From Nostoc sp. NIES-3756 (lineage in GTDB: Bacteria > Cyanobacteriota > Cyanobacteriia > Cyanobacteriales > Nostocaceae), in contig NZ_AP017295.1 of assembly GCF_001548375.1 (NCBI RefSeq), positions 1,956,501-2,020,500 of the forward strand: a stretch of DNA of 64,000 bases, read 5' to 3'. This document shows, piece after piece, positions 1 through 64,000 of this stretch (its first letter is position 1; each line of letters starts with the position of its first letter). A program made the translations under genes and the position numbers. Below the pieces are notes generated by a model that saw nothing but the letters and a program-made list of their open reading frames with translations, did no database searches and was not told the origin of the DNA.

Positions 1-185
1 TCCGCTTCAGCTTGAGCGCGTCTTTTAAGCGCTTCAATTAGTGCTTTAGTTTCGCGCTTTACTTCATCAGTTTCACCAATCATTTCCGCTTCAACTATCT
101 CATCAGTTTGAGAGCTAATTTCTACCACGACGGTAGATTGAACAGTTTCTACAGTTTCGATGATTTCGATGTCGTTAGTATTCAT
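1..185 (-). CDS. N-terminus of an acidic hypothetical protein (cut by window edge)
   Basis: An open frame begins with ATG at 183-185 and runs off the left edge without a stop, so only about 61 residues are visible. A good ribosome site (AAGGAT, 8 bases before the ATG on the minus strand) supports the start. The visible part begins MNTNDIEIIETVETVQ, is rich in Glu, Ile, Val and Thr, and turns basic and heptad-like (KRETKALIEALKRRAQAEA) near the edge, suggesting a coiled coil follows. No domain is recognised. It lies downstream of htpX on the same strand, separated by about 115 bases of heptamer repeats, so it may not share its transcript. Confidence 0.6.
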   Translation of the reverse strand, partial: MNTNDIEIIETVETVQSTVVVEISSQTDEIVEAEMIGETDEVKRETKALIEALKRRAQAEA

Positions 186-201
186 AATTGAAATATCCTT
201 T

Positions 202-232
202 TAGTCAACAGTCCATAGTCAACAGTCAAAAG
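202..232. repeat. Heptamer-type short tandem repeat (STRR)
   Basis: Degenerate AGTCAACAGTCCATAGTCAAC units of the GTCAACA/GTCCATA type lie between the acidic protein gene and htpX. The same repeat class recurs at least eight more times in this window, always between genes. It matches the short tandemly repeated repetitive sequences known from Anabaena and Nostoc. Confidence 0.7.
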
Positions 233-300
233 TTGTTCTCTAATCCTCTGCTTCTTGTTCCCCTCCTGGGAGGGGTTAGGGGTGGGTTACTCCCTAATTC

Positions 301-1170
301 CTAACCTCTAACCGCTTGAAGTTGCTCTAACTTGAGCAGTGCTTGAACTCTTTCTTCTGTAGATGGATGGCTAGAGAACAAGTTACCTAAAAACTGCCCA
401 GAGATGGGATTGATAATTAATAAGGGTTCAAAAGCTGGGTTAGCATTTAAAGGTAATTGTCGTGCTGTGGCTTCTAATCTTTGTAATGCACGAGCTAGAG
501 CGCGGGGATTACCTGTTAATTTGGCAGAACCAGCATCAGCAGAAAACTCTCTGGTGCGGGAAATGGCTAACTGAATAATAGTTGCAGCTATTGGTGCAAG
601 CAGAACAGTTAACAAAACGCCTAAAGGATTTCCACCTCTTTCGTTATCTCGTCCCCCAACTCCGCCGAACCACAAGCTATAACTCACCATCTGCGCCAAG
701 AAGGAGATAGCACCAGCAACAGTAGCAGCTACAGCTTGTGTTAAGGTGTCGCGGTTAATAATATGTGTAAATTCGTGAGCAATGACACCTTCTAATTCAT
801 CTTCTGGCAATATATTTAAAATTCCTTCAGTAACTGCTACAGCCGCGTGTTCTGGATCTCGTCCTGTGGCAAAAGCATTAGCAGTTTGGCCGGGAACGAT
901 GTAAATTCCCGGCATAGGAATATTAGCGCGTTGCGATAATTTCCGCACAATGCGATATAGTTCTGGTGCTTGACTTTCGCTTACAGGCTGGGCTTGATAA
1001 GCTGCTAAGGCAATCTTATCTGATTGATACCATGAAAGCAGGTTTGTCACTGCTGCCAAGCCAATACCAATAATCAAACCGCCACTACCACCAATTACCC
1101 AATAACTAATAGCAATTAATAAGCCGCTAAGGGCAGCCAGCAAAGCAAGCGTTTTAAATTGATTTCCCAT
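301..1170 (-). CDS. htpX: M48-family membrane zinc metalloprotease HtpX
   Basis: 289 residues, the usual length of HtpX. HtpX is an inner-membrane zinc endopeptidase that degrades damaged membrane proteins. Two hydrophobic helices (about 8-28 and 33-50) are followed by the catalytic HEFTH motif (H132, E133, H136), and the third zinc ligand is the Glu of SRTREFSAD (about E208). Two further hydrophobic stretches lie between (about 142-165 and 183-203). The ATG start is preceded by AGGAGA at 8-base spacing. The gene appears monocistronic, with intergenic DNA on both sides. The family assignment is firm; stress control is inferred from the family, not seen in the sequence. Confidence 0.93.
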   Translation of the reverse strand: MGNQFKTLALLAALSGLLIAISYWVIGGSGGLIIGIGLAAVTNLLSWYQSDKIALAAYQAQPVSESQAPELYRIVRKLSQRANIPMPGIYIVPGQTANAFATGRDPEHAAVAVTEGILNILPEDELEGVIAHEFTHIINRDTLTQAVAATVAGAISFLAQMVSYSLWFGGVGGRDNERGGNPLGVLLTVLLAPIAATIIQLAISRTREFSADAGSAKLTGNPRALARALQRLEATARQLPLNANPAFEPLLIINPISGQFLGNLFSSHPSTEERVQALLKLEQLQAVRG

Positions 1171-1185
1171 GTTTTCGCTCTCCTG

Positions 1186-1756
1186 CTAACGGTGTATTAA
1201 TTTTTTTAATCTTTTCTAGACAACAATATTAGTGAGGTTGTACTTTGATTGTATCTACCTAAACAGTGATATATCAGGTAGAAATTCCGCTCTATCATGA
1301 GTACGGTTTTTACTCTTAATTAGAAATATTTAGTTCTGAGGTAATCATTCAAGTCTATTCTGATTTGAATGTATTGCTGTATACTTTTTTATATTTTATT
1401 TATCATTAGATATTAATAAAAGGTAAATAAGTATTTACTTTTTATGACACGGTACATTTCCAGTAGTGTATTCATGGCAAATAGTAAGCTACTGATAACT
1501 GATGATGAAATAGAGGCGTAGCAACTTACCACCTGTGTCAGACTGAGCTTGGGTGCAAATTACTAAAACGGTATTTTCCCTCTTCGGTTTGGCAAAGTGC
1601 AAGATTTAGAGTCATGAAAACGATATTTTTGCTCCACACCTGCATAAACCAGAAATATCTGTCGTGTAATTAAGTAACGACTGACGCAGCCAAGAGCTAG
1701 TCTCTTTAAGCATCAGTTGTTCTATCTATCATGAATCTAACAAGGAATTAAACAAT
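1186..1756. other. Long divergent intergenic region (htpX / secreted protein)
   Basis: AT-rich DNA between two divergent genes. It holds a small interrupted inverted repeat (CATTCAAGTC at 1346-1355 with GATTTGAATG at 1362-1371, one mismatch). I see no open frame with a ribosome site and no tRNA-like element. It probably contains both promoters, but I cannot place a convincing -35/-10 pair. Confidence 0.4.
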
Positions 1757-2302
1757 ATGAAATCTGCATTAAAAAAATACCGCCACTCTCAATTTAGGCA
1801 AATTATATTTGGTGTGGGAACTATTGTAGCCTTTATACCTTTTGTCCAACCACTAACGGTTCAAGCTTTACCTAGCCAACAACCCATGCAATTGGCTATG
1901 AACGATTGCATCGTGTCTATAACCACTAGTAGCGATAGCTATATTATTGATATTTGCCAAAAATCAAATCAAAAGATTGAGATGAATTTAAAAAATAAAA
2001 AAACAGGTGAGAAGATGAATTTGCCTGCAACGCAGATAGATGATAGTGGTAATGTATTTCGGGCGAGCATAACAATACGCGAAAGAATTAATCCCTTTTT
2101 GAGAAATATCCCTATGTATGCTCCAAAAATTACTAGCTATGAGTTGAATATACCAAAAAAACAGTTCACTGTTACTACAGAAACGAAGATTAATTTACCC
2201 ATAAATAATACAAAATCCGTGCAAGTTGAAAAATTAGGATATGTGTTAATGTCTTCCAAGCAAAACAGCAATTTTGCTGAAAATCCAGGGTTTATTGCTT
2301 AG
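1757..2302 (+). CDS. Small secreted protein of unknown function
   Basis: 181 residues, not recognised. A basic N-terminus is followed by a hydrophobic stretch (about 16-33) and a likely signal-peptidase site after VQA (residue 37), so it should be exported. The mature part is beta-rich by composition, with two Cys (C51, C67) that could form a disulfide, and many Lys, Asn and Thr. The ATG start has AAGGA 9 bases upstream. It stands alone and is convergent with the efflux permease gene. Periplasmic or outer-surface location is inferred only from the signal peptide. Confidence 0.7.
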   Translation: MKSALKKYRHSQFRQIIFGVGTIVAFIPFVQPLTVQALPSQQPMQLAMNDCIVSITTSSDSYIIDICQKSNQKIEMNLKNKKTGEKMNLPATQIDDSGNVFRASITIRERINPFLRNIPMYAPKITSYELNIPKKQFTVTTETKINLPINNTKSVQVEKLGYVLMSSKQNSNFAENPGFIA

Positions 2303-2453
2303 ATACAGTAGATATTTCTTGAGAAGAACTAACATCTACTTGTACAGGAATAGCTCTTTTCCTTGATTTGCTGCCATAGATAAACTCCTAAAATTGAGAA
2401 ATAAATGGGGAGTGGTAAAGAATTTCTCCTTAATTTATCTCCCCCATCTTGGC

Positions 2454-5400
2454 TTACCTACGACTATTTGAAGGAACCTTATCATCAAGACTAGATTCTA
2501 ACGATAGATGCTGAGGGTGTCGGCGGAAGCGATCGCGGATTTTGCTAATGACAATGTACAGGATGGGAACGACAAACAAACTCAACGCAGTTGAGACAAT
2601 CATCCCACCTGCAACGGCTGTACCTAATGATTTTCTGCTGGCTGCACCTGCGCCTATGGGATTGATCAATGGCCAAACACCCAGAATAAAGGATAAGGAA
2701 GTCATGAGAATAGGCCGCAACCTTTCTTCTGATGCTTGGACGGCGGCTTTGACAATTGGTAGACCACGCTCTCGTAATTGGTTGGCAAATTCCACAATCA
2801 AAATTGCGTTTTTACTTGCCAACCCAATTAACATGACCAAACCCACTTGGCAAAAGACATCATTGGTCAAACCCCGCACCCACTGCGCTGACAAAGCACC
2901 CAAAATAGCCAAGGGAACGGAGAACATAATAATCAGTGGGTCAACGTAGTTCTCATATTGAGCCGCCAATACAAGGAAGACGAACAATAGCCCTAATCCA
3001 AAAATTAAGGGTGCTTGACCACCCGATTCTTTCTCCTCAGCCGTAATACCTGACCATTCGTAACCCATACTGGCGGGTAAGACCTCTTTGGCCAACTGTT
3101 CCATAGCTGTAGTTGCTTGACCAGAACTATAACCAGGAGCAGCCGAACCGTTGATTGTAATTGAGCGAAATAAGTTGTAGTGGTTGATTGTTTGCGCCCC
3201 AGTTGCGGGAGTAATCTTCACCAGATTGCTCAGGGAAATCATTTGATTATTGGCAGAGCGGACATATAATTTACCGATATCCTCAGGATTAGAGCGGAAT
3301 GGCGCATCTGCTTGTACGTAAACTCGGTAAGTTCTCTGCTGTAAATTGAAGTCGTTGACATAGCGCGAACCCAAGTAAGATTGCAGTGTATTGAACACAT
3401 CGTCTACATCAACTTGTAGGGCTTTGGCTTTGTTACGGTCTATGTCAATTAACATTTGGGGTGTATTAGCACTAAAAGTACTAAATACAGCCTGTAAACC
3501 CGGAGTCTGATTACCGCGCATCATGATTTGCCCCATGACTTGCAGCAGGTTATCTAAACCACTATTACCGGCTCTGTCTTGCAGTTCAAATTGGAAACCC
3601 CCAAAACTACCTAAACCGCTAATTGCCGGAGGGCTAACTGGGAAAATTCTCGCTTCGGTAATGTTAGAGAAGATTCCCGCTAGTTTACCGATAATTTCCT
3701 GTGCTGATTGTCCTGGGCCTTGGCGTTCATCCCAAGGCTGGAGGGTGGTAAAGATAACGCCACTGTTGGCACTGTTACCACTAAAACTAAAGCCACCAAT
3801 GGCAAAAGTACCTGTTACTTCTGGCAACTTGAGGATTTCCTTTTCCACCTGAGCCATGACTTTGCTCGTGTAGTTAAGGGAAACGCCTTCTGGGCCTTGA
3901 ATAATGGTGATGAAATAGCCCTGGTCTTCATCGGGGATAAATGCTGTGGGTACGCTGAGATACACCCATCCTGTTAAGCCGATGGAGACGAGGAATAATA
4001 GGACAACGATCGCTCTCACTTTTACCAGATAATTAAGCGATCGCTCATATCCCTGGCGTAGCCAATCCAAGAATCTGTTTACGTAGTTAAAAATCCAACC
4101 TAACCAACCACCAGGCTTCTGTCCTCGACGTAGTAATAAAGCTGAAAGTGCAGGAGTCAGGGTAATCGCCAAAAAGGTGGAGATGGCCATCGAAAAGGCA
4201 ATGGTTAGTGCAAACTGTTTATATATCTGCCCTGTAGTACCTGGGAAAAAGGCAACGGGGACAAATACCGCAATCAACACTAAAGAAGTCGCAATTACTG
4301 CTCCAAACAGTTCTCGCATCGATTCAGAGGCAGCCTGACGCGGTGACATCCCCTCGTCCTCAATTAAGCGAGAAATATTTTCCACTACAACGATCGCATC
4401 ATCTACTACTAACCCAGTGGCTAATGTCAAACCAAACAAGGTCAAGGTGTTAATCGAAAATCCAAAAACCTTAATAAAAGCAAAAGTCCCAATTAAGGTT
4501 AGAGGTATGGTAACTACGGGAATGAGTGTAGTACGCCAATCCTGCAAGAAGATAAAGATTACCAAGACAACTAAAACTAAAGCTTCAATTAGTGTCTTGA
4601 TTACTTCCGCTAGGGATTCTTCCACAAATAAAGTCGTATCAAAAGCGACCTGATACTTCAACCCTGGGGGAAAGCTCTGCGCTAATCTTGCCATTTCAGT
4701 TTTGACTGCTTTGGCAACTTCTAGGGCATTACTACCTGGAGTGGGAAATATACCTATACCCACACCCTCATTTCCTCTAAATCTCAGAAACGAACTATAA
4801 TTTTCTGCCCCTAATTCCGCCCGACCAACATCTTTGAGCTTAATCAGTGTGCCATCAGTCCCGGTTTTAATCACCATGTCAGCAAATTCTGTTGCTTCCG
4901 TGAGTCTACCGCGAGCCTGAAGGTCTATTTGATACATCTGATCTGGTAGAGTCGGCTGCTGCCCAATTTGCCCAACCCCTACCTGTAGGTTTTGTTCATC
5001 AATGGCATCAATTACATCTTGGGCTGTGAGGTTGCGGCTAGCTAGGCGATTGGGGTCAAGCCACAATCGCATTGCATAGCGGCGTTCGCCAAAAATACGC
5101 GCCTCACCTACACCATCAAGCCTTTTGAGAGCATCTACTATATATTGGTCAGCATAGTTACTTAAAAATACAGTGTCATATTCCTGTTGGTCGGTATACA
5201 GTCCCATTGCCAACAGAATATTGTTGGACTGTTTACTAACTGTGACTCCAGTACGTTGTACAGCCTCTGGTAACTGAGGTTGAGCTATGGATACACGGTT
5301 CTGTACATCAACTGCGGCAATATCTTTGTCTCTTGATGGGTCAAATGTTACCGTAATTGTACTAGTACCAGAGTTACTACTGCTGGAGGTCATGTACTTC

Positions 5401-5627
5401 ATACCCTGAACGCCATTAATTTGACGCTCTAAGATACTCGTCACCGTGTTTTCGACAACTTCCGCGTTAGCACCAACATAGTTAGCATTGACAATAATTT
5501 GCGTTGGACTAATTTCTGGATAGCGATCGGTAGGTAGGGTAGGTATGCTAATTGCACCTACCAGCAAAATGATAATGGCGCAGACACTTGTAAATACAGG
5601 TCGCCTGATAAAGAAGTCAACAAACAT
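2454..5627 (-). CDS. RND efflux permease, HAE1/AcrB family
   Basis: 1057 residues, full length for an AcrB-type inner-membrane pump subunit that exports hydrophobic compounds using the proton gradient. The N-terminus MFVDFFIRRPVFTSV is typical of HAE1 permeases. The proton-relay pair in TM4 is present (GLVVDDAIVVVEN, D409-D410), as is the TM10 lysine motif (LIGLASKNAILIVEF). Two large periplasmic porter loops follow TM1 and TM7. It lies 157 bases downstream of the adaptor gene on the same strand and surely works with it. No TolC-like outer-membrane gene is in the window, so that partner must be encoded elsewhere. Substrate unknown. Confidence 0.93.
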   Translation of the reverse strand: MFVDFFIRRPVFTSVCAIIILLVGAISIPTLPTDRYPEISPTQIIVNANYVGANAEVVENTVTSILERQINGVQGMKYMTSSSSNSGTSTITVTFDPSRDKDIAAVDVQNRVSIAQPQLPEAVQRTGVTVSKQSNNILLAMGLYTDQQEYDTVFLSNYADQYIVDALKRLDGVGEARIFGERRYAMRLWLDPNRLASRNLTAQDVIDAIDEQNLQVGVGQIGQQPTLPDQMYQIDLQARGRLTEATEFADMVIKTGTDGTLIKLKDVGRAELGAENYSSFLRFRGNEGVGIGIFPTPGSNALEVAKAVKTEMARLAQSFPPGLKYQVAFDTTLFVEESLAEVIKTLIEALVLVVLVIFIFLQDWRTTLIPVVTIPLTLIGTFAFIKVFGFSINTLTLFGLTLATGLVVDDAIVVVENISRLIEDEGMSPRQAASESMRELFGAVIATSLVLIAVFVPVAFFPGTTGQIYKQFALTIAFSMAISTFLAITLTPALSALLLRRGQKPGGWLGWIFNYVNRFLDWLRQGYERSLNYLVKVRAIVVLLFLVSIGLTGWVYLSVPTAFIPDEDQGYFITIIQGPEGVSLNYTSKVMAQVEKEILKLPEVTGTFAIGGFSFSGNSANSGVIFTTLQPWDERQGPGQSAQEIIGKLAGIFSNITEARIFPVSPPAISGLGSFGGFQFELQDRAGNSGLDNLLQVMGQIMMRGNQTPGLQAVFSTFSANTPQMLIDIDRNKAKALQVDVDDVFNTLQSYLGSRYVNDFNLQQRTYRVYVQADAPFRSNPEDIGKLYVRSANNQMISLSNLVKITPATGAQTINHYNLFRSITINGSAAPGYSSGQATTAMEQLAKEVLPASMGYEWSGITAEEKESGGQAPLIFGLGLLFVFLVLAAQYENYVDPLIIMFSVPLAILGALSAQWVRGLTNDVFCQVGLVMLIGLASKNAILIVEFANQLRERGLPIVKAAVQASEERLRPILMTSLSFILGVWPLINPIGAGAASRKSLGTAVAGGMIVSTALSLFVVPILYIVISKIRDRFRRHPQHLSLESSLDDKVPSNSRR

Positions 5628-5784
5628 GGGTGGTAGGGAGTAGGGAGTAGGGAGTGGGGAGTGGGTTGAGATGAGGAAGGGAAAGAAGCACGGGGGCGGG
5701 GTGCGGGGGGATGGGGGGAAAAATCCTCTCCCTTGCTCCCTACTCTCTTGCCTCTTCTGCCTCCTGCTTTCTACCTCCCCTCAA

Positions 5785-7101
5785 TTAAGATTCAGGAACA
5801 ATAGGAACGCCATCACGGAGGTTTAACAGTCCTGAGGTAATGATTGTGTCATTAGGTTGTAATCCTGAGATGACTTGGTAATTATTGCCTCTAATGTCGC
5901 CTAATTGCACCCGCTTTTGCCGCGCTACTAGTTGCGAGGTTCCTTGGGGTGATTTTTCCGTTTGTTTTACATAAACAAAAGTTTCCCCTGCTACGCGAGT
6001 TACGGCTGTGGTTGGAACTAAAACTCCAGAACGTTGACTCCAGATAATCCTTGCCCGTACTAATTGGTCTGCTCTTAATTGACCATTCGTATTGTTATAC
6101 AAGGCTTTTACCAGAATTGATTGTGTATCATTGCTGGCATTGGGAGAGATGAAAAATACTCTACTATTACCTATAACTTGACCTTGGGTGTTCATAATCT
6201 CTACAGGCATTCCCTGACGCAATTGGGGGCTTCGTTCTAGTGGGACAGAGATATTAACTTCCAGGGGTCTGTTTTGGGTGATGGTTAATAGTGGTGTGGA
6301 AGTATTGACAAAATCACCTATTTTGACTGGGATATTGCCGACAGTGCCTTCAAAGGGAGCAGTGATTCTGTAATACTGGAGTTCAACTTGTTGTTGTTCG
6401 GTATTGGCTTGGGCTTGCTGTATAGATTTTTGTGCCTGGGCTATAGTAGCTCTTTGGGCTTGAATCCTAGATTCTATGGCGTTGAGATTCGCTTTAGCTG
6501 TAGCTAATCTGTTGGCATACTGATCTTTAGTTTGTCTAGATACTGCCCCTTGATCTGCCAAGCTGGCATACCTGTCATAATCTTGCCGATTCAATTGCAC
6601 ATCAGCAACATTAGATAATCTTTCTGCTTCTAGGGATTTGAGGGTAGCCTGAGCATTTAATAATTCAGCTTGGGCTGCTTGGGTTGCGGCATTATTACCG
6701 GTGACGGCTGCTTGTTGCTGTCTGGGGTCGATTTGAATGACGGCTGCACCAGTTGCGATCGCATCTCCAGATCGCACAAATATCTGGCTAACTTGCCCCT
6801 GTACTCTCGGTTGGAGCGTTACAGAACGCCGAGACTCTAAAGTAGCAACAAAGTCTGTACTTTCTTCTATTGTGCCGACTTGTATAGGTGATGTCTTAAC
6901 TCTTACCCCTGGCGGTTGAGCATTAGCGTTAGGAGGTGGGCTTGCCGGAGTAAGTAACCGCCAAGCTATAGCCGCTCCACCCCCTAATATTAAGATGGCA
7001 GCTAACAATAACCAAGGCCACCGTTGTTGCTTGGGAGGTAACTCACGGGATACCTGGGGAATACTGTCCTGAAAATCAGTTTGAGGCTCAGGGGATGACA
7101 T
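5785..7101 (-). CDS. RND efflux periplasmic adaptor (membrane-fusion protein)
   Basis: 438 residues. A cytoplasmic N-terminus is followed by one membrane anchor (about 28-50), then the order typical of AcrA/MdtA adaptors: a split lipoyl-like domain, a long Gln/Ala-rich coiled-coil hairpin (roughly 130-250), a beta-barrel (PFEGTVGNIPVKIGDFV onward) and a C-terminal membrane-proximal domain. It joins the AcrB-like permease encoded just downstream to an outer-membrane channel. Upstream is a 530-base region, which probably holds the operon promoter. The LysR gene next door points the same way and ends before that region, so control by it is possible but unproven. Confidence 0.9.
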   Translation of the reverse strand: MSSPEPQTDFQDSIPQVSRELPPKQQRWPWLLLAAILILGGGAAIAWRLLTPASPPPNANAQPPGVRVKTSPIQVGTIEESTDFVATLESRRSVTLQPRVQGQVSQIFVRSGDAIATGAAVIQIDPRQQQAAVTGNNAATQAAQAELLNAQATLKSLEAERLSNVADVQLNRQDYDRYASLADQGAVSRQTKDQYANRLATAKANLNAIESRIQAQRATIAQAQKSIQQAQANTEQQQVELQYYRITAPFEGTVGNIPVKIGDFVNTSTPLLTITQNRPLEVNISVPLERSPQLRQGMPVEIMNTQGQVIGNSRVFFISPNASNDTQSILVKALYNNTNGQLRADQLVRARIIWSQRSGVLVPTTAVTRVAGETFVYVKQTEKSPQGTSQLVARQKRVQLGDIRGNNYQVISGLQPNDTIITSGLLNLRDGVPIVPES

Positions 7102-7632
7102 GGCTTACAGCGAACCTTAAAGCTAATTAATTAAATAAAACAAGGATAATATATTGGCGAGGAAAATTACTTATTTTGTATGAAGTCACATAAATAATTT
7201 TGTGTTAGCTCATCCAAAATATACTGTTTTTATGATTTCGCCAATCTACCTAAAGGTGGGTGATTAAATCTAGGTTACAGATGGTGACTATGTATTGTCT
7301 TTTCTGTTATTGCGGAAATTATTCTAATCTTGCCGTCATTTTGTAATGTTCCAATTAATCACTAATATAAAACCATACTGGAGATTTTGGAAAAAATAAA
7401 TTTACTAACTATATATTAGTCATGAAAAATTATTTGATGAGTCAGAAAAAGTCTTGATATAAGTCAGAAAAAGTCATTTCTTTAGAAAAAACAAATGAGA
7501 AATGTTATTGGTCATTGGTCATTAGTTATTAGTCATTAGTCCAAAGTCCACAGTCCACAGTCCACAGTTTTCTCCCTTTCTCCCTGTTCCCCTGCTTCCT
7601 CCTCTCTTTCATCTCTCCCATCTTTCTACTCC
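7102..7632. other. Intergenic region upstream of the efflux operon
   Basis: About 530 bases. It contains two exact 14-base direct repeats AGTCAGAAAAAGTC (7440-7453 and 7462-7475), heptamer repeats (7508-7568) and a pyrimidine-rich run (about 7570-7655) just downstream of the LysR stop. No gene is seen. The promoter of the efflux operon should lie here. Confidence 0.5.
7508..7568. repeat. Heptamer-type short tandem repeat (STRR)
   Basis: A run of GTCATTG, GTCATTA and GTCCACA heptamers, ending in three successive GTCCACA copies. It lies between the efflux operon and the LysR gene. Confidence 0.75.
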
Positions 7633-8577
7633 CTACTCCCCACTCCCTACTCCTTGCAACAACATCTCCTCAAAAACCTTAGAAAGTCCGGTTTGAAAAC
7701 GTTGACGATGTTTGAGTTTGTAGAATGGGCGGATGATTTGGGCGTTCACATTCTTGCCGTTTTTGTTATCCATTATCCGAATTGCCCTGAGAGTTCCTAA
7801 TTGTATTTCTTTTTGTACCATCAATTCGGAAATACCAATAGCACCTACACCTGATTCAATAGCAGCTTTGGTCATTTCTCCGCTATTGAATACTAAAATT
7901 ACATTCAATTCGCTTAAATTAATACCCCAATTTTGTAAAGCTTCTTCAAAACGTTGTTGGGTTCCAGAACCTGGTTCTCGCATTACCCAAGGAGTTTGAG
8001 TTAGTTCACCGATTTCTATTTCTGGTTTTTCAAACCAAGGATGATTTTTGCCGACGACAACTTGTAGGCGATCGCTACCAATAATCTCATATTCTAGATT
8101 ATTCTGTAATTCTGGTTTGACATCTCCTTCCACCAACCCCAAATCGAACTGTCCCATTGCTGTACCCACAGAAATAGTCTCTGCATTAGCAAGAGTGCAG
8201 TTAACTGTAATGCCTGGGTATTTACTTTTAAATTCACTAATCTTACTCGGTAGCCAATAGTTACCAATGGTGAGGCTTGACCCTAATTTTAATTCTCCTC
8301 GTTGCAGATTGTTCAATTCTCGTAATCCCCGTTCAGTTAGCCTCACTTGGTCGAGAATTTTCTTAGCCTCTATTTGTAATAACTTCCCCGCTTCAGCAAT
8401 TTCGATGTGGCGACCAATACGGTGAAACAGTTTCACCCCGTACTCCTGCTCTAAGTTATGAATTGCTGCACTAACAGCAGGTTGGGTAATATAAAGCTCC
8501 TCTGCTGCACGAGTAAAGTGTAAATGTTCTGCAACGGCGAGAAAGATTTTTAGCTGTTCAAGTGTCATTCCTGCCAT
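7633..8577 (-). CDS. LysR-family transcriptional regulator
   Basis: 314 residues, normal LysR length. The N-terminal winged helix-turn-helix is clear (MTLEQLKIFLAVAEHLHFTR, then AAEELYITQPAVSAAIHNLE), followed by a linker helix and a periplasmic-binding-protein-like effector domain (about 90-300). The sequence resembles the CysL-like branch more than the RbcR, NtcB or CmpR regulators of carbon and nitrogen use, but the effector cannot be named. The start could be Met1 or Met4. A 650-base region separates it from a divergent DUF202 gene. LysR proteins usually regulate a divergent neighbour or themselves, so that region may hold its operator. Confidence 0.9.
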   Translation of the reverse strand: MAGMTLEQLKIFLAVAEHLHFTRAAEELYITQPAVSAAIHNLEQEYGVKLFHRIGRHIEIAEAGKLLQIEAKKILDQVRLTERGLRELNNLQRGELKLGSSLTIGNYWLPSKISEFKSKYPGITVNCTLANAETISVGTAMGQFDLGLVEGDVKPELQNNLEYEIIGSDRLQVVVGKNHPWFEKPEIEIGELTQTPWVMREPGSGTQQRFEEALQNWGINLSELNVILVFNSGEMTKAAIESGVGAIGISELMVQKEIQLGTLRAIRIMDNKNGKNVNAQIIRPFYKLKHRQRFQTGLSKVFEEMLLQGVGSGE

Positions 8578-8595
8578 TTTGTGTATCTCTAAAAC

Positions 8596-9243
8596 CTGTT
8601 GTCAAAACCTGTCCTACGGAACATTACGTGAATAATTAGTTTAAAATTTGGATTTTGATAAATTTAGAAGATTGTATCCTTTACTACTTTTGCCGAGATT
8701 TATAACTTGTATTTATCATTTTGACAAAGAAAAGTATTTGCTTCTATCGATTAGGTTGTCTAAAGTATAAATCAATCCAGCTTGAGACACCAGCTTTTAG
8801 TACTAAAGATAAATTTTATACTTCTTAGCCAGAATGTCATGCTAAGAAGAAACACTTTCTAAAGTAAAAATAAAGGATATCCATACAATGAACGGATGAA
8901 TAAATTGATTGTTAGAGAAACTTAACTTTTACTTCTTTTAGCTGTGATTACTAGTGAGCTATTTTTGTGGAATTTTAATATGAATAATTAGCCATCAATA
9001 GAGAGCGTAGGAATTGGGAATTAATAATAAGAGCAATTCAAATAGATAAGCACTAATAAATACACACATGCTTGATGCACCTACGCAAAAACTTATAATT
9101 CAATACACTGGGATTTTATCTCGATAGGTGAACAGTAAAATCCAGAGATATATTTTAGATTTTTTAATTTAACGATTTTTAAAATTACTGCCTTCATCGT
9201 ACTTGTTTTAGATACATATCTGCATTAAAATAAAATTTGAAAA
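8596..9243. other. Divergent intergenic region with a 9-bp inverted repeat
   Basis: AT-rich DNA between the divergent LysR and DUF202 genes. The only clear structure is a perfect inverted repeat, CTTCTTAGC (8821-8829) and GCTAAGAAG (8841-8849), with an 11-base spacer. It could be an operator or a terminator. No open frame is supported. Confidence 0.45.
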
Positions 9244-9372
9244 ATGAGTAAACAAAATAAATATTTCTTGAGAGCGCGAGTATCTTACCCGTGGCAGATT
9301 ATTTGGAAAGATATTTGCCGTTATTCTGCTGTTTTGGGAAGAAAAGCCTCCTTGATTAACAGGGAATTATTG

Positions 9373-9801
9373 ATGCTGTTAAAGTCAAAAAATACAGAAG
9401 AACTAGAACATAAAAAGAAGGCGGCAAAATTAAATCCGTCAAGAGTACGTGATCATTTAGCAAACGAACGTACCTACTTAGCTTGGATGCGAACAGGGAT
9501 AGCCCTGTTAGGTTTTGGTGTTGTGATTGTGCGTTTACGTGCCTTTCAAGCACCCCTAGTCCCTCGCCCTGGTACTGGTTGGAAATTAGGTTTAGTTTTT
9601 TCTTTGGTAGGTTTGCTCACAGTATGGCTATCAACAGGGCATTATTTTACTGTGCGTCGTGATATCGAGGAAGACACTTACGAACCGGCAGACCGTTGGA
9701 TAATTCTTTTTAGCCTAGCTGTGATGCTCTTGGGGGCTGGGGTTGTTTATTTTGTGTTTACAAGTCCTTTAGACCCCCTCAGTCCGGTTATCCCGGAATA
9801 A
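9373..9801 (+). CDS. DUF202 (YidH-type) small membrane protein
   Basis: 142 residues from the ATG at 9373. The DUF202 signature is clear: RDHLANERTYLAWMRTGIAL, then three hydrophobic helices ending in WIILFSLAVMLLGAGVVYFV. The function of the family is unknown; it is an inner-membrane protein. The frame stays open upstream to an ATG at 9244 (185 residues), but that start has no ribosome site and gives an atypical N-terminus. ATG 9373 has AGGG 8 bases upstream and yields the normal family length, so I prefer it. A strong hairpin terminator follows (9944-9980). Confidence 0.82.
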   Translation: MLLKSKNTEELEHKKKAAKLNPSRVRDHLANERTYLAWMRTGIALLGFGVVIVRLRAFQAPLVPRPGTGWKLGLVFSLVGLLTVWLSTGHYFTVRRDIEEDTYEPADRWIILFSLAVMLLGAGVVYFVFTSPLDPLSPVIPE

Positions 9802-9808
9802 TCATAAA

Positions 9809-9864
9809 GTCAGTTGTCAGTTGTCCATTGTCATTGGTCAATAGTCAATAGTCCATAGTCAAAA
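9809..9864. repeat. Heptamer-type short tandem repeat (STRR)
   Basis: Tandem GTCAGTT, GTCATTG and GTCAATA units directly after the DUF202 stop codon and before its terminator hairpin. Confidence 0.7.
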
Positions 9865-9943
9865 GGCAGGATTCAGTTGACAGTTAACAGGAGACAGAAT
9901 TTCTGAATTTTGAATTTTGAAGTGATTTCTCCCTCTCCCCCAT

Positions 9944-9980
9944 CTCCCTACTTTCCGTAAAAGGAAGTGGGGAGTTTTTT
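9944..9980 (+). terminator. Rho-independent terminator after the DUF202 gene
   Basis: CTCCC-T-ACTTTCC pairs with GGAAGT-G-GGGAG around a short A-rich loop (one bulged T, one T-G pair), followed at once by TTTTTT. Confidence 0.7.
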
Positions 9981-10129
9981 AATTGACTTCGTACTTATTA
10001 CTTATTTACGCTTATAGCCCTACTTTCAGAGTTAACATTACGATACAGATGTATCCTCTGGAGCATTGTGACACGTAATAATAATATATTCTTGCTGCTT
10101 TTAACGCTTTGTTGCCTTCTTCGCCAACG

Positions 10130-10786
10130 ATGATTATGGTTGAATTTGATGAACAGCTACGCTGCTTAGTTACCCAAGCCTGTGGACATCCACCCGGAAG
10201 CCCTCAGCGTCAAAAGCTGCTCACACAAATTATCCGCTTGACTTCCCGTAGACTTTGGAGAGAAAACACCTTTTACTATCAAGACGCACTGCAACAAACT
10301 TGGTTGTATTTTTGTCGCAACGTTTGTGAAGGTTTGACAGGACAAAAGTATGATCCTACCTACGGTAGTGTGATTACCTGGTTAAACGCCTATTTAAAGC
10401 GCAGGTTACAAGACTTTTACCTCAACCAGAACAAAGAACAAGCGACAACAGTACCTTTAAGAGTCCGCCAATCTAAATCAGGTGACAGTAGTGAAGTTAT
10501 TGATCCTGTAGAAAATTTGGCTGCTGCACCCGAAGCACCACCAATTTTGGAAGAGTTAGAAACTTGGGTAAATACAGACTCAAGTGGAGAACTACGCGGT
10601 ACTCATATTAAAGGTCGTCCTGATGTGAACTGTCAGGTGCTAATTCTCAAACGCTTACCCCCTGAAGTGAGTTGGAAAGAATTGTCTGAGCAATTTGGAC
10701 TACCTATTCCCACCTTGAGTAGTTTCTATCAACGTCAGTGTTTACCACGGTTAAAGAAATTTGCTGAGTCAGAAGGTTTAATTTAA
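10130..10786 (+). CDS. Sigma-70-like protein (region 2 and region 4 folds)
   Basis: About 218 residues. The N-terminal half resembles sigma region 2 (helices LTQIIRLTSRRLWRENTF and DALQQTWLYFCRNV, then ITWLNAYLKRRLQDFY). The C-terminal end is a region-4 type helix-turn-helix (PEVSWKELSEQFGLPIPTLS, ending RLKKFAESEGLI). An acidic, Pro-rich linker separates them. This matches sigma-70-like proteins found widely in filamentous cyanobacteria whose targets are unknown. The frame also opens at TTG 10109; ATG 10130 or 10136 are better starts, though none has a good ribosome site. No anti-sigma gene is adjacent. Confidence 0.75.
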   Translation: MIMVEFDEQLRCLVTQACGHPPGSPQRQKLLTQIIRLTSRRLWRENTFYYQDALQQTWLYFCRNVCEGLTGQKYDPTYGSVITWLNAYLKRRLQDFYLNQNKEQATTVPLRVRQSKSGDSSEVIDPVENLAAAPEAPPILEELETWVNTDSSGELRGTHIKGRPDVNCQVLILKRLPPEVSWKELSEQFGLPIPTLSSFYQRQCLPRLKKFAESEGLI

Positions 10787-10806
10787 AAATTAACTAATAA
10801 ATCTTG

Positions 10807-10868
10807 GCGACAAATGGATGAGTGTAGAGATTCACAGGTGTACATCCCTACATAAATCTATTTGTCGC
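10807..10868. terminator. Long stem-loop between the sigma-like gene and the next gene
   Basis: GCGACAAATGGAT (10807-10819) pairs with ATCTATTTGTCGC (10856-10868), 13 base pairs including one G-U, with a smaller internal TGTAG/CTACA hairpin. It is followed by ATTCTTTTAATAAA. It may terminate the sigma-like gene or be a dispersed palindrome; the weak U-tract leaves this open. Confidence 0.55.
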
Positions 10869-10933
10869 ATTCTTTTAATAAATAAAAGCTACCTATTTTT
10901 CTGACAATCAAAAACTAACTTTTTTTCCATATC

Positions 10934-11551
10934 TTGCCATTTGGACGACCTAAACCAGACTTTGCTATTCAAATTGAACAAGGTAGCCAATCATTTAAAT
11001 TTGAATGGAAAAATGGAATTGGAATTATAGACTTTAATGTGTATCCTAATTTAACTTATCAAAAACTAGCACAAAATTTTAAATTAAACTCAGGAAACAC
11101 AGATGGAAATTTCCGAAAGGCACTAGTCGCCATGAATCAAACTGAATCTGAACGAGAATTTTTTCTAAAATATGCTAAAAGTTTTAATATGGCTAATCAA
11201 AATGTTCCTGTACTCATACCTCAAGCATGGATACAATGGCATTCGCAGTTAAAAAGAAATTTGAATCATAAATCGTATCTGAATATAGATGATATATATC
11301 GAGTAGATTTTGTAGCTTTTTGGAATAATAAAACATTTGCTATTTTTATTGACGATATTAGCCATTATGCTGTTCATCAACAAGGAAAATGGTTAGCCTC
11401 TGAAGAAGAATATTCTAAAAACTTACAGCAGGATAGAAAGTTAATAAAACAAGGTTGGAATGTAATCAGGTTGAGTAATTGGGAGACTAGAAAACAAGAA
11501 TTACTAAATCAAATTATGATTGATTTACAGGAAATAATAGGCTTCTCTTGA
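10934..11551 (+). CDS. PD-(D/E)XK / DUF559-like nuclease-fold protein
   Basis: 205 residues from a TTG codon; a stop at 10916 in the same frame leaves no ATG upstream. The C-terminal half resembles small PD-(D/E)XK endonuclease-fold proteins: RVDFVAFWNNKTFAIFIDD is the expected strand-turn-strand, and DRKLIKQGWNVIRLSNWE matches the conserved R..L...GW.V.R...E tail of DUF559/Vsr-like folds. The usual (D/E)XK is replaced by IDDIS, so activity is doubtful. The N-terminal 100 residues are unrecognised. The AT-rich, Lys/Asn-rich composition differs from its neighbours and may indicate acquisition. No methylase or toxin gene is next to it. Confidence 0.6.
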   Translation: MPFGRPKPDFAIQIEQGSQSFKFEWKNGIGIIDFNVYPNLTYQKLAQNFKLNSGNTDGNFRKALVAMNQTESEREFFLKYAKSFNMANQNVPVLIPQAWIQWHSQLKRNLNHKSYLNIDDIYRVDFVAFWNNKTFAIFIDDISHYAVHQQGKWLASEEEYSKNLQQDRKLIKQGWNVIRLSNWETRKQELLNQIMIDLQEIIGFS

Positions 11552-11604
11552 CCTTCAATAGTTATACTCATTGATTTAAGCTTTTTATATAATTTTTTTC
11601 AAAA

Positions 11605-11631
11605 AAGGGATAAGCAAAACGCCTATCCCTT
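11605..11631 (-). terminator. Terminator hairpin between convergent genes
   Basis: AAGGGATA (11605-11612) pairs perfectly with TATCCCTT (11624-11631). On the minus strand it is followed by TTTTTTGAAAAAAA, which fits a rho-independent terminator for the adenosylhomocysteinase gene. On the plus strand the U-tract is weaker. Confidence 0.75.
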
Positions 11632-11652
11632 AAAAATTAACTAATTAATTGA

Positions 11653-13333
<1,681 letters not shown>

Positions 13334-14956
13334 GTGCGATTTCACTTTTTGGCGATCGCGGGTTCAATGGCTATCACCATTGTCTCTATGCCAAAAGCGA
13401 CAGCCCAGATTCCATTTTTGCAGCAACTACCAGTACCAACCAGTACCAGCAACCAATCGAATAATAAAGTTGTATCTGACTGGGTTTATTTGGATGGTCG
13501 CCGCTTATTCCAGATAGCAGCGACCAACAACAATATTGCAGAACGCAAGGAAAATATTGAGCAGAATCTGCAAGAAATTACTCACAATTATGTCCGCTCA
13601 TCGGCGGCAGAACCTGCTGTACAAGTCCGCACACTCAACGGATTACCAGTAATTTACGTCAACAATCGCTACTTGATGACCATCACTCCTCAAGATGCTA
13701 GCCAGGGAGAGGGTGATGGCTTTGCATTAGCTGAAAGTATTAAAGAGTCGTTAAAACAGGACTTACAACGAGCAAGACAAGAACGACAAACTCAATTTTT
13801 CATCGACCAAGCGAAAATTGCTGGTGCGATCGCCTTAACCATGCTGATCACTAGCTGGGGCGTAACAGGTTGGCAACGCCGTTCCTTAAAATCTGACTTT
13901 TCCCCAGCATTAGAAACCAATCAAATTACAACCCAGTTAAATCAACAGCAGCAGCGACATCTACGAGAAGTTAAAAGAAGACTATTTCAATTCACCCAAA
14001 TAGGCATCTGGGGTGGGGGAAATTTCATTATTTTAGGTTTATTTCCTTACACACGTAGCTTGCAAGTAGCTATTCTCTCAGCAGCCCAAATTCCTTTACG
14101 ATTAGCTGTGGTAGGTGTAGGAACTTATGTGGCGATACGTTTGGCCTATGCACTGATAGATCGTTTTACTACCACCCTCATTAGCAGTGGTGCATTACTC
14201 ACAACTGAGGAAGCCTCAGAACGTCTGCAATTGCGAGTCTCTACATTTTCTGGAGTGACGAAAAGTATTGCCACTATCGTCTGTGTTGGAGTAGGAATTT
14301 TGCTAGCGCTGGTATCGTTGGGTATAGATATCGTTCCTTTACTGGCAGGTGCGAGTTTAGTCGGTGTGGCTGTATCTTTAGCCTCGCAGAACTTAATCAA
14401 AGATGCAATTAACGGCTTCCTAATTATCTTGGAAGACCAGTACGCTTTAGGTGATGTGATTAATGTCGGTAATTTCGGCGGTTTAGTAGAGAATCTTAAT
14501 CTGCGGATGACTCAAATACGCGACTCGGAAGGCAGGTTAATCACAATTCCCAACAGTGAAGTTAAAATTGTGGCTAATCTCTCCAGCCGTTGGTCAAGAG
14601 CCGATTTATCTATACCTGTAGACTATCAGGCTGATATTGACCAAGTTTTGCAGTTGATTGGCGATATAGCCTTAAAGATGGATCAAGACCCCCTCTGGCA
14701 AAGGAAAATTATTGAAACACCGCAAGTATTAGGAATAGATAATTTTGGCGATCGCGGTTTGATTATCCGCGTTTGGATTAAAACTCAACCCCTCAAACAA
14801 TGGGATGTAGCCAGAGAATACCGCCGCCGCCTCAAAATTGCCTTCGATAAAGCAGGTATCTTTATTCCTGTACCACAACAAGCAGTTTGGGTGAATGATA
14901 ATCCCCCTGTACTACACGCTCAGGAGAATGGTAAGGGAGCGGGGAGTGGGGAGTAG
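13334..14956 (+). CDS. MscS-family mechanosensitive channel
   Basis: 540 residues, longer than E. coli MscS (286), with an added N-terminal part. A signal peptide (to about residue 24, ending ATA) precedes a periplasmic region of about 130 residues, then several membrane helices. The pore helix and first beta domain are characteristic: PLLAGASLVGVAVSLASQNL, IKDAINGFLIILEDQYALGD, VVENLNLR-type strand and LITIPNSEV. Such channels open under membrane tension to release osmolytes. The start is GTG, with AGGAGG 7 bases upstream, which is convincing. The C-terminus (after about 500) is short. Confidence 0.9.
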   Translation: MRFHFLAIAGSMAITIVSMPKATAQIPFLQQLPVPTSTSNQSNNKVVSDWVYLDGRRLFQIAATNNNIAERKENIEQNLQEITHNYVRSSAAEPAVQVRTLNGLPVIYVNNRYLMTITPQDASQGEGDGFALAESIKESLKQDLQRARQERQTQFFIDQAKIAGAIALTMLITSWGVTGWQRRSLKSDFSPALETNQITTQLNQQQQRHLREVKRRLFQFTQIGIWGGGNFIILGLFPYTRSLQVAILSAAQIPLRLAVVGVGTYVAIRLAYALIDRFTTTLISSGALLTTEEASERLQLRVSTFSGVTKSIATIVCVGVGILLALVSLGIDIVPLLAGASLVGVAVSLASQNLIKDAINGFLIILEDQYALGDVINVGNFGGLVENLNLRMTQIRDSEGRLITIPNSEVKIVANLSSRWSRADLSIPVDYQADIDQVLQLIGDIALKMDQDPLWQRKIIETPQVLGIDNFGDRGLIIRVWIKTQPLKQWDVAREYRRRLKIAFDKAGIFIPVPQQAVWVNDNPPVLHAQENGKGAGSGE

Positions 14957-15029
14957 GGGAAAAAAGCAGGGGGGCAGGGTGCGGGGAGAAAAGGGGAAGT
15001 CTCTCCCTTGCTCCCTGCTCTCTTGCCTC

Positions 15030-15575
15030 CTATAGATTCTCAACCCATTCTGAAGTGCTGATGATTTTGCTAATGAAACCATCTTGAGCCACTAAAATCG
15101 CTCTATGAAGTTCTTCATCTGTAGCAGCACCGCCGTTATTTTGAAAGGCGAGGGTTCCGGTTGCATCAGAGAGAAATTCTACCGAAAAGCCCAGATGAGC
15201 AGCTTGTCTAGCTGTTGTGTCGCAGCACATTTGTGTCATATATCCACTGATGACGACGGTATCAATACCGTTTTCTCTCAACCAAGTTTCTAATTCCGTT
15301 CCTGTAAAGCTTCCTGGTAATTTTTTCTCAATCAGCAATTTATAAGGAAACTTAGCCACCTCTGGGTGGAGTTCCCATTCTGGAGTTCCTTGTTTAAAGA
15401 TGGGTGTATCTTCCTGTGGTTGCGTGTGTCTCACTACAATCACGGGAATATTTTTTTCATGAGCAGTATTCATGACTTGCAAAATCTTGTCTAAGCTGCT
15501 TGATGGATAGCTGACTGGCAACTTACCAGTGAAATATTCGTTCTGCACATCGATAACTAACAAGGCTCGGTTCAT
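15030..15575 (-). CDS. Isochorismatase-family cysteine hydrolase
   Basis: 181 residues from ATG 15575 ([20 protein letters not shown]). The catalytic triad of the family is visible: D9 (VIDVQNEYF), K84 or K85 ([11 protein letters not shown]) and C117 ([20 protein letters not shown]). Such enzymes hydrolyse amides or vinyl ethers (nicotinamidase, carbamoylsarcosine amidase, isochorismatase types), and the substrate here cannot be told. The frame is open further upstream to 15710, but that stretch overlaps the divergent promoter and lacks family sequence. GGGAGA lies about 10 bases before the preferred ATG. It is divergent from the LexA-box gene. Confidence 0.85.
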
Positions 15576-15647
15576 GTTGATGAGTCTCCCAGGACACATC
15601 GAACAGTTTAACTTTGATTTCTGCCAACGAAAACTTAACTCTGCAAT

Positions 15648-15676
15648 TTGCCTTTTTAGTACATGTGTACTATAAT
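15648..15676 (+). promoter_or_regulatory. Promoter with embedded LexA (SOS) box
   Basis: TTGCCT (15648-15653), a 17-base spacer and a perfect TATAAT (15671-15676) form a consensus promoter reading toward the gene at 15713. The spacer contains AGTACATGTGTACT (15658-15671), an inverted repeat that fits the published Anabaena LexA box RGTACNNNDGTWCB at every position. LexA bound here would cover the -10 and spacer, so SOS-type repression is the natural inference. Confidence 0.7.
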
Positions 15677-15712
15677 AGATATAGCGTCCAGAAAGCCCAG
15701 TGCCGCGCAACT

Positions 15713-15976
15713 ATGCTCAAACATTACATTCTAAACTTAAATCCAACTGCCAAGCACGAATGGGATCGTTGCATTTTACGTGATCCACTGACTGCAAAGC
15801 GTCCAGATATCGCTAAATTAGTAGCTGAAGCAGTTGGTGCTGATACAGGCAGCTATTTGATCAGTGTGAATATCGAAATCCAGGTTTTAGAACAGGCGGC
15901 TGTACCTCAAAGTGAACAACTTTCACTGCAATTTCCAGAAGTATCTGTGTCAACGTCAATGAGAGAAGCTGCTTAG
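15713..15976 (+). CDS. Small conserved-looking protein, probably LexA-regulated
   Basis: 87 residues from ATG 15713 (MLKHYILNLNPTAKHEWDRC). The frame is open to 15614, but that part overlaps the promoter, so the internal ATG is chosen; it lies about 30 bases after the predicted transcription start. I do not recognise a family. The protein is soluble, with no signal or membrane segment, a single Cys and an alternating hydrophobic stretch (YLISVNIEIQVLEQ) suggesting beta strands. The promoter with a LexA box suggests a role in DNA-damage or stress response, which is inference from the site only. Confidence 0.7.
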   Translation: MLKHYILNLNPTAKHEWDRCILRDPLTAKRPDIAKLVAEAVGADTGSYLISVNIEIQVLEQAAVPQSEQLSLQFPEVSVSTSMREAA

Positions 15977-15989
15977 TACAGTCGATAAT

Positions 15990-16088
15990 ATTCACTCTGT
16001 GGCTCTGTGCCTCTGTGGTTAATTTTCTCCCACAGAGTCACGTTCGGCAAAGCCGTTCCCGCAGGGTAGGCACAGAGAGCAGAGTAAT
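15990..16088. repeat. Dispersed CTCTGTGCCTCTGTGG-type repeat
   Basis: The repeat begins with CTCTGTGGCTCTGTGCCTCT and later contains the complementary CCACAGAGTCAC and GGCACAGAGAGCAGAG, so the segment can fold on itself. In the middle is CGTTCGGCAAAGCCGTTCCC. Related sequences occur at 17380-17447 and 41205-41270. This is a multi-copy intergenic element, function unknown. Confidence 0.55.
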
Positions 16089-16092
16089 AATT

Positions 16093-16152
16093 ATGTCTGG
16101 TAATTACGGGAAAATCCCACCATCAAATATGAGAAGAGGAAGTGGAAGATAA
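16093..16152 (+). CDS. Candidate 19-residue peptide ending in RGSGR (PatS-like C-terminus)
   Basis: A short frame, ATG 16093 to TAA 16150-16152, reads MSGNYGKIPPSNMRRGSGR. The last five residues are exactly the PatS pentapeptide that blocks HetR and patterns heterocysts in Anabaena, and in PatS it is also C-terminal. An internal ATG at 16129 would give MRRGSGR. The upstream AGAGCAGAG is at best a weak ribosome site. The peptide has no signal sequence and differs from the known PatS N-terminus. It lies just after a dispersed repeat and in purine-rich sequence, so chance origin is possible. It is listed because the match is exact and the organism type fits. Confidence 0.35.
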   Translation: MSGNYGKIPPSNMRRGSGR

Positions 16153-16184
16153 AGGGGGAAATCTTCTGTATTATATCCCTTTTC

Positions 16185-16215
16185 TTGTGCAATGTCAGTG
16201 AATTTTCACTATAAT
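16185..16215 (+). promoter_or_regulatory. Possible promoter of the coiled-coil protein gene
   Basis: A perfect TATAAT (16210-16215) in the context CACTATAATAGATATA closely matches the -10 region of the LexA-box promoter at 15671 (TACTATAATAGATATA). A candidate -35, TTGTGC (16185-16190), is at a long 19-base spacing. The transcript would begin about 110 bases before the next ATG. No LexA box is present. Confidence 0.4.
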
Positions 16216-16332
16216 AGATATATAACGCAAAGTAAAACCAAGTAACTATTTTGACCACTAGCAACAAGAATTTATAAGCGGTAGAAGATATCCGCTAGTT
16301 CATGCAATCGAATTGAGAGGAAGATTGTTTTA

Positions 16333-16704
16333 ATGATGCAATTGAATCATTATCCATCAGCGATCGCTCAAGCTGCCCAAAGAGTGAACGAAGTAGACTC
16401 ACAGTTGATGGCAGTACAGCAACAAATTAACCGCTTTGAAGGTAATGCAGATCGTACCGCCGCCTTTGAGATGGACTTAAAAAATGATGCCCAACGCCGG
16501 GCGCGTCGTTTTGAAGTCCTCTTGGTGAACCAGGAATATCAAAAGGCGATGGATACACTCATCCAATTAACCGCAGAAAAAGCCAATGCGATCGCACATT
16601 TAGAATATCTGCGTAATCAGTTTAGTGTGGCTAAACTAGAAGCCAGATTGAAAATTGCCCAACAACTCACAGATTATGAATCTAGGGAATTAGTTGGATT
16701 ATAG
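16333..16704 (+). CDS. Small coiled-coil protein, unknown function
   Basis: 123 residues, starting at one of two adjacent ATGs; GAGAGGAAG lies upstream. Nearly the whole sequence is charged and helical with heptad-like spacing (VNEVDSQLMAVQQQINRFEG and KANAIAHLEYLRNQFSVAKL), so a long coiled coil or helical hairpin is likely. It has no Cys, signal peptide or membrane segment. It stands alone, followed by heptamer repeats. I do not recognise it; it may be a cyanobacterial lineage-specific protein. Confidence 0.7.
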   Translation: MMQLNHYPSAIAQAAQRVNEVDSQLMAVQQQINRFEGNADRTAAFEMDLKNDAQRRARRFEVLLVNQEYQKAMDTLIQLTAEKANAIAHLEYLRNQFSVAKLEARLKIAQQLTDYESRELVGL

Positions 16705-16804
16705 TCATTAGTCATTGGTCATTGGTCATTGGTCATTAGTTTTGGACTATTGACTGTTGACTGTTGACTGTTGACTGTTGACTGTTAACTATGGACTATT
16801 GACT
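16702..16804. repeat. Long heptamer STRR cluster
   Basis: About 100 bases made almost wholly of tandem heptamers: first GTCATTA/GTCATTG units, then four TGACTGT units in a row, ending inside the last codons of the convergent [2Fe-2S] gene. It is the longest such cluster in the window and separates two convergent genes. Confidence 0.85.
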
Positions 16805-17350
16805 ACAAGGATGTTCAGCAGTTAAATAACTTTCTAACAGAGATGCGATCGCCTCTGGATGAATTTTCTTGTATTTCTTTTTACCCAACATGAGGACACA
16901 GTTAGGGGCGCTGCTACAGCGTTTTTGACAATCGGTGTGTTCTATTTCTACTTTGTCACGTAAACCGCGATCGCACAAAGTTTTTTCTAATTCTGACAGT
17001 AAACCTTTACCACCACGTTTAACACAACCAGCTTTCTGACATACCATAATTTTAGCTGGTGGTGCTAATGGTATTTGGTTAATTGTATCGCTGGCTATGA
17101 CTTGATAAGCTTTGAGTTTAATTGTGCCTGTATGTTTATTTAACTTACAGACACCATAAATATTGATTATTTCACCTATTTCTAAAGAAGAAGTTAGAGA
17201 ACCACGTAATTTTTTTGGTAGTTTAACTAATACATCTCCAGAGGGAACTGCCAAACTTAAATATTTAACCTTTCTGGGTTTCTTACCAACAAAACCCAGA
17301 AAATTACCCTCAAGATTAAACTCTGATAACGTCAAAAATTTATCACCCAT
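16796..17350 (-). CDS. Thioredoxin-like [2Fe-2S] ferredoxin-domain protein of the nif cluster
   Basis: 184 residues. The N-terminal half (about 8-85) is a beta-rich, OB-like segment (VLVKLPKKLRGSLTSSLEIG, IINIYGVCKLNKHTG). The C-terminal half is a thioredoxin-like ferredoxin fold with the cluster cysteines C104, C109, C141, C145 and C151 (KIMVCQKAGCVKRGGKG and TDCQKRCSSAPNCVLMLG). It probably carries a [2Fe-2S] cluster and transfers electrons. It is the last gene of the nifV-nifZ-nifT group, about 105 bases after nifT, as in other heterocyst formers, so a role in nitrogenase maturation or electron supply is likely but unproven. Confidence 0.82.
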   Translation of the reverse strand: MGDKFLTLSEFNLEGNFLGFVGKKPRKVKYLSLAVPSGDVLVKLPKKLRGSLTSSLEIGEIINIYGVCKLNKHTGTIKLKAYQVIASDTINQIPLAPPAKIMVCQKAGCVKRGGKGLLSELEKTLCDRGLRDKVEIEHTDCQKRCSSAPNCVLMLGKKKYKKIHPEAIASLLESYLTAEHPCSQ

Positions 17351-17379
17351 CTTACTTCTTCATGTAGGGTTGACAGTAA

Positions 17380-17447
17380 AATACTCTGTGTCTCCGTGCC
17401 TCTGTGGTAAAAGATTCTTAACCACGGAGACACAGAGGCACAGAGAA
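17380..17447. repeat. Dispersed CTCTGTG / CACAGAG inverted repeat
   Basis: CTCTGTGTCTCCGTGCCTCT followed by GTGGT, a short spacer, and then ACCACGGAGACACAGAGGCA form imperfect complementary arms of about 25 bases. The element lies between nifT and the [2Fe-2S] protein gene. It is the same family as 15990-16088 and 41205-41270. Confidence 0.65.
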
Positions 17448-17454
17448 AGAATTG

Positions 17455-17658
17455 CTAATCCAGTCTTTTCGCTTCCAAGGTTTTAGGTAAATTAGCTACA
17501 TCGGGTATTTCTTTAAACTCTAATTCCCAACCATTGGCTAGAGTCAGAACTTTTCCTTCCGCACCGTCTGTTTGTTTCACAACTACTTCTTCTAAATCTT
17601 TTTTAGGAACGTAGACTGTTAAGTTACCGGCATCATTCACTCGTAACATCACTTTCAT
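17455..17658 (-). CDS. nifT: NifT/FixU protein
   Basis: 67 residues, normal for NifT. The sequence MKVMLRVNDAGNLTVYVPKK, then DLEE and GWELEFKEIP matches the family. NifT is linked to nitrogenase, probably iron-molybdenum cofactor maturation, but its exact role is unknown and it is often dispensable. The start lies inside the end of nifZ (26-base overlap), so the two are translationally coupled. The C-terminus LPKTLEAKRLD is complete. Confidence 0.93.
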   Translation of the reverse strand: MKVMLRVNDAGNLTVYVPKKDLEEVVVKQTDGAEGKVLTLANGWELEFKEIPDVANLPKTLEAKRLD

Positions 17659-17920
17659 TGTTTTCCTCAGCAGATTCTATTTCTTTTGCTTTACAACCGA
17701 CTATGATTCCCTTCTCCAAGAAATGCACGGCATAAATATAGGAACGTTGCAAAAATGTACCTATACTAGCTACGTAACCTATCTCTCCTTTTTTGGCTAA
17801 AATCTCCCCAATGTCTCTGCCGGGAAATGTGCCATCATTCTTAATTTGTTTGCGGAGTCTGACTTTTTCTCCTACTTCATACTCTGGTTCTGAATCTAAC
17901 TCGTATTCATCGCGCTGCAT
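17633..17920 (-). CDS. nifZ: NifZ, nitrogenase maturation protein
   Basis: 95 residues. NifZ helps form the P-cluster of the MoFe protein in studied bacteria. The typical core is present: EYEVGEKVRLRKQIKNDGTF, DIGEILAKKGEIGYVASIGT and FLQRSYIYAVHFLEKGIIVG. The acidic N- and C-terminal tails are usual. The gene overlaps the end of nifV by 14 bases and the start of nifT by 26 bases, showing a tight operon nifV-nifZ-nifT on the minus strand. Confidence 0.94.
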   Translation of the reverse strand: MQRDEYELDSEPEYEVGEKVRLRKQIKNDGTFPGRDIGEILAKKGEIGYVASIGTFLQRSYIYAVHFLEKGIIVGCKAKEIESAEENNESDVTSE

Positions 17921-19040
17921 GAGAATACCTCTGTTCTTTTACCAAGTTCAACAGTTCTTCTATAGTCAAACTGCGTTTTTTCTTAACTGACTGTTGGCGT
18001 ACTGCATCTAAAACAGCCTGGGTTTCTTCTGGGTTCAAGAAAATTCCGTGCTGTTCTAATAAGTTAGAAACTAAATGTCTTCCTGAATGTTTACCTAGTA
18101 CTAAACGGCGTTCCCAACCAACTTCTTCCGGTGCGAATGGTTCATAGGTATCAGGATTTTGCAGTACACCATGTGCATGAATACCTGATTCGTGAGCAAA
18201 GGTATTTTCACCAACGATCGCCTTCCAAGGTGGTACATTAGCACCAGAAGCTGTTGCTACTAGTTGCGATAGTTCCAACAAACGGGGTGTATCAATACCC
18301 ATATCTACGCCATAGATGCGTTTGATAGCCATCACAACTTCTTCTAAGGCGGCGTTACCAGCTCGCTCACCCAACCCAATCACGGTAGTATTGACAGATG
18401 CAGCACCAGCTTTAATTCCTGCTAAGGCGTTAGCTGTCGCCATGCCAAAATCATTGTGAGTGTGAACTTCTACAGGAATGTTTAAAGCTGAGACGAGTAG
18501 CTTAACTTTTCCGTAGGTGGTGAAAGGATCTAGCACTCCTACTGTGTCGCAGAAACGAAACCGGGATGCACCCCATTCTTGAGCGTATAATGCGACATCC
18601 AAGAGGAAGTTTTCATCAGCTCTGGAGGAATCTTCTCCTCCTACTGCAACCCAAAGACCTTGATCAACGGCAAAGCTGATACAATCTTTGAGTCTTTGCA
18701 GACTTACCCGCCATTGTCCGTGGAATTTCGCGGCGATTTGAATACCGGAAACGGGGATGGCGATATGCACCCGCTTCATTCCACAAGCGATGGAAGCTTT
18801 GATATCTGAGATAACGGCGCGGTTCCAAGCTAGGAGGTTGGCATTTAAACCTAAGTTAGAAATTGCACATATAGCACGCATTTCTTCCTCACCCATCGCT
18901 GGAATCCCAACTTCTAATTCAGGTACACCGATGGTATCGAGAAATTTAGCGATCGCAACTTTCTCTTCTAAGGTAAAAGCAACACCTGCGGCTTGCTCAC
19001 CATCACGTAATGTAGTGTCATTAATGAGAACTTTATTCAT
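17907..19040 (-). CDS. nifV: Homocitrate synthase NifV
   Basis: 377 residues. It condenses acetyl-CoA with 2-oxoglutarate to homocitrate, the organic part of the nitrogenase iron-molybdenum cofactor. The HMGL-like TIM-barrel motifs are clear: INDTTLRDGEQAAGVAF (metal and substrate residues D8, R12, D13), VHTHNDFGMATANALAGIKA (metal ligands H193 and H195), and GERAGNAALEEV. The C-terminal LPD-type region AHESGIHAHGVLQNPDTYEP confirms the synthase family. AGAGGG lies upstream of the ATG. It overlaps nifZ by 14 bases. In heterocyst formers the gene is expected to be expressed under nitrogen stress. Confidence 0.96.
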   Translation of the reverse strand: MNKVLINDTTLRDGEQAAGVAFTLEEKVAIAKFLDTIGVPELEVGIPAMGEEEMRAICAISNLGLNANLLAWNRAVISDIKASIACGMKRVHIAIPVSGIQIAAKFHGQWRVSLQRLKDCISFAVDQGLWVAVGGEDSSRADENFLLDVALYAQEWGASRFRFCDTVGVLDPFTTYGKVKLLVSALNIPVEVHTHNDFGMATANALAGIKAGAASVNTTVIGLGERAGNAALEEVVMAIKRIYGVDMGIDTPRLLELSQLVATASGANVPPWKAIVGENTFAHESGIHAHGVLQNPDTYEPFAPEEVGWERRLVLGKHSGRHLVSNLLEQHGIFLNPEETQAVLDAVRQQSVKKKRSLTIEELLNLVKEQRYSHAAR

Positions 19041-19453
19041 CTCAAACGTCCCTCTTAGAAATTTTCTTAATATTCTTTTTTGGTCGAGAGTTAATGATTC
19101 TGCAATTCCTGGTAATAATAAATTCTTGTGGCAACTCCTTAAGGAAGCTTGGTAAACGCTATATACTCTCGTCTTTAATAATTCATCTTCATCATTTCTA
19201 AATATTAGCTAAACAATAACAATATATCTGTATGACATCGAACCAAAATCATGTATCTTTTAATATTTTTTTTGTGAAAAATACGAAAAACTTCATAATT
19301 TATATATTTATGTTTACGATATTAATAAACCTAAAGAAATTAAGTTATTGAATTTTAATTTAGTAAATATATAAATTTATCTAGTTATAAATAAATACTA
19401 TTTTTTAACCAAAATAAATGGTACTAAAATTACTTATTTAGAAAAATTATTAA
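19041..19453. other. Intergenic region upstream of nifV
   Basis: About 410 very AT-rich bases, especially 19190-19450. The length suggests a separate nifV promoter rather than read-through from the small gene upstream. I could not find a convincing NtcA site (GTA-N8-TAC). Confidence 0.4.
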
Positions 19454-19672
19454 CTAACTCTCGTCATATAACCAATCTAAAATCTGTTCTAGCTGCGCCA
19501 AGTCCACTAACCCGTATTGCCAAAGCAGCATCGGTAAAGGCCCGTTGTCAAACTTCTGATGTTTTAGGGCTACAGCCATGTCTTTATCAGATAACTCAAG
19601 TTCTTTATGTAAAAAATTTAGTAATTCTAGATTTTTATTTTTAGTATTTGTCATCATATATTGTAATTGCAC
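19454..19672 (-). CDS. DUF2949 small protein in the nif cluster
   Basis: 72 residues (67 or 66 if translation starts at Met6 or Met7, both plausible). The DUF2949 pattern is present: NFLHKELELSDKDMAVALKH and LPMLLWQYGLVDLAQLEQIL, then DWLYDE. The family is cyanobacterial and its function unknown. It is an all-helical soluble protein with a conserved hydrophobic WQYGL core. It lies between nifP and nifV on the same strand, an arrangement also known from Anabaena, so it may take part in nitrogen fixation, but paralogues exist outside nif regions. Confidence 0.78.
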   Translation of the reverse strand: MQLQYMMTNTKNKNLELLNFLHKELELSDKDMAVALKHQKFDNGPLPMLLWQYGLVDLAQLEQILDWLYDES

Positions 19673-19853
19673 ATTTAGATTAATTTAGAAGTAGTAAAAC
19701 AGCAAGCTTTTGACAAACTTACTTTTAATAATCAATAGTTTCAGGACAATAATTTGATGTATGTTGAGGAAAATCATGATTGCATCACAATTTAGTCCTG
19801 AGACTCTATTGATTAAATATTTGAGAATAGATGGAGAAAATCTTTGACTTTTG

Positions 19854-20093
19854 CTAGTCATGGTTGCAATACCAGCAACGCTCTAGCCAGTCTATTAATT
19901 CTTGACGGGAACCTAGAAATTGCATTACCGTACTGCGGACTAAAATTGCAGTCAGCCAACTATTTACTTGCACCCTTAATGAACCATCTGCATGACAGGA
20001 ACAGGGGATCATTAACTCTTGCAATCGGTGATAAATCTGCCAGCGATCGCACAACGGTATCTGCAACACTTGAGAACTCCAAGGTGGTAACAT
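19854..20093 (-). CDS. Small Cys-containing protein co-transcribed with nifP
   Basis: 79 residues, not recognised as a named family. The ATG lies only two bases after the nifP stop, so the pair is almost certainly one transcript. It contains six Cys: PLCDRW, PCSCHADG and a C-terminal CWYCNHD. The arrangement C-x-C and C-x-x-C could bind a metal, but the spacing is not that of a known domain. The middle (VNSWLTAILVRSTVMQFLGS) is helical. Orthologues are expected at the same place in other heterocystous strains, from memory of the Anabaena nif region. Confidence 0.7.
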   Translation of the reverse strand: MLPPWSSQVLQIPLCDRWQIYHRLQELMIPCSCHADGSLRVQVNSWLTAILVRSTVMQFLGSRQELIDWLERCWYCNHD

Positions 20094-20095
20094 AA

Positions 20096-20851
20096 TTATT
20101 TGTCTTTCGTCAACAGTTCAGCTTCTTTTGGTTGACTTATCAGCGTTTTTTGCAGTTTTTGTTCAAGTTGTTCAATGCGTGACAGCAAAGAACGAATTAC
20201 ATCTGCTTCCACATCAGGTAACTTTCCATGTTCCAGAGGAGAGAGATTAGTTTTGGATTTATGGGTAATAATGCGTCCAGGAACGCCGACAATTGTGCAA
20301 TCGTGAGGAACATCACGCAAGACAACAGAACCCGCACCAACACGCACGCGATCGCCAATTGTAATATTTCCCAAAACCTTTGCACCAGAACCCACCACCA
20401 CATGACTACCCACAGTAGGATGACGCTTACCGCTTTCCTTCCCAGTACCCCCTAGAGTGACACCCTGATAAATTAGGGCATAATCTCCCACAATCGCCGT
20501 TTCACCGATGACAACGCCCATCCCGTGGTCGATAAACACACCTTTACCAATCACCGCACCCGGATGAATCTCAATTCCCGTGATAAACCTAGCCAAATGG
20601 GAAATTAAGCGCGGGAAGAAAACTACTCCCCGACGATGTAACCAATGGGCGAAACGGTGCAAACAAATCGCATGAAGTCCAGGGTAACAGAAGATAACTT
20701 CTAACCAATTACGTGCAGCTGGGTCGCGTTCAAAAATAATCAGAAAATCACTCAACAATGGCTCCAAAAAAACGCCAGAGAGTAGAATTTTCAGCAGGGA
20801 TCTATGTGTCGAATCTGGAGGATTCTCAATACCATCTAAGGACTGTTGCAT
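20096..20851 (-). CDS. nifP: Serine O-acetyltransferase (nifP/cysE type)
   Basis: 251 residues. It acetylates L-serine with acetyl-CoA, the first step to cysteine. The copy next to nif genes is called nifP and supplies cysteine for iron-sulfur clusters. An N-terminal helical region (about 15-75) precedes the left-handed beta-helix: [60 protein letters not shown] and [20 protein letters not shown]. The catalytic Asp-His (FIDHGMG) and KRHP histidine are present. A Cys-rich small gene follows two bases downstream. The assignment of nifP rather than housekeeping cysE rests on context. Confidence 0.92.
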
Positions 20852-21583
20852 CGGTACTATCTGGTTAAAAGAGCCATGTGCTTTTTCTGCTTATATCAGA
20901 TTGCTCCACAGCAGACAGTACATTAAATGCCGATTGGATTTATTGGATTAATTAAGCTTGTACTCAAGTGCTACAAACCGTAACCTAAACAAACTTAAAA
21001 TCTCTCTTGGGGTATAGGTACTAGTATTGTGGGTGCAGGGTTCTAGTATTTTTAACTCAGGGGTTCAGAATTTTTGTACTCGCTACAAATAACTTAATAT
21101 GTACGATATTGATACGATTTGAGCCAAATACATTGCGATAGATTAAGCTGTACTCAACTCCTCGGATTATCAAGTAGACAAGACTATAAATGAAATTTCT
21201 GTATCTCCAGTAACTATAACTATTTTATGATTTTGACACCTAAAAAACCAAATTCTTCATTTTATTTTAGCTTTTATTTTCTGTATGCACATATACAATT
21301 TGACTTAGATAAAAAGTTTCATCATAATATCTCCCATAAATCCTGCATCTTTGCGATAGACAAAAAACATTTATTTTCTGCTGTAAAATTTATACAATCT
21401 GAGTTAATGCACCTAAACCTGATAAATTTTAGTAAGTAAAACTAATATTCCTATCAAGTTTATGTATTGCTAGACATTTACTAACTTATATATCATAGTT
21501 TTTTGCAGCAATGTCTCCTGAATATTTATTGCTAAGTATACTCATACAGTATCCTAGATAGGCACTACTATTTTACTTTTATC
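20852..21583. other. Long divergent intergenic region (nifP / purU)
   Basis: About 730 bases. It contains a three-fold imperfect 22-base tandem repeat (21016-21081) and recurrent GTACTC words (near 20960, 21076, 21151). A 70-codon AT-rich frame at 21227-21439 has no ribosome site and is not believed. Promoters for nifP and purU must be in this region. Confidence 0.45.
21016..21081. repeat. Three imperfect 22-base tandem repeats upstream of nifP
   Basis: Copies at 21016-21036 (AGGTACTAGTATTGTGGGTG), 21037-21058 (AGGGTTCTAGTATTTTTAAC) and 21059-21081 (AGGGGTTCAGAATTTTTGTA) share AGGG-TTC-AG-ATTTTT. The unit of about two helical turns would suit cooperative protein binding. Confidence 0.5.
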
Positions 21584-22438
21584 ATGACCAAACCGACTGC
21601 AACCTTACTGATTTCTTGTCCCGACCAACGAGGATTAGTAGCCAAAATTGCCAACTTTATCTATGCTAATGGCGGTAACATTATCCATGCAGACCAGCAT
21701 ACAGATTTCGCTGCGGGGTTATTCCTCACACGTATCGAATGGCAGTTAGAAGGCTTCAATTTACCGCGAGATATAATCGGGGCTGCGTTTAATGCTATAG
21801 CTCAACCTCTAGGCGCTAAGTGGGAACTACATTTTTCTGATACCATTCCGCGCATTGCTATTTGGGTGAGTCGCCAAGACCATTGCCTATATGATTTAAT
21901 TTGGCGACAGCGTGCCAAAGAAATATCGGCCGAGATTCCCTTAATTATCAGTAATCATCCTCATTTAAAGGTAGTAGCAGAGCAATTTGGCATCGACTTT
22001 CATCATATCCCCATCAATAAAGATAATAAAGCTGAACAGGAAACTAAACAACTAGAGTTATTGCAACAATATCAAATTGATTTAGTGGTATTGGCAAAAT
22101 ATATGCAAATTGTTAGTGCCGATTTTATAAGTAAATTTCCACAAATTATTAATATCCATCACTCATTCTTACCAGCTTTTGTAGGTGCGAATCCTTACCA
22201 TAGAGCTTTTGAACGTGGTGTGAAAGTCATTGGTGCTACCGCTCACTATGCAACTCCTGAATTAGATGCTGGGCCAATTATTGAGCAAGATGTGGTTAGG
22301 GTAAGTCACCGAGATGAGGTTGAGGATTTAATCAGAAAAGGCAAGGATTTAGAACGAGTAGTTTTAGCTAGAGCAGTACGTTTACATCTCCAGAATCGGG
22401 TATTGGTGTATGGTAATCGTACTGTAGTTTTTGAGTGA
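21584..22438 (+). CDS. purU: Formyltetrahydrofolate deformylase
   Basis: 284 residues, the usual length. PurU hydrolyses 10-formyl-tetrahydrofolate to formate and tetrahydrofolate, balancing the one-carbon pool. An N-terminal ACT domain (TLLISCPDQRGLVAKIANFI, about 5-85) is followed by a formyltransferase domain with the catalytic signature INIHHSFLPAF (His) and ATAHYATPELDAGPIIEQDV (Asp). The C-terminus is complete. It is a single gene behind a 730-base intergenic region. A GGGGAAG/CTTCCC hairpin just after the stop (about 22449-22466) may serve as terminator. Confidence 0.95.
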   Translation: MTKPTATLLISCPDQRGLVAKIANFIYANGGNIIHADQHTDFAAGLFLTRIEWQLEGFNLPRDIIGAAFNAIAQPLGAKWELHFSDTIPRIAIWVSRQDHCLYDLIWRQRAKEISAEIPLIISNHPHLKVVAEQFGIDFHHIPINKDNKAEQETKQLELLQQYQIDLVVLAKYMQIVSADFISKFPQIINIHHSFLPAFVGANPYHRAFERGVKVIGATAHYATPELDAGPIIEQDVVRVSHRDEVEDLIRKGKDLERVVLARAVRLHLQNRVLVYGNRTVVFE

Positions 22439-22590
22439 AAGGTTGGAAGGGGAAGGTTTCTTCCCTGCTTGTCTTACTCTCCATTCCCCAACTCTCATAT
22501 TTATTTACATTATTTAATTATTTCTCCGTTGCATATCAGCCTTAATAGGGATAAATAAGAAGTGAAAAATCTGTTGTTTTCACTGAACCT

Positions 22591-23175
22591 ATGCAGTATC
22601 CCTTAGAACTTACCTTCAAATTTTGGGCATTAGCACCGCAAATATCGGTTGTTGATGCTCAAGACAATTTGGTTTTCTACGTCAAGCAGAAGCTGTTCAA
22701 ACTTAAAGAAGCAATTACTATCTTTGCAGATGCTGAACGCACACGTCCCTTGTATTACATCAAAGCTGATCGCATCATTGATTTTTCCGCTCGTTATGAT
22801 TTCAGCGACAGTAACGGTGGTAATATTGGTGCGGTGAAGCGACGGGGTTTAAAATCCTTGTGGCGTGCGCGTTACGATATCTTTGATGGTGATACAACTA
22901 CCTTAAATATTCAAGAAAAAAATCCTTGGGTAAAGATTGCAGATGCACTCTTTGCAGAAATTCCCATTGTGGGTATATTCACGGGTTACGTTTTCAACCC
23001 AGTTTATTTAGTTAGCCGAGCTGATGGTACGGTGGTGATGCGGTTGGAAAAAATCCCTGCATTTTTATCTAGGAAATTTATTATTAAGCCTGTAGAGCAA
23101 ATTAGCGATCGCGAAGAGCAACAAATTTTATTAAGCTTAATTATGATGCTTTTACTAGAACGAAATCGTGGTTAA
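22591..23175 (+). CDS. LURP-one-related / tubby C-terminal-like protein
   Basis: 194 residues. The pattern resembles the LURP-one/YxjI group with the tubby/phospholipid-scramblase-like barrel: repeated strand pairs such as QISVVDAQDNLVFYVKQKLF, LKEAITIFADAERTRPLYYI and YDIFDGDTTTLNIQEKNP. Function in bacteria is unknown; membrane-lipid association is possible. A hydrophobic segment near ADALFAEIPIVGIFTGYVFN (about 124-143) may dip into the membrane. It has no signal peptide. It is monocistronic and convergent with the amidase gene, with a shared terminator hairpin between. Confidence 0.7.
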   Translation: MQYPLELTFKFWALAPQISVVDAQDNLVFYVKQKLFKLKEAITIFADAERTRPLYYIKADRIIDFSARYDFSDSNGGNIGAVKRRGLKSLWRARYDIFDGDTTTLNIQEKNPWVKIADALFAEIPIVGIFTGYVFNPVYLVSRADGTVVMRLEKIPAFLSRKFIIKPVEQISDREEQQILLSLIMMLLLERNRG

Positions 23176-23213
23176 GTAGAAGGACTAAATTAAACTAAAA
23201 AAGGGGTTGCCGG

Positions 23214-23299
23214 GTTTCGACTGCGCGGAAGTTGAGCGTAGTCGAAACTCAACCCTCGTCTTCTCTAGAATCGAGCATTGAGCGTAGTCGAAATGCGTC
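23214..23299. repeat. Dispersed GAGCGTAGTCGAAA palindromic repeat
   Basis: GTTTCGACTGCGC (23214-23226) can pair with GCGTAGTCGAAAC (23236-23248; 13 pairs, one G-U), and TTGAGCGTAGTCGAAA recurs at about 23278-23294. It probably belongs to a family of dispersed palindromes common in Nostoc intergenic DNA. Confidence 0.55.
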
Positions 23300-23338
23300 T
23301 TCTAAATAATTATGTCCACCTACTTAATAAAAAAGGCC

Positions 23339-23366
23339 AGAGGCAAAAGTAATTTTACTAGCCTCT
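23339..23366. terminator. Bidirectional terminator between convergent genes
   Basis: AGAGGC (23339-23344) pairs with GCCTCT (23361-23366), with an inner AGTAA/TTACT stem, flanked by A-rich and T-containing DNA. Confidence 0.6.
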
Positions 23367-23389
23367 AGCTTCTAATTTCTAGTGATTCA

Positions 23390-24331
23390 CTAACCAATTA
23401 ATTTTTGCCAACTCACTGGCCCAACAATTCCATCTGCAAGCAAACCATTCTGCCTTTGAAATCTTTTAATTGCGGCTTCTGTTTGTGCGCCATAAATACC
23501 ATCAACTTCAACTCCTACTCTAAATTGTAAATATCTGACAACAGGGCCGCCAGCATGGTTAGGTCTGATGATTCTTTTAGCTAAAATTAGATTGATGGCG
23601 TTCCATGTTCCTTCATTGAGAATGCCAGTTTTTTCCAGTCCTACAATGCCTTGAAACTTTTCTAGTGCAAACTTCGTTTCAGAATTAAGTTGACCATTCT
23701 CTACTAAAGCCTTATTATTTCTATCAGTAATTTTGAGACGATTTAATGATTTCTGTAATCTCAAAATACTCGTATCTGTATTTTGTTCTTCATCAGAAAC
23801 AGAAGGTACAGTAGTACTTGGTAACTTCCCTGTCAATCCTTTAACGATTGCATTAGCTGTTGCTTCTGCATCGAACAAATTCATATCTTTTGTCGAATCA
23901 ATGAAGCAGCATTCTACAAGAATAGCAGGCATATCTGTATTACGCAGAACAAAGAGGTGAGAACCGCTTTTTACTCCACGATTAAAATATCCTAATTTAA
24001 CAATTTCATCTAATACAGGTTTAGCAATTCTTCTACCATTATCACTAGTCGCAAATACTTCTGTGCCGTTAGCTTGTCCATTAAAAGCATTAAAATGGAT
24101 AGAAACGTAAACTTCTACTTTGCTAGCATTGGCCTTGTTACATCTTTGAGAAAGTGAATCTTTAACTGAAGAAGCTCTATCTGGTTTACATGCTATTACT
24201 TCATGTCCTAAAGCTCTTAACTTAGTTATTACTCGATTGCCTACATCTAAAGTTAGATTATCCTCAAATTTTATACCTCTAGCTCCAGTATCTGGTGGGC
24301 AATTGTGACCTATATCAATTCCATATCTCAT
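23390..24331 (-). CDS. N-acetylmuramoyl-L-alanine amidase with two peptidoglycan-binding domains
   Basis: 313 residues. An Amidase_3 zinc domain (about 1-165) cleaves the bond between muramic acid and the peptide stem. All expected ligands are visible: H9 (IDIGHNCPPDTG), E23 (IKFEDNLTL), H79 (YVSIHFNAFNG), and the catalytic E140 (PAILVECCF). Two PG_binding_1 repeats follow (about 190-250, ending KTGILNEGTWNAI, and 258-313, VDGIYGAQTEAAIKRFQRQN). There is no signal peptide, unlike AmiC-type enzymes of cell separation, so export would need another route; phage lysins share this layout, but no phage genes are near. Confidence 0.9.
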   Translation of the reverse strand: MRYGIDIGHNCPPDTGARGIKFEDNLTLDVGNRVITKLRALGHEVIACKPDRASSVKDSLSQRCNKANASKVEVYVSIHFNAFNGQANGTEVFATSDNGRRIAKPVLDEIVKLGYFNRGVKSGSHLFVLRNTDMPAILVECCFIDSTKDMNLFDAEATANAIVKGLTGKLPSTTVPSVSDEEQNTDTSILRLQKSLNRLKITDRNNKALVENGQLNSETKFALEKFQGIVGLEKTGILNEGTWNAINLILAKRIIRPNHAGGPVVRYLQFRVGVEVDGIYGAQTEAAIKRFQRQNGLLADGIVGPVSWQKLIG

Positions 24332-24977
24332 AGATACATCCTCAGATCATTTCCTCAAAACTTTCAAGCGATTCATCTTTTGGTGTTAGCCTGATTTCAC
24401 CGCTATGACAGCAAGCGTTAGCAAGATACCGCCTGGGTAAATTTTGCATTAATCAAGCTTGTATTGTAACAAAAAAATAACTGGTAAATAACAACATACG
24501 TAGAGTGAGAATTACCTACCCTATGTTTGCAGCTTCAGCATACGGTAAGGATTTTTTAATGGCAAGCTCCAGCCACGCCAAGCAAATCAAACCAGATCGC
24601 TTTAGGCAATATATTATTATTGTAGCGTTTAAAATTGTAATTTAACTTAAGGAAAATTCCAGAATTTGTAATTAAAGTTTCTATTTTCAGCGTTTACTGA
24701 GATATAATTTTTAAAATATTTTAACCAAGTAGTTTGCTATTATTTATACAGGCATCCTATTTAATTATTGAACATATTTTGACTATAGCCTTTGTGCTTA
24801 ACACTCACTTCAAATATTACCTATCTCTTAGACGTAAGAACGACATAAAACAATAGTTATATTAAATAATAACTTTGAGAAAAGCAGTTATGTTCCTTGT
24901 CTTTTCTTGGTTTAATAACTCATCAATCCAACTAGATATACCAATTTGTAATTCTTTAGCCCGATTATTTGTATGAA
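24332..24977. other. Intergenic region between amidase and tyrA
   Basis: About 650 AT-rich bases upstream of the amidase start and downstream of tyrA. A 60-codon frame near 24912-25094 overlaps tyrA and its terminator and is not credible. I see no RNA gene or repeat in it. Confidence 0.4.
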
Positions 24978-25005
24978 CGATCGCACTTTTTTATAAATGC
25001 GATCG
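24978..25005 (-). terminator. HIP1-containing hairpin after tyrA
   Basis: CGATCGCA (24978-24985) pairs with TGCGATCG (24998-25005) around a T/A-rich loop, 13 bases beyond the tyrA stop. The U-tract is poor, so it may act only as a 3' end stabiliser. Confidence 0.5.
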
Positions 25006-25017
25006 CTCACCACATCT

Positions 25018-25866
25018 CTAGTCAACAAAATCAGGTCTAGCCTGTTGCGTGATTTGCAACTTACTTGCCAAATTCTGCCAATCTTCTTGCTCAATTAAAT
25101 CAATTAACTCATCAAGATTACGCCGATATTGTTGCAACGAAACTAACAAAGCTGGACGATTATATTGCGCCATCATTACCCCTAACTCTGGATTACCACC
25201 ACCCACCCGACTAGTATCACGAAAACCTGAACTAGCTAAATTTTGGGCTAATTGTAAAACCTCCGGGTCATCTTCACTAATGCAGGCTGCAATTAACGAT
25301 GAACTCACCATAACAGGTAAGTGAGAAATCCAACTGACAGCACGGTCATGTTGTTGGGGCTGACAATGGTAAATATTAGCACCTAGCGATCGCACAATTT
25401 CCTCTACAATTGCGATCGCCCTTTTGGGTGTTGTCGCCTCCGGTGTCAATACATACGGTCTATCCACAAATAAATTTCTTTGCGCCGCTTCTATCCCACT
25501 ATCTGCTGTTCCAGCCATTGGATGACCACCGACAAAATTTTCCCACAAGGGTGAAATCGCCGCAACGATGGGTGCTTTCACCGAACCTACATCAGTTACC
25601 ACCGTAGACGGCGACAGATGATTAATCAACTGCTGCACTTGGGGAACAATAAGACCGATGGGTGTACAAATAAATACCAACTCTGCACCTGTTAATAAAT
25701 TCATGTCAACAGCAGCTTCATCAACGCTACCTAAAGCTACGGCTGTCTCACAGGTAGATTGCTTGCGGCTAACTCCTAACACACGATGACCTTGCGATCG
25801 CAAATCATAACCCAATGAACCACCAATTAAGCCTAGACCTAAAATTCCAATTTGCATTTTTGTCAT
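25018..25866 (-). CDS. tyrA: Prephenate/arogenate dehydrogenase (TyrA)
   Basis: 282 residues from ATG 25866 (MTKMQIGILGLGLIGGSLGY). It makes tyrosine by oxidative decarboxylation; cyanobacterial enzymes normally use arogenate and NADP. The dinucleotide motif GILGLGLIGGSLG is followed by VLGVSRKQST, where a Ser-Arg after the second strand, not an acidic residue, suits NADP. The catalytic His is in WISHLPVMVSSSL. The frame stays open to 25911, but AGAGAGG lies 5 bases before the chosen ATG. It is a single gene; a HIP1 hairpin follows. Confidence 0.93.
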   Translation of the reverse strand: MTKMQIGILGLGLIGGSLGYDLRSQGHRVLGVSRKQSTCETAVALGSVDEAAVDMNLLTGAELVFICTPIGLIVPQVQQLINHLSPSTVVTDVGSVKAPIVAAISPLWENFVGGHPMAGTADSGIEAAQRNLFVDRPYVLTPEATTPKRAIAIVEEIVRSLGANIYHCQPQQHDRAVSWISHLPVMVSSSLIAACISEDDPEVLQLAQNLASSGFRDTSRVGGGNPELGVMMAQYNRPALLVSLQQYRRNLDELIDLIEQEDWQNLASKLQITQQARPDFVD

Positions 25867-25966
25867 TAGTCCTCTCTTACAAAGTTCTGTTCGCCTGAAG
25901 CCGGCGCTCAACGCTACTTGCTTTCCGACGCAGAGCGACAGGAACGCAGTGGCTCGACTTTGCGCT

Positions 25967-26045
25967 TAGTCCATAGTCATTAGTCCATAGTCAACGGTTA
26001 TTAATCGGTCTGAATTACGAATTACGAACTACGAATTACGAATTA
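25967..26045. repeat. Mixed heptamer repeats (GTCCATA then AATTACG)
   Basis: GTCCATAGTCATTAGTCCATA (25969 on) is followed, after a short gap, by AATTACG units (26012-26045) reaching almost to the start codon of the pentapeptide-repeat gene. They replace any visible ribosome site there. Confidence 0.65.
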
Positions 26046-26050
26046 AATTT

Positions 26051-27619
26051 ATGATGAATGTAGAGGAATTACTGACGAAATATGCGAATGGAGTAATCAA
26101 TTTTAATGGTATTGACCTATCAGAAGCTAATTTGAGTGGTGTCAAACTCTGTGGGGTGAATTTTAGTCAAGCTAATTTGAGTATAGTTAACCTAAGTGGG
26201 GCAAACTTGAGCGAAGCTGACTTCAGTCATGCCAAATTGAATGTAGCTCGATTGAGTGGTGCAAACCTAACTAATGCTATTTTTAATTATTCTAGTCTCA
26301 ATGTTGCTAATTTAGTTCGTGCTGACCTGAGTCGCGCTCAGTTGCGTGGGGCTTCCTTGGTGCGTGCTGAGTTAATTCGTGCTGAACTGAGCCGTGCTGA
26401 TTTGTCTGAGGCGAATCTCGAAAGTGCTGATTTGCGGGAAGCTACACTCCGTCACGCCAATCTTCGTCACGCCAACTTGAACGGAGTAATTCTTAAAGGT
26501 GCTTCTTTAGTAGGGGCTAACTTGGAAATGGCTAATCTCAATGGTGCTGATTTAAGTCGGGCTGATTTAACTAGTGCTAACTTGCGAGATAGTGAACTTA
26601 AACAGGTGAATCTCCGCTATGCAAATTTGAGTGGTGCAGATTTGAGCGGGGCTAACCTGCGTTGGGCTGATTTGAATGGAGTAAATTTGAGTTGGGCTGA
26701 TTTAAGTGGGGCAAAATTAAGTGGTGCTAATTTAGTGGGTGCAGACTTGAGCAATGCTAATTTAACAAATGCCAGTTTAGTCCATGCTAATTTAATTCAA
26801 GCAAAATTAATTAAAACTGAATGGGTGGGCGCTGACCTTACAAGCGCCATTTTAACTGGTGCAAAACTTTACTCTACCTCACGATTTGGCTTAAAAACCG
26901 ATGGTTTGATTTGCCAATGGATTGACTTAAGTCCAATGGGCGATCGCTCTATTATCCAAAAATTTGACACCGAAGATCCACAGGACTTTTTTAACGAAAC
27001 GCCCCCAACCATCCAAATTATTGTCGATACAGCCTTAGAATCAGAAGCAAACTTCGCCCTAGCTGGCGCTTATTACCACATCGCCCAAGAATACCAGCTA
27101 CTGCAACAACCCCCCAGTATGGAAATTAGTCGCCGTCGGACTGTATTTACATTCCGCTTAGACAGCGACGTGGCTTTATTAACTACAGCTTGTATGGCAA
27201 TTCTACCCTTTCAAGATGCTGCAAACACACAGAAAAATATTCATGCAGTCTTGACGCTGATAGAAAAAGAAAATCTATCTTCCTCCAGGCTAAAAACACC
27301 CCAACGGGTGAAGCAATTGATTGGTGCGATCGCCCAAACTATAACTCAGGCAAAAACCATTAAAAAAACTAAAAAAAACCTACACTTAGCAGCTAAAATC
27401 AAATTTTTTCAAGCTCCGACCCAAACAATCTTAACTAATTCCAGCGCTCAAACTTTAATTGTCTATGAAAACCCTAACTTTGCAAAACGTTTCATTAACT
27501 CTACCAATACTGAAACGGCTGTTTTGACTGATGTATATAGTGAATCTGCTACATATACCTTACCTGCATTAAATACGCTTATAGATTTTGTCAATAGTTT
27601 CCACTATGTGAATGAATAG
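26051..27619 (+). CDS. Pentapeptide-repeat protein with unknown C-terminal domain
   Basis: 522 residues. Residues about 18-275 are some fifty consecutive A(D/N)LXX pentapeptides (for example ANLSGADLSGANLRWADLNG), which fold into a right-handed quadrilateral beta-helix. The last 245 residues (from about RFGLKTDGLICQWIDLSPMG) form a separate domain, found with such repeats in cyanobacteria, that I cannot name. No signal peptide is present, so it is probably cytoplasmic. The start is one of two adjacent ATGs with no clear ribosome site. Function unknown; several pentapeptide proteins mimic DNA or act as scaffolds. Confidence 0.88.
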   Translation: MMNVEELLTKYANGVINFNGIDLSEANLSGVKLCGVNFSQANLSIVNLSGANLSEADFSHAKLNVARLSGANLTNAIFNYSSLNVANLVRADLSRAQLRGASLVRAELIRAELSRADLSEANLESADLREATLRHANLRHANLNGVILKGASLVGANLEMANLNGADLSRADLTSANLRDSELKQVNLRYANLSGADLSGANLRWADLNGVNLSWADLSGAKLSGANLVGADLSNANLTNASLVHANLIQAKLIKTEWVGADLTSAILTGAKLYSTSRFGLKTDGLICQWIDLSPMGDRSIIQKFDTEDPQDFFNETPPTIQIIVDTALESEANFALAGAYYHIAQEYQLLQQPPSMEISRRRTVFTFRLDSDVALLTTACMAILPFQDAANTQKNIHAVLTLIEKENLSSSRLKTPQRVKQLIGAIAQTITQAKTIKKTKKNLHLAAKIKFFQAPTQTILTNSSAQTLIVYENPNFAKRFINSTNTETAVLTDVYSESATYTLPALNTLIDFVNSFHYVNE

Positions 27620-27716
27620 TATAAGGAGGCAGTTGATAGTTGACAGTTGTTTTTTCTCCTCTGCTCCTCTGCTTCCCCACTCCCTATAAAACAAATTTTG
27701 GAGGAAACAAACCTGT

Positions 27717-28295
27717 ATGTTCAATAAAATGATGGGTCGGACTCGTTATGTAGTATCTCGCTTGTTTCTGCACTTAGGCGGATCTGATGTAGCACCGATT
27801 TTGGGAGAATTAAATAGGATTGCTCGAGATGCGATCGATGCTGAAGGCGAGATAGAAGCCTTAGGGGAAGGATTGGTAGAACTGAGCGAAACCCTACTGC
27901 GCTACGATGAGTATTGGATCTCTGCTGCTAATGAAGGTGATGTATTCTGGAGCGAAGGCGAAGCAGGAGATTTCGTCAACGATTTATTTAGTGATTCTGC
28001 TGCCAGATATGGCGCTGATTTAGAGTTAGATGATGATTTCGATCAGCCTTTATCCCTAAGCGCAACACGCAACATCGTCATTATGATTACAGTTGCTTAT
28101 GAGGGTGAAGTACCCGAATTAGAAACGGATTTAGCTAATATCCAAGCCTTGAAGGAAGGATTAAAAGCTTTAATTAATTTACATTACAAACACAAACTCA
28201 GAGCCATACAGGTGCATTTCTCACCAGCACGATTAGGCGATGAACTGAGTAACGATCAGCTATTGCAATATTATCCAGAGTTGATACCTTTATAA
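27717..28295 (+). CDS. DUF1517-like cytoplasmic protein
   Basis: 192 residues, acidic (many Glu/Asp between 45 and 110). The C-terminal half (NIVIMITVAYEGEVPELETD, LANIQALKEGLKALINLHYK and IQVHFSPARLGDELSNDQLL) matches the DUF1517 pattern: a small alpha/beta domain with a characteristic final HFSP segment. Most members have an N-terminal membrane helix, but this one lacks it. GGAGGA lies 12 bases before the ATG, a slightly long spacing. It follows the pentapeptide gene by about 100 bases on the same strand. Function unknown. Confidence 0.7.
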   Translation: MFNKMMGRTRYVVSRLFLHLGGSDVAPILGELNRIARDAIDAEGEIEALGEGLVELSETLLRYDEYWISAANEGDVFWSEGEAGDFVNDLFSDSAARYGADLELDDDFDQPLSLSATRNIVIMITVAYEGEVPELETDLANIQALKEGLKALINLHYKHKLRAIQVHFSPARLGDELSNDQLLQYYPELIPL

Positions 28296-28363
28296 TTTGT
28301 GGGGTTGTCCGTACCTACGACCCATCAGAGAACTTGTTAAGCTCGAAAATAGATGACAATGCC

Positions 28364-29236
28364 ATGATCATGACCATACTACGTAAAGTTACAGTGATTT
28401 TTTTAGCAGCTACTTTGTGCTTAACAACCGTAGCCTGTGGAGGAGAGCAGCAAACCGCCTCTACAAACGGGAATGTTAGACAAACTTCTGCTAATACCAG
28501 ACTCAATGACGGTCAGTATCAAGTACAACAAGCTACTTATGATGATGCTACCGGAGAATATACTTTATTTCTACTCAACAGTACGCCCCCAACTTTTGCC
28601 ACCGAAAATTTACAAATGGCACGGCTGACTGATGATGAAATTAAGGAAGGTAAAAAAAGTTATTTGAAAGTAGAAAATGGACAGCCAGCTTTATTCTTAA
28701 CAGAAGATTTTAAGATTGAGTATGTCCATAACGTTACCGAGAATAAAACTAATCCTCAAACCGGACAACAAGAAACCGTTGTAGTTCGACGCGAAAATAG
28801 CTTCTGGTCTCCCTTTGCTGGTTCTCTTGCAGGTAGCATTGCAGGTCAAGCAATTGGTAATGCCTTGTTTAGACCCCAATATTATGTTCCTCCTGTTTAT
28901 CAGCCAGGTGGTATTAGCGGCTTTGGTGGATATGGTAGTAGCTACGACCAAGCAGTATCCAGCTACCGCAGTCGTTACAATGCACCACCCGCAGCCGTGA
29001 GAAATCGCACAAATTTCCGTACTACCGGCACAATTAGAAGATCACCCAATACTTCTACCGTCCGCACAGCACCACGCACCACAACCAACCGTCCTTCTGG
29101 TTCTGGTTTTGGTGGTAGCACCTTAAGACCTTCTGGCAGATCCAGCACCACCAGACGTAACCCTAGCGGTAGCAGCTTTGGTAGTGGACGTTCTACCCCT
29201 CGCCGTTCTACTGGTTTTGGTGGCAGACGACGCTAG
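28364..29236 (+). CDS. Lipoprotein with Ser/Arg/Gly-rich tail
   Basis: 290 residues from ATG 28364 (or 288 from ATG 28370); the frame opens at TTG 28334, but that would place an extra 10 residues before the signal peptide. The signal VTVIFLAATLCLTTVAC has a lipobox (TVAC) with the lipidated Cys at residue 25, so it should be membrane-anchored. A middle domain (about 45-150) is followed by a glycine-zipper-like stretch (FAGSLAGSIAGQAIGNALF) and a low-complexity C-terminus of Ser, Thr, Arg, Gly and Pro (about 205-290). Such tails often interact with surface polysaccharide, but nothing more can be said. A terminator follows. Confidence 0.78.
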   Translation: MIMTILRKVTVIFLAATLCLTTVACGGEQQTASTNGNVRQTSANTRLNDGQYQVQQATYDDATGEYTLFLLNSTPPTFATENLQMARLTDDEIKEGKKSYLKVENGQPALFLTEDFKIEYVHNVTENKTNPQTGQQETVVVRRENSFWSPFAGSLAGSIAGQAIGNALFRPQYYVPPVYQPGGISGFGGYGSSYDQAVSSYRSRYNAPPAAVRNRTNFRTTGTIRRSPNTSTVRTAPRTTTNRPSGSGFGGSTLRPSGRSSTTRRNPSGSSFGSGRSTPRRSTGFGGRRR

Positions 29237-29319
29237 AAAATTTTAGATTTTGGATTTTGAATGGAATAATCTACATGTAATACCAATTCAAAAAATCTTT
29301 GCAACACATCCATTATCTT

Positions 29320-29352
29320 TAGGGACGCACATCTGTGCGCCCCTATTATTTT
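29320..29352 (+). terminator. Terminator after the lipoprotein gene
   Basis: TAGGG-A-CGCAC pairs with GTGCG-C-CCCTA around an ATCT loop (one A-C mismatch), followed by TTATTTT. Confidence 0.7.
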
Positions 29353-29451
29353 CAAATTGGATAAAATCACAAATTTAAAATCCAAGGGGAACTGTTTAAA
29401 CTAAGAAATAGAATAATTTTCTTCACACCAATTCCCCATTTCTTATCTCAA

Positions 29452-31674
29452 TTACGAATCATTCCCCATCAGTGGAAGTGTAATGATAAACTCAGCCCCC
29501 TCTCCTGGTGCAGAGATACACTTTAACTGTCCCTGGTGATTAGTAACGATAATTTGATAACTAATTGATAATCCCATACCAGTGCCTTTGCCTACAGGCT
29601 TGGTAGTAAAGAATGGGTCAAATAAACGACTACGAACTTTCTCTGTCATTCCCGGCCCATTATCAGCAATACAGATAATTATCTGATTATTAGTAGTAAG
29701 TTCAGTCCGAATAATTATCTGGGGATTTTCAGTTTTTGTACCATCGACAACTGACTCTTCTAAAGCATCGATCGCATTAGTTAATAAATTCATAAATACT
29801 TGATTCAGTTGTCCGGCGTGACATACTACGTCAGGTAGGTTGCCATACTTCTTGATGACTTGAATTACCTGAGAACTTTGTTTAGGTTTGAGGCGATGTT
29901 GCAACAATAATAATGTATTATCAATACCTTGGTGAATATCTGCCGACTTCACGCCATCTTCGTCTAAGCGAGAGAAATTACGTAAAGATAACACTATCTG
30001 TCGGATACGTTCGGCCCCTATGTCCATTGAGTCCAGTATTTTAGGCAAATCTTGAGCGATAAAATCTAAATCTATGTCGTGAATTTGCTGATGAATTTCT
30101 GGTACTGGTGGGCAGTAGTGCTGTTGATATAGTTCTATTAAATGCAATAATTCACTCACATATTCACGGGTGTGTTTGAGATTACCATAGATAAAATTGA
30201 CAGGATTATTAATTTCGTGGGCAATACCCGCTACTAATTGTCCCAAACTGGACATTTTTTCTGTTTGAATTAGTTGTGTCTGGGTTTGTTGTAGTTCTAA
30301 TAAAGCTGTTTCTAGTTGCTGTGCTTTTTCTTGGGCGATTTGGGCAGCAATACGATATTTGGCTTCAGATTTGCGCAATTCTTCTTCTGTTTGCTTGCGC
30401 TTAATGCCAATAGCAATTGCATTAGCGGAAATACTTAAAGCTTCTAAGCTAGATTCGTTGAGGGCTTGGCGAGAAAACATGGCAAGTACCCCAAATGTTT
30501 CTCCTTCCACAATCAAAGGATAGCCTGCAAAGGCTATCATTCCCTCTTGCTTTGCCCACTCTTTATTTCCCACACGCGCATCTGTCTGTACAGAGTTGGT
30601 AATGTGGGCTTTACCTTCTTCAGCAATTAACCCGATTTTGAATTGCCCGACTCGTACTCGTCTATGAGGCCCGTCAATGTGGGTATACATCCCCGAACTA
30701 ACCTGCAATTCTAGGACGTTATCTTGTTTATTCAGAGTCCAGATACGGGCAAAAGCTGCATCTAAATGTTTGACGATCGCCTGCGTGCATCCCTGCATTA
30801 AAATCTGTAAGGTATGACTTTGAGAAAGAATAGAATCAACTTCAGACCGGAAATCAGCTAATTTAACTCTCTGGGCTAGTTCGGCTTCTGTGCGTTTACG
30901 GTCTGTGATATCATAAGCTATGCCTACAAAGTATAAAACGTTGCCACTCTCATCTTTAACAGGAGAGGAGCTACTCGTATGCCAACGCCAGCTACCATCT
31001 TTATGTTTTGTGCGGTATTCCAAAGGGGCTTGCTTCTGCCCAGTTTTGAGAACTATGGCTAAGTAATTAGCACATAATGGCACATCATCGGGATGGACAA
31101 AGGGAACAAAAGATTTACCTTCTACCTCGGATATGTCATGTCCTAAAATCTCAGTCCAATTAGGTGAGACATAGGAAAAAACTCCCTCAAGTGTTAAGGC
31201 AAAAATGATGTTATTGGCATTTTCAACAATTCGCTGAAATTTATATTCACTTTCTAAAAGTGGTGTTTCTCTGACTGGAGTGATATCACGAATTAAAACT
31301 ATAATTTCTTGTTGTGCTATGGATAGTATTTGAGCTACGTATTTTTGCTCACCTGCTGGAGTTGATTTAGTATACTCGCAATTTACCACGGGTTCGGTTT
31401 GCAGGGCTTGAGCGATCGCCTGTTGAAATTCCTCTCTAAACTGCTGTGGTAATAATTCACCAAGATACTTGCCGACACCTATTTCTGAAAGATTAAATAA
31501 ATTCTCTGTCTTCTCTAATTTGTAATCTAAAATAATACCTTGTTTGTCTAGCCGGAAGTAATCATCGGATATCAATTGCAAAATAGCCGATAATTCTGGG
31601 ATTCCTTGCCATCCTTGGTCTTTATTTGAGTTTTTTACTTGTAGGGTATGTGGTGTAATCACTTTCTTAGACAA
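29452..31674 (-). CDS. PAS-PAS-GAF sensor histidine kinase
   Basis: 740 residues, cytoplasmic, with no membrane helix. Domains in order: PAS-like (about 30-130), PAS with PAC (about 142-262; KDGSWRWHTSSSSPVKDESG), GAF (about 275-428), a coiled coil (430-475), a HisKA-type dimerisation helix with the phosphoacceptor H486 (LGQLVAGIAHEINNPVNFIY), and a HATPase domain (NAIDALEE as N-box, IADNGPGMTEKVRSRLFDPF and GKGTGMGLSISYQII). The ligand is unknown. No response regulator is adjacent, so it is an orphan. It is divergent from the GTPase operon across 550 bases. Confidence 0.93.
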   Translation of the reverse strand: MSKKVITPHTLQVKNSNKDQGWQGIPELSAILQLISDDYFRLDKQGIILDYKLEKTENLFNLSEIGVGKYLGELLPQQFREEFQQAIAQALQTEPVVNCEYTKSTPAGEQKYVAQILSIAQQEIIVLIRDITPVRETPLLESEYKFQRIVENANNIIFALTLEGVFSYVSPNWTEILGHDISEVEGKSFVPFVHPDDVPLCANYLAIVLKTGQKQAPLEYRTKHKDGSWRWHTSSSSPVKDESGNVLYFVGIAYDITDRKRTEAELAQRVKLADFRSEVDSILSQSHTLQILMQGCTQAIVKHLDAAFARIWTLNKQDNVLELQVSSGMYTHIDGPHRRVRVGQFKIGLIAEEGKAHITNSVQTDARVGNKEWAKQEGMIAFAGYPLIVEGETFGVLAMFSRQALNESSLEALSISANAIAIGIKRKQTEEELRKSEAKYRIAAQIAQEKAQQLETALLELQQTQTQLIQTEKMSSLGQLVAGIAHEINNPVNFIYGNLKHTREYVSELLHLIELYQQHYCPPVPEIHQQIHDIDLDFIAQDLPKILDSMDIGAERIRQIVLSLRNFSRLDEDGVKSADIHQGIDNTLLLLQHRLKPKQSSQVIQVIKKYGNLPDVVCHAGQLNQVFMNLLTNAIDALEESVVDGTKTENPQIIIRTELTTNNQIIICIADNGPGMTEKVRSRLFDPFFTTKPVGKGTGMGLSISYQIIVTNHQGQLKCISAPGEGAEFIITLPLMGNDS

Positions 31675-32223
31675 GGGGGGAGTTGGGAAAAGAAAGCTTT
31701 TTACGTTTATCAGCTTTGCCCGTAAAAAACTTTCTAGAAAAAGTTAATTTTTTACTATTCTTAATATTTTATTTAGTAAATCTATAGTTTTACGCAATTT
31801 AGGCTATCCTAAATGTTATTTTCTTCTAAGCAATAAAGGATTCGGGAAAACACTGAAATTATAAATTATTGAGTCTAATAACGTGTAAATATACTTGTTT
31901 ATTTAATCAATTCAATTACCAAAATATCAATTTAATATTATAAAAAACTCGAACCTATCTATCATTAAGCAACAACCAATAATTTGCAAATAGTAAAAAT
32001 ATTACAACGTTAGATAGTAATAAAAATTACTTCCCCTCTACTCCTAATAAAACTTCCAACTCTTTAACTCATCTTTGCGCCCAATGCACCACTGCATGAG
32101 TAAATCACAACCACATCCAACAACACCAAACATCCTCATCAACAAAATGGCAGATAGGGAAGTGAAAATATTTTTTTTGTGTTATAAAACTCACAGAAAT
32201 TTATCTTAGCGGAAGGCTACTCT
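31675..32223. other. Divergent intergenic region before the GTPase operon
   Basis: About 550 AT-rich bases. TATAAA in TTGTGTTATAAAACTC (about 32176-32191) may be a -10 element of the GTPase operon. No open frame, hairpin or repeat stands out. Confidence 0.4.
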
Positions 32224-34773
32224 ATGGAGCCAGAAAAACTGGGAAGTTTTAAAGAGTACGGCGAACTGATTCTCCAAAAATTAGATTTTGTACCTCAATC
32301 TCCCTCACAACAAGAAGATTGGGTTCCTGCTAGTCTGGATGATTGTATTTTGCGCCTACGGGAAGCTGCCCAAAAAACTGTAGAATTGGCTACATCGCCC
32401 GTAAAAATTGGCGTGATGGGAGAATTTAGTAGTGGTAAAACTCTCCTTTTGGGTAGTCTCATCGGCTATGCAGATGCTTTACCTATTAGCGAAAATCCTA
32501 CGACGGGTAACGTCACAGCAATTCACCTCATCCCTCATCCTGGCTTCACTACCACCCAAGTAGATAATTTCACCGTCGAGTATCTGACGCGGGAAGGGGT
32601 GAATGAGTGCTTACGCTTCATGTTAGGAGAAGTCAACCGCCGGACGATCGCAGCCGGACTCCCACCCCTGCAACCTGCTAAACTAAATTCTGGCAAGGAT
32701 ATTCTCGCTTGGTGCGAAGCCACCTGGAATAGTAGTAATAATTTGGAACTGCGTTATATTTTGCGCGAGTTAGTGTTATTTATCCGCGCCTACAGTTCCT
32801 ACGGCGAAGCACTTTGTGGCGGAACCTACCAAATTGATCCCTCTGTTGCGCGTGAAGGTTTGCAGTTAGCCGAACAACCCCTAGCTATCCAAACTCTGCG
32901 CTTTGAAGATTTACCACCAGCACATATCCGCTTACCCAGTCCACCGCAAAGTTTACCCGCAAAGTTATTACAGAATAGTTTCCCCTTAATTCGCCGTGTT
33001 GATATTGAGGTGAAAATCTCACGGGAAATTTGGGATATTCCTGATGGGTGCGAATTTCTTCTTTTAGATTTTCCGGGTTTGGGTGCGGCTAATTCTGGTG
33101 CGAGGGATACCTTCTTATCATTGCGGGAATTAGCGGAAGTGCAGACAATTCTTGTACTACTCAATGGTAAGTCGCCGGGAAGCGATCGCGCCAATAAAAT
33201 TTTCACGATGATGCAGCAACAGCGTCCCGGACAAGATTTGAAGGATTTAATTTTGGTAGGGGTGGGACGGTTTGACCAGTTACCTTTGGAAAGTGAAGGC
33301 GGGGAAAGACTACTCGACCAATTAATTGACGAGAGTCAAACGCCGAATTTAACAACTGATAAGGTTTTGCAGAAACTCCGGGTGTTGCAAACTACTATTG
33401 ATGGTGCTAGTGCATTCACTACCAACAAAGACCGCATCGCTTTATTATCGCCCCTGTTGGGACTGGCGGAATTAGCCAAACGTTCCAGTAGTATCAAAGC
33501 CGGTTCGCCAGAGTTCTTAGCTAACTTGGACTATCCTAGTTACTTGGAGAGGTCGAAGCAGTTGCAGCAAAAGTGGGGGCATTTGAGCGATCGCCTGTTA
33601 GAATCAGATCCACGCAGTCATTTAAGCAGAAAGTTAGGTTACTTTGCTCAAGACGGGGGTATCGCCAAGCTGCGGGAATTGATTCAAAATCACGTTGCTA
33701 CCCACGGACTTAAGCAACTGTACGCTGATACTAGCCGCGCCGCCGACAATTTAAGGCAACAACAGGATAATCTAAAAGCTATCATCGCCGAAATTCATGA
33801 GCAGGGTATACCTACCGGGGATAGTCCAGCTTTAATTGAATTGCGTCAGGCGTTGGAAAATTTAGATAAAACTTATCGCAACTTCCAGAAAGATTTGGGT
33901 AAGGAACCACTCAAAGATAGACGGGGATCTGTAGTTAGTGATGTGGTTAAAGATGAGTTAACTTTTAGGGTTTTGAGTTGGAATCATTGGACTTTGTTAT
34001 TTAATAAAGCACACAATGGGACAATTACAATTACCGAATCAAAAGGTGCAGCCGGGAAGTTATTTGATAGAGGAAGTAGAGTTAATACTAGTATTCCTAC
34101 CAAGAGTGATGACTTTTATCCAGCCTTTGAAAAAACTGTGAAAGATGTAGAGGAATTTGCCCGCGATCGCATCCGCCAAGCGGTGGTAGATTTATTAAGT
34201 AAATTATCTGGACAAATCGCCACAGAAAAAGAGCGTTTGCAAGCACTCCTCAACCCAGAAATAGAGCAAGAGATTGAAACAAAATTTGGTGCGGAAGAAG
34301 CTGATTTATTTTACAAATTGTTATTAGGAAGTGACCCTACTCAATGGCAAGCGGCGATAATTGAAGAAATCAATCATCAGGAAAAATTTCTGACTCCAGA
34401 AGTTATGTTTCCTCTGGCGCGTCAGGATGAAAAACATGATATTGGTCAAATATTTGACTGGTCGCCAGAAAAAGCCCAAGCTATATCTAAATCTAGTAAT
34501 CATCAAATGTTTGTTTTACGACTGCGTGATGAAATTACTGCCAGCGCCAGCTTACATTTAGTGCAGTATGTGAGCGAAGTTAATCAAAGAGTCAATGCTG
34601 AATTAGAAGGTATCCTCGACCAAATTATCCCCACCTTACAAAATATATCTAAAAAAGATGGGTTATTAAGGTTTATCGCTGCTGGCGATACTCAATCCCC
34701 TGGTGCAGTACCTACTTGGTTACAAAATCTCTCAGAAATTGCCGATTTAGCAGTCAATTTCAGTAATGAGTAA
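32224..34773 (+). CDS. Dynamin-like GTPase, first gene of a three-gene unit
   Basis: 849 residues. A large P-loop GTPase domain occupies about 55-490: G1 is GEFSSGKT (66-73), the switch-I threonines lie in NPTTGNVTAIHL (about 91-102), G3 is DFPG (282-285) in EFLLLDFPGLGAANSG. The usual NKxD is replaced by VGRFD (347-351), preserving the Asp. The insert between G1 and G3 is unusually long. The C-terminal 350 residues are helical and charged, as in dynamin-superfamily stalks, but have no clear membrane paddle. GGAAGG lies 8 bases before the ATG. Only 43 bases separate it from the Hsp70-like gene. It resembles SrfC-type GTPases in layout; function unknown. Confidence 0.8.
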   Translation: MEPEKLGSFKEYGELILQKLDFVPQSPSQQEDWVPASLDDCILRLREAAQKTVELATSPVKIGVMGEFSSGKTLLLGSLIGYADALPISENPTTGNVTAIHLIPHPGFTTTQVDNFTVEYLTREGVNECLRFMLGEVNRRTIAAGLPPLQPAKLNSGKDILAWCEATWNSSNNLELRYILRELVLFIRAYSSYGEALCGGTYQIDPSVAREGLQLAEQPLAIQTLRFEDLPPAHIRLPSPPQSLPAKLLQNSFPLIRRVDIEVKISREIWDIPDGCEFLLLDFPGLGAANSGARDTFLSLRELAEVQTILVLLNGKSPGSDRANKIFTMMQQQRPGQDLKDLILVGVGRFDQLPLESEGGERLLDQLIDESQTPNLTTDKVLQKLRVLQTTIDGASAFTTNKDRIALLSPLLGLAELAKRSSSIKAGSPEFLANLDYPSYLERSKQLQQKWGHLSDRLLESDPRSHLSRKLGYFAQDGGIAKLRELIQNHVATHGLKQLYADTSRAADNLRQQQDNLKAIIAEIHEQGIPTGDSPALIELRQALENLDKTYRNFQKDLGKEPLKDRRGSVVSDVVKDELTFRVLSWNHWTLLFNKAHNGTITITESKGAAGKLFDRGSRVNTSIPTKSDDFYPAFEKTVKDVEEFARDRIRQAVVDLLSKLSGQIATEKERLQALLNPEIEQEIETKFGAEEADLFYKLLLGSDPTQWQAAIIEEINHQEKFLTPEVMFPLARQDEKHDIGQIFDWSPEKAQAISKSSNHQMFVLRLRDEITASASLHLVQYVSEVNQRVNAELEGILDQIIPTLQNISKKDGLLRFIAAGDTQSPGAVPTWLQNLSEIADLAVNFSNE

Positions 34774-34816
34774 TTAGTAGCCACCACTAATTACAACTGC
34801 ATAGGAAACCGATAAA

Positions 34817-37800
34817 ATGCCTGTAAAAATTCAGCTTGCACCACGCTTTCAGATGCGGGTTAATGAGAAAAAATACCTGGAACTCCCCAGCATTCAACTA
34901 ATTGGTACTGGGAACAATGTTCCCCATATTTCCCGTATAACCTGCACTGTTAAAGGCACATCAAGCGAATTGGCATCGAAGATAGAAAAATCCTATAGGC
35001 AATTTGATTCAGCCATACCGAAAATTTCTCAAATTGGGCAATTAGAACAGTATCCTTGTAAACTAGAGCAACCTTTAACACAAGCAATCAACTGTAATTT
35101 ACAGGTCATTGTCGAGTATTTTGATTCCGATTTATCAGGAAATCCCCAGTTATCAGCTCGGAAAAAAATAGCAGCCTATTGTCATCTGTGGTCACTACCT
35201 ATGAACCCTATAACACAACCCGAAACACCTCAACAAATCCGTAATTATCATGAGAAACAACCTGATGTGAAACCCCGTAAAAGGTTTCCTGGTTGGTTCG
35301 CTCTAGATTTTGGTACATCCAATTCTACCGTGACACTTTTTGATCCAATTGAAGTACCAATTGCCGAAGTTTTACCGAGAGAACAAGAATTAAGATTACG
35401 CGATCGCCTTTCTAGTTGGTTAAGTTCACCTGCTGCTATTGCTTTACCAGAAGTAAGCGAAAATGAGTGGGAAAAGTTTCTGAATGATATTAGTAAGAAC
35501 TTAGAAATCACACCCAGCCAATTAAGCGAAGTTTTTGAAACTGATAATAAAGATAGATTTTTAGAAGCGATTCGCCAAATAGAATTATGTTTAGGAAATA
35601 GTGATAGATTTCGTCACGCTGTTAGCAAGAAGTTATATAATATTTATCATGAGGTTTTTCGCGTCCCTACCTTAGAATCGCAAAATCTTATCCCGGTAGT
35701 TTTAGATATTGACCGCCGCGATACAGAAATTCCCAGTGAGTTAGAAATCTCCAGTTTGGCAGATTTAAACATTCGCATGGGTCGAGAAGCAAGGGATAAT
35801 AGAAAAAAGGCGATCGCTCAAGGAACCAGCAGTTCTCTAAAAGAAATTATCAGCAGATTTCACCACTCACCCAAGCGTTATTTTGGGCAAAAGCGTGATT
35901 TCTCAGTTATATTAGATGGTCAAGAAGAAACAATAAATGTTAACCAACTAGTACAGGCTGCTTGGTCACATTTAATTGATTTAACCGAAGATTATCGCCA
36001 ACGCGCTAGACGCAGATTTTCTGAAGGTGAATTTCTCACAGCCGTCGTCACCTACCCCACAGTTGCACCTCCCGTAGTGCGCAAAGAAGTCAAAGAATTA
36101 GTTCAACAAATCGGCATAGATGATGTACAAACCGCCTACGATGAAGCTGTATCTGTCGCCATCTTCTTCTTATGGCGTGAGTTTGGCGGTAATCTCAATA
36201 TTGGGATTGAATCTTTTAAAACCCGTTGCCGTCAAGAGAAAAATAAATGGTCACAAAACGTCCTAGTATTAGATATTGGCGGTGGAACAACAGACTTAGC
36301 TTTAATTGAACTCACCCTAGAAGATAAAACCCCATCTTTCGGTAGTAATGAAGATAGAGGATTAGGCGGACGTTACTATAAACTTACCCCAAAACTGTTA
36401 GGTTCCTCTGGACATTTACAACTGGGTGGCGAATTAATTACCTTGCGTGTGTATAGGTTATTGAAAGTTGCGATCGCAGATGCTTTACTCACAGCCATTA
36501 CCCTTGGTAACATCGAAAGCGACAAACTAGAAGACTTAATCAGTTCCGAATTAAACGAACGCTTTTTAGAACAAGGCAAATTCAAAAGTGGTAGTTTATT
36601 AAAATGTTTAGATAAAGAAAATCCCGAAGGTGACGCAGCCTATAAAGATGCTTTAGATACAGCCGAAAAAGTCATCCCCACCCGTTGGCAACAAGCACCC
36701 CAACGCCTGCAAAGCTTCTATACTTTATGGGATCATGCCGAAGCAGCCAAACTCAAACTCGGACAAAAATCACCTAATAATACTCCCCTCACCTTCACCC
36801 TTAGCGAACAACAAATAGCCGAACTCCTTACCCAAAGCGCCATCAAATTTCAAGTCAAAGAACTAGACACCCTCAACGTCACCCTAGACAGCCAGCAATT
36901 TGAACGCGCCGCCGCCTCCGCCATCAAGGAAGCAATTGGTATAGCTAAAGGTTTAATGCAAAGCCGCTTACGTCCTGAAGATAATAATATAGATTCTTGG
37001 AACACCCATAAAGTAGACTGGTTAATACTCTCCGGTAAAACCTGTAACCTCGACTTAGTACAGCACCACATTTACCAAGAATTTAGCACCTCCCCCTACT
37101 TCGTATGGAACCCTGAACGTATCACCTTTGTTCTGGAATATACCAAACTTGCCACCTCTGCTGGTGCTTGCTACGCCGAGAAACTGCGAAGACTGAGATT
37201 TGACCCCGAAGAATCAAAAGCCTTGTTACGTAAAGGCGCAAACCAATTAGAAATAGATGTCAAAAACCTCTTTTATTACCTCCCCTGCAACTTTAAACGC
37301 AAAACCCAAAGCAACGAACTCTTAACAGTATTCAAAGCAGGACAAGAACTCTACCAACTCGCAACCGGGGAAAACGTCGCCAAAGTCCGCACCGAATGGC
37401 AAGGGATACAGTTAACCAACATCATCTACCGCCAAGACTACGAAGATGGAGACTTGCGCCTATGGGGTAGCTTTGATGGCAAAACCCTTATGGAAAAATT
37501 GGGGATGGATGAAGGGGAATTTCTCAAAAAAATCAAAGTCCAATTTGAGATAGACCAAACCCTACAATTCAACGTCCTGCTGTGTCAAGGCAACCCCCAT
37601 TATTTAATCGATGTTCCCGGTATTGATGTCAATTCCGCCATATCCGCAGCTTCCGACACCTCCACCTTATTTGCTGACGGTGACTTGAACTGGAACATTG
37701 CCGTAGAAAATGCAGATAAAGACTTAAACGATGGTGATATAGCCGTCAATGTAATCGAATCTGCCACCGTCGATCAACCGGATGCCTATCATTTAGTATT

Positions 37801-38203
37801 TGCAGTAGATAAAATTAACCAAAAATCCCTGCAAGCATTCCATTATCTCCGTGATGGTTCACAACCACCAGGCGCAGGCTTAATTAGCAACCCCCTTCCC
37901 CCCTTTCCCCAAAGCGGACAGCACACCTTTTATGTGTACCAAACCGACACCGCCACTAACACCAAAAAATGGATACGTATCGGCGCACTCCGTAAACCTG
38001 ATGTGAGTACAGACTACCCTTGCCAATATCGCGTCACTCTTGACAACAGAGGTATTTTACGCATTCATGCTGGTGATGTACCTTACTGGACATCTACAGA
38101 TAAAGATTGTCTTCAGCAGGAAGGTTGTGTTTACCGCGCTGAGTTAGACTTGCAGCCTAATGAAGTTGATAAAGAACGCGATCCCTTCTGTGGAATACAT
38201 TAA
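34817..38203 (+). CDS. Very large Hsp70/actin-fold ATPase
   Basis: 1128 residues, nearly twice DnaK. An N-terminal beta-rich region (1-150) precedes an ASKHA ATPase core: phosphate-1 LDFGTSNSTVTLF (D164 on), the TYPTVAP segment (412-418), the connect-like YDEAVSVAIFF (E443), phosphate-2 VLVLDIGGGTTDLALIEL (D486-D493), and the adenosine-type motif VDWLILSGKTCN (about 740). The core has large insertions. The C-terminal 300 residues are beta-rich (GDLNWNIAVENADKDLNDGD) and do not resemble the DnaK substrate domain. AGGAAA precedes the ATG. It forms one transcript with the GTPase gene. The GTPase plus giant ASKHA ATPase pair recalls SrfC/SrfB. Substrate unknown. Confidence 0.8.
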   Translation: MPVKIQLAPRFQMRVNEKKYLELPSIQLIGTGNNVPHISRITCTVKGTSSELASKIEKSYRQFDSAIPKISQIGQLEQYPCKLEQPLTQAINCNLQVIVEYFDSDLSGNPQLSARKKIAAYCHLWSLPMNPITQPETPQQIRNYHEKQPDVKPRKRFPGWFALDFGTSNSTVTLFDPIEVPIAEVLPREQELRLRDRLSSWLSSPAAIALPEVSENEWEKFLNDISKNLEITPSQLSEVFETDNKDRFLEAIRQIELCLGNSDRFRHAVSKKLYNIYHEVFRVPTLESQNLIPVVLDIDRRDTEIPSELEISSLADLNIRMGREARDNRKKAIAQGTSSSLKEIISRFHHSPKRYFGQKRDFSVILDGQEETINVNQLVQAAWSHLIDLTEDYRQRARRRFSEGEFLTAVVTYPTVAPPVVRKEVKELVQQIGIDDVQTAYDEAVSVAIFFLWREFGGNLNIGIESFKTRCRQEKNKWSQNVLVLDIGGGTTDLALIELTLEDKTPSFGSNEDRGLGGRYYKLTPKLLGSSGHLQLGGELITLRVYRLLKVAIADALLTAITLGNIESDKLEDLISSELNERFLEQGKFKSGSLLKCLDKENPEGDAAYKDALDTAEKVIPTRWQQAPQRLQSFYTLWDHAEAAKLKLGQKSPNNTPLTFTLSEQQIAELLTQSAIKFQVKELDTLNVTLDSQQFERAAASAIKEAIGIAKGLMQSRLRPEDNNIDSWNTHKVDWLILSGKTCNLDLVQHHIYQEFSTSPYFVWNPERITFVLEYTKLATSAGACYAEKLRRLRFDPEESKALLRKGANQLEIDVKNLFYYLPCNFKRKTQSNELLTVFKAGQELYQLATGENVAKVRTEWQGIQLTNIIYRQDYEDGDLRLWGSFDGKTLMEKLGMDEGEFLKKIKVQFEIDQTLQFNVLLCQGNPHYLIDVPGIDVNSAISAASDTSTLFADGDLNWNIAVENADKDLNDGDIAVNVIESATVDQPDAYHLVFAVDKINQKSLQAFHYLRDGSQPPGAGLISNPLPPFPQSGQHTFYVYQTDTATNTKKWIRIGALRKPDVSTDYPCQYRVTLDNRGILRIHAGDVPYWTSTDKDCLQQEGCVYRAELDLQPNEVDKERDPFCGIH

Positions 38204-38214
38204 ACGCAGAGGAA

Positions 38215-38320
38215 CGCTGAGGTTAGCGCAGCGAAAAGTTCTGTAGGAGGGTTTCCCTCCGTAGGAAACTTTTCAAGACAGAGGGGCGCGGAGGATTTCT
38301 TTGCGCTTCTGCGTGAGATA
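38215..38320. repeat. Dispersed repeat with embedded palindrome inside the three-gene unit
   Basis: ACGCAGAGGAACGCTGAGG and GGGGCGCGGAGG flank a palindrome (38233-38274: GAAAAGTT pairs with AACTTTTC, inner GGAGGG with CCCTCC). The flanks are inverted relative to the CCTCCGCG run at 39475-39504, so the third gene is bracketed by inverted copies. Confidence 0.55.
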
Positions 38321-38336
38321 AAAAAAGGACATAATA

Positions 38337-39431
38337 ATGCAGCACTTACGTCAGCTACTAACAACACAAAACTCAGAATTAGCCCGGCTATTGCGGTTTA
38401 GCCTGCATGGAATTGAAGCATCTCTGAAAAAAGCCCAAGCAGAATTACCGCAAGATCCCGGCGCGGTGGTATGCGAACAAGTGCTGCAAGAATTGCGAAA
38501 TCTTCTACAAGAAGAAGCACAGGAATTAACTTTTATCCAGCATTCTGGTGAATTAAAGTTAGATTATCTACGCGAAGCTTTTGATTCCGACCCAGAACTG
38601 GCTTTATACTTGGGAGATTCATTATTACAAAGTCATACAGATGCCGATTTATGGAACGAAATTCACCGTAAACTATTACGAGTCCCAGAAGATTTAGCCC
38701 AAGTTTGGCGACAACGTGCTTTAGATTTTGCTCAAGAAATGGGGGCTGTAGAAGATAACGAATATCTCTATCATTTACCTTTTATCCGCAATGAAATTAT
38801 CTACCCTGGTTTAAGTGGTAGTGTAAATGCTCAAGGTTTATGTTTATCTCAAAAAGCATTTTTTCAAAATAATATTCTTCCTAATAACGCCTCAGAAGAA
38901 TTACATTTGTTAGCTAGTTTCCTGCTTTTATGGAGTAAGTTTATTGAAATAGAACCAGATTTACATCATGCCCTCAAAAGCGTTTTCAGCTTTGATGTTG
39001 TTTGCTTATATTCCCAACCAGACCAACAAAATCAATATATCGACACCTTAATAGACCGCTTCCAACGCACAAAAAAAGCTGAAGAAATTTCTGATCCCTT
39101 ATCAACTTTACGTGCTTGGATAGACATGGATGAAGCCATTAATTCCTTAGTATTTATACCACCCTCTGAACGATATTCTTGGTGGGGTAAACTACAACAA
39201 GAATCCAGACGCACTTTAAAAAAGATAGTCGATAGAGCAATAAATGCAGGTTATGATGTACGGATTCGCCAATTAACAGGAATTTACGCCGACATTTGCG
39301 CCTTTTCCAAAGATGACTTGCAACTCGACTACGGTGGTGTTCCTGGGGAAGTTTTAACCTGTCTACGAGTCTATGCACGCATTAACCAAGAAGAAATCCC
39401 CGGACGTGTTATCTTTCGTTCATCACGCTAG
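38337..39431 (+). CDS. Unrecognised helical protein, third gene of the GTPase/ATPase unit
   Basis: 364 residues, no known domain recognised. The first 150 residues are strongly helical and charged (LRQLLTTQNSELARLLRFSL, VLQELRNLLQEEAQELTF, ALYLGDSLLQSHTDADLWNE); the rest is mixed and Trp-containing, ending in a basic tail (GRVIFRSSR). No signal peptide, membrane helix or Cys pair is seen. AAGGA lies 8 bases before the ATG. It follows the giant ATPase gene by 133 bases on the same strand, with the same codon habits, and is probably a third component or adaptor. In enterobacterial srfABC a third protein, SrfA, is likewise present, but I see no sequence match that I can claim. Confidence 0.75.
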   Translation: MQHLRQLLTTQNSELARLLRFSLHGIEASLKKAQAELPQDPGAVVCEQVLQELRNLLQEEAQELTFIQHSGELKLDYLREAFDSDPELALYLGDSLLQSHTDADLWNEIHRKLLRVPEDLAQVWRQRALDFAQEMGAVEDNEYLYHLPFIRNEIIYPGLSGSVNAQGLCLSQKAFFQNNILPNNASEELHLLASFLLLWSKFIEIEPDLHHALKSVFSFDVVCLYSQPDQQNQYIDTLIDRFQRTKKAEEISDPLSTLRAWIDMDEAINSLVFIPPSERYSWWGKLQQESRRTLKKIVDRAINAGYDVRIRQLTGIYADICAFSKDDLQLDYGGVPGEVLTCLRVYARINQEEIPGRVIFRSSR

Positions 39432-39474
39432 AACAACCTCTTCTATTGAACTCAATCTAGCTTCCTGATAAAAC

Positions 39475-39504
39475 TCTCCGCGTTCCTCCGCGTCCCTCCG
39501 CGTT
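39475..39504. repeat. CCTCCGCG tandem repeat
   Basis: Three degenerate copies of CTCCGCGTT/CCTCCGCGT in a row between two convergent genes. They are inverted relative to the repeat at 38215-38320. Confidence 0.55.
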
Positions 39505-39520
39505 TAAAAATAAAATATCA

Positions 39521-40243
39521 CTATTCCCCACCAGCAAATAAAGGCAAAATCAAAGCAGCTAAAATTCCTCCTACCACAATTACCTCAATAACTCCAAGAG
39601 GAAAATTATTCTGCATAAAATGATTTATTCCTCCTCCAAAATTAGCTGATAAATTACTCAACCAATTTTGCAACCGACTAGACCAATTAGTAGGGCTATC
39701 ATCTGGACGCACTTTCCATGAAAATATAGAAAGTAACAATGGTACACCACCCACTTTGCTAGACATTAAAATATGAATCGCCAAGCAAGCAACCATGAAA
39801 ACCCAACCAATCAGATGTAGATAGTACCAAGCATGATTTAATTGTCCTGTAGGCAACCATTCTTCTTTCATCATTCTGCCAGACAACACAGCTAAAACAG
39901 ATGCTATCAGCATGAGTGTATTAGCAATTTTTTGCAGGCTTACCCACCAAATTGGTCTACCAACCTGAGTTAAGTTTTGTAAGGAATCTTGTTGTAACAG
40001 TCGTTTGTTACCTGCATGAAAGCTGTAAAATGCGAAGGCTGGGAAGATAACAAAGAAAAAGACTGCAAATGTGCCGTGGATGTCGATAATTGCACCAATG
40101 CGGGGAATCGCTAACTTACCGAATCGCCCATCGAAGGTATTGTAAACTAAAAAGCCTGTGAGAATGGCGGCGATCGCTAAAATTCCACTCACACCATGAA
40201 GAATCTTTAACCACAATGGTTGATAGGGGGCAGAACGAGACAT
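39521..40243 (-). CDS. Membrane-bound cytochrome b561/b6-type protein
   Basis: 240 residues with about five hydrophobic helices. Helix 1 carries H16 (LKILHGVSGILAIAAILTGF), helix 2 carries H56 (IIDIHGTFAVFFFVIFPAF), and further His lie in NHAWYYLHLIGWVFMVACLA and IHILM. Such paired helix histidines bind two b hemes, as in the cytochrome b subunits of hydrogenases and formate dehydrogenases. The last helix (VIEVIVVGGILAALILPLF) is separate. No partner dehydrogenase is adjacent, so the electron donor is unknown. It is divergent from the methylase gene across 130 bases. Confidence 0.82.
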   Translation of the reverse strand: MSRSAPYQPLWLKILHGVSGILAIAAILTGFLVYNTFDGRFGKLAIPRIGAIIDIHGTFAVFFFVIFPAFAFYSFHAGNKRLLQQDSLQNLTQVGRPIWWVSLQKIANTLMLIASVLAVLSGRMMKEEWLPTGQLNHAWYYLHLIGWVFMVACLAIHILMSSKVGGVPLLLSIFSWKVRPDDSPTNWSSRLQNWLSNLSANFGGGINHFMQNNFPLGVIEVIVVGGILAALILPLFAGGE

Positions 40244-40375
40244 AGTTATAATTTTGATAGTTATTTTCTACAATATTCACAGAAATATTATTAAATAATA
40301 ATAGCTTTTTGCCAATAGTTATACTAATCAAAAATCATACGCCAATGTTAGCAATATATTAATATTTAAACTTTT

Positions 40376-41188
40376 ATGATTAAAAGTCCACTTCGTTATC
40401 CTGGCGGTAAATCAAAAGCCATCAAGCAAATAATTGAATATTTACCAGAAAATTTTCATGAATTTCGAGAACCATTTGTTGGTGGTGGTTCTGTGTTTAT
40501 TTATTTAAAGCAAAAATTTCCTAAATTAAAAATCTGGATTAATGACTTAAATACTGAATTATTCTTATTTTGGAAGATAGCTCAGTCCAGCCTATCTCAA
40601 TTAGTTGAAGAAATCCATCAAATTAAAGATAAATATGAAGATGGTAAATTACTATTTTTAGCATTAACCACTCTTGATGTAAACAGCTTATCTGATTTAG
40701 ATAGAGCCGTAAGATTCTTTATACTCAATCGCATCACTTTCTCTGGTACTGTAGAATCAGGGGGTTTTTCTGAGGAAGCTTTTCATAAAAGGTTTACCTA
40801 TTCTTCCATAGAAAGATTAGAAAAACTAGAAAGTATTTTAACTAAAAACATAAAAATCACTAACTTAGATTACAGCCAAGTATTAAATACAGAAGACGAG
40901 AAAGTATTTATATTTTTAGATCCTCCTTATTTTAGTGCAACTAAATCTAGATTGTATGGTAAATATGGTAATTTACACACTTCATTTGACCATCATCAAT
41001 TTGCCCAATTACTAAAACAATGTCCTCATAGCTGGTTAATCACCTATGACAACTCGCCACAAATTCGAGCCAATTTTCCTTTTGCTAATATCTACGAATG
41101 GGAATTACAGTACGGCATGAATAACTATAAACAAAATATTGCTGCAAAGGGAAAGGAGTTATTTATTACCAACTATATTATTAGTTGA
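40376..41188 (+). CDS. D12-class (Dam-like) DNA adenine-N6 methyltransferase
   Basis: 270 residues, normal for the class. The SAM-binding motif RYPGGKSKAI (near 7-16), the region FREPFVGGGSVFIYLK (30-45), and the catalytic DPPY (D182-Y185, in FIFLDPPYFSATKS) are all present in Dam order. It transfers a methyl group to adenine in a short target; GATC is the commonest target of this class, but the sequence alone does not settle it. No restriction enzyme lies beside it, so it appears to be a solitary methylase. The start is poorly marked by a ribosome site. Confidence 0.88.
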   Translation: MIKSPLRYPGGKSKAIKQIIEYLPENFHEFREPFVGGGSVFIYLKQKFPKLKIWINDLNTELFLFWKIAQSSLSQLVEEIHQIKDKYEDGKLLFLALTTLDVNSLSDLDRAVRFFILNRITFSGTVESGGFSEEAFHKRFTYSSIERLEKLESILTKNIKITNLDYSQVLNTEDEKVFIFLDPPYFSATKSRLYGKYGNLHTSFDHHQFAQLLKQCPHSWLITYDNSPQIRANFPFANIYEWELQYGMNNYKQNIAAKGKELFITNYIIS

Positions 41189-41204
41189 TTTTTGAATATA
41201 TATA

Positions 41205-41270
41205 GAGTCTTAACTCTGTGCCTCCGTGTCTCTGTGGTAAAAATGATTGAACTACAGAGGTACAGAGGGT
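41205..41270. repeat. Dispersed CTCTGTGCCTCCGTG / CAGAGG repeat
   Basis: CTCTGTGCCTCCGTGTCTCT with GTGGT, then a short spacer and the partly complementary CTACAGAGGTACAGAGGG. Same family as at 15990 and 17380; here between the methylase and trpD. Confidence 0.6.
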
Positions 41271-41377
41271 TTTAAATTAATTTATGTGTTGGCTTGCCAA
41301 AAAAATTGTGGCTCTTTCGAGTTATTCTAAAAATTAATTTTTTGTACTTAAAATTGCCTTTCAACACACACTAAGCT

Positions 41378-42454
41378 ATGACGACTTCCCCAGTACCTAC
41401 CCAAGAATCTTCCACAAGCTGGTATCTCTTACTACAACAGTTAATAGATGGCGAATCTTTAACTAGAACTCAAGCTGCTGAATTAATGCAAGGTTGGCTA
41501 AGTGAAGCCGTCCCCCCAGAATTATCAGGAGCAATTTTAACCGCACTCAACTTTAAAGGTGTTTCCGCCGATGAGTTGACAGGTATGGCTGAAGTTTTAC
41601 AATCACAATCAAAGATGGCAAGTGGGGAAAATCCTACTCAATCTTCACTCAGCACTGTGATTGATACTTGCGGCACTGGTGGCGATGGTTCATCAACTTT
41701 TAATATTTCTACAGCCGTGGCGTTTGTGGCGGCTGCATATGGTGTACCCGTGGCCAAGCATGGTAATCGTTCTGCTTCCAGTCTGACGGGTAGTGCTGAT
41801 GTGTTGGAAGCCTTGGGTGTCAATTTAAGCGCTCCTAGCGACAAAGTACAAGCAGCTTTGCAAGAAGTGGGGATCACTTTTTTGTTTGCCCCTGGTTGGC
41901 ATCCTGCACTGAAAGCGGTGGCTGGTTTGCGTCGGACTTTAAGAATCCGCACGGTGTTTAATTTGTTGGGGCCGTTGGTTAATCCTCTGCGTCCGACTGG
42001 GCAAGTTGTGGGTTTATTTACTCCCAAACTTTTGACAACTGTTGCTCAGGCTTTGCACAATTTAGGTAAGCAAAAGGCGATTGTTTTACATGGACGAGAA
42101 CGGCTGGATGAAGCTGGTTTGGGCGATTTAACTGACTTAGCGGTTTTATCTGATGGTGAGTTACAGTTAACTACTATTAATCCCCAAGAAGTGGGTGTTT
42201 CACCCGCTCCTATTGGCGCACTCCGGGGTGGGGATGTACAAGAAAATGCTCAGATTCTCAAAGACGTATTACAAGGCAAAGGAACCCAAGCACAACAAGA
42301 CGCTGTAGCTTTAAATGCTTCATTGGCGCTACAGGTGGCGGGTGCAGTTCCCTTATTAGACCATGCCCAAGGTGTAAGTGTAGCTAAGGATATATTAAAG
42401 ACTGGTAGCGCCTGGAAGAAGTTGGAAGAATTGGTATACTTTCTGGGGAGTTAA
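41378..42454 (+). CDS. trpD: Anthranilate phosphoribosyltransferase
   Basis: 358 residues. It joins anthranilate to phosphoribosyl pyrophosphate in tryptophan synthesis. The family motifs are plain: [20 protein letters not shown] (PRPP site), [40 protein letters not shown] and [19 protein letters not shown]. An N-terminal extension of about 15 residues is present. No other trp gene is nearby, as is common in cyanobacteria. Its last 71 bases overlap the 3' end of the convergent protease gene. The start ATG follows an AT-rich leader. Confidence 0.95.
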
Positions 42455-43430
42455 TGTCTGAGTGCGATTGGCGGCGGAACTCTACAACATTACGCTTGAT
42501 GGTGACATCGTAATTACCAAAAAAGTCATGCCCTAAAAGCCCGGTCTCAAGTTCCGCCCCGGCGATCGCTACTGGTACTCTATTTACTATCACCCCTCCC
42601 ACCGCCATTGAATTTACATAACCAATAGGAAATTCCACACCCTTAGAACTAGCGGTGTTAGCTTTGGCTTTACCGACAGTCACAACTCCCAAAGCATTCG
42701 CCATCTGTTGAGTAATCACAGTCCCACTCGCGCCAGTATCGACAATCATGTCAAATTGCTGCTGACCATTGAAAGTTACAGTCACAATTGGCGTACCCCC
42801 CATCCTTCTTTTAATCGGGGCAACAAAAACTTCTTGTTCTGCTGTCAATGCTGCTGATATAGGTATATCTACTTGCTCAGATGGTATGTTCGGTGGCGGT
42901 ACAGGTATGACATACTGAGGTGAAGGGGATGGCTGGGGTGCAGCAACCGCTACCCTCTGGCGATTTGGTGAGTTTGGCAATGGTCGAGCGATCGCATTAG
43001 CTTGGCGCACAGCATACTTAACTTGACGCTGATACTCAGAAATTTTAGTTTGAGCGATCGCAAACTCAGGACTTTGCTTATCTACCTGTTTCATCAGAGC
43101 GATCGCATCATGGTATTGACTGGCAACCAAATACCAATCATCAGGTGACTGTGCCGATTGACTAATACTCACAGCACCAGCCGCCTTATCTAACCCCATC
43201 TCAAAAGAACTCGGTTCCATTGGCGACGGTGGCACATCTGCCGACGCTGGAATAGTTGGTGCTGCTTGCGGTTCATCAGATGCTGGCACTGGCAAATCCT
43301 CAGTCACCACAGACTGCTGATTGCGAAGGATAGCCGTTTTCTGATTGCCTTCGCTACAAGCAACACTTAAAACAGCTAAAGTACCAGACAAACAAATCAG
43401 GATTGCGCGAGATAAAAAAAGCTGAAGCAT
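42384..43430 (-). CDS. Retropepsin-like aspartic protease, predicted lipoprotein
   Basis: 348 residues. The signal peptide [17 protein letters not shown] ends in a lipobox (SVAC, lipidated C25), so it is membrane-anchored and faces the periplasm. A Pro/Ala-rich linker (about 45-75), a helical segment (about 95-150) and a second Pro-rich linker precede a single-lobe aspartic protease domain (about 205-325). The catalytic triplet is D231-T-G ([15 protein letters not shown]), with the later [13 protein letters not shown] motif of clan AA. Such proteases dimerise. The 3' end overlaps convergent trpD by 71 bases. Substrate unknown. Confidence 0.85.
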
Positions 43431-43781
43431 AATCTCAATCTTACCTGTTCCAGCGAAGGCATCTAAACATTGGGGAGTGGGTTTGCCAGTTATCAGTTAC
43501 CAGTTATCATCACCAGTCTGCCTCATCCTTCCCTAATAGTTATGGCACTTTCCCATAATTTAACTATTTTGATTTTAAGTTTTAATTAATTTACTTGCGA
43601 ACGTCTAATTTACAAACTCATGGGATAATTAACACTCGCAGTATCATAGGGACTGGGAACTAGGGGCTAAGAATTAGGAAATCACAAAAAAAATAAGTAA
43701 GAGGAAACTCCCCCCTCTCCCTCATCTTCCTCATCTCCCCCCCACTCCCCACTCCCCACTCCCCAATTTTATTCATCGCTT
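43431..43781. other. Divergent intergenic region (protease / carA)
   Basis: About 350 bases. CAGTTATCAGTTACCAGTTATCA near 43492-43515 is a heptamer-type repeat, and 43705-43765 is a C-rich pyrimidine run close to the carA start. No gene or hairpin is visible. Confidence 0.4.
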
Positions 43782-44948
43782 ATGCCCTTGTCTGACGCAA
43801 TCCCCGCTCTCCTTGTTTTAGCAGATGGAACCGCTTACCGTGGTTGGTCTTTCGGTGCGACGGGAACCACTATAGGCGAAGTTGTGTTCAACACTGGTAT
43901 GACTGGATATCAAGAAGTGTTGACCGACCCCAGTTACTGCGGTCAAATCGTCGTGTTCACCTATCCCGAATTGGGGAATACAGGCGTTAACCCAGAAGAC
44001 GAAGAATCAGAACGTCCGCAAGTGCGGGGTGCGATCGCCCGTAACATCTGTTATAAACCGAGTAACTGGCGATCGACACAATCCTTACCCGACTACCTCA
44101 AACAAAATCAAATCCCTGGCATCTTTGGCATTGACACCCGCGCCCTTACCCGCAAAATTCGCATGTATGGAGCCATGAATGGTGGTATCTCCACAGAAAT
44201 TTTAGATGAAGCGGAGTTGTTAGAACAGGTACAAGCCGCCCCCAACATGAGTGGCTTAAATCTAGTTAGAGAAGTTACCACCTCTCAAGTTTACGAATGG
44301 TTAGATCCCACAACCTCAATTTGGGAATTTAATCCAGAAGCTCAGGTAAACAGTCAGGAATCCTTGACAGTTGTAGCTTTAGATTTTGGTGTTAAACGTA
44401 ATATTTTGCGGCGTTTAGCCAGCTATGGTTGTCGAGTCATTGTTGTACCTGCCGATACATCACCAGAAGAAATCCTCAAATACAATCCAGATGGTATTTT
44501 CCTCTCTAACGGCCCTGGCGACCCCTCGGCGGTAACAGAAGGGATTACCACAGCCAAAGCTTTGCTCGAAAGCCAAAAACCCATGTTTGGTATTTGTATG
44601 GGACACCAAATATTGGGTCATGCTTTAGGGGCAGAAACCTTTAAGCTGAAATTTGGGCATCGGGGTTTAAATCAACCTGCTGGTTTACAACAACGGGTAG
44701 AAATCACCAGCCAAAACCACAGCTTTGCGATTGACCCAGATTCCTTACCTGAGTCAGTTGTAGAAATCAGCCACCTCAACTTAAACGATCGCACAGTCGC
44801 CGGTTTACGCCACAAATCTCTCCCCGTGTTCTCAGTGCAGTACCACCCAGAAGCCAGCCCAGGCCCTCATGACGCTGACTACTTGTTTGCCCAGTTTGTC
44901 CAAGAAATGCGAACAGCAAAACAAGCAGCCACAGCCCAAGTGAGTTAA
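43782..44948 (+). CDS. carA: Carbamoyl-phosphate synthase small subunit
   Basis: 388 residues, full length. This subunit hydrolyses glutamine and passes ammonia to CarB for carbamoyl phosphate, the precursor of arginine and pyrimidines. The N-terminal CPSase domain (about 9-150; [20 protein letters not shown]) is followed by a class I glutamine amidotransferase domain (195-375) with the nucleophile C272 ([12 protein letters not shown]) and the [16 protein letters not shown] motif carrying the His-Glu pair. carB is not adjacent. AATTACG repeats follow the stop. Confidence 0.96.
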
Positions 44949-44979
44949 AAAAGGACTAGGGACTAGGAAAAACAGGTAA

Positions 44980-45027
44980 ATTACGAATTACGAATTACGA
45001 ATTACGAATTACGAATTACGAATTACC
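44980..45027. repeat. AATTACG tandem repeat, about seven copies
   Basis: An almost perfect run of AATTACG heptamers between carA and the STAS gene. It is the longest example of this unit in the window; AATTACG copies are also seen at 13294 and 26012. Confidence 0.85.
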
Positions 45028-45081
45028 CAATCTCCGATATCCCAGTAGGTTGTAGACAACGCGCCCAAAAACCATCTATAC

Positions 45082-45483
45082 TTGAGCGTTCACTTTTACG
45101 ACGAGGAGGGAATTATTGCTGAACCACTAAATCTAACCGTAAGCCTGAGAGGGACTCGTGAAGCCCGTGATAATTATCAGCTATTTCGCCTCACAGGTCT
45201 GTTAGATGCCTTTTCTGAGCCGACGTTTCGCAAGGTACTTGGCGGCAAAATTGATGAAGGCCCAAAGCATATTATTCTGGATCTTTCGCAAATTGACTTT
45301 GTTGACAGTTCCGGCTTGGGCGCTCTGGTGCAGCTAGCCAAGCAGGCACAAAATGCCGATGGAACCTTGCAAATTGTCACTAATGCACGAGTCACACAAA
45401 CGGTCAAGCTCGTTCGCCTAGAGAAGTTCCTCTCACTGCAATCCACGGTTGACGCAGCTGTAGAAAACATAAAGGGTGCTTGA
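45082..45483 (+). CDS. STAS-domain anti-sigma-factor antagonist
   Basis: Up to 133 residues. The STAS fold is clear: FRLTGLLDAFSEPTFRKVLG, PKHIILDLSQIDFVDSSGLG (the DSSGLG holds the phosphorylatable Ser) and ALVQLAKQAQNADGTLQIVT. Such proteins bind anti-sigma kinases when unphosphorylated. The first canonical start is TTG 45082, which lacks a ribosome site. A strong GAGGAGG (45103-45109) lies inside the frame and points to an ATT codon at 45115 (protein then begins M/I-AEPLNLTVSL), so the true start may be non-canonical and the protein about 122 residues. No kinase or phosphatase is adjacent. A strong terminator follows. Confidence 0.85.
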   Translation: MSVHFYDEEGIIAEPLNLTVSLRGTREARDNYQLFRLTGLLDAFSEPTFRKVLGGKIDEGPKHIILDLSQIDFVDSSGLGALVQLAKQAQNADGTLQIVTNARVTQTVKLVRLEKFLSLQSTVDAAVENIKGA

Positions 45484-45492
45484 TCCATAGAG

Positions 45493-45537
45493 AAATTAAG
45501 CTATTCCGAGTTTTTCGGTATAGCTTAATTTATTTGA
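45493..45537 (+). terminator. Strong terminator after the STAS gene
   Basis: AAATTAAGCTAT-T-CCGA pairs with TCGG-T-ATAGCTTAATTT (16 base pairs with one T-T mismatch) around GTTTT, followed by ATTTG. It is the longest stem in the first 50 kb. Confidence 0.8.
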
Positions 45538-45800
45538 GTGATGAGTGATGAGTGCTGAGTGATGTTAGCGGTACGGTAGCGGCGCGTTTAGCGCGTGCTA
45601 AGTAATAATCTCTCCCCTGCTTCTCCGCTTCCTCTGCCTCCTGCCTTTAATCTATACCCTTTGATAGATGTCTGAAAAATATAGTAAAGTATAAAGACAA
45701 TAGAGATAGCTTTAAAATTGATAAAAAACTACTAAAATTAAGTATTCCAAACTTTTAACTTTTACTTTTGAATAGTACCCCTTAAAGGAATGATGAATTT
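45536..45800. other. Repeat-rich intergenic region before Mini-III
   Basis: GTGATGAGTGATGAGTGCTG repeats (45538-45564) are followed by TAGCGGTACGGTAGCGGCGC and TTTAGCGCGTGCTA, a short dispersed Nostoc-type palindrome (GCGCG-TTTA-GCGCG). The remainder is AT-rich and should hold the promoter of the RNase gene. Confidence 0.5.
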
Positions 45801-46286
45801 GTGAAGTCCCAGGAGGAAGAGTTATTAGATAAACAAGGTGAAGACCTTAAGCCGGATTTATCTTGGAATCAAGCACTCTTGGCAACCACTGCGCCGTTAA
45901 TCCAAAACATCTCTCATACGCAATTACAACAACTTTCCCCAGCAGCTTTGGCTTATTTAGGGGATGCAATTTATGAGCTATATGTTAGAATGTCTTATCT
46001 GCTACCACTGAGGCGATCAGATGCTTACCATCGATTAGTTGTAGCACAAGTAAGAGCAGAAACACAGGCGCTACATTTGCGATCGCTGACTCCTTACCTG
46101 AGGGCAAGTGAATTAGAAATTGTCCGCCGAGGCCGTAATGCTGCCACAGGTCGCCCCAAAAGGGTTGATCCCGAAATATATCAACAAGCCACTAGTCTTG
46201 AAGCTTTAATTGGCTACCTTTATCTGACTGATTTCCCACGGTTGACTGAGCTTTTACAGAAAATCTCTCTAGAGACAGAAGAATAA
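45801..46286 (+). CDS. mrnC: Mini-ribonuclease III
   Basis: 161 residues, RNase III catalytic domain without a double-stranded RNA-binding domain. In bacteria Mini-III trims 23S rRNA ends. The signature is LSPAALAYLGDAIYELYVRM, with the catalytic Asp, and RRSDAYHRLVVAQVRAETQA; RGRNAATGRPKRVDPEIYQQ and the later ATSLEALIGYLYLTD hold the other acidic residues. The GTG start has AAAGGA 10 bases upstream; the ATG-ATG just before it is out of frame and closes at once. rlmB follows after 94 bases, a pairing also conserved in Firmicutes, so both act on 23S rRNA. Confidence 0.9.
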   Translation: MKSQEEELLDKQGEDLKPDLSWNQALLATTAPLIQNISHTQLQQLSPAALAYLGDAIYELYVRMSYLLPLRRSDAYHRLVVAQVRAETQALHLRSLTPYLRASELEIVRRGRNAATGRPKRVDPEIYQQATSLEALIGYLYLTDFPRLTELLQKISLETEE

Positions 46287-46380
46287 ATTAAACATTTCAT
46301 CTCTCGGAAAGTTTTTAGGTTGAGGTTCCGTACATACAGGAATCGGACTGTCTACCCATGCGCCATACGTCAAAATCCCC

Positions 46381-47355
46381 ATGACTAACAAACCAAAAAA
46401 AATCAAGACCTCCAGCGAAGCAAATCGCGGACAACCAATCAAAATTAAAGGTAAGCGAGTCCTAGCTAATCCTATTCGCAGTTCTCGGCAAGGCGAAGGT
46501 AATTCTTCGACCCCCACTAAACAGCGTCCGCCACGCCCCCAGAGAAAACTTGCAGATCCAGCCCCAACACCCAAACCACAAGAAGATAGCGACGTTATTT
46601 ATGGTCGTCATCCAGTGTTGAGTGCCTTGGAAAATCAACGCGAACTCAACCGGATCTGGGTAACTCCCCGCCTACGGTACGATCCCCGATTTCATAATTT
46701 GATTCTACAAGCCAAGGAAAATGGCACAGTCATTGACGAAGTAGAACCCAGACGCTTAGACCAAATTACCAATCAAGCTAATCACCAAGGGATAGCTGCA
46801 CAGATTGCCCCCTATTCATATATTGAGTTATATGAACTAATTGCCCAAGCTAAATCTACTACCGATCCCGTAATTGTCGTAGCTGACGGCATTACAGATC
46901 CTCATAACTTAGGCGCAATTATTCGCACAGCCGAAGCAATTGGCGCTCAAGGATTGGTCATTCCCCAAAGAAGGGCATCAGGGATCACTTCTACAGTGGT
47001 GAAAGTAGCAGCCGGCGCTTTAGAAAACTTTCCTGTCGCTAGAGTAGTAAACCTCAGTCGCGCTTTAGAAGAGTTGAAAGAAGCTGGTTTTTGGATTTAC
47101 GGTACAGCAGCTGGTGCAAGTGAGCCTCTGCATACAGTCAGCTTTCGTGGGCCAATAGTTTTGGTTGTTGGCTCAGAAGGGGAAGGGTTGAGTATGTTAA
47201 CTCAGCGCTCATGTGATGTTTTGGTATCAATTCCCCTGATGGGTAAGACCCCTAGCCTGAATGCCTCAGTTGCCTCAGGAATGGCACTTTATGAGATTTT
47301 CCGCCAACGCTCCCTTAACACTTTGTACTTAGATAAATTACAAAAACCTCTATGA
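46381..47355 (+). CDS. rlmB: 23S rRNA (guanosine-2'-O)-methyltransferase RlmB (SpoU family)
   Basis: 324 residues. It methylates the ribose of a conserved guanosine (G2251 in E. coli numbering) in the peptidyl-transferase P-loop of 23S rRNA. A basic, Pro-rich N-terminal extension (about 1-70) is followed by a substrate-binding domain ([20 protein letters not shown]) and the SPOUT knot: [20 protein letters not shown] (motif 1), [16 protein letters not shown] motif 2 (about 260) and [20 protein letters not shown] (motif 3). It is probably co-transcribed with the Mini-III gene. The extension is typical of cyanobacteria. Confidence 0.93.
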
Positions 47356-47453
47356 AAATCATCAGTAAAAGAGTATAAAGAAATGTAACAACAAAATATA
47401 TTAATAATCTGTTGTTAAATATTCAGTACCACTTTGATAAATTGGCAACAACC

Positions 47454-47756
47454 ATGAAAACAATTTGGCAAAACCTGAAGGAAGCTGCAATTAATAGTTT
47501 CAACAAATTTGGTTTGGCTTGGTGGGTGGAAATTACTACCCAAAACCCTCGTTGCACATACTATTTTGGCCCGTTCCTAAGTTCTGCTGAGGCAAAGCTA
47601 TCAGTTAAAGGCTACTTAGAGGATTTAGAAAGCGAAGGCGCACAAGGAATAGCTGTGAATGTGAAGCGTTGCAAGCCAGAGAATTTGACGATTGCTGATG
47701 ACCTGGGGGAACGTCTTGACCGCAAAGTAAAGCCTGCCTTTAGCGGTCAGATGTAA
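47454..47756 (+). CDS. DUF1816 small protein
   Basis: 100 residues from ATG 47454 (MKTIWQNLKEAAINSFNKFG). The frame is open from TTG 47412, but that part is AT-rich and lacks family sequence. DUF1816 features are clear: AWWVEITTQNPRCTYYFGPF, LSSAEAKLSVKGYLEDLESE and GAQGIAVNVKRCKPENLTIA. The family is cyanobacterial, often linked with phycobilisome or photosynthesis-related genes, with no proven role. It is soluble. It follows rlmB by about 100 bases on the same strand but may have its own promoter. Confidence 0.8.
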   Translation: MKTIWQNLKEAAINSFNKFGLAWWVEITTQNPRCTYYFGPFLSSAEAKLSVKGYLEDLESEGAQGIAVNVKRCKPENLTIADDLGERLDRKVKPAFSGQM

Positions 47757-47759
47757 ATT

Positions 47760-47853
47760 AGGCAATTAGTCAATAGTCATTAGTCAATAGTCATTAGTTA
47801 CTTTATTTGGCTGTGAACTGTTGACTGTAGACGTTGGACTCTGGACTATTGAC
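47760..47853. repeat. Heptamer STRR cluster
   Basis: GTCAATA, GTCATTA and TGACTGT-type units fill the space between the convergent DUF1816 and hydrolase genes. Confidence 0.8.
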
Positions 47854-48670
47854 TACTAATTACCTGTGAGTTGTTTGCTAACCACAGGTCAATATCGCTT
47901 AATACCTGTTGGGGTATTTCCCACGGGAACAAATGGGCGGTATTAGGGTAGCATTGCCAATGGCTATGTTTGAGGTGTTGTGCTGTTTCTAAGCTGGAAG
48001 CGGCTGTAATATGTCTATCTTCAGCGCCAGCAAGCACTAAACTGGGGCAGTGAATTTGCTCAAGGTCGGTGAGGCGATTGTAGCCTAAACGTAAAGCACT
48101 GTTAAGGGCGCGAGTGGCAAATGTGGAGGTTTGCAAATAAGCTGGAACTGCTTCTTGGGCGATGTAACTATAGGCGGTGGGTGTGTGTTGCTGGATGAGG
48201 TGGCGAAATAGCGATCGCTTACCAAAAGTTTCCATATTCCAGCGCCAACTCGGTTGGATATAATTCAGTAAAGCGGCAATACCTGTATAAAGGTTATCCT
48301 GCCAGGAAATCGGCGGGTGATTTCCACGGGGTCTAGCTGCTGTCGCCACCAAAATCAATCCTGTGATTCGTTGCGGCAGACGTAATGCTAACTCCATTGC
48401 TAAAATACCACCCAGCGACCATCCCAAAACTAAGCATTTTTCAATTTGCAAGCGGTCTAATAGAGTTTCTAAGTCAGTTAAATGATCCTGCATTGTAAAA
48501 TCGCTCCGAAAGCGACTTTTGCCATATCCACGTAAATCAGGGGCAATAGTTTGGTAGCGTTTTGATAAGTGATTAGTAAACACAGAAAGGCTCCGACCGC
48601 TACCAGGATGACCGTGTAATCCTAATATGGGGAAACCTTGACCTTGAAGATAAAAGTTGAGTTTAGTCAT
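47846..48670 (-). CDS. Alpha/beta-hydrolase-fold protein
   Basis: 274 residues. The fold markers are in order: oxyanion GLHGHPGSGRSLSVF (about 18-32), the nucleophile elbow VLGWSLGGILAMELALRLPQ (Ser about 86), Asp in LVLAGAEDRHITAASSL, and His in NTAHLFPWEIPQ. A lid region lies between (GNHPPISWQDNLYTGIAALL). The substrate is unknown; the family includes esterases, peptidases and dehalogenases. It has no signal peptide. The start sits directly beside STRR DNA. Its neighbours do not hint at a pathway. Confidence 0.87.
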   Translation of the reverse strand: MTKLNFYLQGQGFPILGLHGHPGSGRSLSVFTNHLSKRYQTIAPDLRGYGKSRFRSDFTMQDHLTDLETLLDRLQIEKCLVLGWSLGGILAMELALRLPQRITGLILVATAARPRGNHPPISWQDNLYTGIAALLNYIQPSWRWNMETFGKRSLFRHLIQQHTPTAYSYIAQEAVPAYLQTSTFATRALNSALRLGYNRLTDLEQIHCPSLVLAGAEDRHITAASSLETAQHLKHSHWQCYPNTAHLFPWEIPQQVLSDIDLWLANNSQVISSQ

Positions 48671-48721
48671 TAGTCAATAGTCATTAGTCCATAGTCAACA
48701 GTCAACAGTTAACAGTTAACA
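48661..48721. repeat. Heptamer STRR cluster
   Basis: GTCATTA, GTCAATA, GTCAACA and TTAACAG units between the hydrolase start and the end of the upstream CAP gene. Confidence 0.8.
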
Positions 48722-48722
48722 A

Positions 48723-49370
48723 TTACTCTTGTCTTTCCACATAACCACCTGCGTAGGTAATCACACAAATTTGTCTGTAAGTGGCGTGAATACCAAAGGC
48801 TACTCCTGTAATTTTAAAAGCAGGGTTGAAAATATTGGTGCGATGACCGCGTGAGGGTACGCCATCATCAATAATTAACTGCATGATAATATCTTGGGCG
48901 GTGTTGGAACCGTAGCTGATATTTTCCCCTGCTGTAACTAGCCAATTACCGTAACGATTGAGTCTGATGAAGGGATCGCTACCATCACTACCATCATGTC
49001 CTGTAGCGCCTGTTTTGCTTTGGTCTTTTACATGATCTCTTGCAGCTAAGGACATACCTATGGATATATCTAATTTTCCCACAGGATGGGCTGATTTGAG
49101 AAATGCGATCGCCTCATCGACTGCTTTTGTCCCTTCCTGTGTTTGCAAATAAACATAATCAGCCAGCTTGACTTGTTTACCCTGAAAACACTGGCGATAA
49201 TTTTGCAAAATTGGTAAGTATGCTTGAGGATTTGTTCGTACTTTATTCATCTCCTCTACCACTCGTTGTTCTAAGGGTGAGAGAGTATAGTTTTGTAGTG
49301 ATATCTCAGGACTATTTTGAGATGCTTTGGGAACAGACTTCCAAAATTGCAAATTATTCAGTAATGTCAT
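48723..49370 (-). CDS. CAP-domain (SCP/PR-1-like) protein without a clear signal peptide
   Basis: 215 residues. The CAP domain (about 35-212) has its usual core: [40 protein letters not shown] (His), GENISYGSN and [15 protein letters not shown] (second His). It is closely related to the next gene (49517-50221), including [19 protein letters not shown]. Unlike that gene it has no hydrophobic signal: the N-terminus ([20 protein letters not shown]) is polar. It therefore looks like a duplicate that lost export or uses another route. The role of bacterial CAP proteins is poorly known. Confidence 0.87.
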
Positions 49371-49516
49371 GATAAGAGAGGTCAGGGGCTAGAGTTAGAC
49401 TACATTTAGATCAGAAGTGCTGTATTTAGCTCCAAAAAATGGGTAAAGTTTTTCGGAAAACTGAGGGGTGTAGTTGTTCTTCAATCCAAACCAAATCTAA
49501 AACCCACCCATTGGGA

Positions 49517-50221
49517 TCACTTCTCCAAATACCCCCCAGCATAGGTAATCACACATATCGTTCTATAAGTTTTGTGATTTCCGTAAGCAACACCAGCAAT
49601 ATTAAAAGCCCCGTTAAAAATGTTGGTGCGATGACCGCGTGAGGGTACGCCATCATCAATAATCAACTGCATGACAATATCTTGTGCTGTATTTGGGCCA
49701 TAACTAATATTTTCCGCAGCTGTGGTTTGCCATTTACCATAGCGATTAATGCGTGTGAAGGGGGTGCTAGCATCGCTACCATTATGACCAGTTACACCTT
49801 TTGGGCCTTGGTCTTTGACATGATCCCTTGCACCTAAAGACATTCCCCTAGATATTCTCAATGTTCCCACAGGACGGGCTGACTTGAGAAATGCGATCGC
49901 CTCATCTACTGCTTTGACTCCTTCTTGTGTAATCAGATAAGTATTATTAGAAACTTTCACCCGATTACCTTGGAAACGTTTTCGATAATTTTCTATGATA
50001 GGAATGTAGGAGCTAGGATTTGTCCGGACTTTGTTCATCTCCTGAATCACCTGTTGTTCTAGTGGGGAGAGATAATTTGCTGCTAACAAAGTTGAACTAT
50101 TTGTTGGAAGGATTGACGGCGTTGATTGTGCAAACGAGGAATTATATGTAAACAGTGGGCAAGCAAAAAGAGTTAATAAACTGGTAAAAATAAATATCGT
50201 ATATTTATTGTCAAGCATCAA
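49517..50221 (-). CDS. Secreted CAP-domain (SCP/PR-1-like) protein
   Basis: 234 residues. A signal peptide (hydrophobic 8-27, ending around SSFAQ at about 32) is followed by a full CAP domain: [59 protein letters not shown] and [20 protein letters not shown]. The pair of His and Glu of the CAP cavity are preserved. It is the paralogue of the gene 147 bases downstream on the same strand, and the two likely arose by tandem duplication. It should be exported; function unknown. Confidence 0.88.
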
Positions 50222-50559
50222 TTACCTCAAATTCTATACTTTGGTATTAAGTTGAGAATGATGAAAAGCAGATTTATCTAGGGTTTTGAGGTTATCCTGC
50301 ATAAAAACACCTGGATTTTGCTTTAGGTTGTAGCATTTGCAACTTCTAAATGTAAACGTTGGTTCTACTTAATTTACTTTTTTCGATTTTGATTAAAAAA
50401 TGCCTTAATGCAGTTGTTATCAACAATCAATGTTTTAAATAAATTTGAGATAGATATCTTAATTGCTATTCATAATTGCGGATTTATTTATATATATTTG
50501 CAATAAATCTGTATATTAATGAGTAGCAGTAAACTTAGCTGTAACAAAGCCCTGGAATA
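50222..50559. other. Divergent intergenic region (CAP gene / hybrid kinase)
   Basis: About 340 AT-rich bases. No frame, repeat or strong hairpin is seen. It should hold both promoters. Confidence 0.4.
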
Positions 50560-53500
50560 ATGTTGAACAGTCTGAAAATTGGCTCTAAAATTGGAGCAGG
50601 CTTTACTGTAAGCATCGTAATTCTGAGTACGATAGGTTTTGTTTCTTATCAAAGTATTCAAGAACTCATCGCTGCTTCCCAAAAGGAACGACATACTTAC
50701 CAAGTTCTGAGCCAATTAGCAGAGCTTAACGGTTTATTATCTACCGCAGAAACGGGTCAACGAGGTTACATTATTACAGGAGAACAGCGATATCTAGAAC
50801 CTTATGAGGTAGCTACTAAATCACTTAATAAAATAATTCAAGAACTTCAGAGGTTAACTTCTGATAACCCTAAACAGCAAGGTTATATTGCCAAAATTGA
50901 ACCACTAATTAATGAAAGAATAACTCTTATGCAAGCCGTGATTGATTTGCGGCGAAGACAAGGTTTTACACCTGCTCAAAAAGTGATGCTTTCAGATAAA
51001 GGCAGAATACTAATGTCTCAAATCCGTAACATTAGCCAGCAAATGAATGCGGAGGAACTGAAATTATTAGAGCAGCGTACAGCCTTAGCAAGAGCAGCAG
51101 CTAACAATACCCTTGTGATTATTACATATAGTATTCCTTTAATAGCTTTGATTCTTGCTTTAATAGGATATTTATTGACTAGACATATTTCTTCACCCTT
51201 GCGACAAATTTCTCATACTGCTCAAAAGATATCCAAGGGGGATTTATTTGTTAGTTTACCAGATAGCGATCGCCAAGACGAAATCGGTGTGTTAGCACGT
51301 ACTTTTAATCAGATGTTAGCTAACCTCAGAATCACCACCAAAAAAAATGAGGAGCAGAATTGGCTCAAATCTAATATAGCCGAATTTACCCAGTTACTAC
51401 AAGGACAACGTAGTCTTGATAGTGTTGCTAGTTTGATTTTATCCAAACTCACACCAATAGTAGATTCACAACAAAGTGTGTTTTATGTGCTTGATCAAAA
51501 TAGCGATGAACCTGCCTTTAAATTAATCGGTAGCTATGCTTTTAATGAACGTCGGCATTTAACTAATCGAGTACGTCTTGGTGAAGGTTTAGTAGGACAA
51601 TGTGCCTTAGAAAAACAACGTATATTATTAACTGAAGTCCCTAATGATCATATCCGGATTAACTCCGGATTAGGCGAATCTTTACCAATCAATATTATAG
51701 TATTGCCTGTACTATTTGAAACAGAAGTGATTGCAGTAATTGAAATTGCTTCTTTTCATCGTTTCAGTGATTTACATTTAACCTTCCTGGAACAATTTAG
51801 TGCAATCATGGGCGTATTTTTAAATAGCATTACTGCTAGCGCTCAAACACAAAACCTCTTAGATGAATCTGTGGCTTTAGCGGCTGAACTCAAACAAAGT
51901 AATCAACTTTTAGAACAGCAAACACAAGAATTAGAGGATTCTCAACTACTGCTAACACAGCAACAACAAGAACTACAACAATCAAATGAGGAATTACAAC
52001 AACTCAATGAAGAACTAGAAGAAAAAGCTGAGTTGTTAGAAATTCAAAATACAGAAGTTGCTCGGAAGAATCAAGAAATTGAAAAAGCTAGGCAATCCGT
52101 AGAAGAAAAGGCAGAACAGTTAGCTTTATCTTCTAAATATAAATCAGAATTTCTGGCAAATATGTCTCATGAATTGCGTACACCATTGAATAGTTTATTA
52201 ATTCTAGCCAAACTGCTAGCAGATAACTCAGCAGGTAACTTAACGAGTAAACAAGTAGAATATAGCCAAACAATTTACTCGGCGGGAACTGATTTATTAG
52301 AATTAATTAATGATATTTTAGATTTAGCCAAGATTGAATCAGGCACTTTATCAGTAGAAGTAGAACAAATAGATTTTAGAGAATTATATTATTATTTAGA
52401 AAGGACATTTAGGGAAGTTGCCCAAAATAAAGAGCTGAGTTTCATTATTAAACTCGACGAAAAGTTACCACCAACAGTATCAAGTGATCCCAAACGACTA
52501 CAACAAATCCTTAAGAATTTGTTAGCTAATGCTTTCAAGTTTACCGACCAGGGAGGGGTAACTTTACAAATTGGTGTAGATAAAATTAATAGCGGTAATC
52601 CAATGATTACATTTGCTATTAGTGATACAGGTATTGGTATTCCCCTTGAGAAGCAACAGATTATCTTTGAAGCCTTTCAGCAAGCAGATGGTACAACCAG
52701 TCGTAAGTATGGCGGAACAGGCTTAGGTTTATCTATTAGCCGCGAACTAGCGCATATATTAGGTGGTAAGCTGGGACTTGTCAGTCAACCAGGACAGGGA
52801 AGTACATTTACGTTATATTTGCCCCAAATTTACCCAGGAACTAAGGCAAAATTAACACCCCAGAAACTATCACCCATTGTTCCAGAAATTCTATCGGCAA
52901 CTTCTACAGAAGAAATACAACCTGTTATCTATACTAATATTATTGAGGATGATCGCCTGATAATTCAAAAAGGCGATCGCATTTTGTTAATCATTGATGA
53001 TGATGAAAAATTTGCTCGTATCTTACTCGATATGGCAAGACAACAAGGCTTTAAGGGTATCGTTTCCTTAAATAGTAAACAAGGTTTAGCCTTAGCACGA
53101 CAATATCAACCGAATGCCATTACTTTAGATGTTTATTTACCAGATATGGACGGGTTAACTTTGCTAGACCGCCTCAAGCATGACCCGCAAACTAGACATA
53201 TTCCTGTTCACATCCTCTCTGTAGATGACCGCGAACAACAAGCCTTACAGTTAGGCGCTATTACTTTCTTACAAAAACCAGTTTCGCCAGAAATATTAAG
53301 TCAAACATTAACTGACATCAAAACTTTTATCGACCGCAAAGTAAAACGCCTTTTAGTCATAGAAGATGACCCTATACAAGCTCAAAGTATTATTGACCTC
53401 ATCGGTAATGGTGATGTGCAGAGTATGGCAGTAAATACAGGAGCCGCCGCTTTAGAAATTCTCCGCTTACAGCACTTTGATTGTATCGTCTTAGATTTGG

Positions 53501-54147
53501 GTTTACCTGATATGAGCGGCTTAGAACTACTTGAACAAATTAAACAAGCACCCAATCTATCAAAACTACCAATTATTGTTTACACAGGTAAAGAAATCAG
53601 CCGTCAAGAAGAAACACAACTACGCAGATTAGCCGAGAGTATTATTATTAAAAATGTGCGATCGCCAGAACGTTTACTAGATGAAACTGCCCTATTTTTA
53701 CATCGAGTCCAGGCAAATTTACCACAGCCACAACGGCAAATACTAGAACAACTGCACCATACCGACCCAGTATTAGCAAATCGCAAAATATTAATTATCG
53801 ATGATGACCTACGAAATATCTTCGCCATTACCAGTTTGTTAGAAGGTTATCAAATGCAGGTAATTTTTGCCGAAAATGGTAGAGATGGTATAGATAAATT
53901 GCAAACCAACCCTGATGTTAATGCTGTATTAATGGATGTGATGATGCCACAAATGGATGGTTACGAAACTACACGCCGCATCCGCCAACAAGCACAATTC
54001 CGTACCCTACCCATTATTGCCTTAACCGCCAAAGCCATGCCAGGCGATCGCGAAAAGTGCATCGAAGCCGGCGCTTCCGATTACATCACCAAACCAGTAG
54101 ACACTGAACAACTATTATCTTTACTGAGAGTTTGGTTGTATCGGTAG
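50560..54147 (+). CDS. CHASE3-HAMP-GAF hybrid histidine kinase with three receivers
   Basis: 1195 residues. Membrane helices (about 12-30 and 186-207) enclose a periplasmic CHASE3 sensor domain. Then come HAMP (about 205-262), GAF (about 280-425), a long Gln/Glu-rich coiled coil (430-530), HisKA with the phosphoacceptor H537 (FLANMSHELRTPLNSLLI), HATPase (about 640-755; NAFKFTD, SDTGIGIPLEKQQIIFEAFQ, GGTGLGLSIS) and three receiver domains with phosphoacceptors D857, D979 and D1126. The third receiver has KPVD near the end. In receiver 2 the usual Lys after the fifth strand sits in SIIIKNVRSPE, so it may be degenerate. No output regulator is adjacent. Confidence 0.94.
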   Translation: MLNSLKIGSKIGAGFTVSIVILSTIGFVSYQSIQELIAASQKERHTYQVLSQLAELNGLLSTAETGQRGYIITGEQRYLEPYEVATKSLNKIIQELQRLTSDNPKQQGYIAKIEPLINERITLMQAVIDLRRRQGFTPAQKVMLSDKGRILMSQIRNISQQMNAEELKLLEQRTALARAAANNTLVIITYSIPLIALILALIGYLLTRHISSPLRQISHTAQKISKGDLFVSLPDSDRQDEIGVLARTFNQMLANLRITTKKNEEQNWLKSNIAEFTQLLQGQRSLDSVASLILSKLTPIVDSQQSVFYVLDQNSDEPAFKLIGSYAFNERRHLTNRVRLGEGLVGQCALEKQRILLTEVPNDHIRINSGLGESLPINIIVLPVLFETEVIAVIEIASFHRFSDLHLTFLEQFSAIMGVFLNSITASAQTQNLLDESVALAAELKQSNQLLEQQTQELEDSQLLLTQQQQELQQSNEELQQLNEELEEKAELLEIQNTEVARKNQEIEKARQSVEEKAEQLALSSKYKSEFLANMSHELRTPLNSLLILAKLLADNSAGNLTSKQVEYSQTIYSAGTDLLELINDILDLAKIESGTLSVEVEQIDFRELYYYLERTFREVAQNKELSFIIKLDEKLPPTVSSDPKRLQQILKNLLANAFKFTDQGGVTLQIGVDKINSGNPMITFAISDTGIGIPLEKQQIIFEAFQQADGTTSRKYGGTGLGLSISRELAHILGGKLGLVSQPGQGSTFTLYLPQIYPGTKAKLTPQKLSPIVPEILSATSTEEIQPVIYTNIIEDDRLIIQKGDRILLIIDDDEKFARILLDMARQQGFKGIVSLNSKQGLALARQYQPNAITLDVYLPDMDGLTLLDRLKHDPQTRHIPVHILSVDDREQQALQLGAITFLQKPVSPEILSQTLTDIKTFIDRKVKRLLVIEDDPIQAQSIIDLIGNGDVQSMAVNTGAAALEILRLQHFDCIVLDLGLPDMSGLELLEQIKQAPNLSKLPIIVYTGKEISRQEETQLRRLAESIIIKNVRSPERLLDETALFLHRVQANLPQPQRQILEQLHHTDPVLANRKILIIDDDLRNIFAITSLLEGYQMQVIFAENGRDGIDKLQTNPDVNAVLMDVMMPQMDGYETTRRIRQQAQFRTLPIIALTAKAMPGDREKCIEAGASDYITKPVDTEQLLSLLRVWLYR

Positions 54148-54465
54148 TCAGTCATTAATCGTTCGTTCAAGACCGAAGTAAGAGGCAAAAAGGTTAAGAA
54201 TTTAACCAGCGTGTAAATATAATTAAACAATTATAAAGAATAGTGCGTAAAAAAGTAGGGAATTTGGGTTTAAATAGTTAGCCGATAGATGTTTAATATC
54301 AAGCATTTTACCACTATATGTTATCAGTATAAGACATTTTTTGTTAACCGTCTTAACTGTCTCAAAATTATTTTTTAACTGTCTTAAATGTCCTTGAATT
54401 TTTACTCTATTTGCTGAGAACATTTCAGGAGAATTTCACTCTGGTATTAAATAGCAGGAAAACTC
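54148..54465. other. Intergenic region between hybrid kinase and TerB-like gene
   Basis: About 320 AT-rich bases containing TGTTAACCGTCTTAACTGTC and TTAACTGTCTTAAATGTC (about 54341-54393), two imperfect direct copies of CTTAACTGTC separated by about 20 bases. No gene is seen. Confidence 0.4.
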
Positions 54466-54948
54466 ATGTCTGATATTAGAAAGCTTGGTCAAACTTGGAC
54501 ATTTAACTGGTTCTTTGGCTTTAGCCAGATACCTACAGATGAAGATTGTTGCATTTATATGAAATCAGTTTTATGTTGTGCTAAAGGAGATGGAACGCTC
54601 TCAGATGAAGAAAAGAATTGGGCTATTGGATTTTGTTCATCCTGGGGAGTAGCAGACTGGGTAATTGAAGAACTAAAAGCTTATGAAGCAGATGAAAATT
54701 TAGAAGATGTCATTGCTCGCTCTCCTCAAGTATCAATAGCACAAAGAGATTTACTTCTCACCACAATTAGGGCTTGTGCTGCTGATGGAGAAATTCATGA
54801 AAAGGAAAAAGAAAAAATTCGGCAAATGGCTTCTATTATAGGGGTAAAAGAAAAGATAGTAGAGCAGTTAGAGCAGCTACACCAAGAAGAATTAGCATTA
54901 CGTCAAAAGCGTGTTAAGTTGCTATATCCAGAGAAAAGCCCTTATTAG
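54466..54948 (+). CDS. TerB-like (tellurite-resistance fold) protein
   Basis: 160 residues. Two acidic turn-helix units of the TerB/DjlA-N type are visible: SVLCCAKGDGTLSDEEKNWA and TIRACAADGEIHEKEKEKIR, each with D-G-x-x-x-x-(E/K)-E, which in TerB can bind metal. The rest is helical, ending in a coiled-coil-like segment (EQLEQLHQEELALRQKRVKL). The Cys-rich N-half (CCIY, LCCAKG, GFCSSW) is notable. AGGAAA precedes the ATG. No other ter gene is nearby. Function unknown. Confidence 0.72.
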   Translation: MSDIRKLGQTWTFNWFFGFSQIPTDEDCCIYMKSVLCCAKGDGTLSDEEKNWAIGFCSSWGVADWVIEELKAYEADENLEDVIARSPQVSIAQRDLLLTTIRACAADGEIHEKEKEKIRQMASIIGVKEKIVEQLEQLHQEELALRQKRVKLLYPEKSPY

Positions 54949-55021
54949 TTATCTGTTGTAAATAATTACAGGACTTACGCAACTGGCACAGATAGCGGGT
55001 GGGGCGTAGCCCCGCCATATG

Positions 55022-56080
55022 TCACAACTGCCAAACCTTAATCGATTTATCCCCACTACCACTGATGAGGGTTTTGCCATCACGACTAAAAGCTAAGGCG
55101 TACACGCCGCCAGCGTGACCTTCTAGGGTGCGTATTAACTTCCCTGTCTGTAAATCCAAAATGGAGATTTTCCGGTTTAAGCCGCCGCTAGCAAAGGTTT
55201 TACCATCAGGACTAATGACTACTGCATCCACACTGCCAATACCTACAGAAAAGCTATGAATGACTTTTCTAGTCTTCAAATCCCAGATTTTGATATTTGT
55301 GCCGTCGGTTTGTTGAATCGACTGGTGGGTGTCATCATAACTACCGTTTACCAAAGTTTGCCCATTGGGACTGATGGCGAGGGAAAGCACTCTTGAGGCG
55401 CGTTGAAATGGAAATACTGGAGATTTGGGTAATGGTGGGGTTAAAGTTCGTAACAGTTTACCAGTGCTGAGATTCCATAACTTTATTGAGCCGTTATTAC
55501 TCCCACTATATAGAGTTTTGCCATCGGGACTTATGGCTAAGGAAAATGCGTCCGCCTTCAAGCTGCGGCGTAGTCGCCTATTATTAGCGTTCCACAACCT
55601 CACAGTTTGATCCATACTTGCACTAGCAATTGTTTTCCCATCTGGGCTAATGATGATCGCAGTAATGGCGGCTTTATGTCCTGTTATGTTACCTAATAAT
55701 TTCCCGGTTGCTAAATCCCAAACTTTAATAGTTTTATCATGGCTAGCACTGATAAGGGTTTTACCATCAGGACTAATTGCTACAGATGAGATTCTTTCGG
55801 TATGTCCGACGAGAGTATGGCGTAACTCACCTGTTTTGAGATTCCACACCTTAATTGTTTTATCATCATCCCCACTAGCTAGAGTCTGACCATCTGCACT
55901 TAGGGCAATAGCACGAATTGGGGCTGTATGTCCAGATAGAGTGAGAATAGGAGAATTGACTTGCTTGGTGCTGGGTTGAGGATTAGCTATAACAGGATAT
56001 GTATGTACACAACTGACTATAGTGGAAGTTGTTAAAGCGATCGCGCTTAAGGCTGTCCACCATCTGGATTTCTGTATCAT
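55022..56080 (-). CDS. WD40 seven-bladed propeller protein, exported
   Basis: 352 residues. A hydrophobic N-terminus (about 8-25) ends in STIVSCVHTY; IVSC fits a lipobox, so it may be a lipoprotein with C24. Seven WD40 repeats follow (GHTAPIRAIALSADGQTLAS, GHTERISSVAISPDGKTLIS and so on, ending SGSGDKSIKVWQL), enough for one closed propeller. The fifth blade has an insertion (RTLTPPLPKSPVFPFQRASR). WD40 propellers bind partner proteins; location outside the cytoplasm is unusual for eukaryotic ones but common in cyanobacteria. The gene stands alone. Confidence 0.9.
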   Translation of the reverse strand: MIQKSRWWTALSAIALTTSTIVSCVHTYPVIANPQPSTKQVNSPILTLSGHTAPIRAIALSADGQTLASGDDDKTIKVWNLKTGELRHTLVGHTERISSVAISPDGKTLISASHDKTIKVWDLATGKLLGNITGHKAAITAIIISPDGKTIASASMDQTVRLWNANNRRLRRSLKADAFSLAISPDGKTLYSGSNNGSIKLWNLSTGKLLRTLTPPLPKSPVFPFQRASRVLSLAISPNGQTLVNGSYDDTHQSIQQTDGTNIKIWDLKTRKVIHSFSVGIGSVDAVVISPDGKTFASGGLNRKISILDLQTGKLIRTLEGHAGGVYALAFSRDGKTLISGSGDKSIKVWQL

Positions 56081-56158
56081 TGTTACTAAGTCAAATAATA
56101 GCTTTGTATTATTTGACTCAACCCTGTTATTTGCTGTTCCGCAAATTTCCTGCTTCCA

Positions 56159-56842
56159 TTAACTAGGAACTGTCAGTGGTACACCGTTATCTGTGGGTTG
56201 CAACTCGAGAATAAACGGTGCTGCTTTTAATACCCATTGAGAAAGCGGTGTGTAATTAGCTGCTTCTTCCCCAAAACAAACCTCTAAAATCTCAGTATGA
56301 ATAATCCCCGGATTGAGGGGAATAGCCGCCATCCCCGCAGGTAATTCTTGTGCCAAAGCGCGAGTTAAACCTTCAATTGCCCATTTTGAGGCACAATAGG
56401 GTGCAACTAAGGGTGAAGTCGAACGTCCCCAGCCAGAACTTAAGTTAACAATAATCCCGCGCCGCTTTTCTATCATTGCAGGCACGAAGTAGCGAATTAT
56501 ATGCACAACACCCTTAATATTAATATCAATTAACTGAGAAAACTCCTCAGTCGGAACTTCCCACAAGGGTGCAGGATGATTAGCGATCGCCGCATTATTA
56601 ATTAACAAATCTGGTGGTTCATACTGCTTGAGTATATCCTCTGCCCAAGCTTTTACTTGTCCCTCATCTGCTACATCCACAACCGCAAAATTGTGAGGAT
56701 TACCAAATCTGTGAGTTAGTTTCTCGACAATGGTTTGGGAACGAGCGCAACCAATAACAGTATGCCCTTCTTGAATGAATTTTTCCGTCAACACATAACC
56801 TAAACCTCGACTGATACCAGTAATGAGGATGAGCTTAGTCAT
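56159..56842 (-). CDS. Short-chain dehydrogenase/reductase
   Basis: 227 residues, classical SDR. The NAD(P) motif ITGISRGLGYVLTEKFIQEG (TGxxxGxG), the NNAAIANHP stabilising motif, the catalytic Ser in IVNLSSGWGRS and YCASKWAIEGLTRALAQELP (YxxxK) are all present. The Cys-Ala-Arg after the second strand (VIGCARS) suits NADP. The substrate is unknown. It is convergent with nothing and lies downstream of the broken antitoxin gene on the same strand, 83 bases away. Confidence 0.92.
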   Translation of the reverse strand: MTKLILITGISRGLGYVLTEKFIQEGHTVIGCARSQTIVEKLTHRFGNPHNFAVVDVADEGQVKAWAEDILKQYEPPDLLINNAAIANHPAPLWEVPTEEFSQLIDINIKGVVHIIRYFVPAMIEKRRGIIVNLSSGWGRSTSPLVAPYCASKWAIEGLTRALAQELPAGMAAIPLNPGIIHTEILEVCFGEEAANYTPLSQWVLKAAPFILELQPTDNGVPLTVPS

Positions 56843-56925
56843 ACTTTTCTTTTACTAATGAGGTAATTGATGACACTGTATTTTGCCAATTTTATCAATG
56901 GTTTAATTATCTTCCCGCTATATAA

Positions 56926-57171
56926 TCACAGCAAACCCATTGATTGCAGTGTCTGCAAATCGGCTTGAAAGTCTTCAACATCGTAGTTGGTATATAACTC
57001 ACGTTTTGCCAGTTCTTGTTGAAACTCCAGCACCGTGATTCCTATCCAAGCCCGGACTTTACCAGCGCTAATTTTACCTTGCTGATAAAGCAATCAGGCA
57101 ATTTCTAATTTCAGTTCCTTCTCAGTCATGTTTGATGCGCGGAGGATGTCATCGGGAATTATGACGCTCAT
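56926..57171 (-). pseudogene. UPF0175-family antitoxin gene broken by a nonsense codon
   Basis: Read on the minus strand from ATG 57171, the frame gives MSVIIPDDILRASNMTEKEL, then KLEIA, followed by TGA (57094-57096), and then continues in the same frame as LLYQQGKISAGKVRAWIGIT, VLEFQQELAKRELYTNYDVE and DFQADLQTLQSMGLL to the stop at 56926. Both halves match UPF0175, whose members normally read an unbroken 80-90 residues and pair with a PIN toxin (DUF3368). A single stop thus interrupts an otherwise intact gene. No PIN-domain toxin follows; the next gene is an SDR. Probably a decayed toxin-antitoxin remnant. Confidence 0.75.
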
Positions 57172-57606
57172 CAGGTAAAGTTCCAAGGTTTATTTTTATT
57201 CTAAAACCCATATGTCGCGTTGGGCGATCGCCATCTCAGCAGCCTCAAGCATAAGCTAAAAATCATCTTAATTGTTAACCTCTGTTAAGCTGCATAAATT
57301 CCTAACTATTGGGTGATTAGTTAAATATCAAACGCCCTCCTAGATGTAGTTCCCCCTGAGATTCAGGGGGATTTTGCTGCTTTTAGTTATTCGCTTCATC
57401 TAGAAGTTGTGTAAAGAAATTCCTTCTAATGCAACAAGCCAGAAATTTGCATTCTATAAGATTATTAATAAAGATATCTAAGCTAACAACATTCTTTGGC
57501 TATATAGCAGCAGTTGCCAGATACATGAGGACATCGATAAAGCATAAAACCCATAAGCAACTAGCTTTTGAGCCTGTTCCCTATTACCTGTTCCCTTGAA
57601 TCATTT
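57172..57606. other. Intergenic region with a free-standing terminator
   Basis: About 430 bases between the broken antitoxin and the CheR-like gene. It holds the hairpin at 57351-57371 described separately. The space 57172-57350 upstream of this hairpin on the plus strand could encode a small RNA. No open frame is supported. Confidence 0.45.
57351..57383 (+). terminator. Free-standing rho-independent terminator
   Basis: TCCCCCTGA (57351-57359) pairs perfectly with TCAGGGGGA (57363-57371) around a GAT loop, followed by TTTTGCTGCTTTT. No annotated plus-strand gene ends here, so it may close an unannotated short transcript. Confidence 0.65.
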
Positions 57607-58437
57607 ATGATGCTGTTTAAACCTAACCTAGAAGATATAGAAATAAAGTTGCTGTTAGAAGGAATTTACCAATACTATGGTTATGACTTCCGCAACTATG
57701 CTGTGTCTTCACTCAAACGCCGCATTCATAGTTTTATCCGTTTGGAGGGTTTGGAAAATATTTCAGCATTGCAAGAAAAATTACTCCATGATCGCACTTG
57801 CCTAGAAAGATTTTTACTCAGTCTCACCGTAAATGTCACATCAATGTTTCGTGATCCTAGTTTTTACCTAGCTTTTAGGAAGCAAGTTGTACCATTGCTA
57901 CGGACTTACCCGTTTATCCGTATTTGGCACGCAGGCTGTTCTACCGGAGAAGAAGTTTACTCAATGGCCATCCTCCTACAGGAAGAAAATCTTTACCACC
58001 GTTGCCGGATTTATGCCACAGATACAAATGAGAAAGTTTTACAAAATGCCAAAAGTGGGATTTTTCCGCTCAAAATGATGCAGGAATATACTCAGCTTTA
58101 TTTAAGGGCAGGTGGCAAGCAGTCTTTCTCAGAATACTACACTGCGGCTTATGACCATGCCATTTTTCGTGCGTCGTTACGCGAAAACGTTATCTTTGCC
58201 CAGCATAATCTAGCTACAGATAGTTCTTTTAACGAGTTTAATGTTATATTCTGCCGAAACGTTTTAATATACTTCAATCAGGTACTGCAAAAGCGAGTAC
58301 ATACACTCTTTCATAACAGTTTATGCAGCTTTGGGATCTTGGGTTTAGGCAAGCAAGAATCCCTCAGATTTACTTCTTACGAGCAGTACTATGAAGAAAT
58401 AGCCAAAGGTGAAAAGCTCTACCGGAGGCTAAATTAG
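57607..58437 (+). CDS. CheR-type protein-glutamate methyltransferase
   Basis: 276 residues from ATG 57607 (57568 TTG opens the frame earlier but adds an unlikely stretch). It has the CheR N-terminal helical domain (YQYYGYDFRNYAVSSLKRRI) and a SAM-methyltransferase domain: FRDPSFYLAFRKQVVPLLRT, IRIWHAGCSTGEEVYSMAIL (SAM motif), YATDTNEKVLQNAKSG, and FNVIFCRNVLIYFNQVLQKR. CheR methylates glutamate side chains in chemoreceptors. No MCP, CheA or CheW is here; instead a CheB-like esterase and a hybrid kinase follow in one operon, so the partner is probably a non-chemotaxis signal system. Confidence 0.9.
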   Translation: MMLFKPNLEDIEIKLLLEGIYQYYGYDFRNYAVSSLKRRIHSFIRLEGLENISALQEKLLHDRTCLERFLLSLTVNVTSMFRDPSFYLAFRKQVVPLLRTYPFIRIWHAGCSTGEEVYSMAILLQEENLYHRCRIYATDTNEKVLQNAKSGIFPLKMMQEYTQLYLRAGGKQSFSEYYTAAYDHAIFRASLRENVIFAQHNLATDSSFNEFNVIFCRNVLIYFNQVLQKRVHTLFHNSLCSFGILGLGKQESLRFTSYEQYYEEIAKGEKLYRRLN

Positions 58438-59009
58438 TGTCATTTAAAATTGTAGTTATTGGAACTTCTTTAGGAGGATTATCCGCACTGCAAACGCTTC
58501 TAGGAAATTTACCTGCTGATTTCCCACTGCCAGTAGCAATTGTTCAACATCGTCACAAAGATTCAGATGATGCTCTTAGAGCAATGATTCAAGAATACAC
58601 TTCCTTACCCGTGCGAGAGGTGGAAGATAAAGATGAGATTTCACCGGGAAAAGTTTATTTAGCCCCAGCCGATTATCATTTATTAGTTGAAGCTGGTTTT
58701 TTTGCCCTTTCTACTGATGAACCCGTTTCTTATGCCAGACCATCTATTGATGTACTCTTTGAGTCGGCAGCCGACATCTATAAGGCGCAAGTGATTGGTG
58801 TAATATTGACAGGTGCTAATCAGGACGGGATGCAGGGGCTAAAAAAAATCAAAGCCCAAGGAGGTAAAACTATCGTGCAGGAACCCAGTACAGCAGCCAG
58901 TTCCATCATGCCCGCAGCAGCAATATCTGCTGTTGCAGTAGACTGGATTTTATCACTCTGTGACATTGCTCCCCTCTTAGTAAATCTTAGTCACTCTATA
59001 CGGAAATGA
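58437..59009 (+). CDS. CheB-type methylesterase, catalytic domain only
   Basis: 190 residues, starting with GTG whose G is the last base of the upstream stop (TAGTG); GGAGG lies 9 bases before. It is the CheB effector domain alone, without the receiver domain of classical CheB. Catalytic residues are visible: S11 (VIGTSLGGLSALQTL), H38 (VAIVQHRHKDSDD) and D130 (LTGANQDGMQGL). It should remove methyl groups added by the CheR-like partner. Lack of the receiver suggests that it is not switched by phosphorylation in cis; the downstream hybrid kinase may control it in trans. Confidence 0.92.
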   Translation: MSFKIVVIGTSLGGLSALQTLLGNLPADFPLPVAIVQHRHKDSDDALRAMIQEYTSLPVREVEDKDEISPGKVYLAPADYHLLVEAGFFALSTDEPVSYARPSIDVLFESAADIYKAQVIGVILTGANQDGMQGLKKIKAQGGKTIVQEPSTAASSIMPAAAISAVAVDWILSLCDIAPLLVNLSHSIRK

Positions 59010-59013
59010 ATCA

Positions 59014-61053
59014 ATGCAGCCAGAACCCAAAGTAAACATCCTCCTAGTGGATGATAAAGTGGAAAATTTGCTGGCACTAGAGGCGATTTTAGAGCGGCTA
59101 GGCGCTAATTTGGTGAGGGCAACTTCTGGAGAGGAAGCTTTGCGGAGTCTACTGCATCAAGATTTTGCGGTAATTTTGTTAGATGTGCAAATGCCGGGGA
59201 TGGATGGTTTTGAAACTGCTACCTTAATTCGTAATCGTGGTAGGTCACGTCAAACTCCGATTATTTTTCTCACAGCTTTTAGTACCAGCGACCAAATGCT
59301 ATTTAAGGGTTATGCCTTGGGAGCAGTTGATTATCTCCTCAAACCCATAGATGCAAATGTTCTCACTTCCAAAGTCACTGTATTTGTTGAACTTTTTAAG
59401 AAAACTCAAGCCATCCAACATCAAGCTGCCCAACTAGCAGCAATTAACCGTGAACTCAGGCAAAGTGAAGAACGTTTCCGTTCCTTGAGTACCTGTTCAC
59501 CTATAGGTATTTTTGAAATTGATACAGAAGGGCGTTGTAATTATACTAACCCCCGTTATCAGGCAATTTGCGGTTTGGATGTCACCGAGAGCTTAGAGCG
59601 AAGTTGGCTAGACTCAGTTCACCCAGAAGATAAAGAAAGAGCGATCGCTAGTTGGTCTACTTATATCTACCAAGGCGGCGACTATTTAGATGAGTTTCAG
59701 TTTCAAACAGTTGATGGTAGTCTGCGTTGGGTACAAGTACGCTCCTCACCCATGCTTTCCGGTAATGGGGAATTACTCGGCTACGTCGGTACACTCGAAG
59801 ACATCACCGAGCGTAAACAATCCGAAGAAATCCGCGCCCAGGTCATCCGCGAACAAACCGCCAGACAAGAAGCAGAGGCGGCAAACCGAATGAAAGACGA
59901 GTTTTTGGCTGTTCTTTCTCACGAACTGCGTACACCCTTAACTTCGATGTTGGGCTGGTCAAAAATTTTACGTTCCAAAAAACTAGATGAAAAATCTACA
60001 GCTAAGGCATTAGAAGCGATTGAACGCAATGCCAATTCCCAAGTGCAATTAATAGAAGATATTTTAGATGTTTCTAGAATTATTCGCGGTCAGTTACGGC
60101 TGAATTTATGCCCCGTCACCTTAGTAAATGTAGTAGAGGCAGCCTTAGAGGCAGTCCGTCCTCTGGCAGAGGCAAAAAGTATTAAAATTCACACTCTGTT
60201 AGACTATACCTTAACTCACGTCAATGGCGATGCAACGCGGTTACAACAAATTGTCTGGAACCTTCTGACTAATGCAATTAAGTTTACCCCCAAAGACGGT
60301 GAGGTAGATGTACGGTTAGAAGGGATGTATGATGAATCCACTGGTGATTTAACTCACGCCCAAATCCAAATCATTGATACAGGGATTGGCATTGAACCGG
60401 AATTTCTCCCCAAAGTCTTTGAGCGTTTCCGCCAAGCAGACTCTACCACAACGCGATCGCACAACGGACTAGGGCTAGGGTTAGCAATCGTTCGCCATTT
60501 AGTAGAACTCCACAAAGGCACAATTTTGGCCGAAAGCCCAGGCGTAGGGCAAGGAGCCACCTTTACAGCGAGATTCCCCGTCATTCAAGAAAATCGGGAA
60601 CTTCAACCATTACCAACAGACAATTTTCCTGTGGACGGGGATAAATCTGCCCCTCTTGTTGGCTTAAAAGTTCTCATTGTCGATGATGAAACTGATAGCC
60701 GCAACTTTTTGGCGTTCCTATTTGAAGAATATGGAGCGATCGCTTCCACAACGGCATCAGTAGAAGCTGCACTAGCCGTCATTGGACAATTAAAGCCAGA
60801 CATCCTCATCAGCGATATTGGTATGGCGGAACAAGATGGTTACACCCTCATCCGCAAACTACGCTCCTTACCGCCAGAAGAAGGTAGTAAAATTCCGGCG
60901 ATCGCCCTGACCGCATATTCCAGGGAAGAAGACCGCCAACAAGTTCTAGAAGCCGGATTTCAGCATCATTTAACTAAACCTGTTGACCCCAACAAATTAA
61001 TATCGGTAGTAGCCAATATATTAAAACTTTCTCCCCCAGTGGAAGTTAGTTAA
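59014..61053 (+). CDS. REC-PAS-HisKA-HATPase-REC hybrid histidine kinase
   Basis: 679 residues. Domains in order: receiver (about 8-125, phosphoacceptor D57 in LLDVQMPGMDG), a coiled coil, PAS with PAC (about 152-268; FRSLSTCSPIGIFEIDTEG), HisKA with H303 (EFLAVLSHELRTPLTSMLGW), HATPase (about 410-530; NAIKFTP, DTGIGIEPEFLPKVFERFRQ, HNGLGLGLAIVRH) and a C-terminal receiver (about 552-672; LKVLIVDDETDSRN, ILISDIGMAEQDGY, LTKPVDPNK). No membrane helix is seen. The ATG lies 4 bases after the CheB stop, so the three genes form one operon. The output is unknown. Confidence 0.94.
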   Translation: MQPEPKVNILLVDDKVENLLALEAILERLGANLVRATSGEEALRSLLHQDFAVILLDVQMPGMDGFETATLIRNRGRSRQTPIIFLTAFSTSDQMLFKGYALGAVDYLLKPIDANVLTSKVTVFVELFKKTQAIQHQAAQLAAINRELRQSEERFRSLSTCSPIGIFEIDTEGRCNYTNPRYQAICGLDVTESLERSWLDSVHPEDKERAIASWSTYIYQGGDYLDEFQFQTVDGSLRWVQVRSSPMLSGNGELLGYVGTLEDITERKQSEEIRAQVIREQTARQEAEAANRMKDEFLAVLSHELRTPLTSMLGWSKILRSKKLDEKSTAKALEAIERNANSQVQLIEDILDVSRIIRGQLRLNLCPVTLVNVVEAALEAVRPLAEAKSIKIHTLLDYTLTHVNGDATRLQQIVWNLLTNAIKFTPKDGEVDVRLEGMYDESTGDLTHAQIQIIDTGIGIEPEFLPKVFERFRQADSTTTRSHNGLGLGLAIVRHLVELHKGTILAESPGVGQGATFTARFPVIQENRELQPLPTDNFPVDGDKSAPLVGLKVLIVDDETDSRNFLAFLFEEYGAIASTTASVEAALAVIGQLKPDILISDIGMAEQDGYTLIRKLRSLPPEEGSKIPAIALTAYSREEDRQQVLEAGFQHHLTKPVDPNKLISVVANILKLSPPVEVS

Positions 61054-61072
61054 TCAATTCAAAATTCGTCTT

Positions 61073-61113
61073 GGAAAGTTCTGTAGGCGGGAAACTCGCC
61101 TACAGAACTTTCC
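61073..61113. repeat. Perfect 17-bp palindromic element
   Basis: GGAAAGTTCTGTAGGCG (61073-61089) pairs perfectly with CGCCTACAGAACTTTCC (61097-61113), with a GGAAACT loop. A related palindrome with the same AAGTTCTGTAGG core lies at 38233-38274, so this is a dispersed element; here it may also terminate the kinase operon. Confidence 0.7.
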
Positions 61114-61149
61114 GCAAAATTCAAAATTAAGAAATTCTGCCTCCTGCCT

Positions 61150-61192
61150 TTTGACTATGAACTGTGGACTATGGACTAATGACTAATGACCA
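61150..61192. repeat. Heptamer STRR cluster
   Basis: TGACTATGAACTGTGGACTA, then GGACTAATGACTAATGACCA: degenerate TGACTAT/GGACTAA heptamers that run to the end of the next minus-strand gene. Confidence 0.7.
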
Positions 61193-61458
61193 ACTTTCGA
61201 TTGTTGCCAGACGATAACTTGTAAGGGAGAACAGTAGCATGGGCCATTGTTGATTTCTGATTCGTTTTGGGCTAACCAATCATAGATTTTTGCAGCTTTT
61301 GCCAATGCCACTTTTTCGGAACGATAAAGTTGAGGAGTAGGGCAGTAGGCTTGACCGTTGAAGTGTATAGCTGCAATTTGCCAGTAATCGCTGCTTTCAC
61401 CTTCTGGTAAAACTTCTAAAAATCCGTTGTTGTAAGGCTCGATTATTCCTATGTTCAT
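61183..61458 (-). CDS. Small conserved-looking protein, unknown function
   Basis: 91 residues, not recognised. It is soluble, with three Cys (AYCPTP and PCYCSP) and aromatic-rich segments (SSDYWQIAAIHFNGQAYCPT, KIYDWLAQNESEINNGPCYC). A C-x-C and a lone Cys are too few to claim a metal site. It has no signal peptide. The ATG follows an ordinary region, and no operon partner is evident. Its codon use matches its neighbours, so I accept it as a gene, probably lineage-specific. Confidence 0.65.
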   Translation of the reverse strand: MNIGIIEPYNNGFLEVLPEGESSDYWQIAAIHFNGQAYCPTPQLYRSEKVALAKAAKIYDWLAQNESEINNGPCYCSPLQVIVWQQSKVGH

Positions 61459-61655
61459 CTACAACCATTATGAAAAGAAGTCCACAATATGAGATGCCAG
61501 CCGTTCAAAAAAGAAAAGCTGGAATCACCAGGGTATACAGTAGCAACCCTTGTTAATGATTGTGTGTTTCTAGGCAATGGAAATCTGACTTATTGGTCAC
61601 TTTTTTAGGTCAGGGGGAATATTGTGATGAAATGATAAGTAATACCAGCCCTACT

Positions 61656-62276
61656 TTAGTTTTCAGCCTGTTCCTTATCTTCTGTCTCCTGTAATGGCTG
61701 TTCTGATTTGGATGTAATTATTTCTGTAGGTCGTAAAACTTTCTCACCGATGAGAAAACCTTGACGGACGATTTTAGTAATTGTTTGGTCTTCTACATCA
61801 TTTCTAATTTCCCGATCTACTACTCGGCAGAAATTAAAATCGGGTTGGTTACTCTGCAATTCTATTGGGGTGACTTGGCGTTTGCTTAACACACTGATAA
61901 ATTTGCGATAAACTGCACCTACAGACTTGGGTAAGCGTTGGATAAATTCTGGGCTGGGATCTGGGTTGTTCTCTAAGTAGTTTAATAAAGCTTCGAGTGC
62001 ATCACTAACTTCTAACAGTTCTAATAATAAATCTTCTGTATTTGCTGTGGCTTGAGTTTGTTGTTCTCGCAGGGATTGTTGGAGGGTAGTGTTTTGCTTT
62101 TGTAAATCGCTAAATTCTTGTATTAACCAGTCGCGTTGTTCTTGAGTGAGAAAATAGCGGTTAGCGATAAATGCCTGCACATCTTGGGGAGATGATGAGA
62201 TTTCCGGCTTGTTACCAGGGAGTTTGGATTTAAGCCAATTGGTAAATTGGAGATAGATTGAGGGTGATTCAGACAC
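61656..62276 (-). CDS. GrpE-family nucleotide exchange factor
   Basis: 206 residues. The central and C-terminal part matches GrpE: a long coiled coil (about 50-90; WLIQEFSDLQKQNTTLQQSL), LLLELLEVSDALEALLNYLE, and the beta-wing region (NFCRVVDREIRNDVEDQTIT and KIVRQGFLIGEKVLRPTEI). GrpE releases ADP from Hsp70. This is not the standard grpE-dnaK context: it sits at the end of a minus-strand operon behind a J-like protein and an unknown helical protein. The GTG start lies within the last codons of the J-like gene (8-base overlap), so translation is coupled. The N-terminal 45 residues are variable. Confidence 0.88.
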   Translation of the reverse strand: MSESPSIYLQFTNWLKSKLPGNKPEISSSPQDVQAFIANRYFLTQEQRDWLIQEFSDLQKQNTTLQQSLREQQTQATANTEDLLLELLEVSDALEALLNYLENNPDPSPEFIQRLPKSVGAVYRKFISVLSKRQVTPIELQSNQPDFNFCRVVDREIRNDVEDQTITKIVRQGFLIGEKVLRPTEIITSKSEQPLQETEDKEQAEN

Positions 62277-62883
62277 GGGAAGTCTCTTTAGATAACATCG
62301 GTAAGGTTTTGTTTGCCCAATCTTGTACTTGGGGATGGGGATGATTGACTAACATTTGGCAGAGGGCGATCGCTCGTTGTAATTGTCCACCAAGCTGATA
62401 AGCTCTAATTAACCACATCTGTGCTTGAATATATGCCTGAGTATTCCGGTCTGGAGATTTATGGCAATAGTCTTCTAAGTATTTTATGGCTTTGGGGTAA
62501 CGTCCTTCTTGGCAAGCTGTCACACCTTCGCTGAAAAGTTCTGCTATGGGTGATGTGAGGTGTTCTTTTTCTCGATGTTCTTCTTGGGTAGTTTGGGCGA
62601 TCGCTTTTTCTAATTCATCGAATTGTGGCAACATCATTAAGGTAGGGGCGGACTCTGCTAAGGCTGATAAATCACTGTACTTGAAACGTTGGATGGGAGG
62701 CAATACGGGACGCAGATAGTCAGCAATAATGCGTTCTTCTGGCTTCATCAAACTTTTTTGCGCTTTCGCAATCACATCTACAGGATACTGCTTGCGTTTC
62801 ATTGCTACTGCTACAGCTTTGGTAATTTCCGCCTTTGATGCTGCTTGAGATACACCCAAAATATCGTAAGGATTGTGTTCCAT
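62269..62883 (-). CDS. J-like protein with TPR-type repeats, lacking HPD
   Basis: 204 residues. The first 60 residues resemble a J domain (NPYDILGVSQAASKAEITKA, VAVAMKRKQYPVDVIAKAQK), but where the HPD motif should be it reads YPVD, so Hsp70 stimulation is doubtful. The second half (about 118-200) is tetratricopeptide-like: LFSEGVTACQEGRYPKAIKY, AQMWLIRAYQLGGQLQRAIA. It overlaps grpE by 8 bases and starts 14 bases after the upstream gene, so all are one operon. It may be a co-chaperone adaptor that holds Hsp70 or a client without activating it. Confidence 0.82.
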   Translation of the reverse strand: MEHNPYDILGVSQAASKAEITKAVAVAMKRKQYPVDVIAKAQKSLMKPEERIIADYLRPVLPPIQRFKYSDLSALAESAPTLMMLPQFDELEKAIAQTTQEEHREKEHLTSPIAELFSEGVTACQEGRYPKAIKYLEDYCHKSPDRNTQAYIQAQMWLIRAYQLGGQLQRAIALCQMLVNHPHPQVQDWANKTLPMLSKETSRV

Positions 62884-62897
62884 CTCTCACCTTTATT

Positions 62898-64000
62898 TTA
62901 AAGAATATTTAGCCGACGGTAGATTTCTTGATAGTCTGGGTTATCAGGACAAAGTTCATAAACCCAACGACCTAATTGCTCAACTATATGAACTGGGAAT
63001 GTTTTATTTCGCATCCCTTCTAGCAAAATCATCATTACATAATCGCCGACATAGGCAGTAACAGCATCATATTGGGAATATTTAGCACGATATATAGCTT
63101 CATCGTAGCGATCGCTTTCGATAAAATTGTAAATATCATTTAGTTCTTGGCCGATGGTATAAAATCCCTGAACATTTTGGTTGTGAGGACTCAGTTCATA
63201 AGCCCAGCAAGCTAATTCATAAATTTCGACAAATCCTAATTCCTTCTTTTTAAATCCTTGAATTAATAGATCAATAAAAATTTCTGCTAATATATCTTTA
63301 ACTTTTTGCTTTCCAGTTTGTTGAGCATAATTAACTGCTTCTTGGAATTGATCTTTGTTTAAAAGCCCCTCAATAACTTCTCCTGCTAGTGCTGTTTCTA
63401 TTCTTTCCATCAAGTCCAGCACAATAGGATTTTCGGCATCAATTAATTTAATTTTTTCGAGTTTTTTTAGGGCTTGCTGTCTAGAAATTTGTTTATTCGC
63501 TAATTCTTCTCTAATTTCCTCTGCTTTATATTCAGCTAAATAAGCTCTTGCATTATAACTTTCTAGAATATCATACCAAGCCTGAGCAAAAGCAAGATGT
63601 TCCTTGTCTTCAGAAATGTTTTGACGCTGTAAACTACAAAGTCTATCTATCTCTTGTCGCCATTCTTGATTAGTCTGAATTTCTGATTTAGCTGGCTTGA
63701 GTGACTTAATTGCTTCAACCCATTTTTGCTGTTGTAAATAGTAGCAGCCTTCATGGTATGCAACAAATTTATTAGCAAATATTTCTAAGTCATCACTAGG
63801 GTTTGTTACTGGTTTTAATTTAATCGCCCTTTGACTATCTCCTGCAATACAAGCTGCTACCGCTAATCCCCATGTTGTGTATAAGCAATGAAGGATTTTG
63901 TAGCTAGAATTTATTTGTCTGGTGTGATTTGGTTGAGCAAAAGTTAGATAATGTTTATAACAACCAGGCGTACAAAATATATCATTAATTTTTACCCCTC
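62898..64000 (-). CDS. Large helical-repeat protein, first seen gene of the chaperone operon (cut by window edge)
   Basis: The minus-strand frame is open from its stop at 62898 to the right edge with no stop, at least 367 residues. An internal GTG at 63422 is only a Val codon, not the start, because coding sequence continues upstream without a break (for example KWVEAIKSLKPAKSEIQTNQ and AFAQAWYDILESYNARAYLA). The sequence is helical and TPR-like, and the C-terminal 170 residues repeat a motif around ELACWAYELSPHNQNVQGFY and LGRWVYELCPDNPDYQEIYR. Near the edge lies FCTPGCYKHY. Function unknown; it is translationally linked to J-like and GrpE proteins. Confidence 0.75.
   Translation of the reverse strand, partial: GVKINDIFCTPGCYKHYLTFAQPNHTRQINSSYKILHCLYTTWGLAVAACIAGDSQRAIKLKPVTNPSDDLEIFANKFVAYHEGCYYLQQQKWVEAIKSLKPAKSEIQTNQEWRQEIDRLCSLQRQNISEDKEHLAFAQAWYDILESYNARAYLAEYKAEEIREELANKQISRQQALKKLEKIKLIDAENPIVLDLMERIETALAGEVIEGLLNKDQFQEAVNYAQQTGKQKVKDILAEIFIDLLIQGFKKKELGFVEIYELACWAYELSPHNQNVQGFYTIGQELNDIYNFIESDRYDEAIYRAKYSQYDAVTAYVGDYVMMILLEGMRNKTFPVHIVEQLGRWVYELCPDNPDYQEIYRRLNIL

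What the first reader, a model, noticed from the sequence alone, without database searches (positions are those of the whole stretch)
32224..39431. Three-gene unit: dynamin-like GTPase, giant Hsp70-fold ATPase, helical third protein
Seen: same-strand genes spaced 43 and 133 bases apart; GTPase motifs GEFSSGKT and DFPG with NKxD replaced by VGRFD; ASKHA motifs LDFGTSNST and LDIGGGTTD in a protein of 1128 residues; a third protein with no recognised domain. Known: enterobacterial SrfC (GTPase-like) and SrfB (Hsp70/actin-like) form a comparable, poorly understood pair. Inference: an NTP-driven remodelling or conflict system in cyanobacteria, with two nucleotide motors and one adaptor. I cannot name a function.
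Basis: partly seen in the sequence, partly recalled or inferred. Interest (0 to 1): 0.75.

Follow-up and report, generated by a model that had tools for sequence, protein, structure and literature searches.

The report
Dynamin–Hsp70-type three-gene unit in filamentous bacteria
A bacterium related to Nostoc carries three neighbouring genes, for a membrane-shaping dynamin-like protein, a giant Hsp70-like motor and an unknown partner, which are found together even in very distant bacteria and so probably form one cellular machine whose task is not known.

Summary
Gene 1 is a dynamin-superfamily protein (predicted fold: SynDLP, BDLP, mitofusin, Drp1); none of 50 sequences compared has a canonical G4 motif. 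Gene 2 is an Hsp70-like ATPase of about 1000-1250 residues with the five ASKHA motifs; it touches Pfam SrfB only locally. Gene 3 matches no family; its predicted fold is mixed helix and sheet, without a significant solved relative. The unit is real: each gene was found in the same 32 of 292 cyanobacterial genomes, all three lie in the order g1-g2-g3 in 41 of 48 retrieved loci, and the order recurs in two actinobacteria and, across a contig break, one Myxococcota genome. Low dN/dS, ordinary chromosomal neighbours and no match in plasmid, phage and viral collections speak for a cell-biological machine rather than the proposed conflict system. Most likely (about 50%) gene 2 is the dedicated ATPase that loads or disassembles the gene 1 dynamin on membranes, gene 3 an adaptor or co-chaperone. 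A 2018 survey already noted cyanobacterial dynamins with a DnaK-type gene downstream; the third gene and the cross-phylum conservation are not in what I read.

The parts
32181..32195 (+). Conserved upstream block GTTATAAAACTCACA, starting 43 bases before the gene-1 start codon; probable promoter/operator element (role inferred)
   Evidence: Found with up to 3 mismatches in 25 of 45 gene-1 upstream regions, each at -43 to -45; 0.48 expected by shuffling. The pattern was picked after seeing an alignment of seven of these regions, so the expectation is too low. Mainly in Nostoc/Anabaena-type loci; absent for example from Fischerella L097 and the Calothrix loci L095, L096, L098, L100.
32224..34773 (+). 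Gene 1 (g1), 849 aa: dynamin-superfamily NTPase (GTPase domain, bundle signalling element, long stalk helices)
32419..32442 (+). g1 P-loop (G1) GEFSSGKT
   Evidence: GxxxxGK[ST] kept in 49 of 50 sequences; GEFNTTKT in L049
33067..33078 (+). g1 G3 motif DFPG
   Evidence: 50 of 50 sequences
33262..33276 (+). g1 non-canonical G4 motif VGRFD in place of (N/T)KxD
   Evidence: R in the lysine position in 48 of 50 (the others NNMFD and IGKFD); last residue D, N or H
34817..38203 (+). Gene 2 (g2), 1128 aa: giant Hsp70-like (ASKHA) ATPase, distantly SrfB-like
   Evidence: SrfB 26.2 bits against 27.1, 28.8; best PDB sequence matches are DnaK/Hsp70, weak (E 0.003 and up); homologues in Actinomycetota
34817..35227 (+). 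g2 N-terminal domain (about 137 aa), missing in a set of Nostoc-type loci
   Evidence: g2 match starts after residue 100 in 18 of 48 loci, of which L105 is cut by the contig end and L108 has a divergent domain there; the profile matches from position 1 in Streptomyces and 16-158 on the adjoining Myxococcota contig
35306..35329 (+). g2 phosphate-1 motif DFGTSNST
   Evidence: 47 of 50 identical, the other three differ by one residue
36272..36295 (+). g2 phosphate-2 motif DIGGGTTD
   Evidence: 48 of 50 identical, 2 with DVGGGTTD
37028..37042 (+). g2 adenosine motif LSGKT
   Evidence: 45 of 50 identical
38180..38200 (+). g2 conserved C-terminal tail DPFCGIH
   Evidence: [DN]PFxGx[HQ] in 49 of 50; the remaining one is a gap
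38337..39431 (+). Gene 3 (g3), 364 aa: unknown partner, mixed helix and sheet, predicted adaptor or co-chaperone
   Evidence: No family hit; 373 homologues, the 120 listed being cyanobacterial where named; AF2 pLDDT 86.5; no Foldseek PDB match with E<=0.001

Best explanation
A three-component membrane-remodelling machine. g1 is a dynamin-like protein that assembles on membranes and works through NTP hydrolysis. g2 is a dedicated Hsp70-like ATPase that loads, remodels or takes apart the g1 assembly, much as Hsc70 acts on clathrin coats. g3 is the constant adaptor or co-chaperone that couples the two. Shown here: the predicted fold of g1, the motifs of g2, intact catalytic motifs apart from g1's G4, gene linkage across three phyla, and low dN/dS. 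Inferred: physical complex, membrane action, order of events. Because the named carriers are mainly filamentous or otherwise multicellular bacteria (lifestyles recalled), a role at septa or cell-cell contacts is the favoured but untested site. g1's base specificity is open, because G4 is not canonical.
For: The same 32 of 292 genomes carry g1, g2 and g3. All three on one strand in order in 41 of 48 named loci, Streptomyces L108 among them with a one-base stop/start overlap of g1 and g2, in a second actinobacterium (L133) and in Myxococcota across a contig break. Patristic distances correlate, r 0.97-0.99 over 44 loci. g1 folds as a dynamin. g2 has all five ASKHA motifs, nearest in sequence to DnaK/Hsp70. 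dN/dS 0.065-0.123 in two comparisons. No match on plasmids, phages or viral contigs. The coupling of a DLP to an Hsp70 chaperone was proposed before from gene order (PMC5827413 section 7).
Against: No complex was modelled and no interaction or localisation is known to me. g3 is unlinked to g1-g2 in G025 and G032 (G032 is the Calothrix of L100); L060 has g3 but no g1 or g2, L056 g2 and g3 but no g1, and L071 and the second Nostoc KVJ20 copy L087 show no g3. G029 holds only pieces. g2 fails the Hsp70 cut-off and no substrate-binding domain was identified. The g1 P-loop is broken in L049, and G4 is non-canonical throughout, so GTP is not assured. g1 has no TM segment by hydropathy. Carriers outside the family are sporadic (2 of 296 Actinomycetota, the source included).
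Confidence: 0.5

Rival explanations
1. A conflict (anti-phage or abortive-infection) system of multicellular bacteria: g1 and g2 form an NTP-driven switch and g3 the sensor or effector.
For: Sporadic carriage outside the family (2 of 296; 18 strong carriers in other families); named carriers mostly filamentous; weak PADLOC hits LeoA 9.9e-6 and PDC-M61B 0.012; NTP-dependent conflict systems are enriched in multicellular bacteria, one class pairing GTPases with HSP70 (PMC7159879, passages).
Against: 33 of 35 family genomes hold g3 and all three genes sit in the same 32 of 292 genomes; low dN/dS; ordinary chromosomal neighbours; no effector family recognised in g1-g3, though neighbours were only clustered, with six of the window's flanking genes named by Pfam; no plasmid, phage or viral-contig match.
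Confidence: 0.18
2. A cytoskeletal or scaffolding device: g2 behaves as an actin/ParM-like filament and g1 anchors it to membranes.
For: g2 also brushes FtsA, MreB and Alp7A-like profiles and MreB chains, all weakly.
Against: The best PDB sequence matches are DnaK/Hsp70, within DnaK residues 255-368; no fold model of g2 was made, so this stays open.
Confidence: 0.12
3. A member of the SrfABC group (genes reported in Salmonella and as a cytotoxin in Xenorhabdus): g2 = SrfB, g1 = SrfC, g3 = SrfA in reverse order.
For: g2 reaches the SrfB cut-off in one search, the Streptomyces g2 too (27.3 bits), and sources name homologues 'virulence factor SrfB'.
Against: SrfB matches cover about 70-136 of 992 positions around the phosphate-2 motif, and the second actinobacterial g2 has no Pfam match at E 0.001; PF10139 (SrfC) matched 0 of 14 g1 proteins; g1 is a dynamin by predicted fold.
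Confidence: 0.08

Closest known systems
'Chaperone clade' of cyanobacterial dynamin-like proteins (PMC5827413, section 7 read)
   Same: A cyanobacterial DLP with a DnaK-domain protein encoded downstream; the authors proposed that DLP activity is linked to an Hsp70.
   Different: No third gene, no SrfB relation and no occurrence outside cyanobacteria in the section read. The gene list is in a supplement that could not be read, so identity with this locus is likely but not shown.
SynDLP (7zw6, 9em9), Nostoc BDLP (2j69), mitofusins, Drp1
   Same: Dynamin-superfamily fold of g1: the 50 rows listed by each of the two fold comparisons are dynamin relatives.
   Different: About 8-16% identity, non-canonical G4, and a constant ASKHA partner. 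The window's own genome has four much stronger Dynamin_N loci elsewhere (67-119 bits against 28.6); the three stretches covering these hold no ASKHA phosphate-2 motif.
SrfB (PF07520) of SrfABC
   Same: ASKHA core around the phosphate-2 motif; large size; three-gene setting.
   Different: Match limited to at most 136 of 992 positions; partner g1 is not matched by PF10139; different hosts.
DnaK/Hsp70
   Same: Five ASKHA motifs; best PDB sequence hits.
   Different: Below the Pfam HSP70 cut-off (12.7 against 20.6), motifs further apart, own N-terminal domain and C-terminal tail.
DO-GTPase/GAP1 systems with HSP70 or tubulin (PMC7159879, passages read)
   Same: GTPase plus HSP70 in one gene cluster of multicellular bacteria.
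   Different: Those GTPases often carry zinc ribbons and have a GAP1 partner, as described there; g1 is a dynamin. Their profiles were not run here.
LeoABC bacterial dynamins
   Same: PADLOC LeoA matches the g1 P-loop region (E 9.9e-6).
   Different: Match covers 51 residues only, and Leo has no Hsp70-type partner (recalled).

Membership tests
Dynamin superfamily (g1) | Dynamin_N GTPase domain | tested here: met
   29.0 bits, cut-off 27; 14 of 14 homologues at E up to 1
Dynamin superfamily (g1) | GTPase plus bundle signalling element plus helical stalk | tested here: met
Dynamin superfamily (g1) | Canonical G4 (N/T)KxD | tested here: not met
   None of 50; R for K in 48 of 50, last residue D/N/H
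Dynamin superfamily (g1) | Membrane binding and nucleotide-driven assembly | not testable with these tools
   Needs protein
ASKHA/Hsp70 (g2) | Phosphate 1, connect 1, phosphate 2, adenosine, connect 2 motifs | tested here: met
   50 sequences; the motif assignment is mine
ASKHA/Hsp70 (g2) | Reaches Pfam HSP70 cut-off over the family length | tested here: not met
   12.7 bits against 20.6, residues 475-520 only
SrfB PF07520 (g2) | Profile match over most of its length | tested here: not met
   Positions 508-643 of 992; similar or shorter ranges in five homologues
SrfB PF07520 (g2) | Score above the curated cut-off | tested here: inconclusive
   26.2 and 28.8 against 27.1 for the window; one of five homologues over it (L108, 27.3)
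SrfABC operon | SrfC (PF10139) partner | tested here: not met
   0 of 14 g1 proteins at E up to 1. No positive control: the whole-genome search for PF10139 rang nowhere, the 14 control genomes included
SrfABC operon | SrfA partner | not tested
   No SrfA profile was used
Chaperone clade of cyanobacterial DLPs | DnaK-domain-type protein encoded downstream of the DLP | tested here: met
   g2 directly downstream of g1, taking g2 as the DnaK-type protein
Chaperone clade of cyanobacterial DLPs | Clade membership in the published tree | not testable with these tools
DO-GTPase/GAP1 conflict systems | TRAFAC DO-GTPase with GAP1 partner | not tested
   Their profiles were not at hand; no zinc-ribbon family appeared in the g1 scan

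The most novel reading that the evidence does not exclude
This is an ancient Hsp70-driven dynamin machine, the bacterial counterpart of chaperone-coupled membrane fission in eukaryotes, kept by filamentous and multicellular bacteria of three phyla to remodel septal or cell-cell contact membranes, with g3 as a new co-chaperone family.
Probability: 0.25. Interest if true: 0.85.

Novelty: new variant of a known kind. Interest (0 to 1): 0.6.

Why it matters
Bacterial dynamins are widespread but their cellular roles are poorly known. A dynamin tied to its own giant Hsp70-like ATPase and to a constant third protein, from cyanobacteria to Streptomyces, gives a defined three-gene system in a genetically tractable group (Anabaena) with which chaperone control of a bacterial dynamin can be tested. 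It also questions the label 'virulence factor SrfB' that sources give to gene-2 homologues in phototrophs: the evidence here does not support it as a function.

Tried and rejected
Rejected: SrfC identity of g1; a simple helical g3; NtcA nitrogen control as an explanation for carriage in heterocyst-formers (GTAN8TAC in 6 of 44 upstream regions, 5.2 expected); strict heterocyst specificity (Oscillatoria, Hormoscilla, Okeania, Streptomyces and a Myxococcota genome carry it); mobile or phage origin (g3 itself was not searched there).

Dropped before counting: 11 of the 85 hits (G635, G638, G683, G692, G715, G726, G734, G757, G784, G797, G819; E 1.3e-4 to 8.2e-4, short matches that look DnaK-like) leaving 74 of 368, 56 in the window's family and 18 outside. 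One search does not show how many family members were drawn (263 unmatched genomes are not listed), so no share is given for it. In one search, L105 and L108 were left out and the window added (47 loci used).
Full report
What is there. Three same-strand ORFs, 32224-34773 (849 aa), 34817-38203 (1128 aa) and 38337-39431 (364 aa), lie 43 and 133 bases apart. ARAGORN found no tRNA in the window and Rfam no match at gathering scores. The window is part of a 6.99 Mb genome held as G000; the names returned for close homologues are Nostoc, Anabaena and relatives, so I call its unnamed family f1 Nostocaceae. I call the genes g1, g2, g3.

g2. Pfam SrfB scores 26.2 bits in one search and 28.8 in another against a cut-off of 27.1, over 120-136 of 992 positions. 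Hsp70 stays under its cut-off. The five ASKHA motifs are intact in nearly all of 50 sequences, and a profile of 11 homologues finds DnaK and Hsp70 chains first among solved structures, weakly (E 0.003 and up). Homologues in Actinomycetota and Myxococcota align at 24-38% identity, with 66 invariant columns from residue 164 to 1126 of the window protein. The 137-residue N-terminal domain is missing in a set of Nostoc-type loci (16 of the 48 loci, not counting L105, cut by its contig, and L108, where it is divergent).

Linkage. In a draw of 292 cyanobacterial genomes, g1, g2 and g3 were searched separately and each was found in the same 32 genomes, all in the window's family; no unmatched family member appears in the listings, which leave out 240 unmatched genomes. 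In 59 relatives, all listed, g3 was in 33 of 35 family members (own genome included; G024 and G034 lack it, and G029 has pieces only) and in 2 of 24 others. Of 34 stretches I fetched around these hits, 26 hold all three genes; the rest include two genomes with g3 elsewhere (G025, G032), a contig edge (L054), a decayed copy (L058), L056 without g1 and L060 with g3 alone. A more sensitive g2 profile over 368 genomes of the order found 85, of which I discard 11 short DnaK-like matches, leaving 74: 56 in the family and 18 outside. Contig coordinates identify three of the outsiders as Oscillatoria princeps (G684), Hormoscilla (G736) and Okeania (G802), filamentous cyanobacteria without heterocysts (the lifestyle is my knowledge).

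Across phyla. Of 48 loci found in named genomes, 41 hold all three genes on one strand in the order g1-g2-g3, with gaps of 12-1487 and 31-1969 bases (distances between matched stretches). The seven others are L071, L087, L090, L091, L100, L105 and L107; L090 and L107 end at a contig edge after or inside g2, and L105 begins at one. One of the 41 is a Streptomyces (L108), where the g1 stop overlaps the g2 start by one base. L105 is a Myxococcota genome: g2 begins at the contig edge and is followed by g3, while another contig of the same genome ends in g1 followed by the start of g2, both ends reading PGWIAI. A survey of 296 Actinomycetota genomes found two carriers, the Streptomyces itself and an unnamed one, which again has all three in order with a 4-base g1/g2 overlap. 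A protein search from the Streptomyces g2 listed 45 proteins, the query included; those with names are from Streptomyces, Nocardia, Streptosporangium, Nonomuraea and other actinobacteria; whether they have g1 and g3 beside them was not examined. In Myxococcota only 5 genomes could be drawn, 1 positive, the source itself. Distances in the three gene trees correlate at 0.97-0.99 over 44 loci, and at 0.94-0.99 within cyanobacteria alone; shared species history contributes to this.

Selection and setting. dN/dS against two relatives is 0.065-0.083 for g1 and g2 and 0.10-0.12 for g3; dS is above 1 in one of the two comparisons. The most frequent neighbour families in 47 loci are histidine kinases (21 loci), a D12-type DNA methyltransferase (18), trpD-type and aspartyl-protease genes (17 each) and carA-type genes (14), and they change between clades while the unit stays (Pfam for the window copies). 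No match was found on 72,556 plasmid records (window g1 and g2, Streptomyces g2), 50,697 phage records (g2) or viral contigs (g2 profile). A 15-base block 43-45 bases before g1 is kept in 25 of 45 upstream regions.

How it most likely works. The evidence shows a dynamin, an Hsp70-like ATPase and a constant third protein inherited together. From what dynamins and Hsp70s do in general, I infer that g1 assembles on a membrane, g2 spends ATP to load or take apart that assembly, and g3 couples them. I put this at 0.5. A septal or cell-contact site is suggested only by the filamentous or multicellular character of most named carriers. The conflict reading keeps 0.18: it suits the patchy carriage outside the family, but not the near-universal carriage within it, the selection, the neighbours or the lack of recognised effectors and mobile copies.

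What is known. A 2018 review-survey (PMC5827413, section 7 read in full; passages) sorted cyanobacterial dynamins into clades, one being a 'chaperone' clade with a DnaK-domain protein encoded downstream, and proposed a link between the two activities. This is probably the same g1-g2 pair, though its list could not be read; the three stretches of this genome that cover its four strongest Dynamin_N loci hold no ASKHA phosphate-2 motif. I found no paper on SrfB in cyanobacteria: the search 'SrfB' with 'cyanobacteria' returned two papers, unrelated by title and abstract start, and 'dynamin-like' with 'heterocyst' two general ones., of which only listings with abstract starts were seen, showed nothing on this unit apart from that survey. 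SrfABC in Xenorhabdus was seen as passages (PMC6950479), as were the conflict systems of PMC7159879, PMC10907252, PMC9950537 and SynDLP, PMC10104851.

Noticed in passing
L105:4347-7391: In the Myxococcota genome g3 is followed by a 1014-aa ORF with CxxC pairs (zinc-ribbon-like by eye) and coiled-coil-like stretches; no Pfam match. Possibly a fourth component there.
   Followed up: partly
window 32181-32195: Conserved block GTTATAAAACTCACA with near-palindromic flanks upstream of g1 (25 of 45 loci); looks like an operator over a promoter, binding protein unknown.
   Followed up: partly
L071:7694-8554, between g1 and g2: A DUF2887 gene (Pfam) sits between g1 and g2 in 8 of 47 loci; in 7 of the 8 g2 lacks its N-terminal domain, in L080 it is complete.
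   Followed up: partly
L058 (G029) and G029:C1:3774087-3775387: One family member carries only pieces of g2 and g3, apparently a decayed copy.
   Followed up: no
L049:2726-5275: The g1 of a cyanobacterium outside the family has a degenerate P-loop (GEFNTTKT) although g1-g2-g3 are tightly packed (gaps 35 and 8 bases).
   Followed up: no
L064 and L087 (Nostoc KVJ20); L095 and L102 (Calothrix PCC 7103): Two divergent copies of the unit in one genome; the second KVJ20 copy has no g3 in its locus.
   Followed up: no
L146:1183-8056 (G000 C1 about 3.494-3.501 Mb): Another dynamin-like gene of the same genome is followed by a 450-aa ORF without Pfam match and by vWA and PP2C genes, a different cluster.
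   Followed up: partly
window 29452-31674 and 40376-41188: Flanking genes: a PAS/GAF histidine kinase and a D12-class adenine methyltransferase, with relatives in 21 and 18 of 47 loci.
   Followed up: partly
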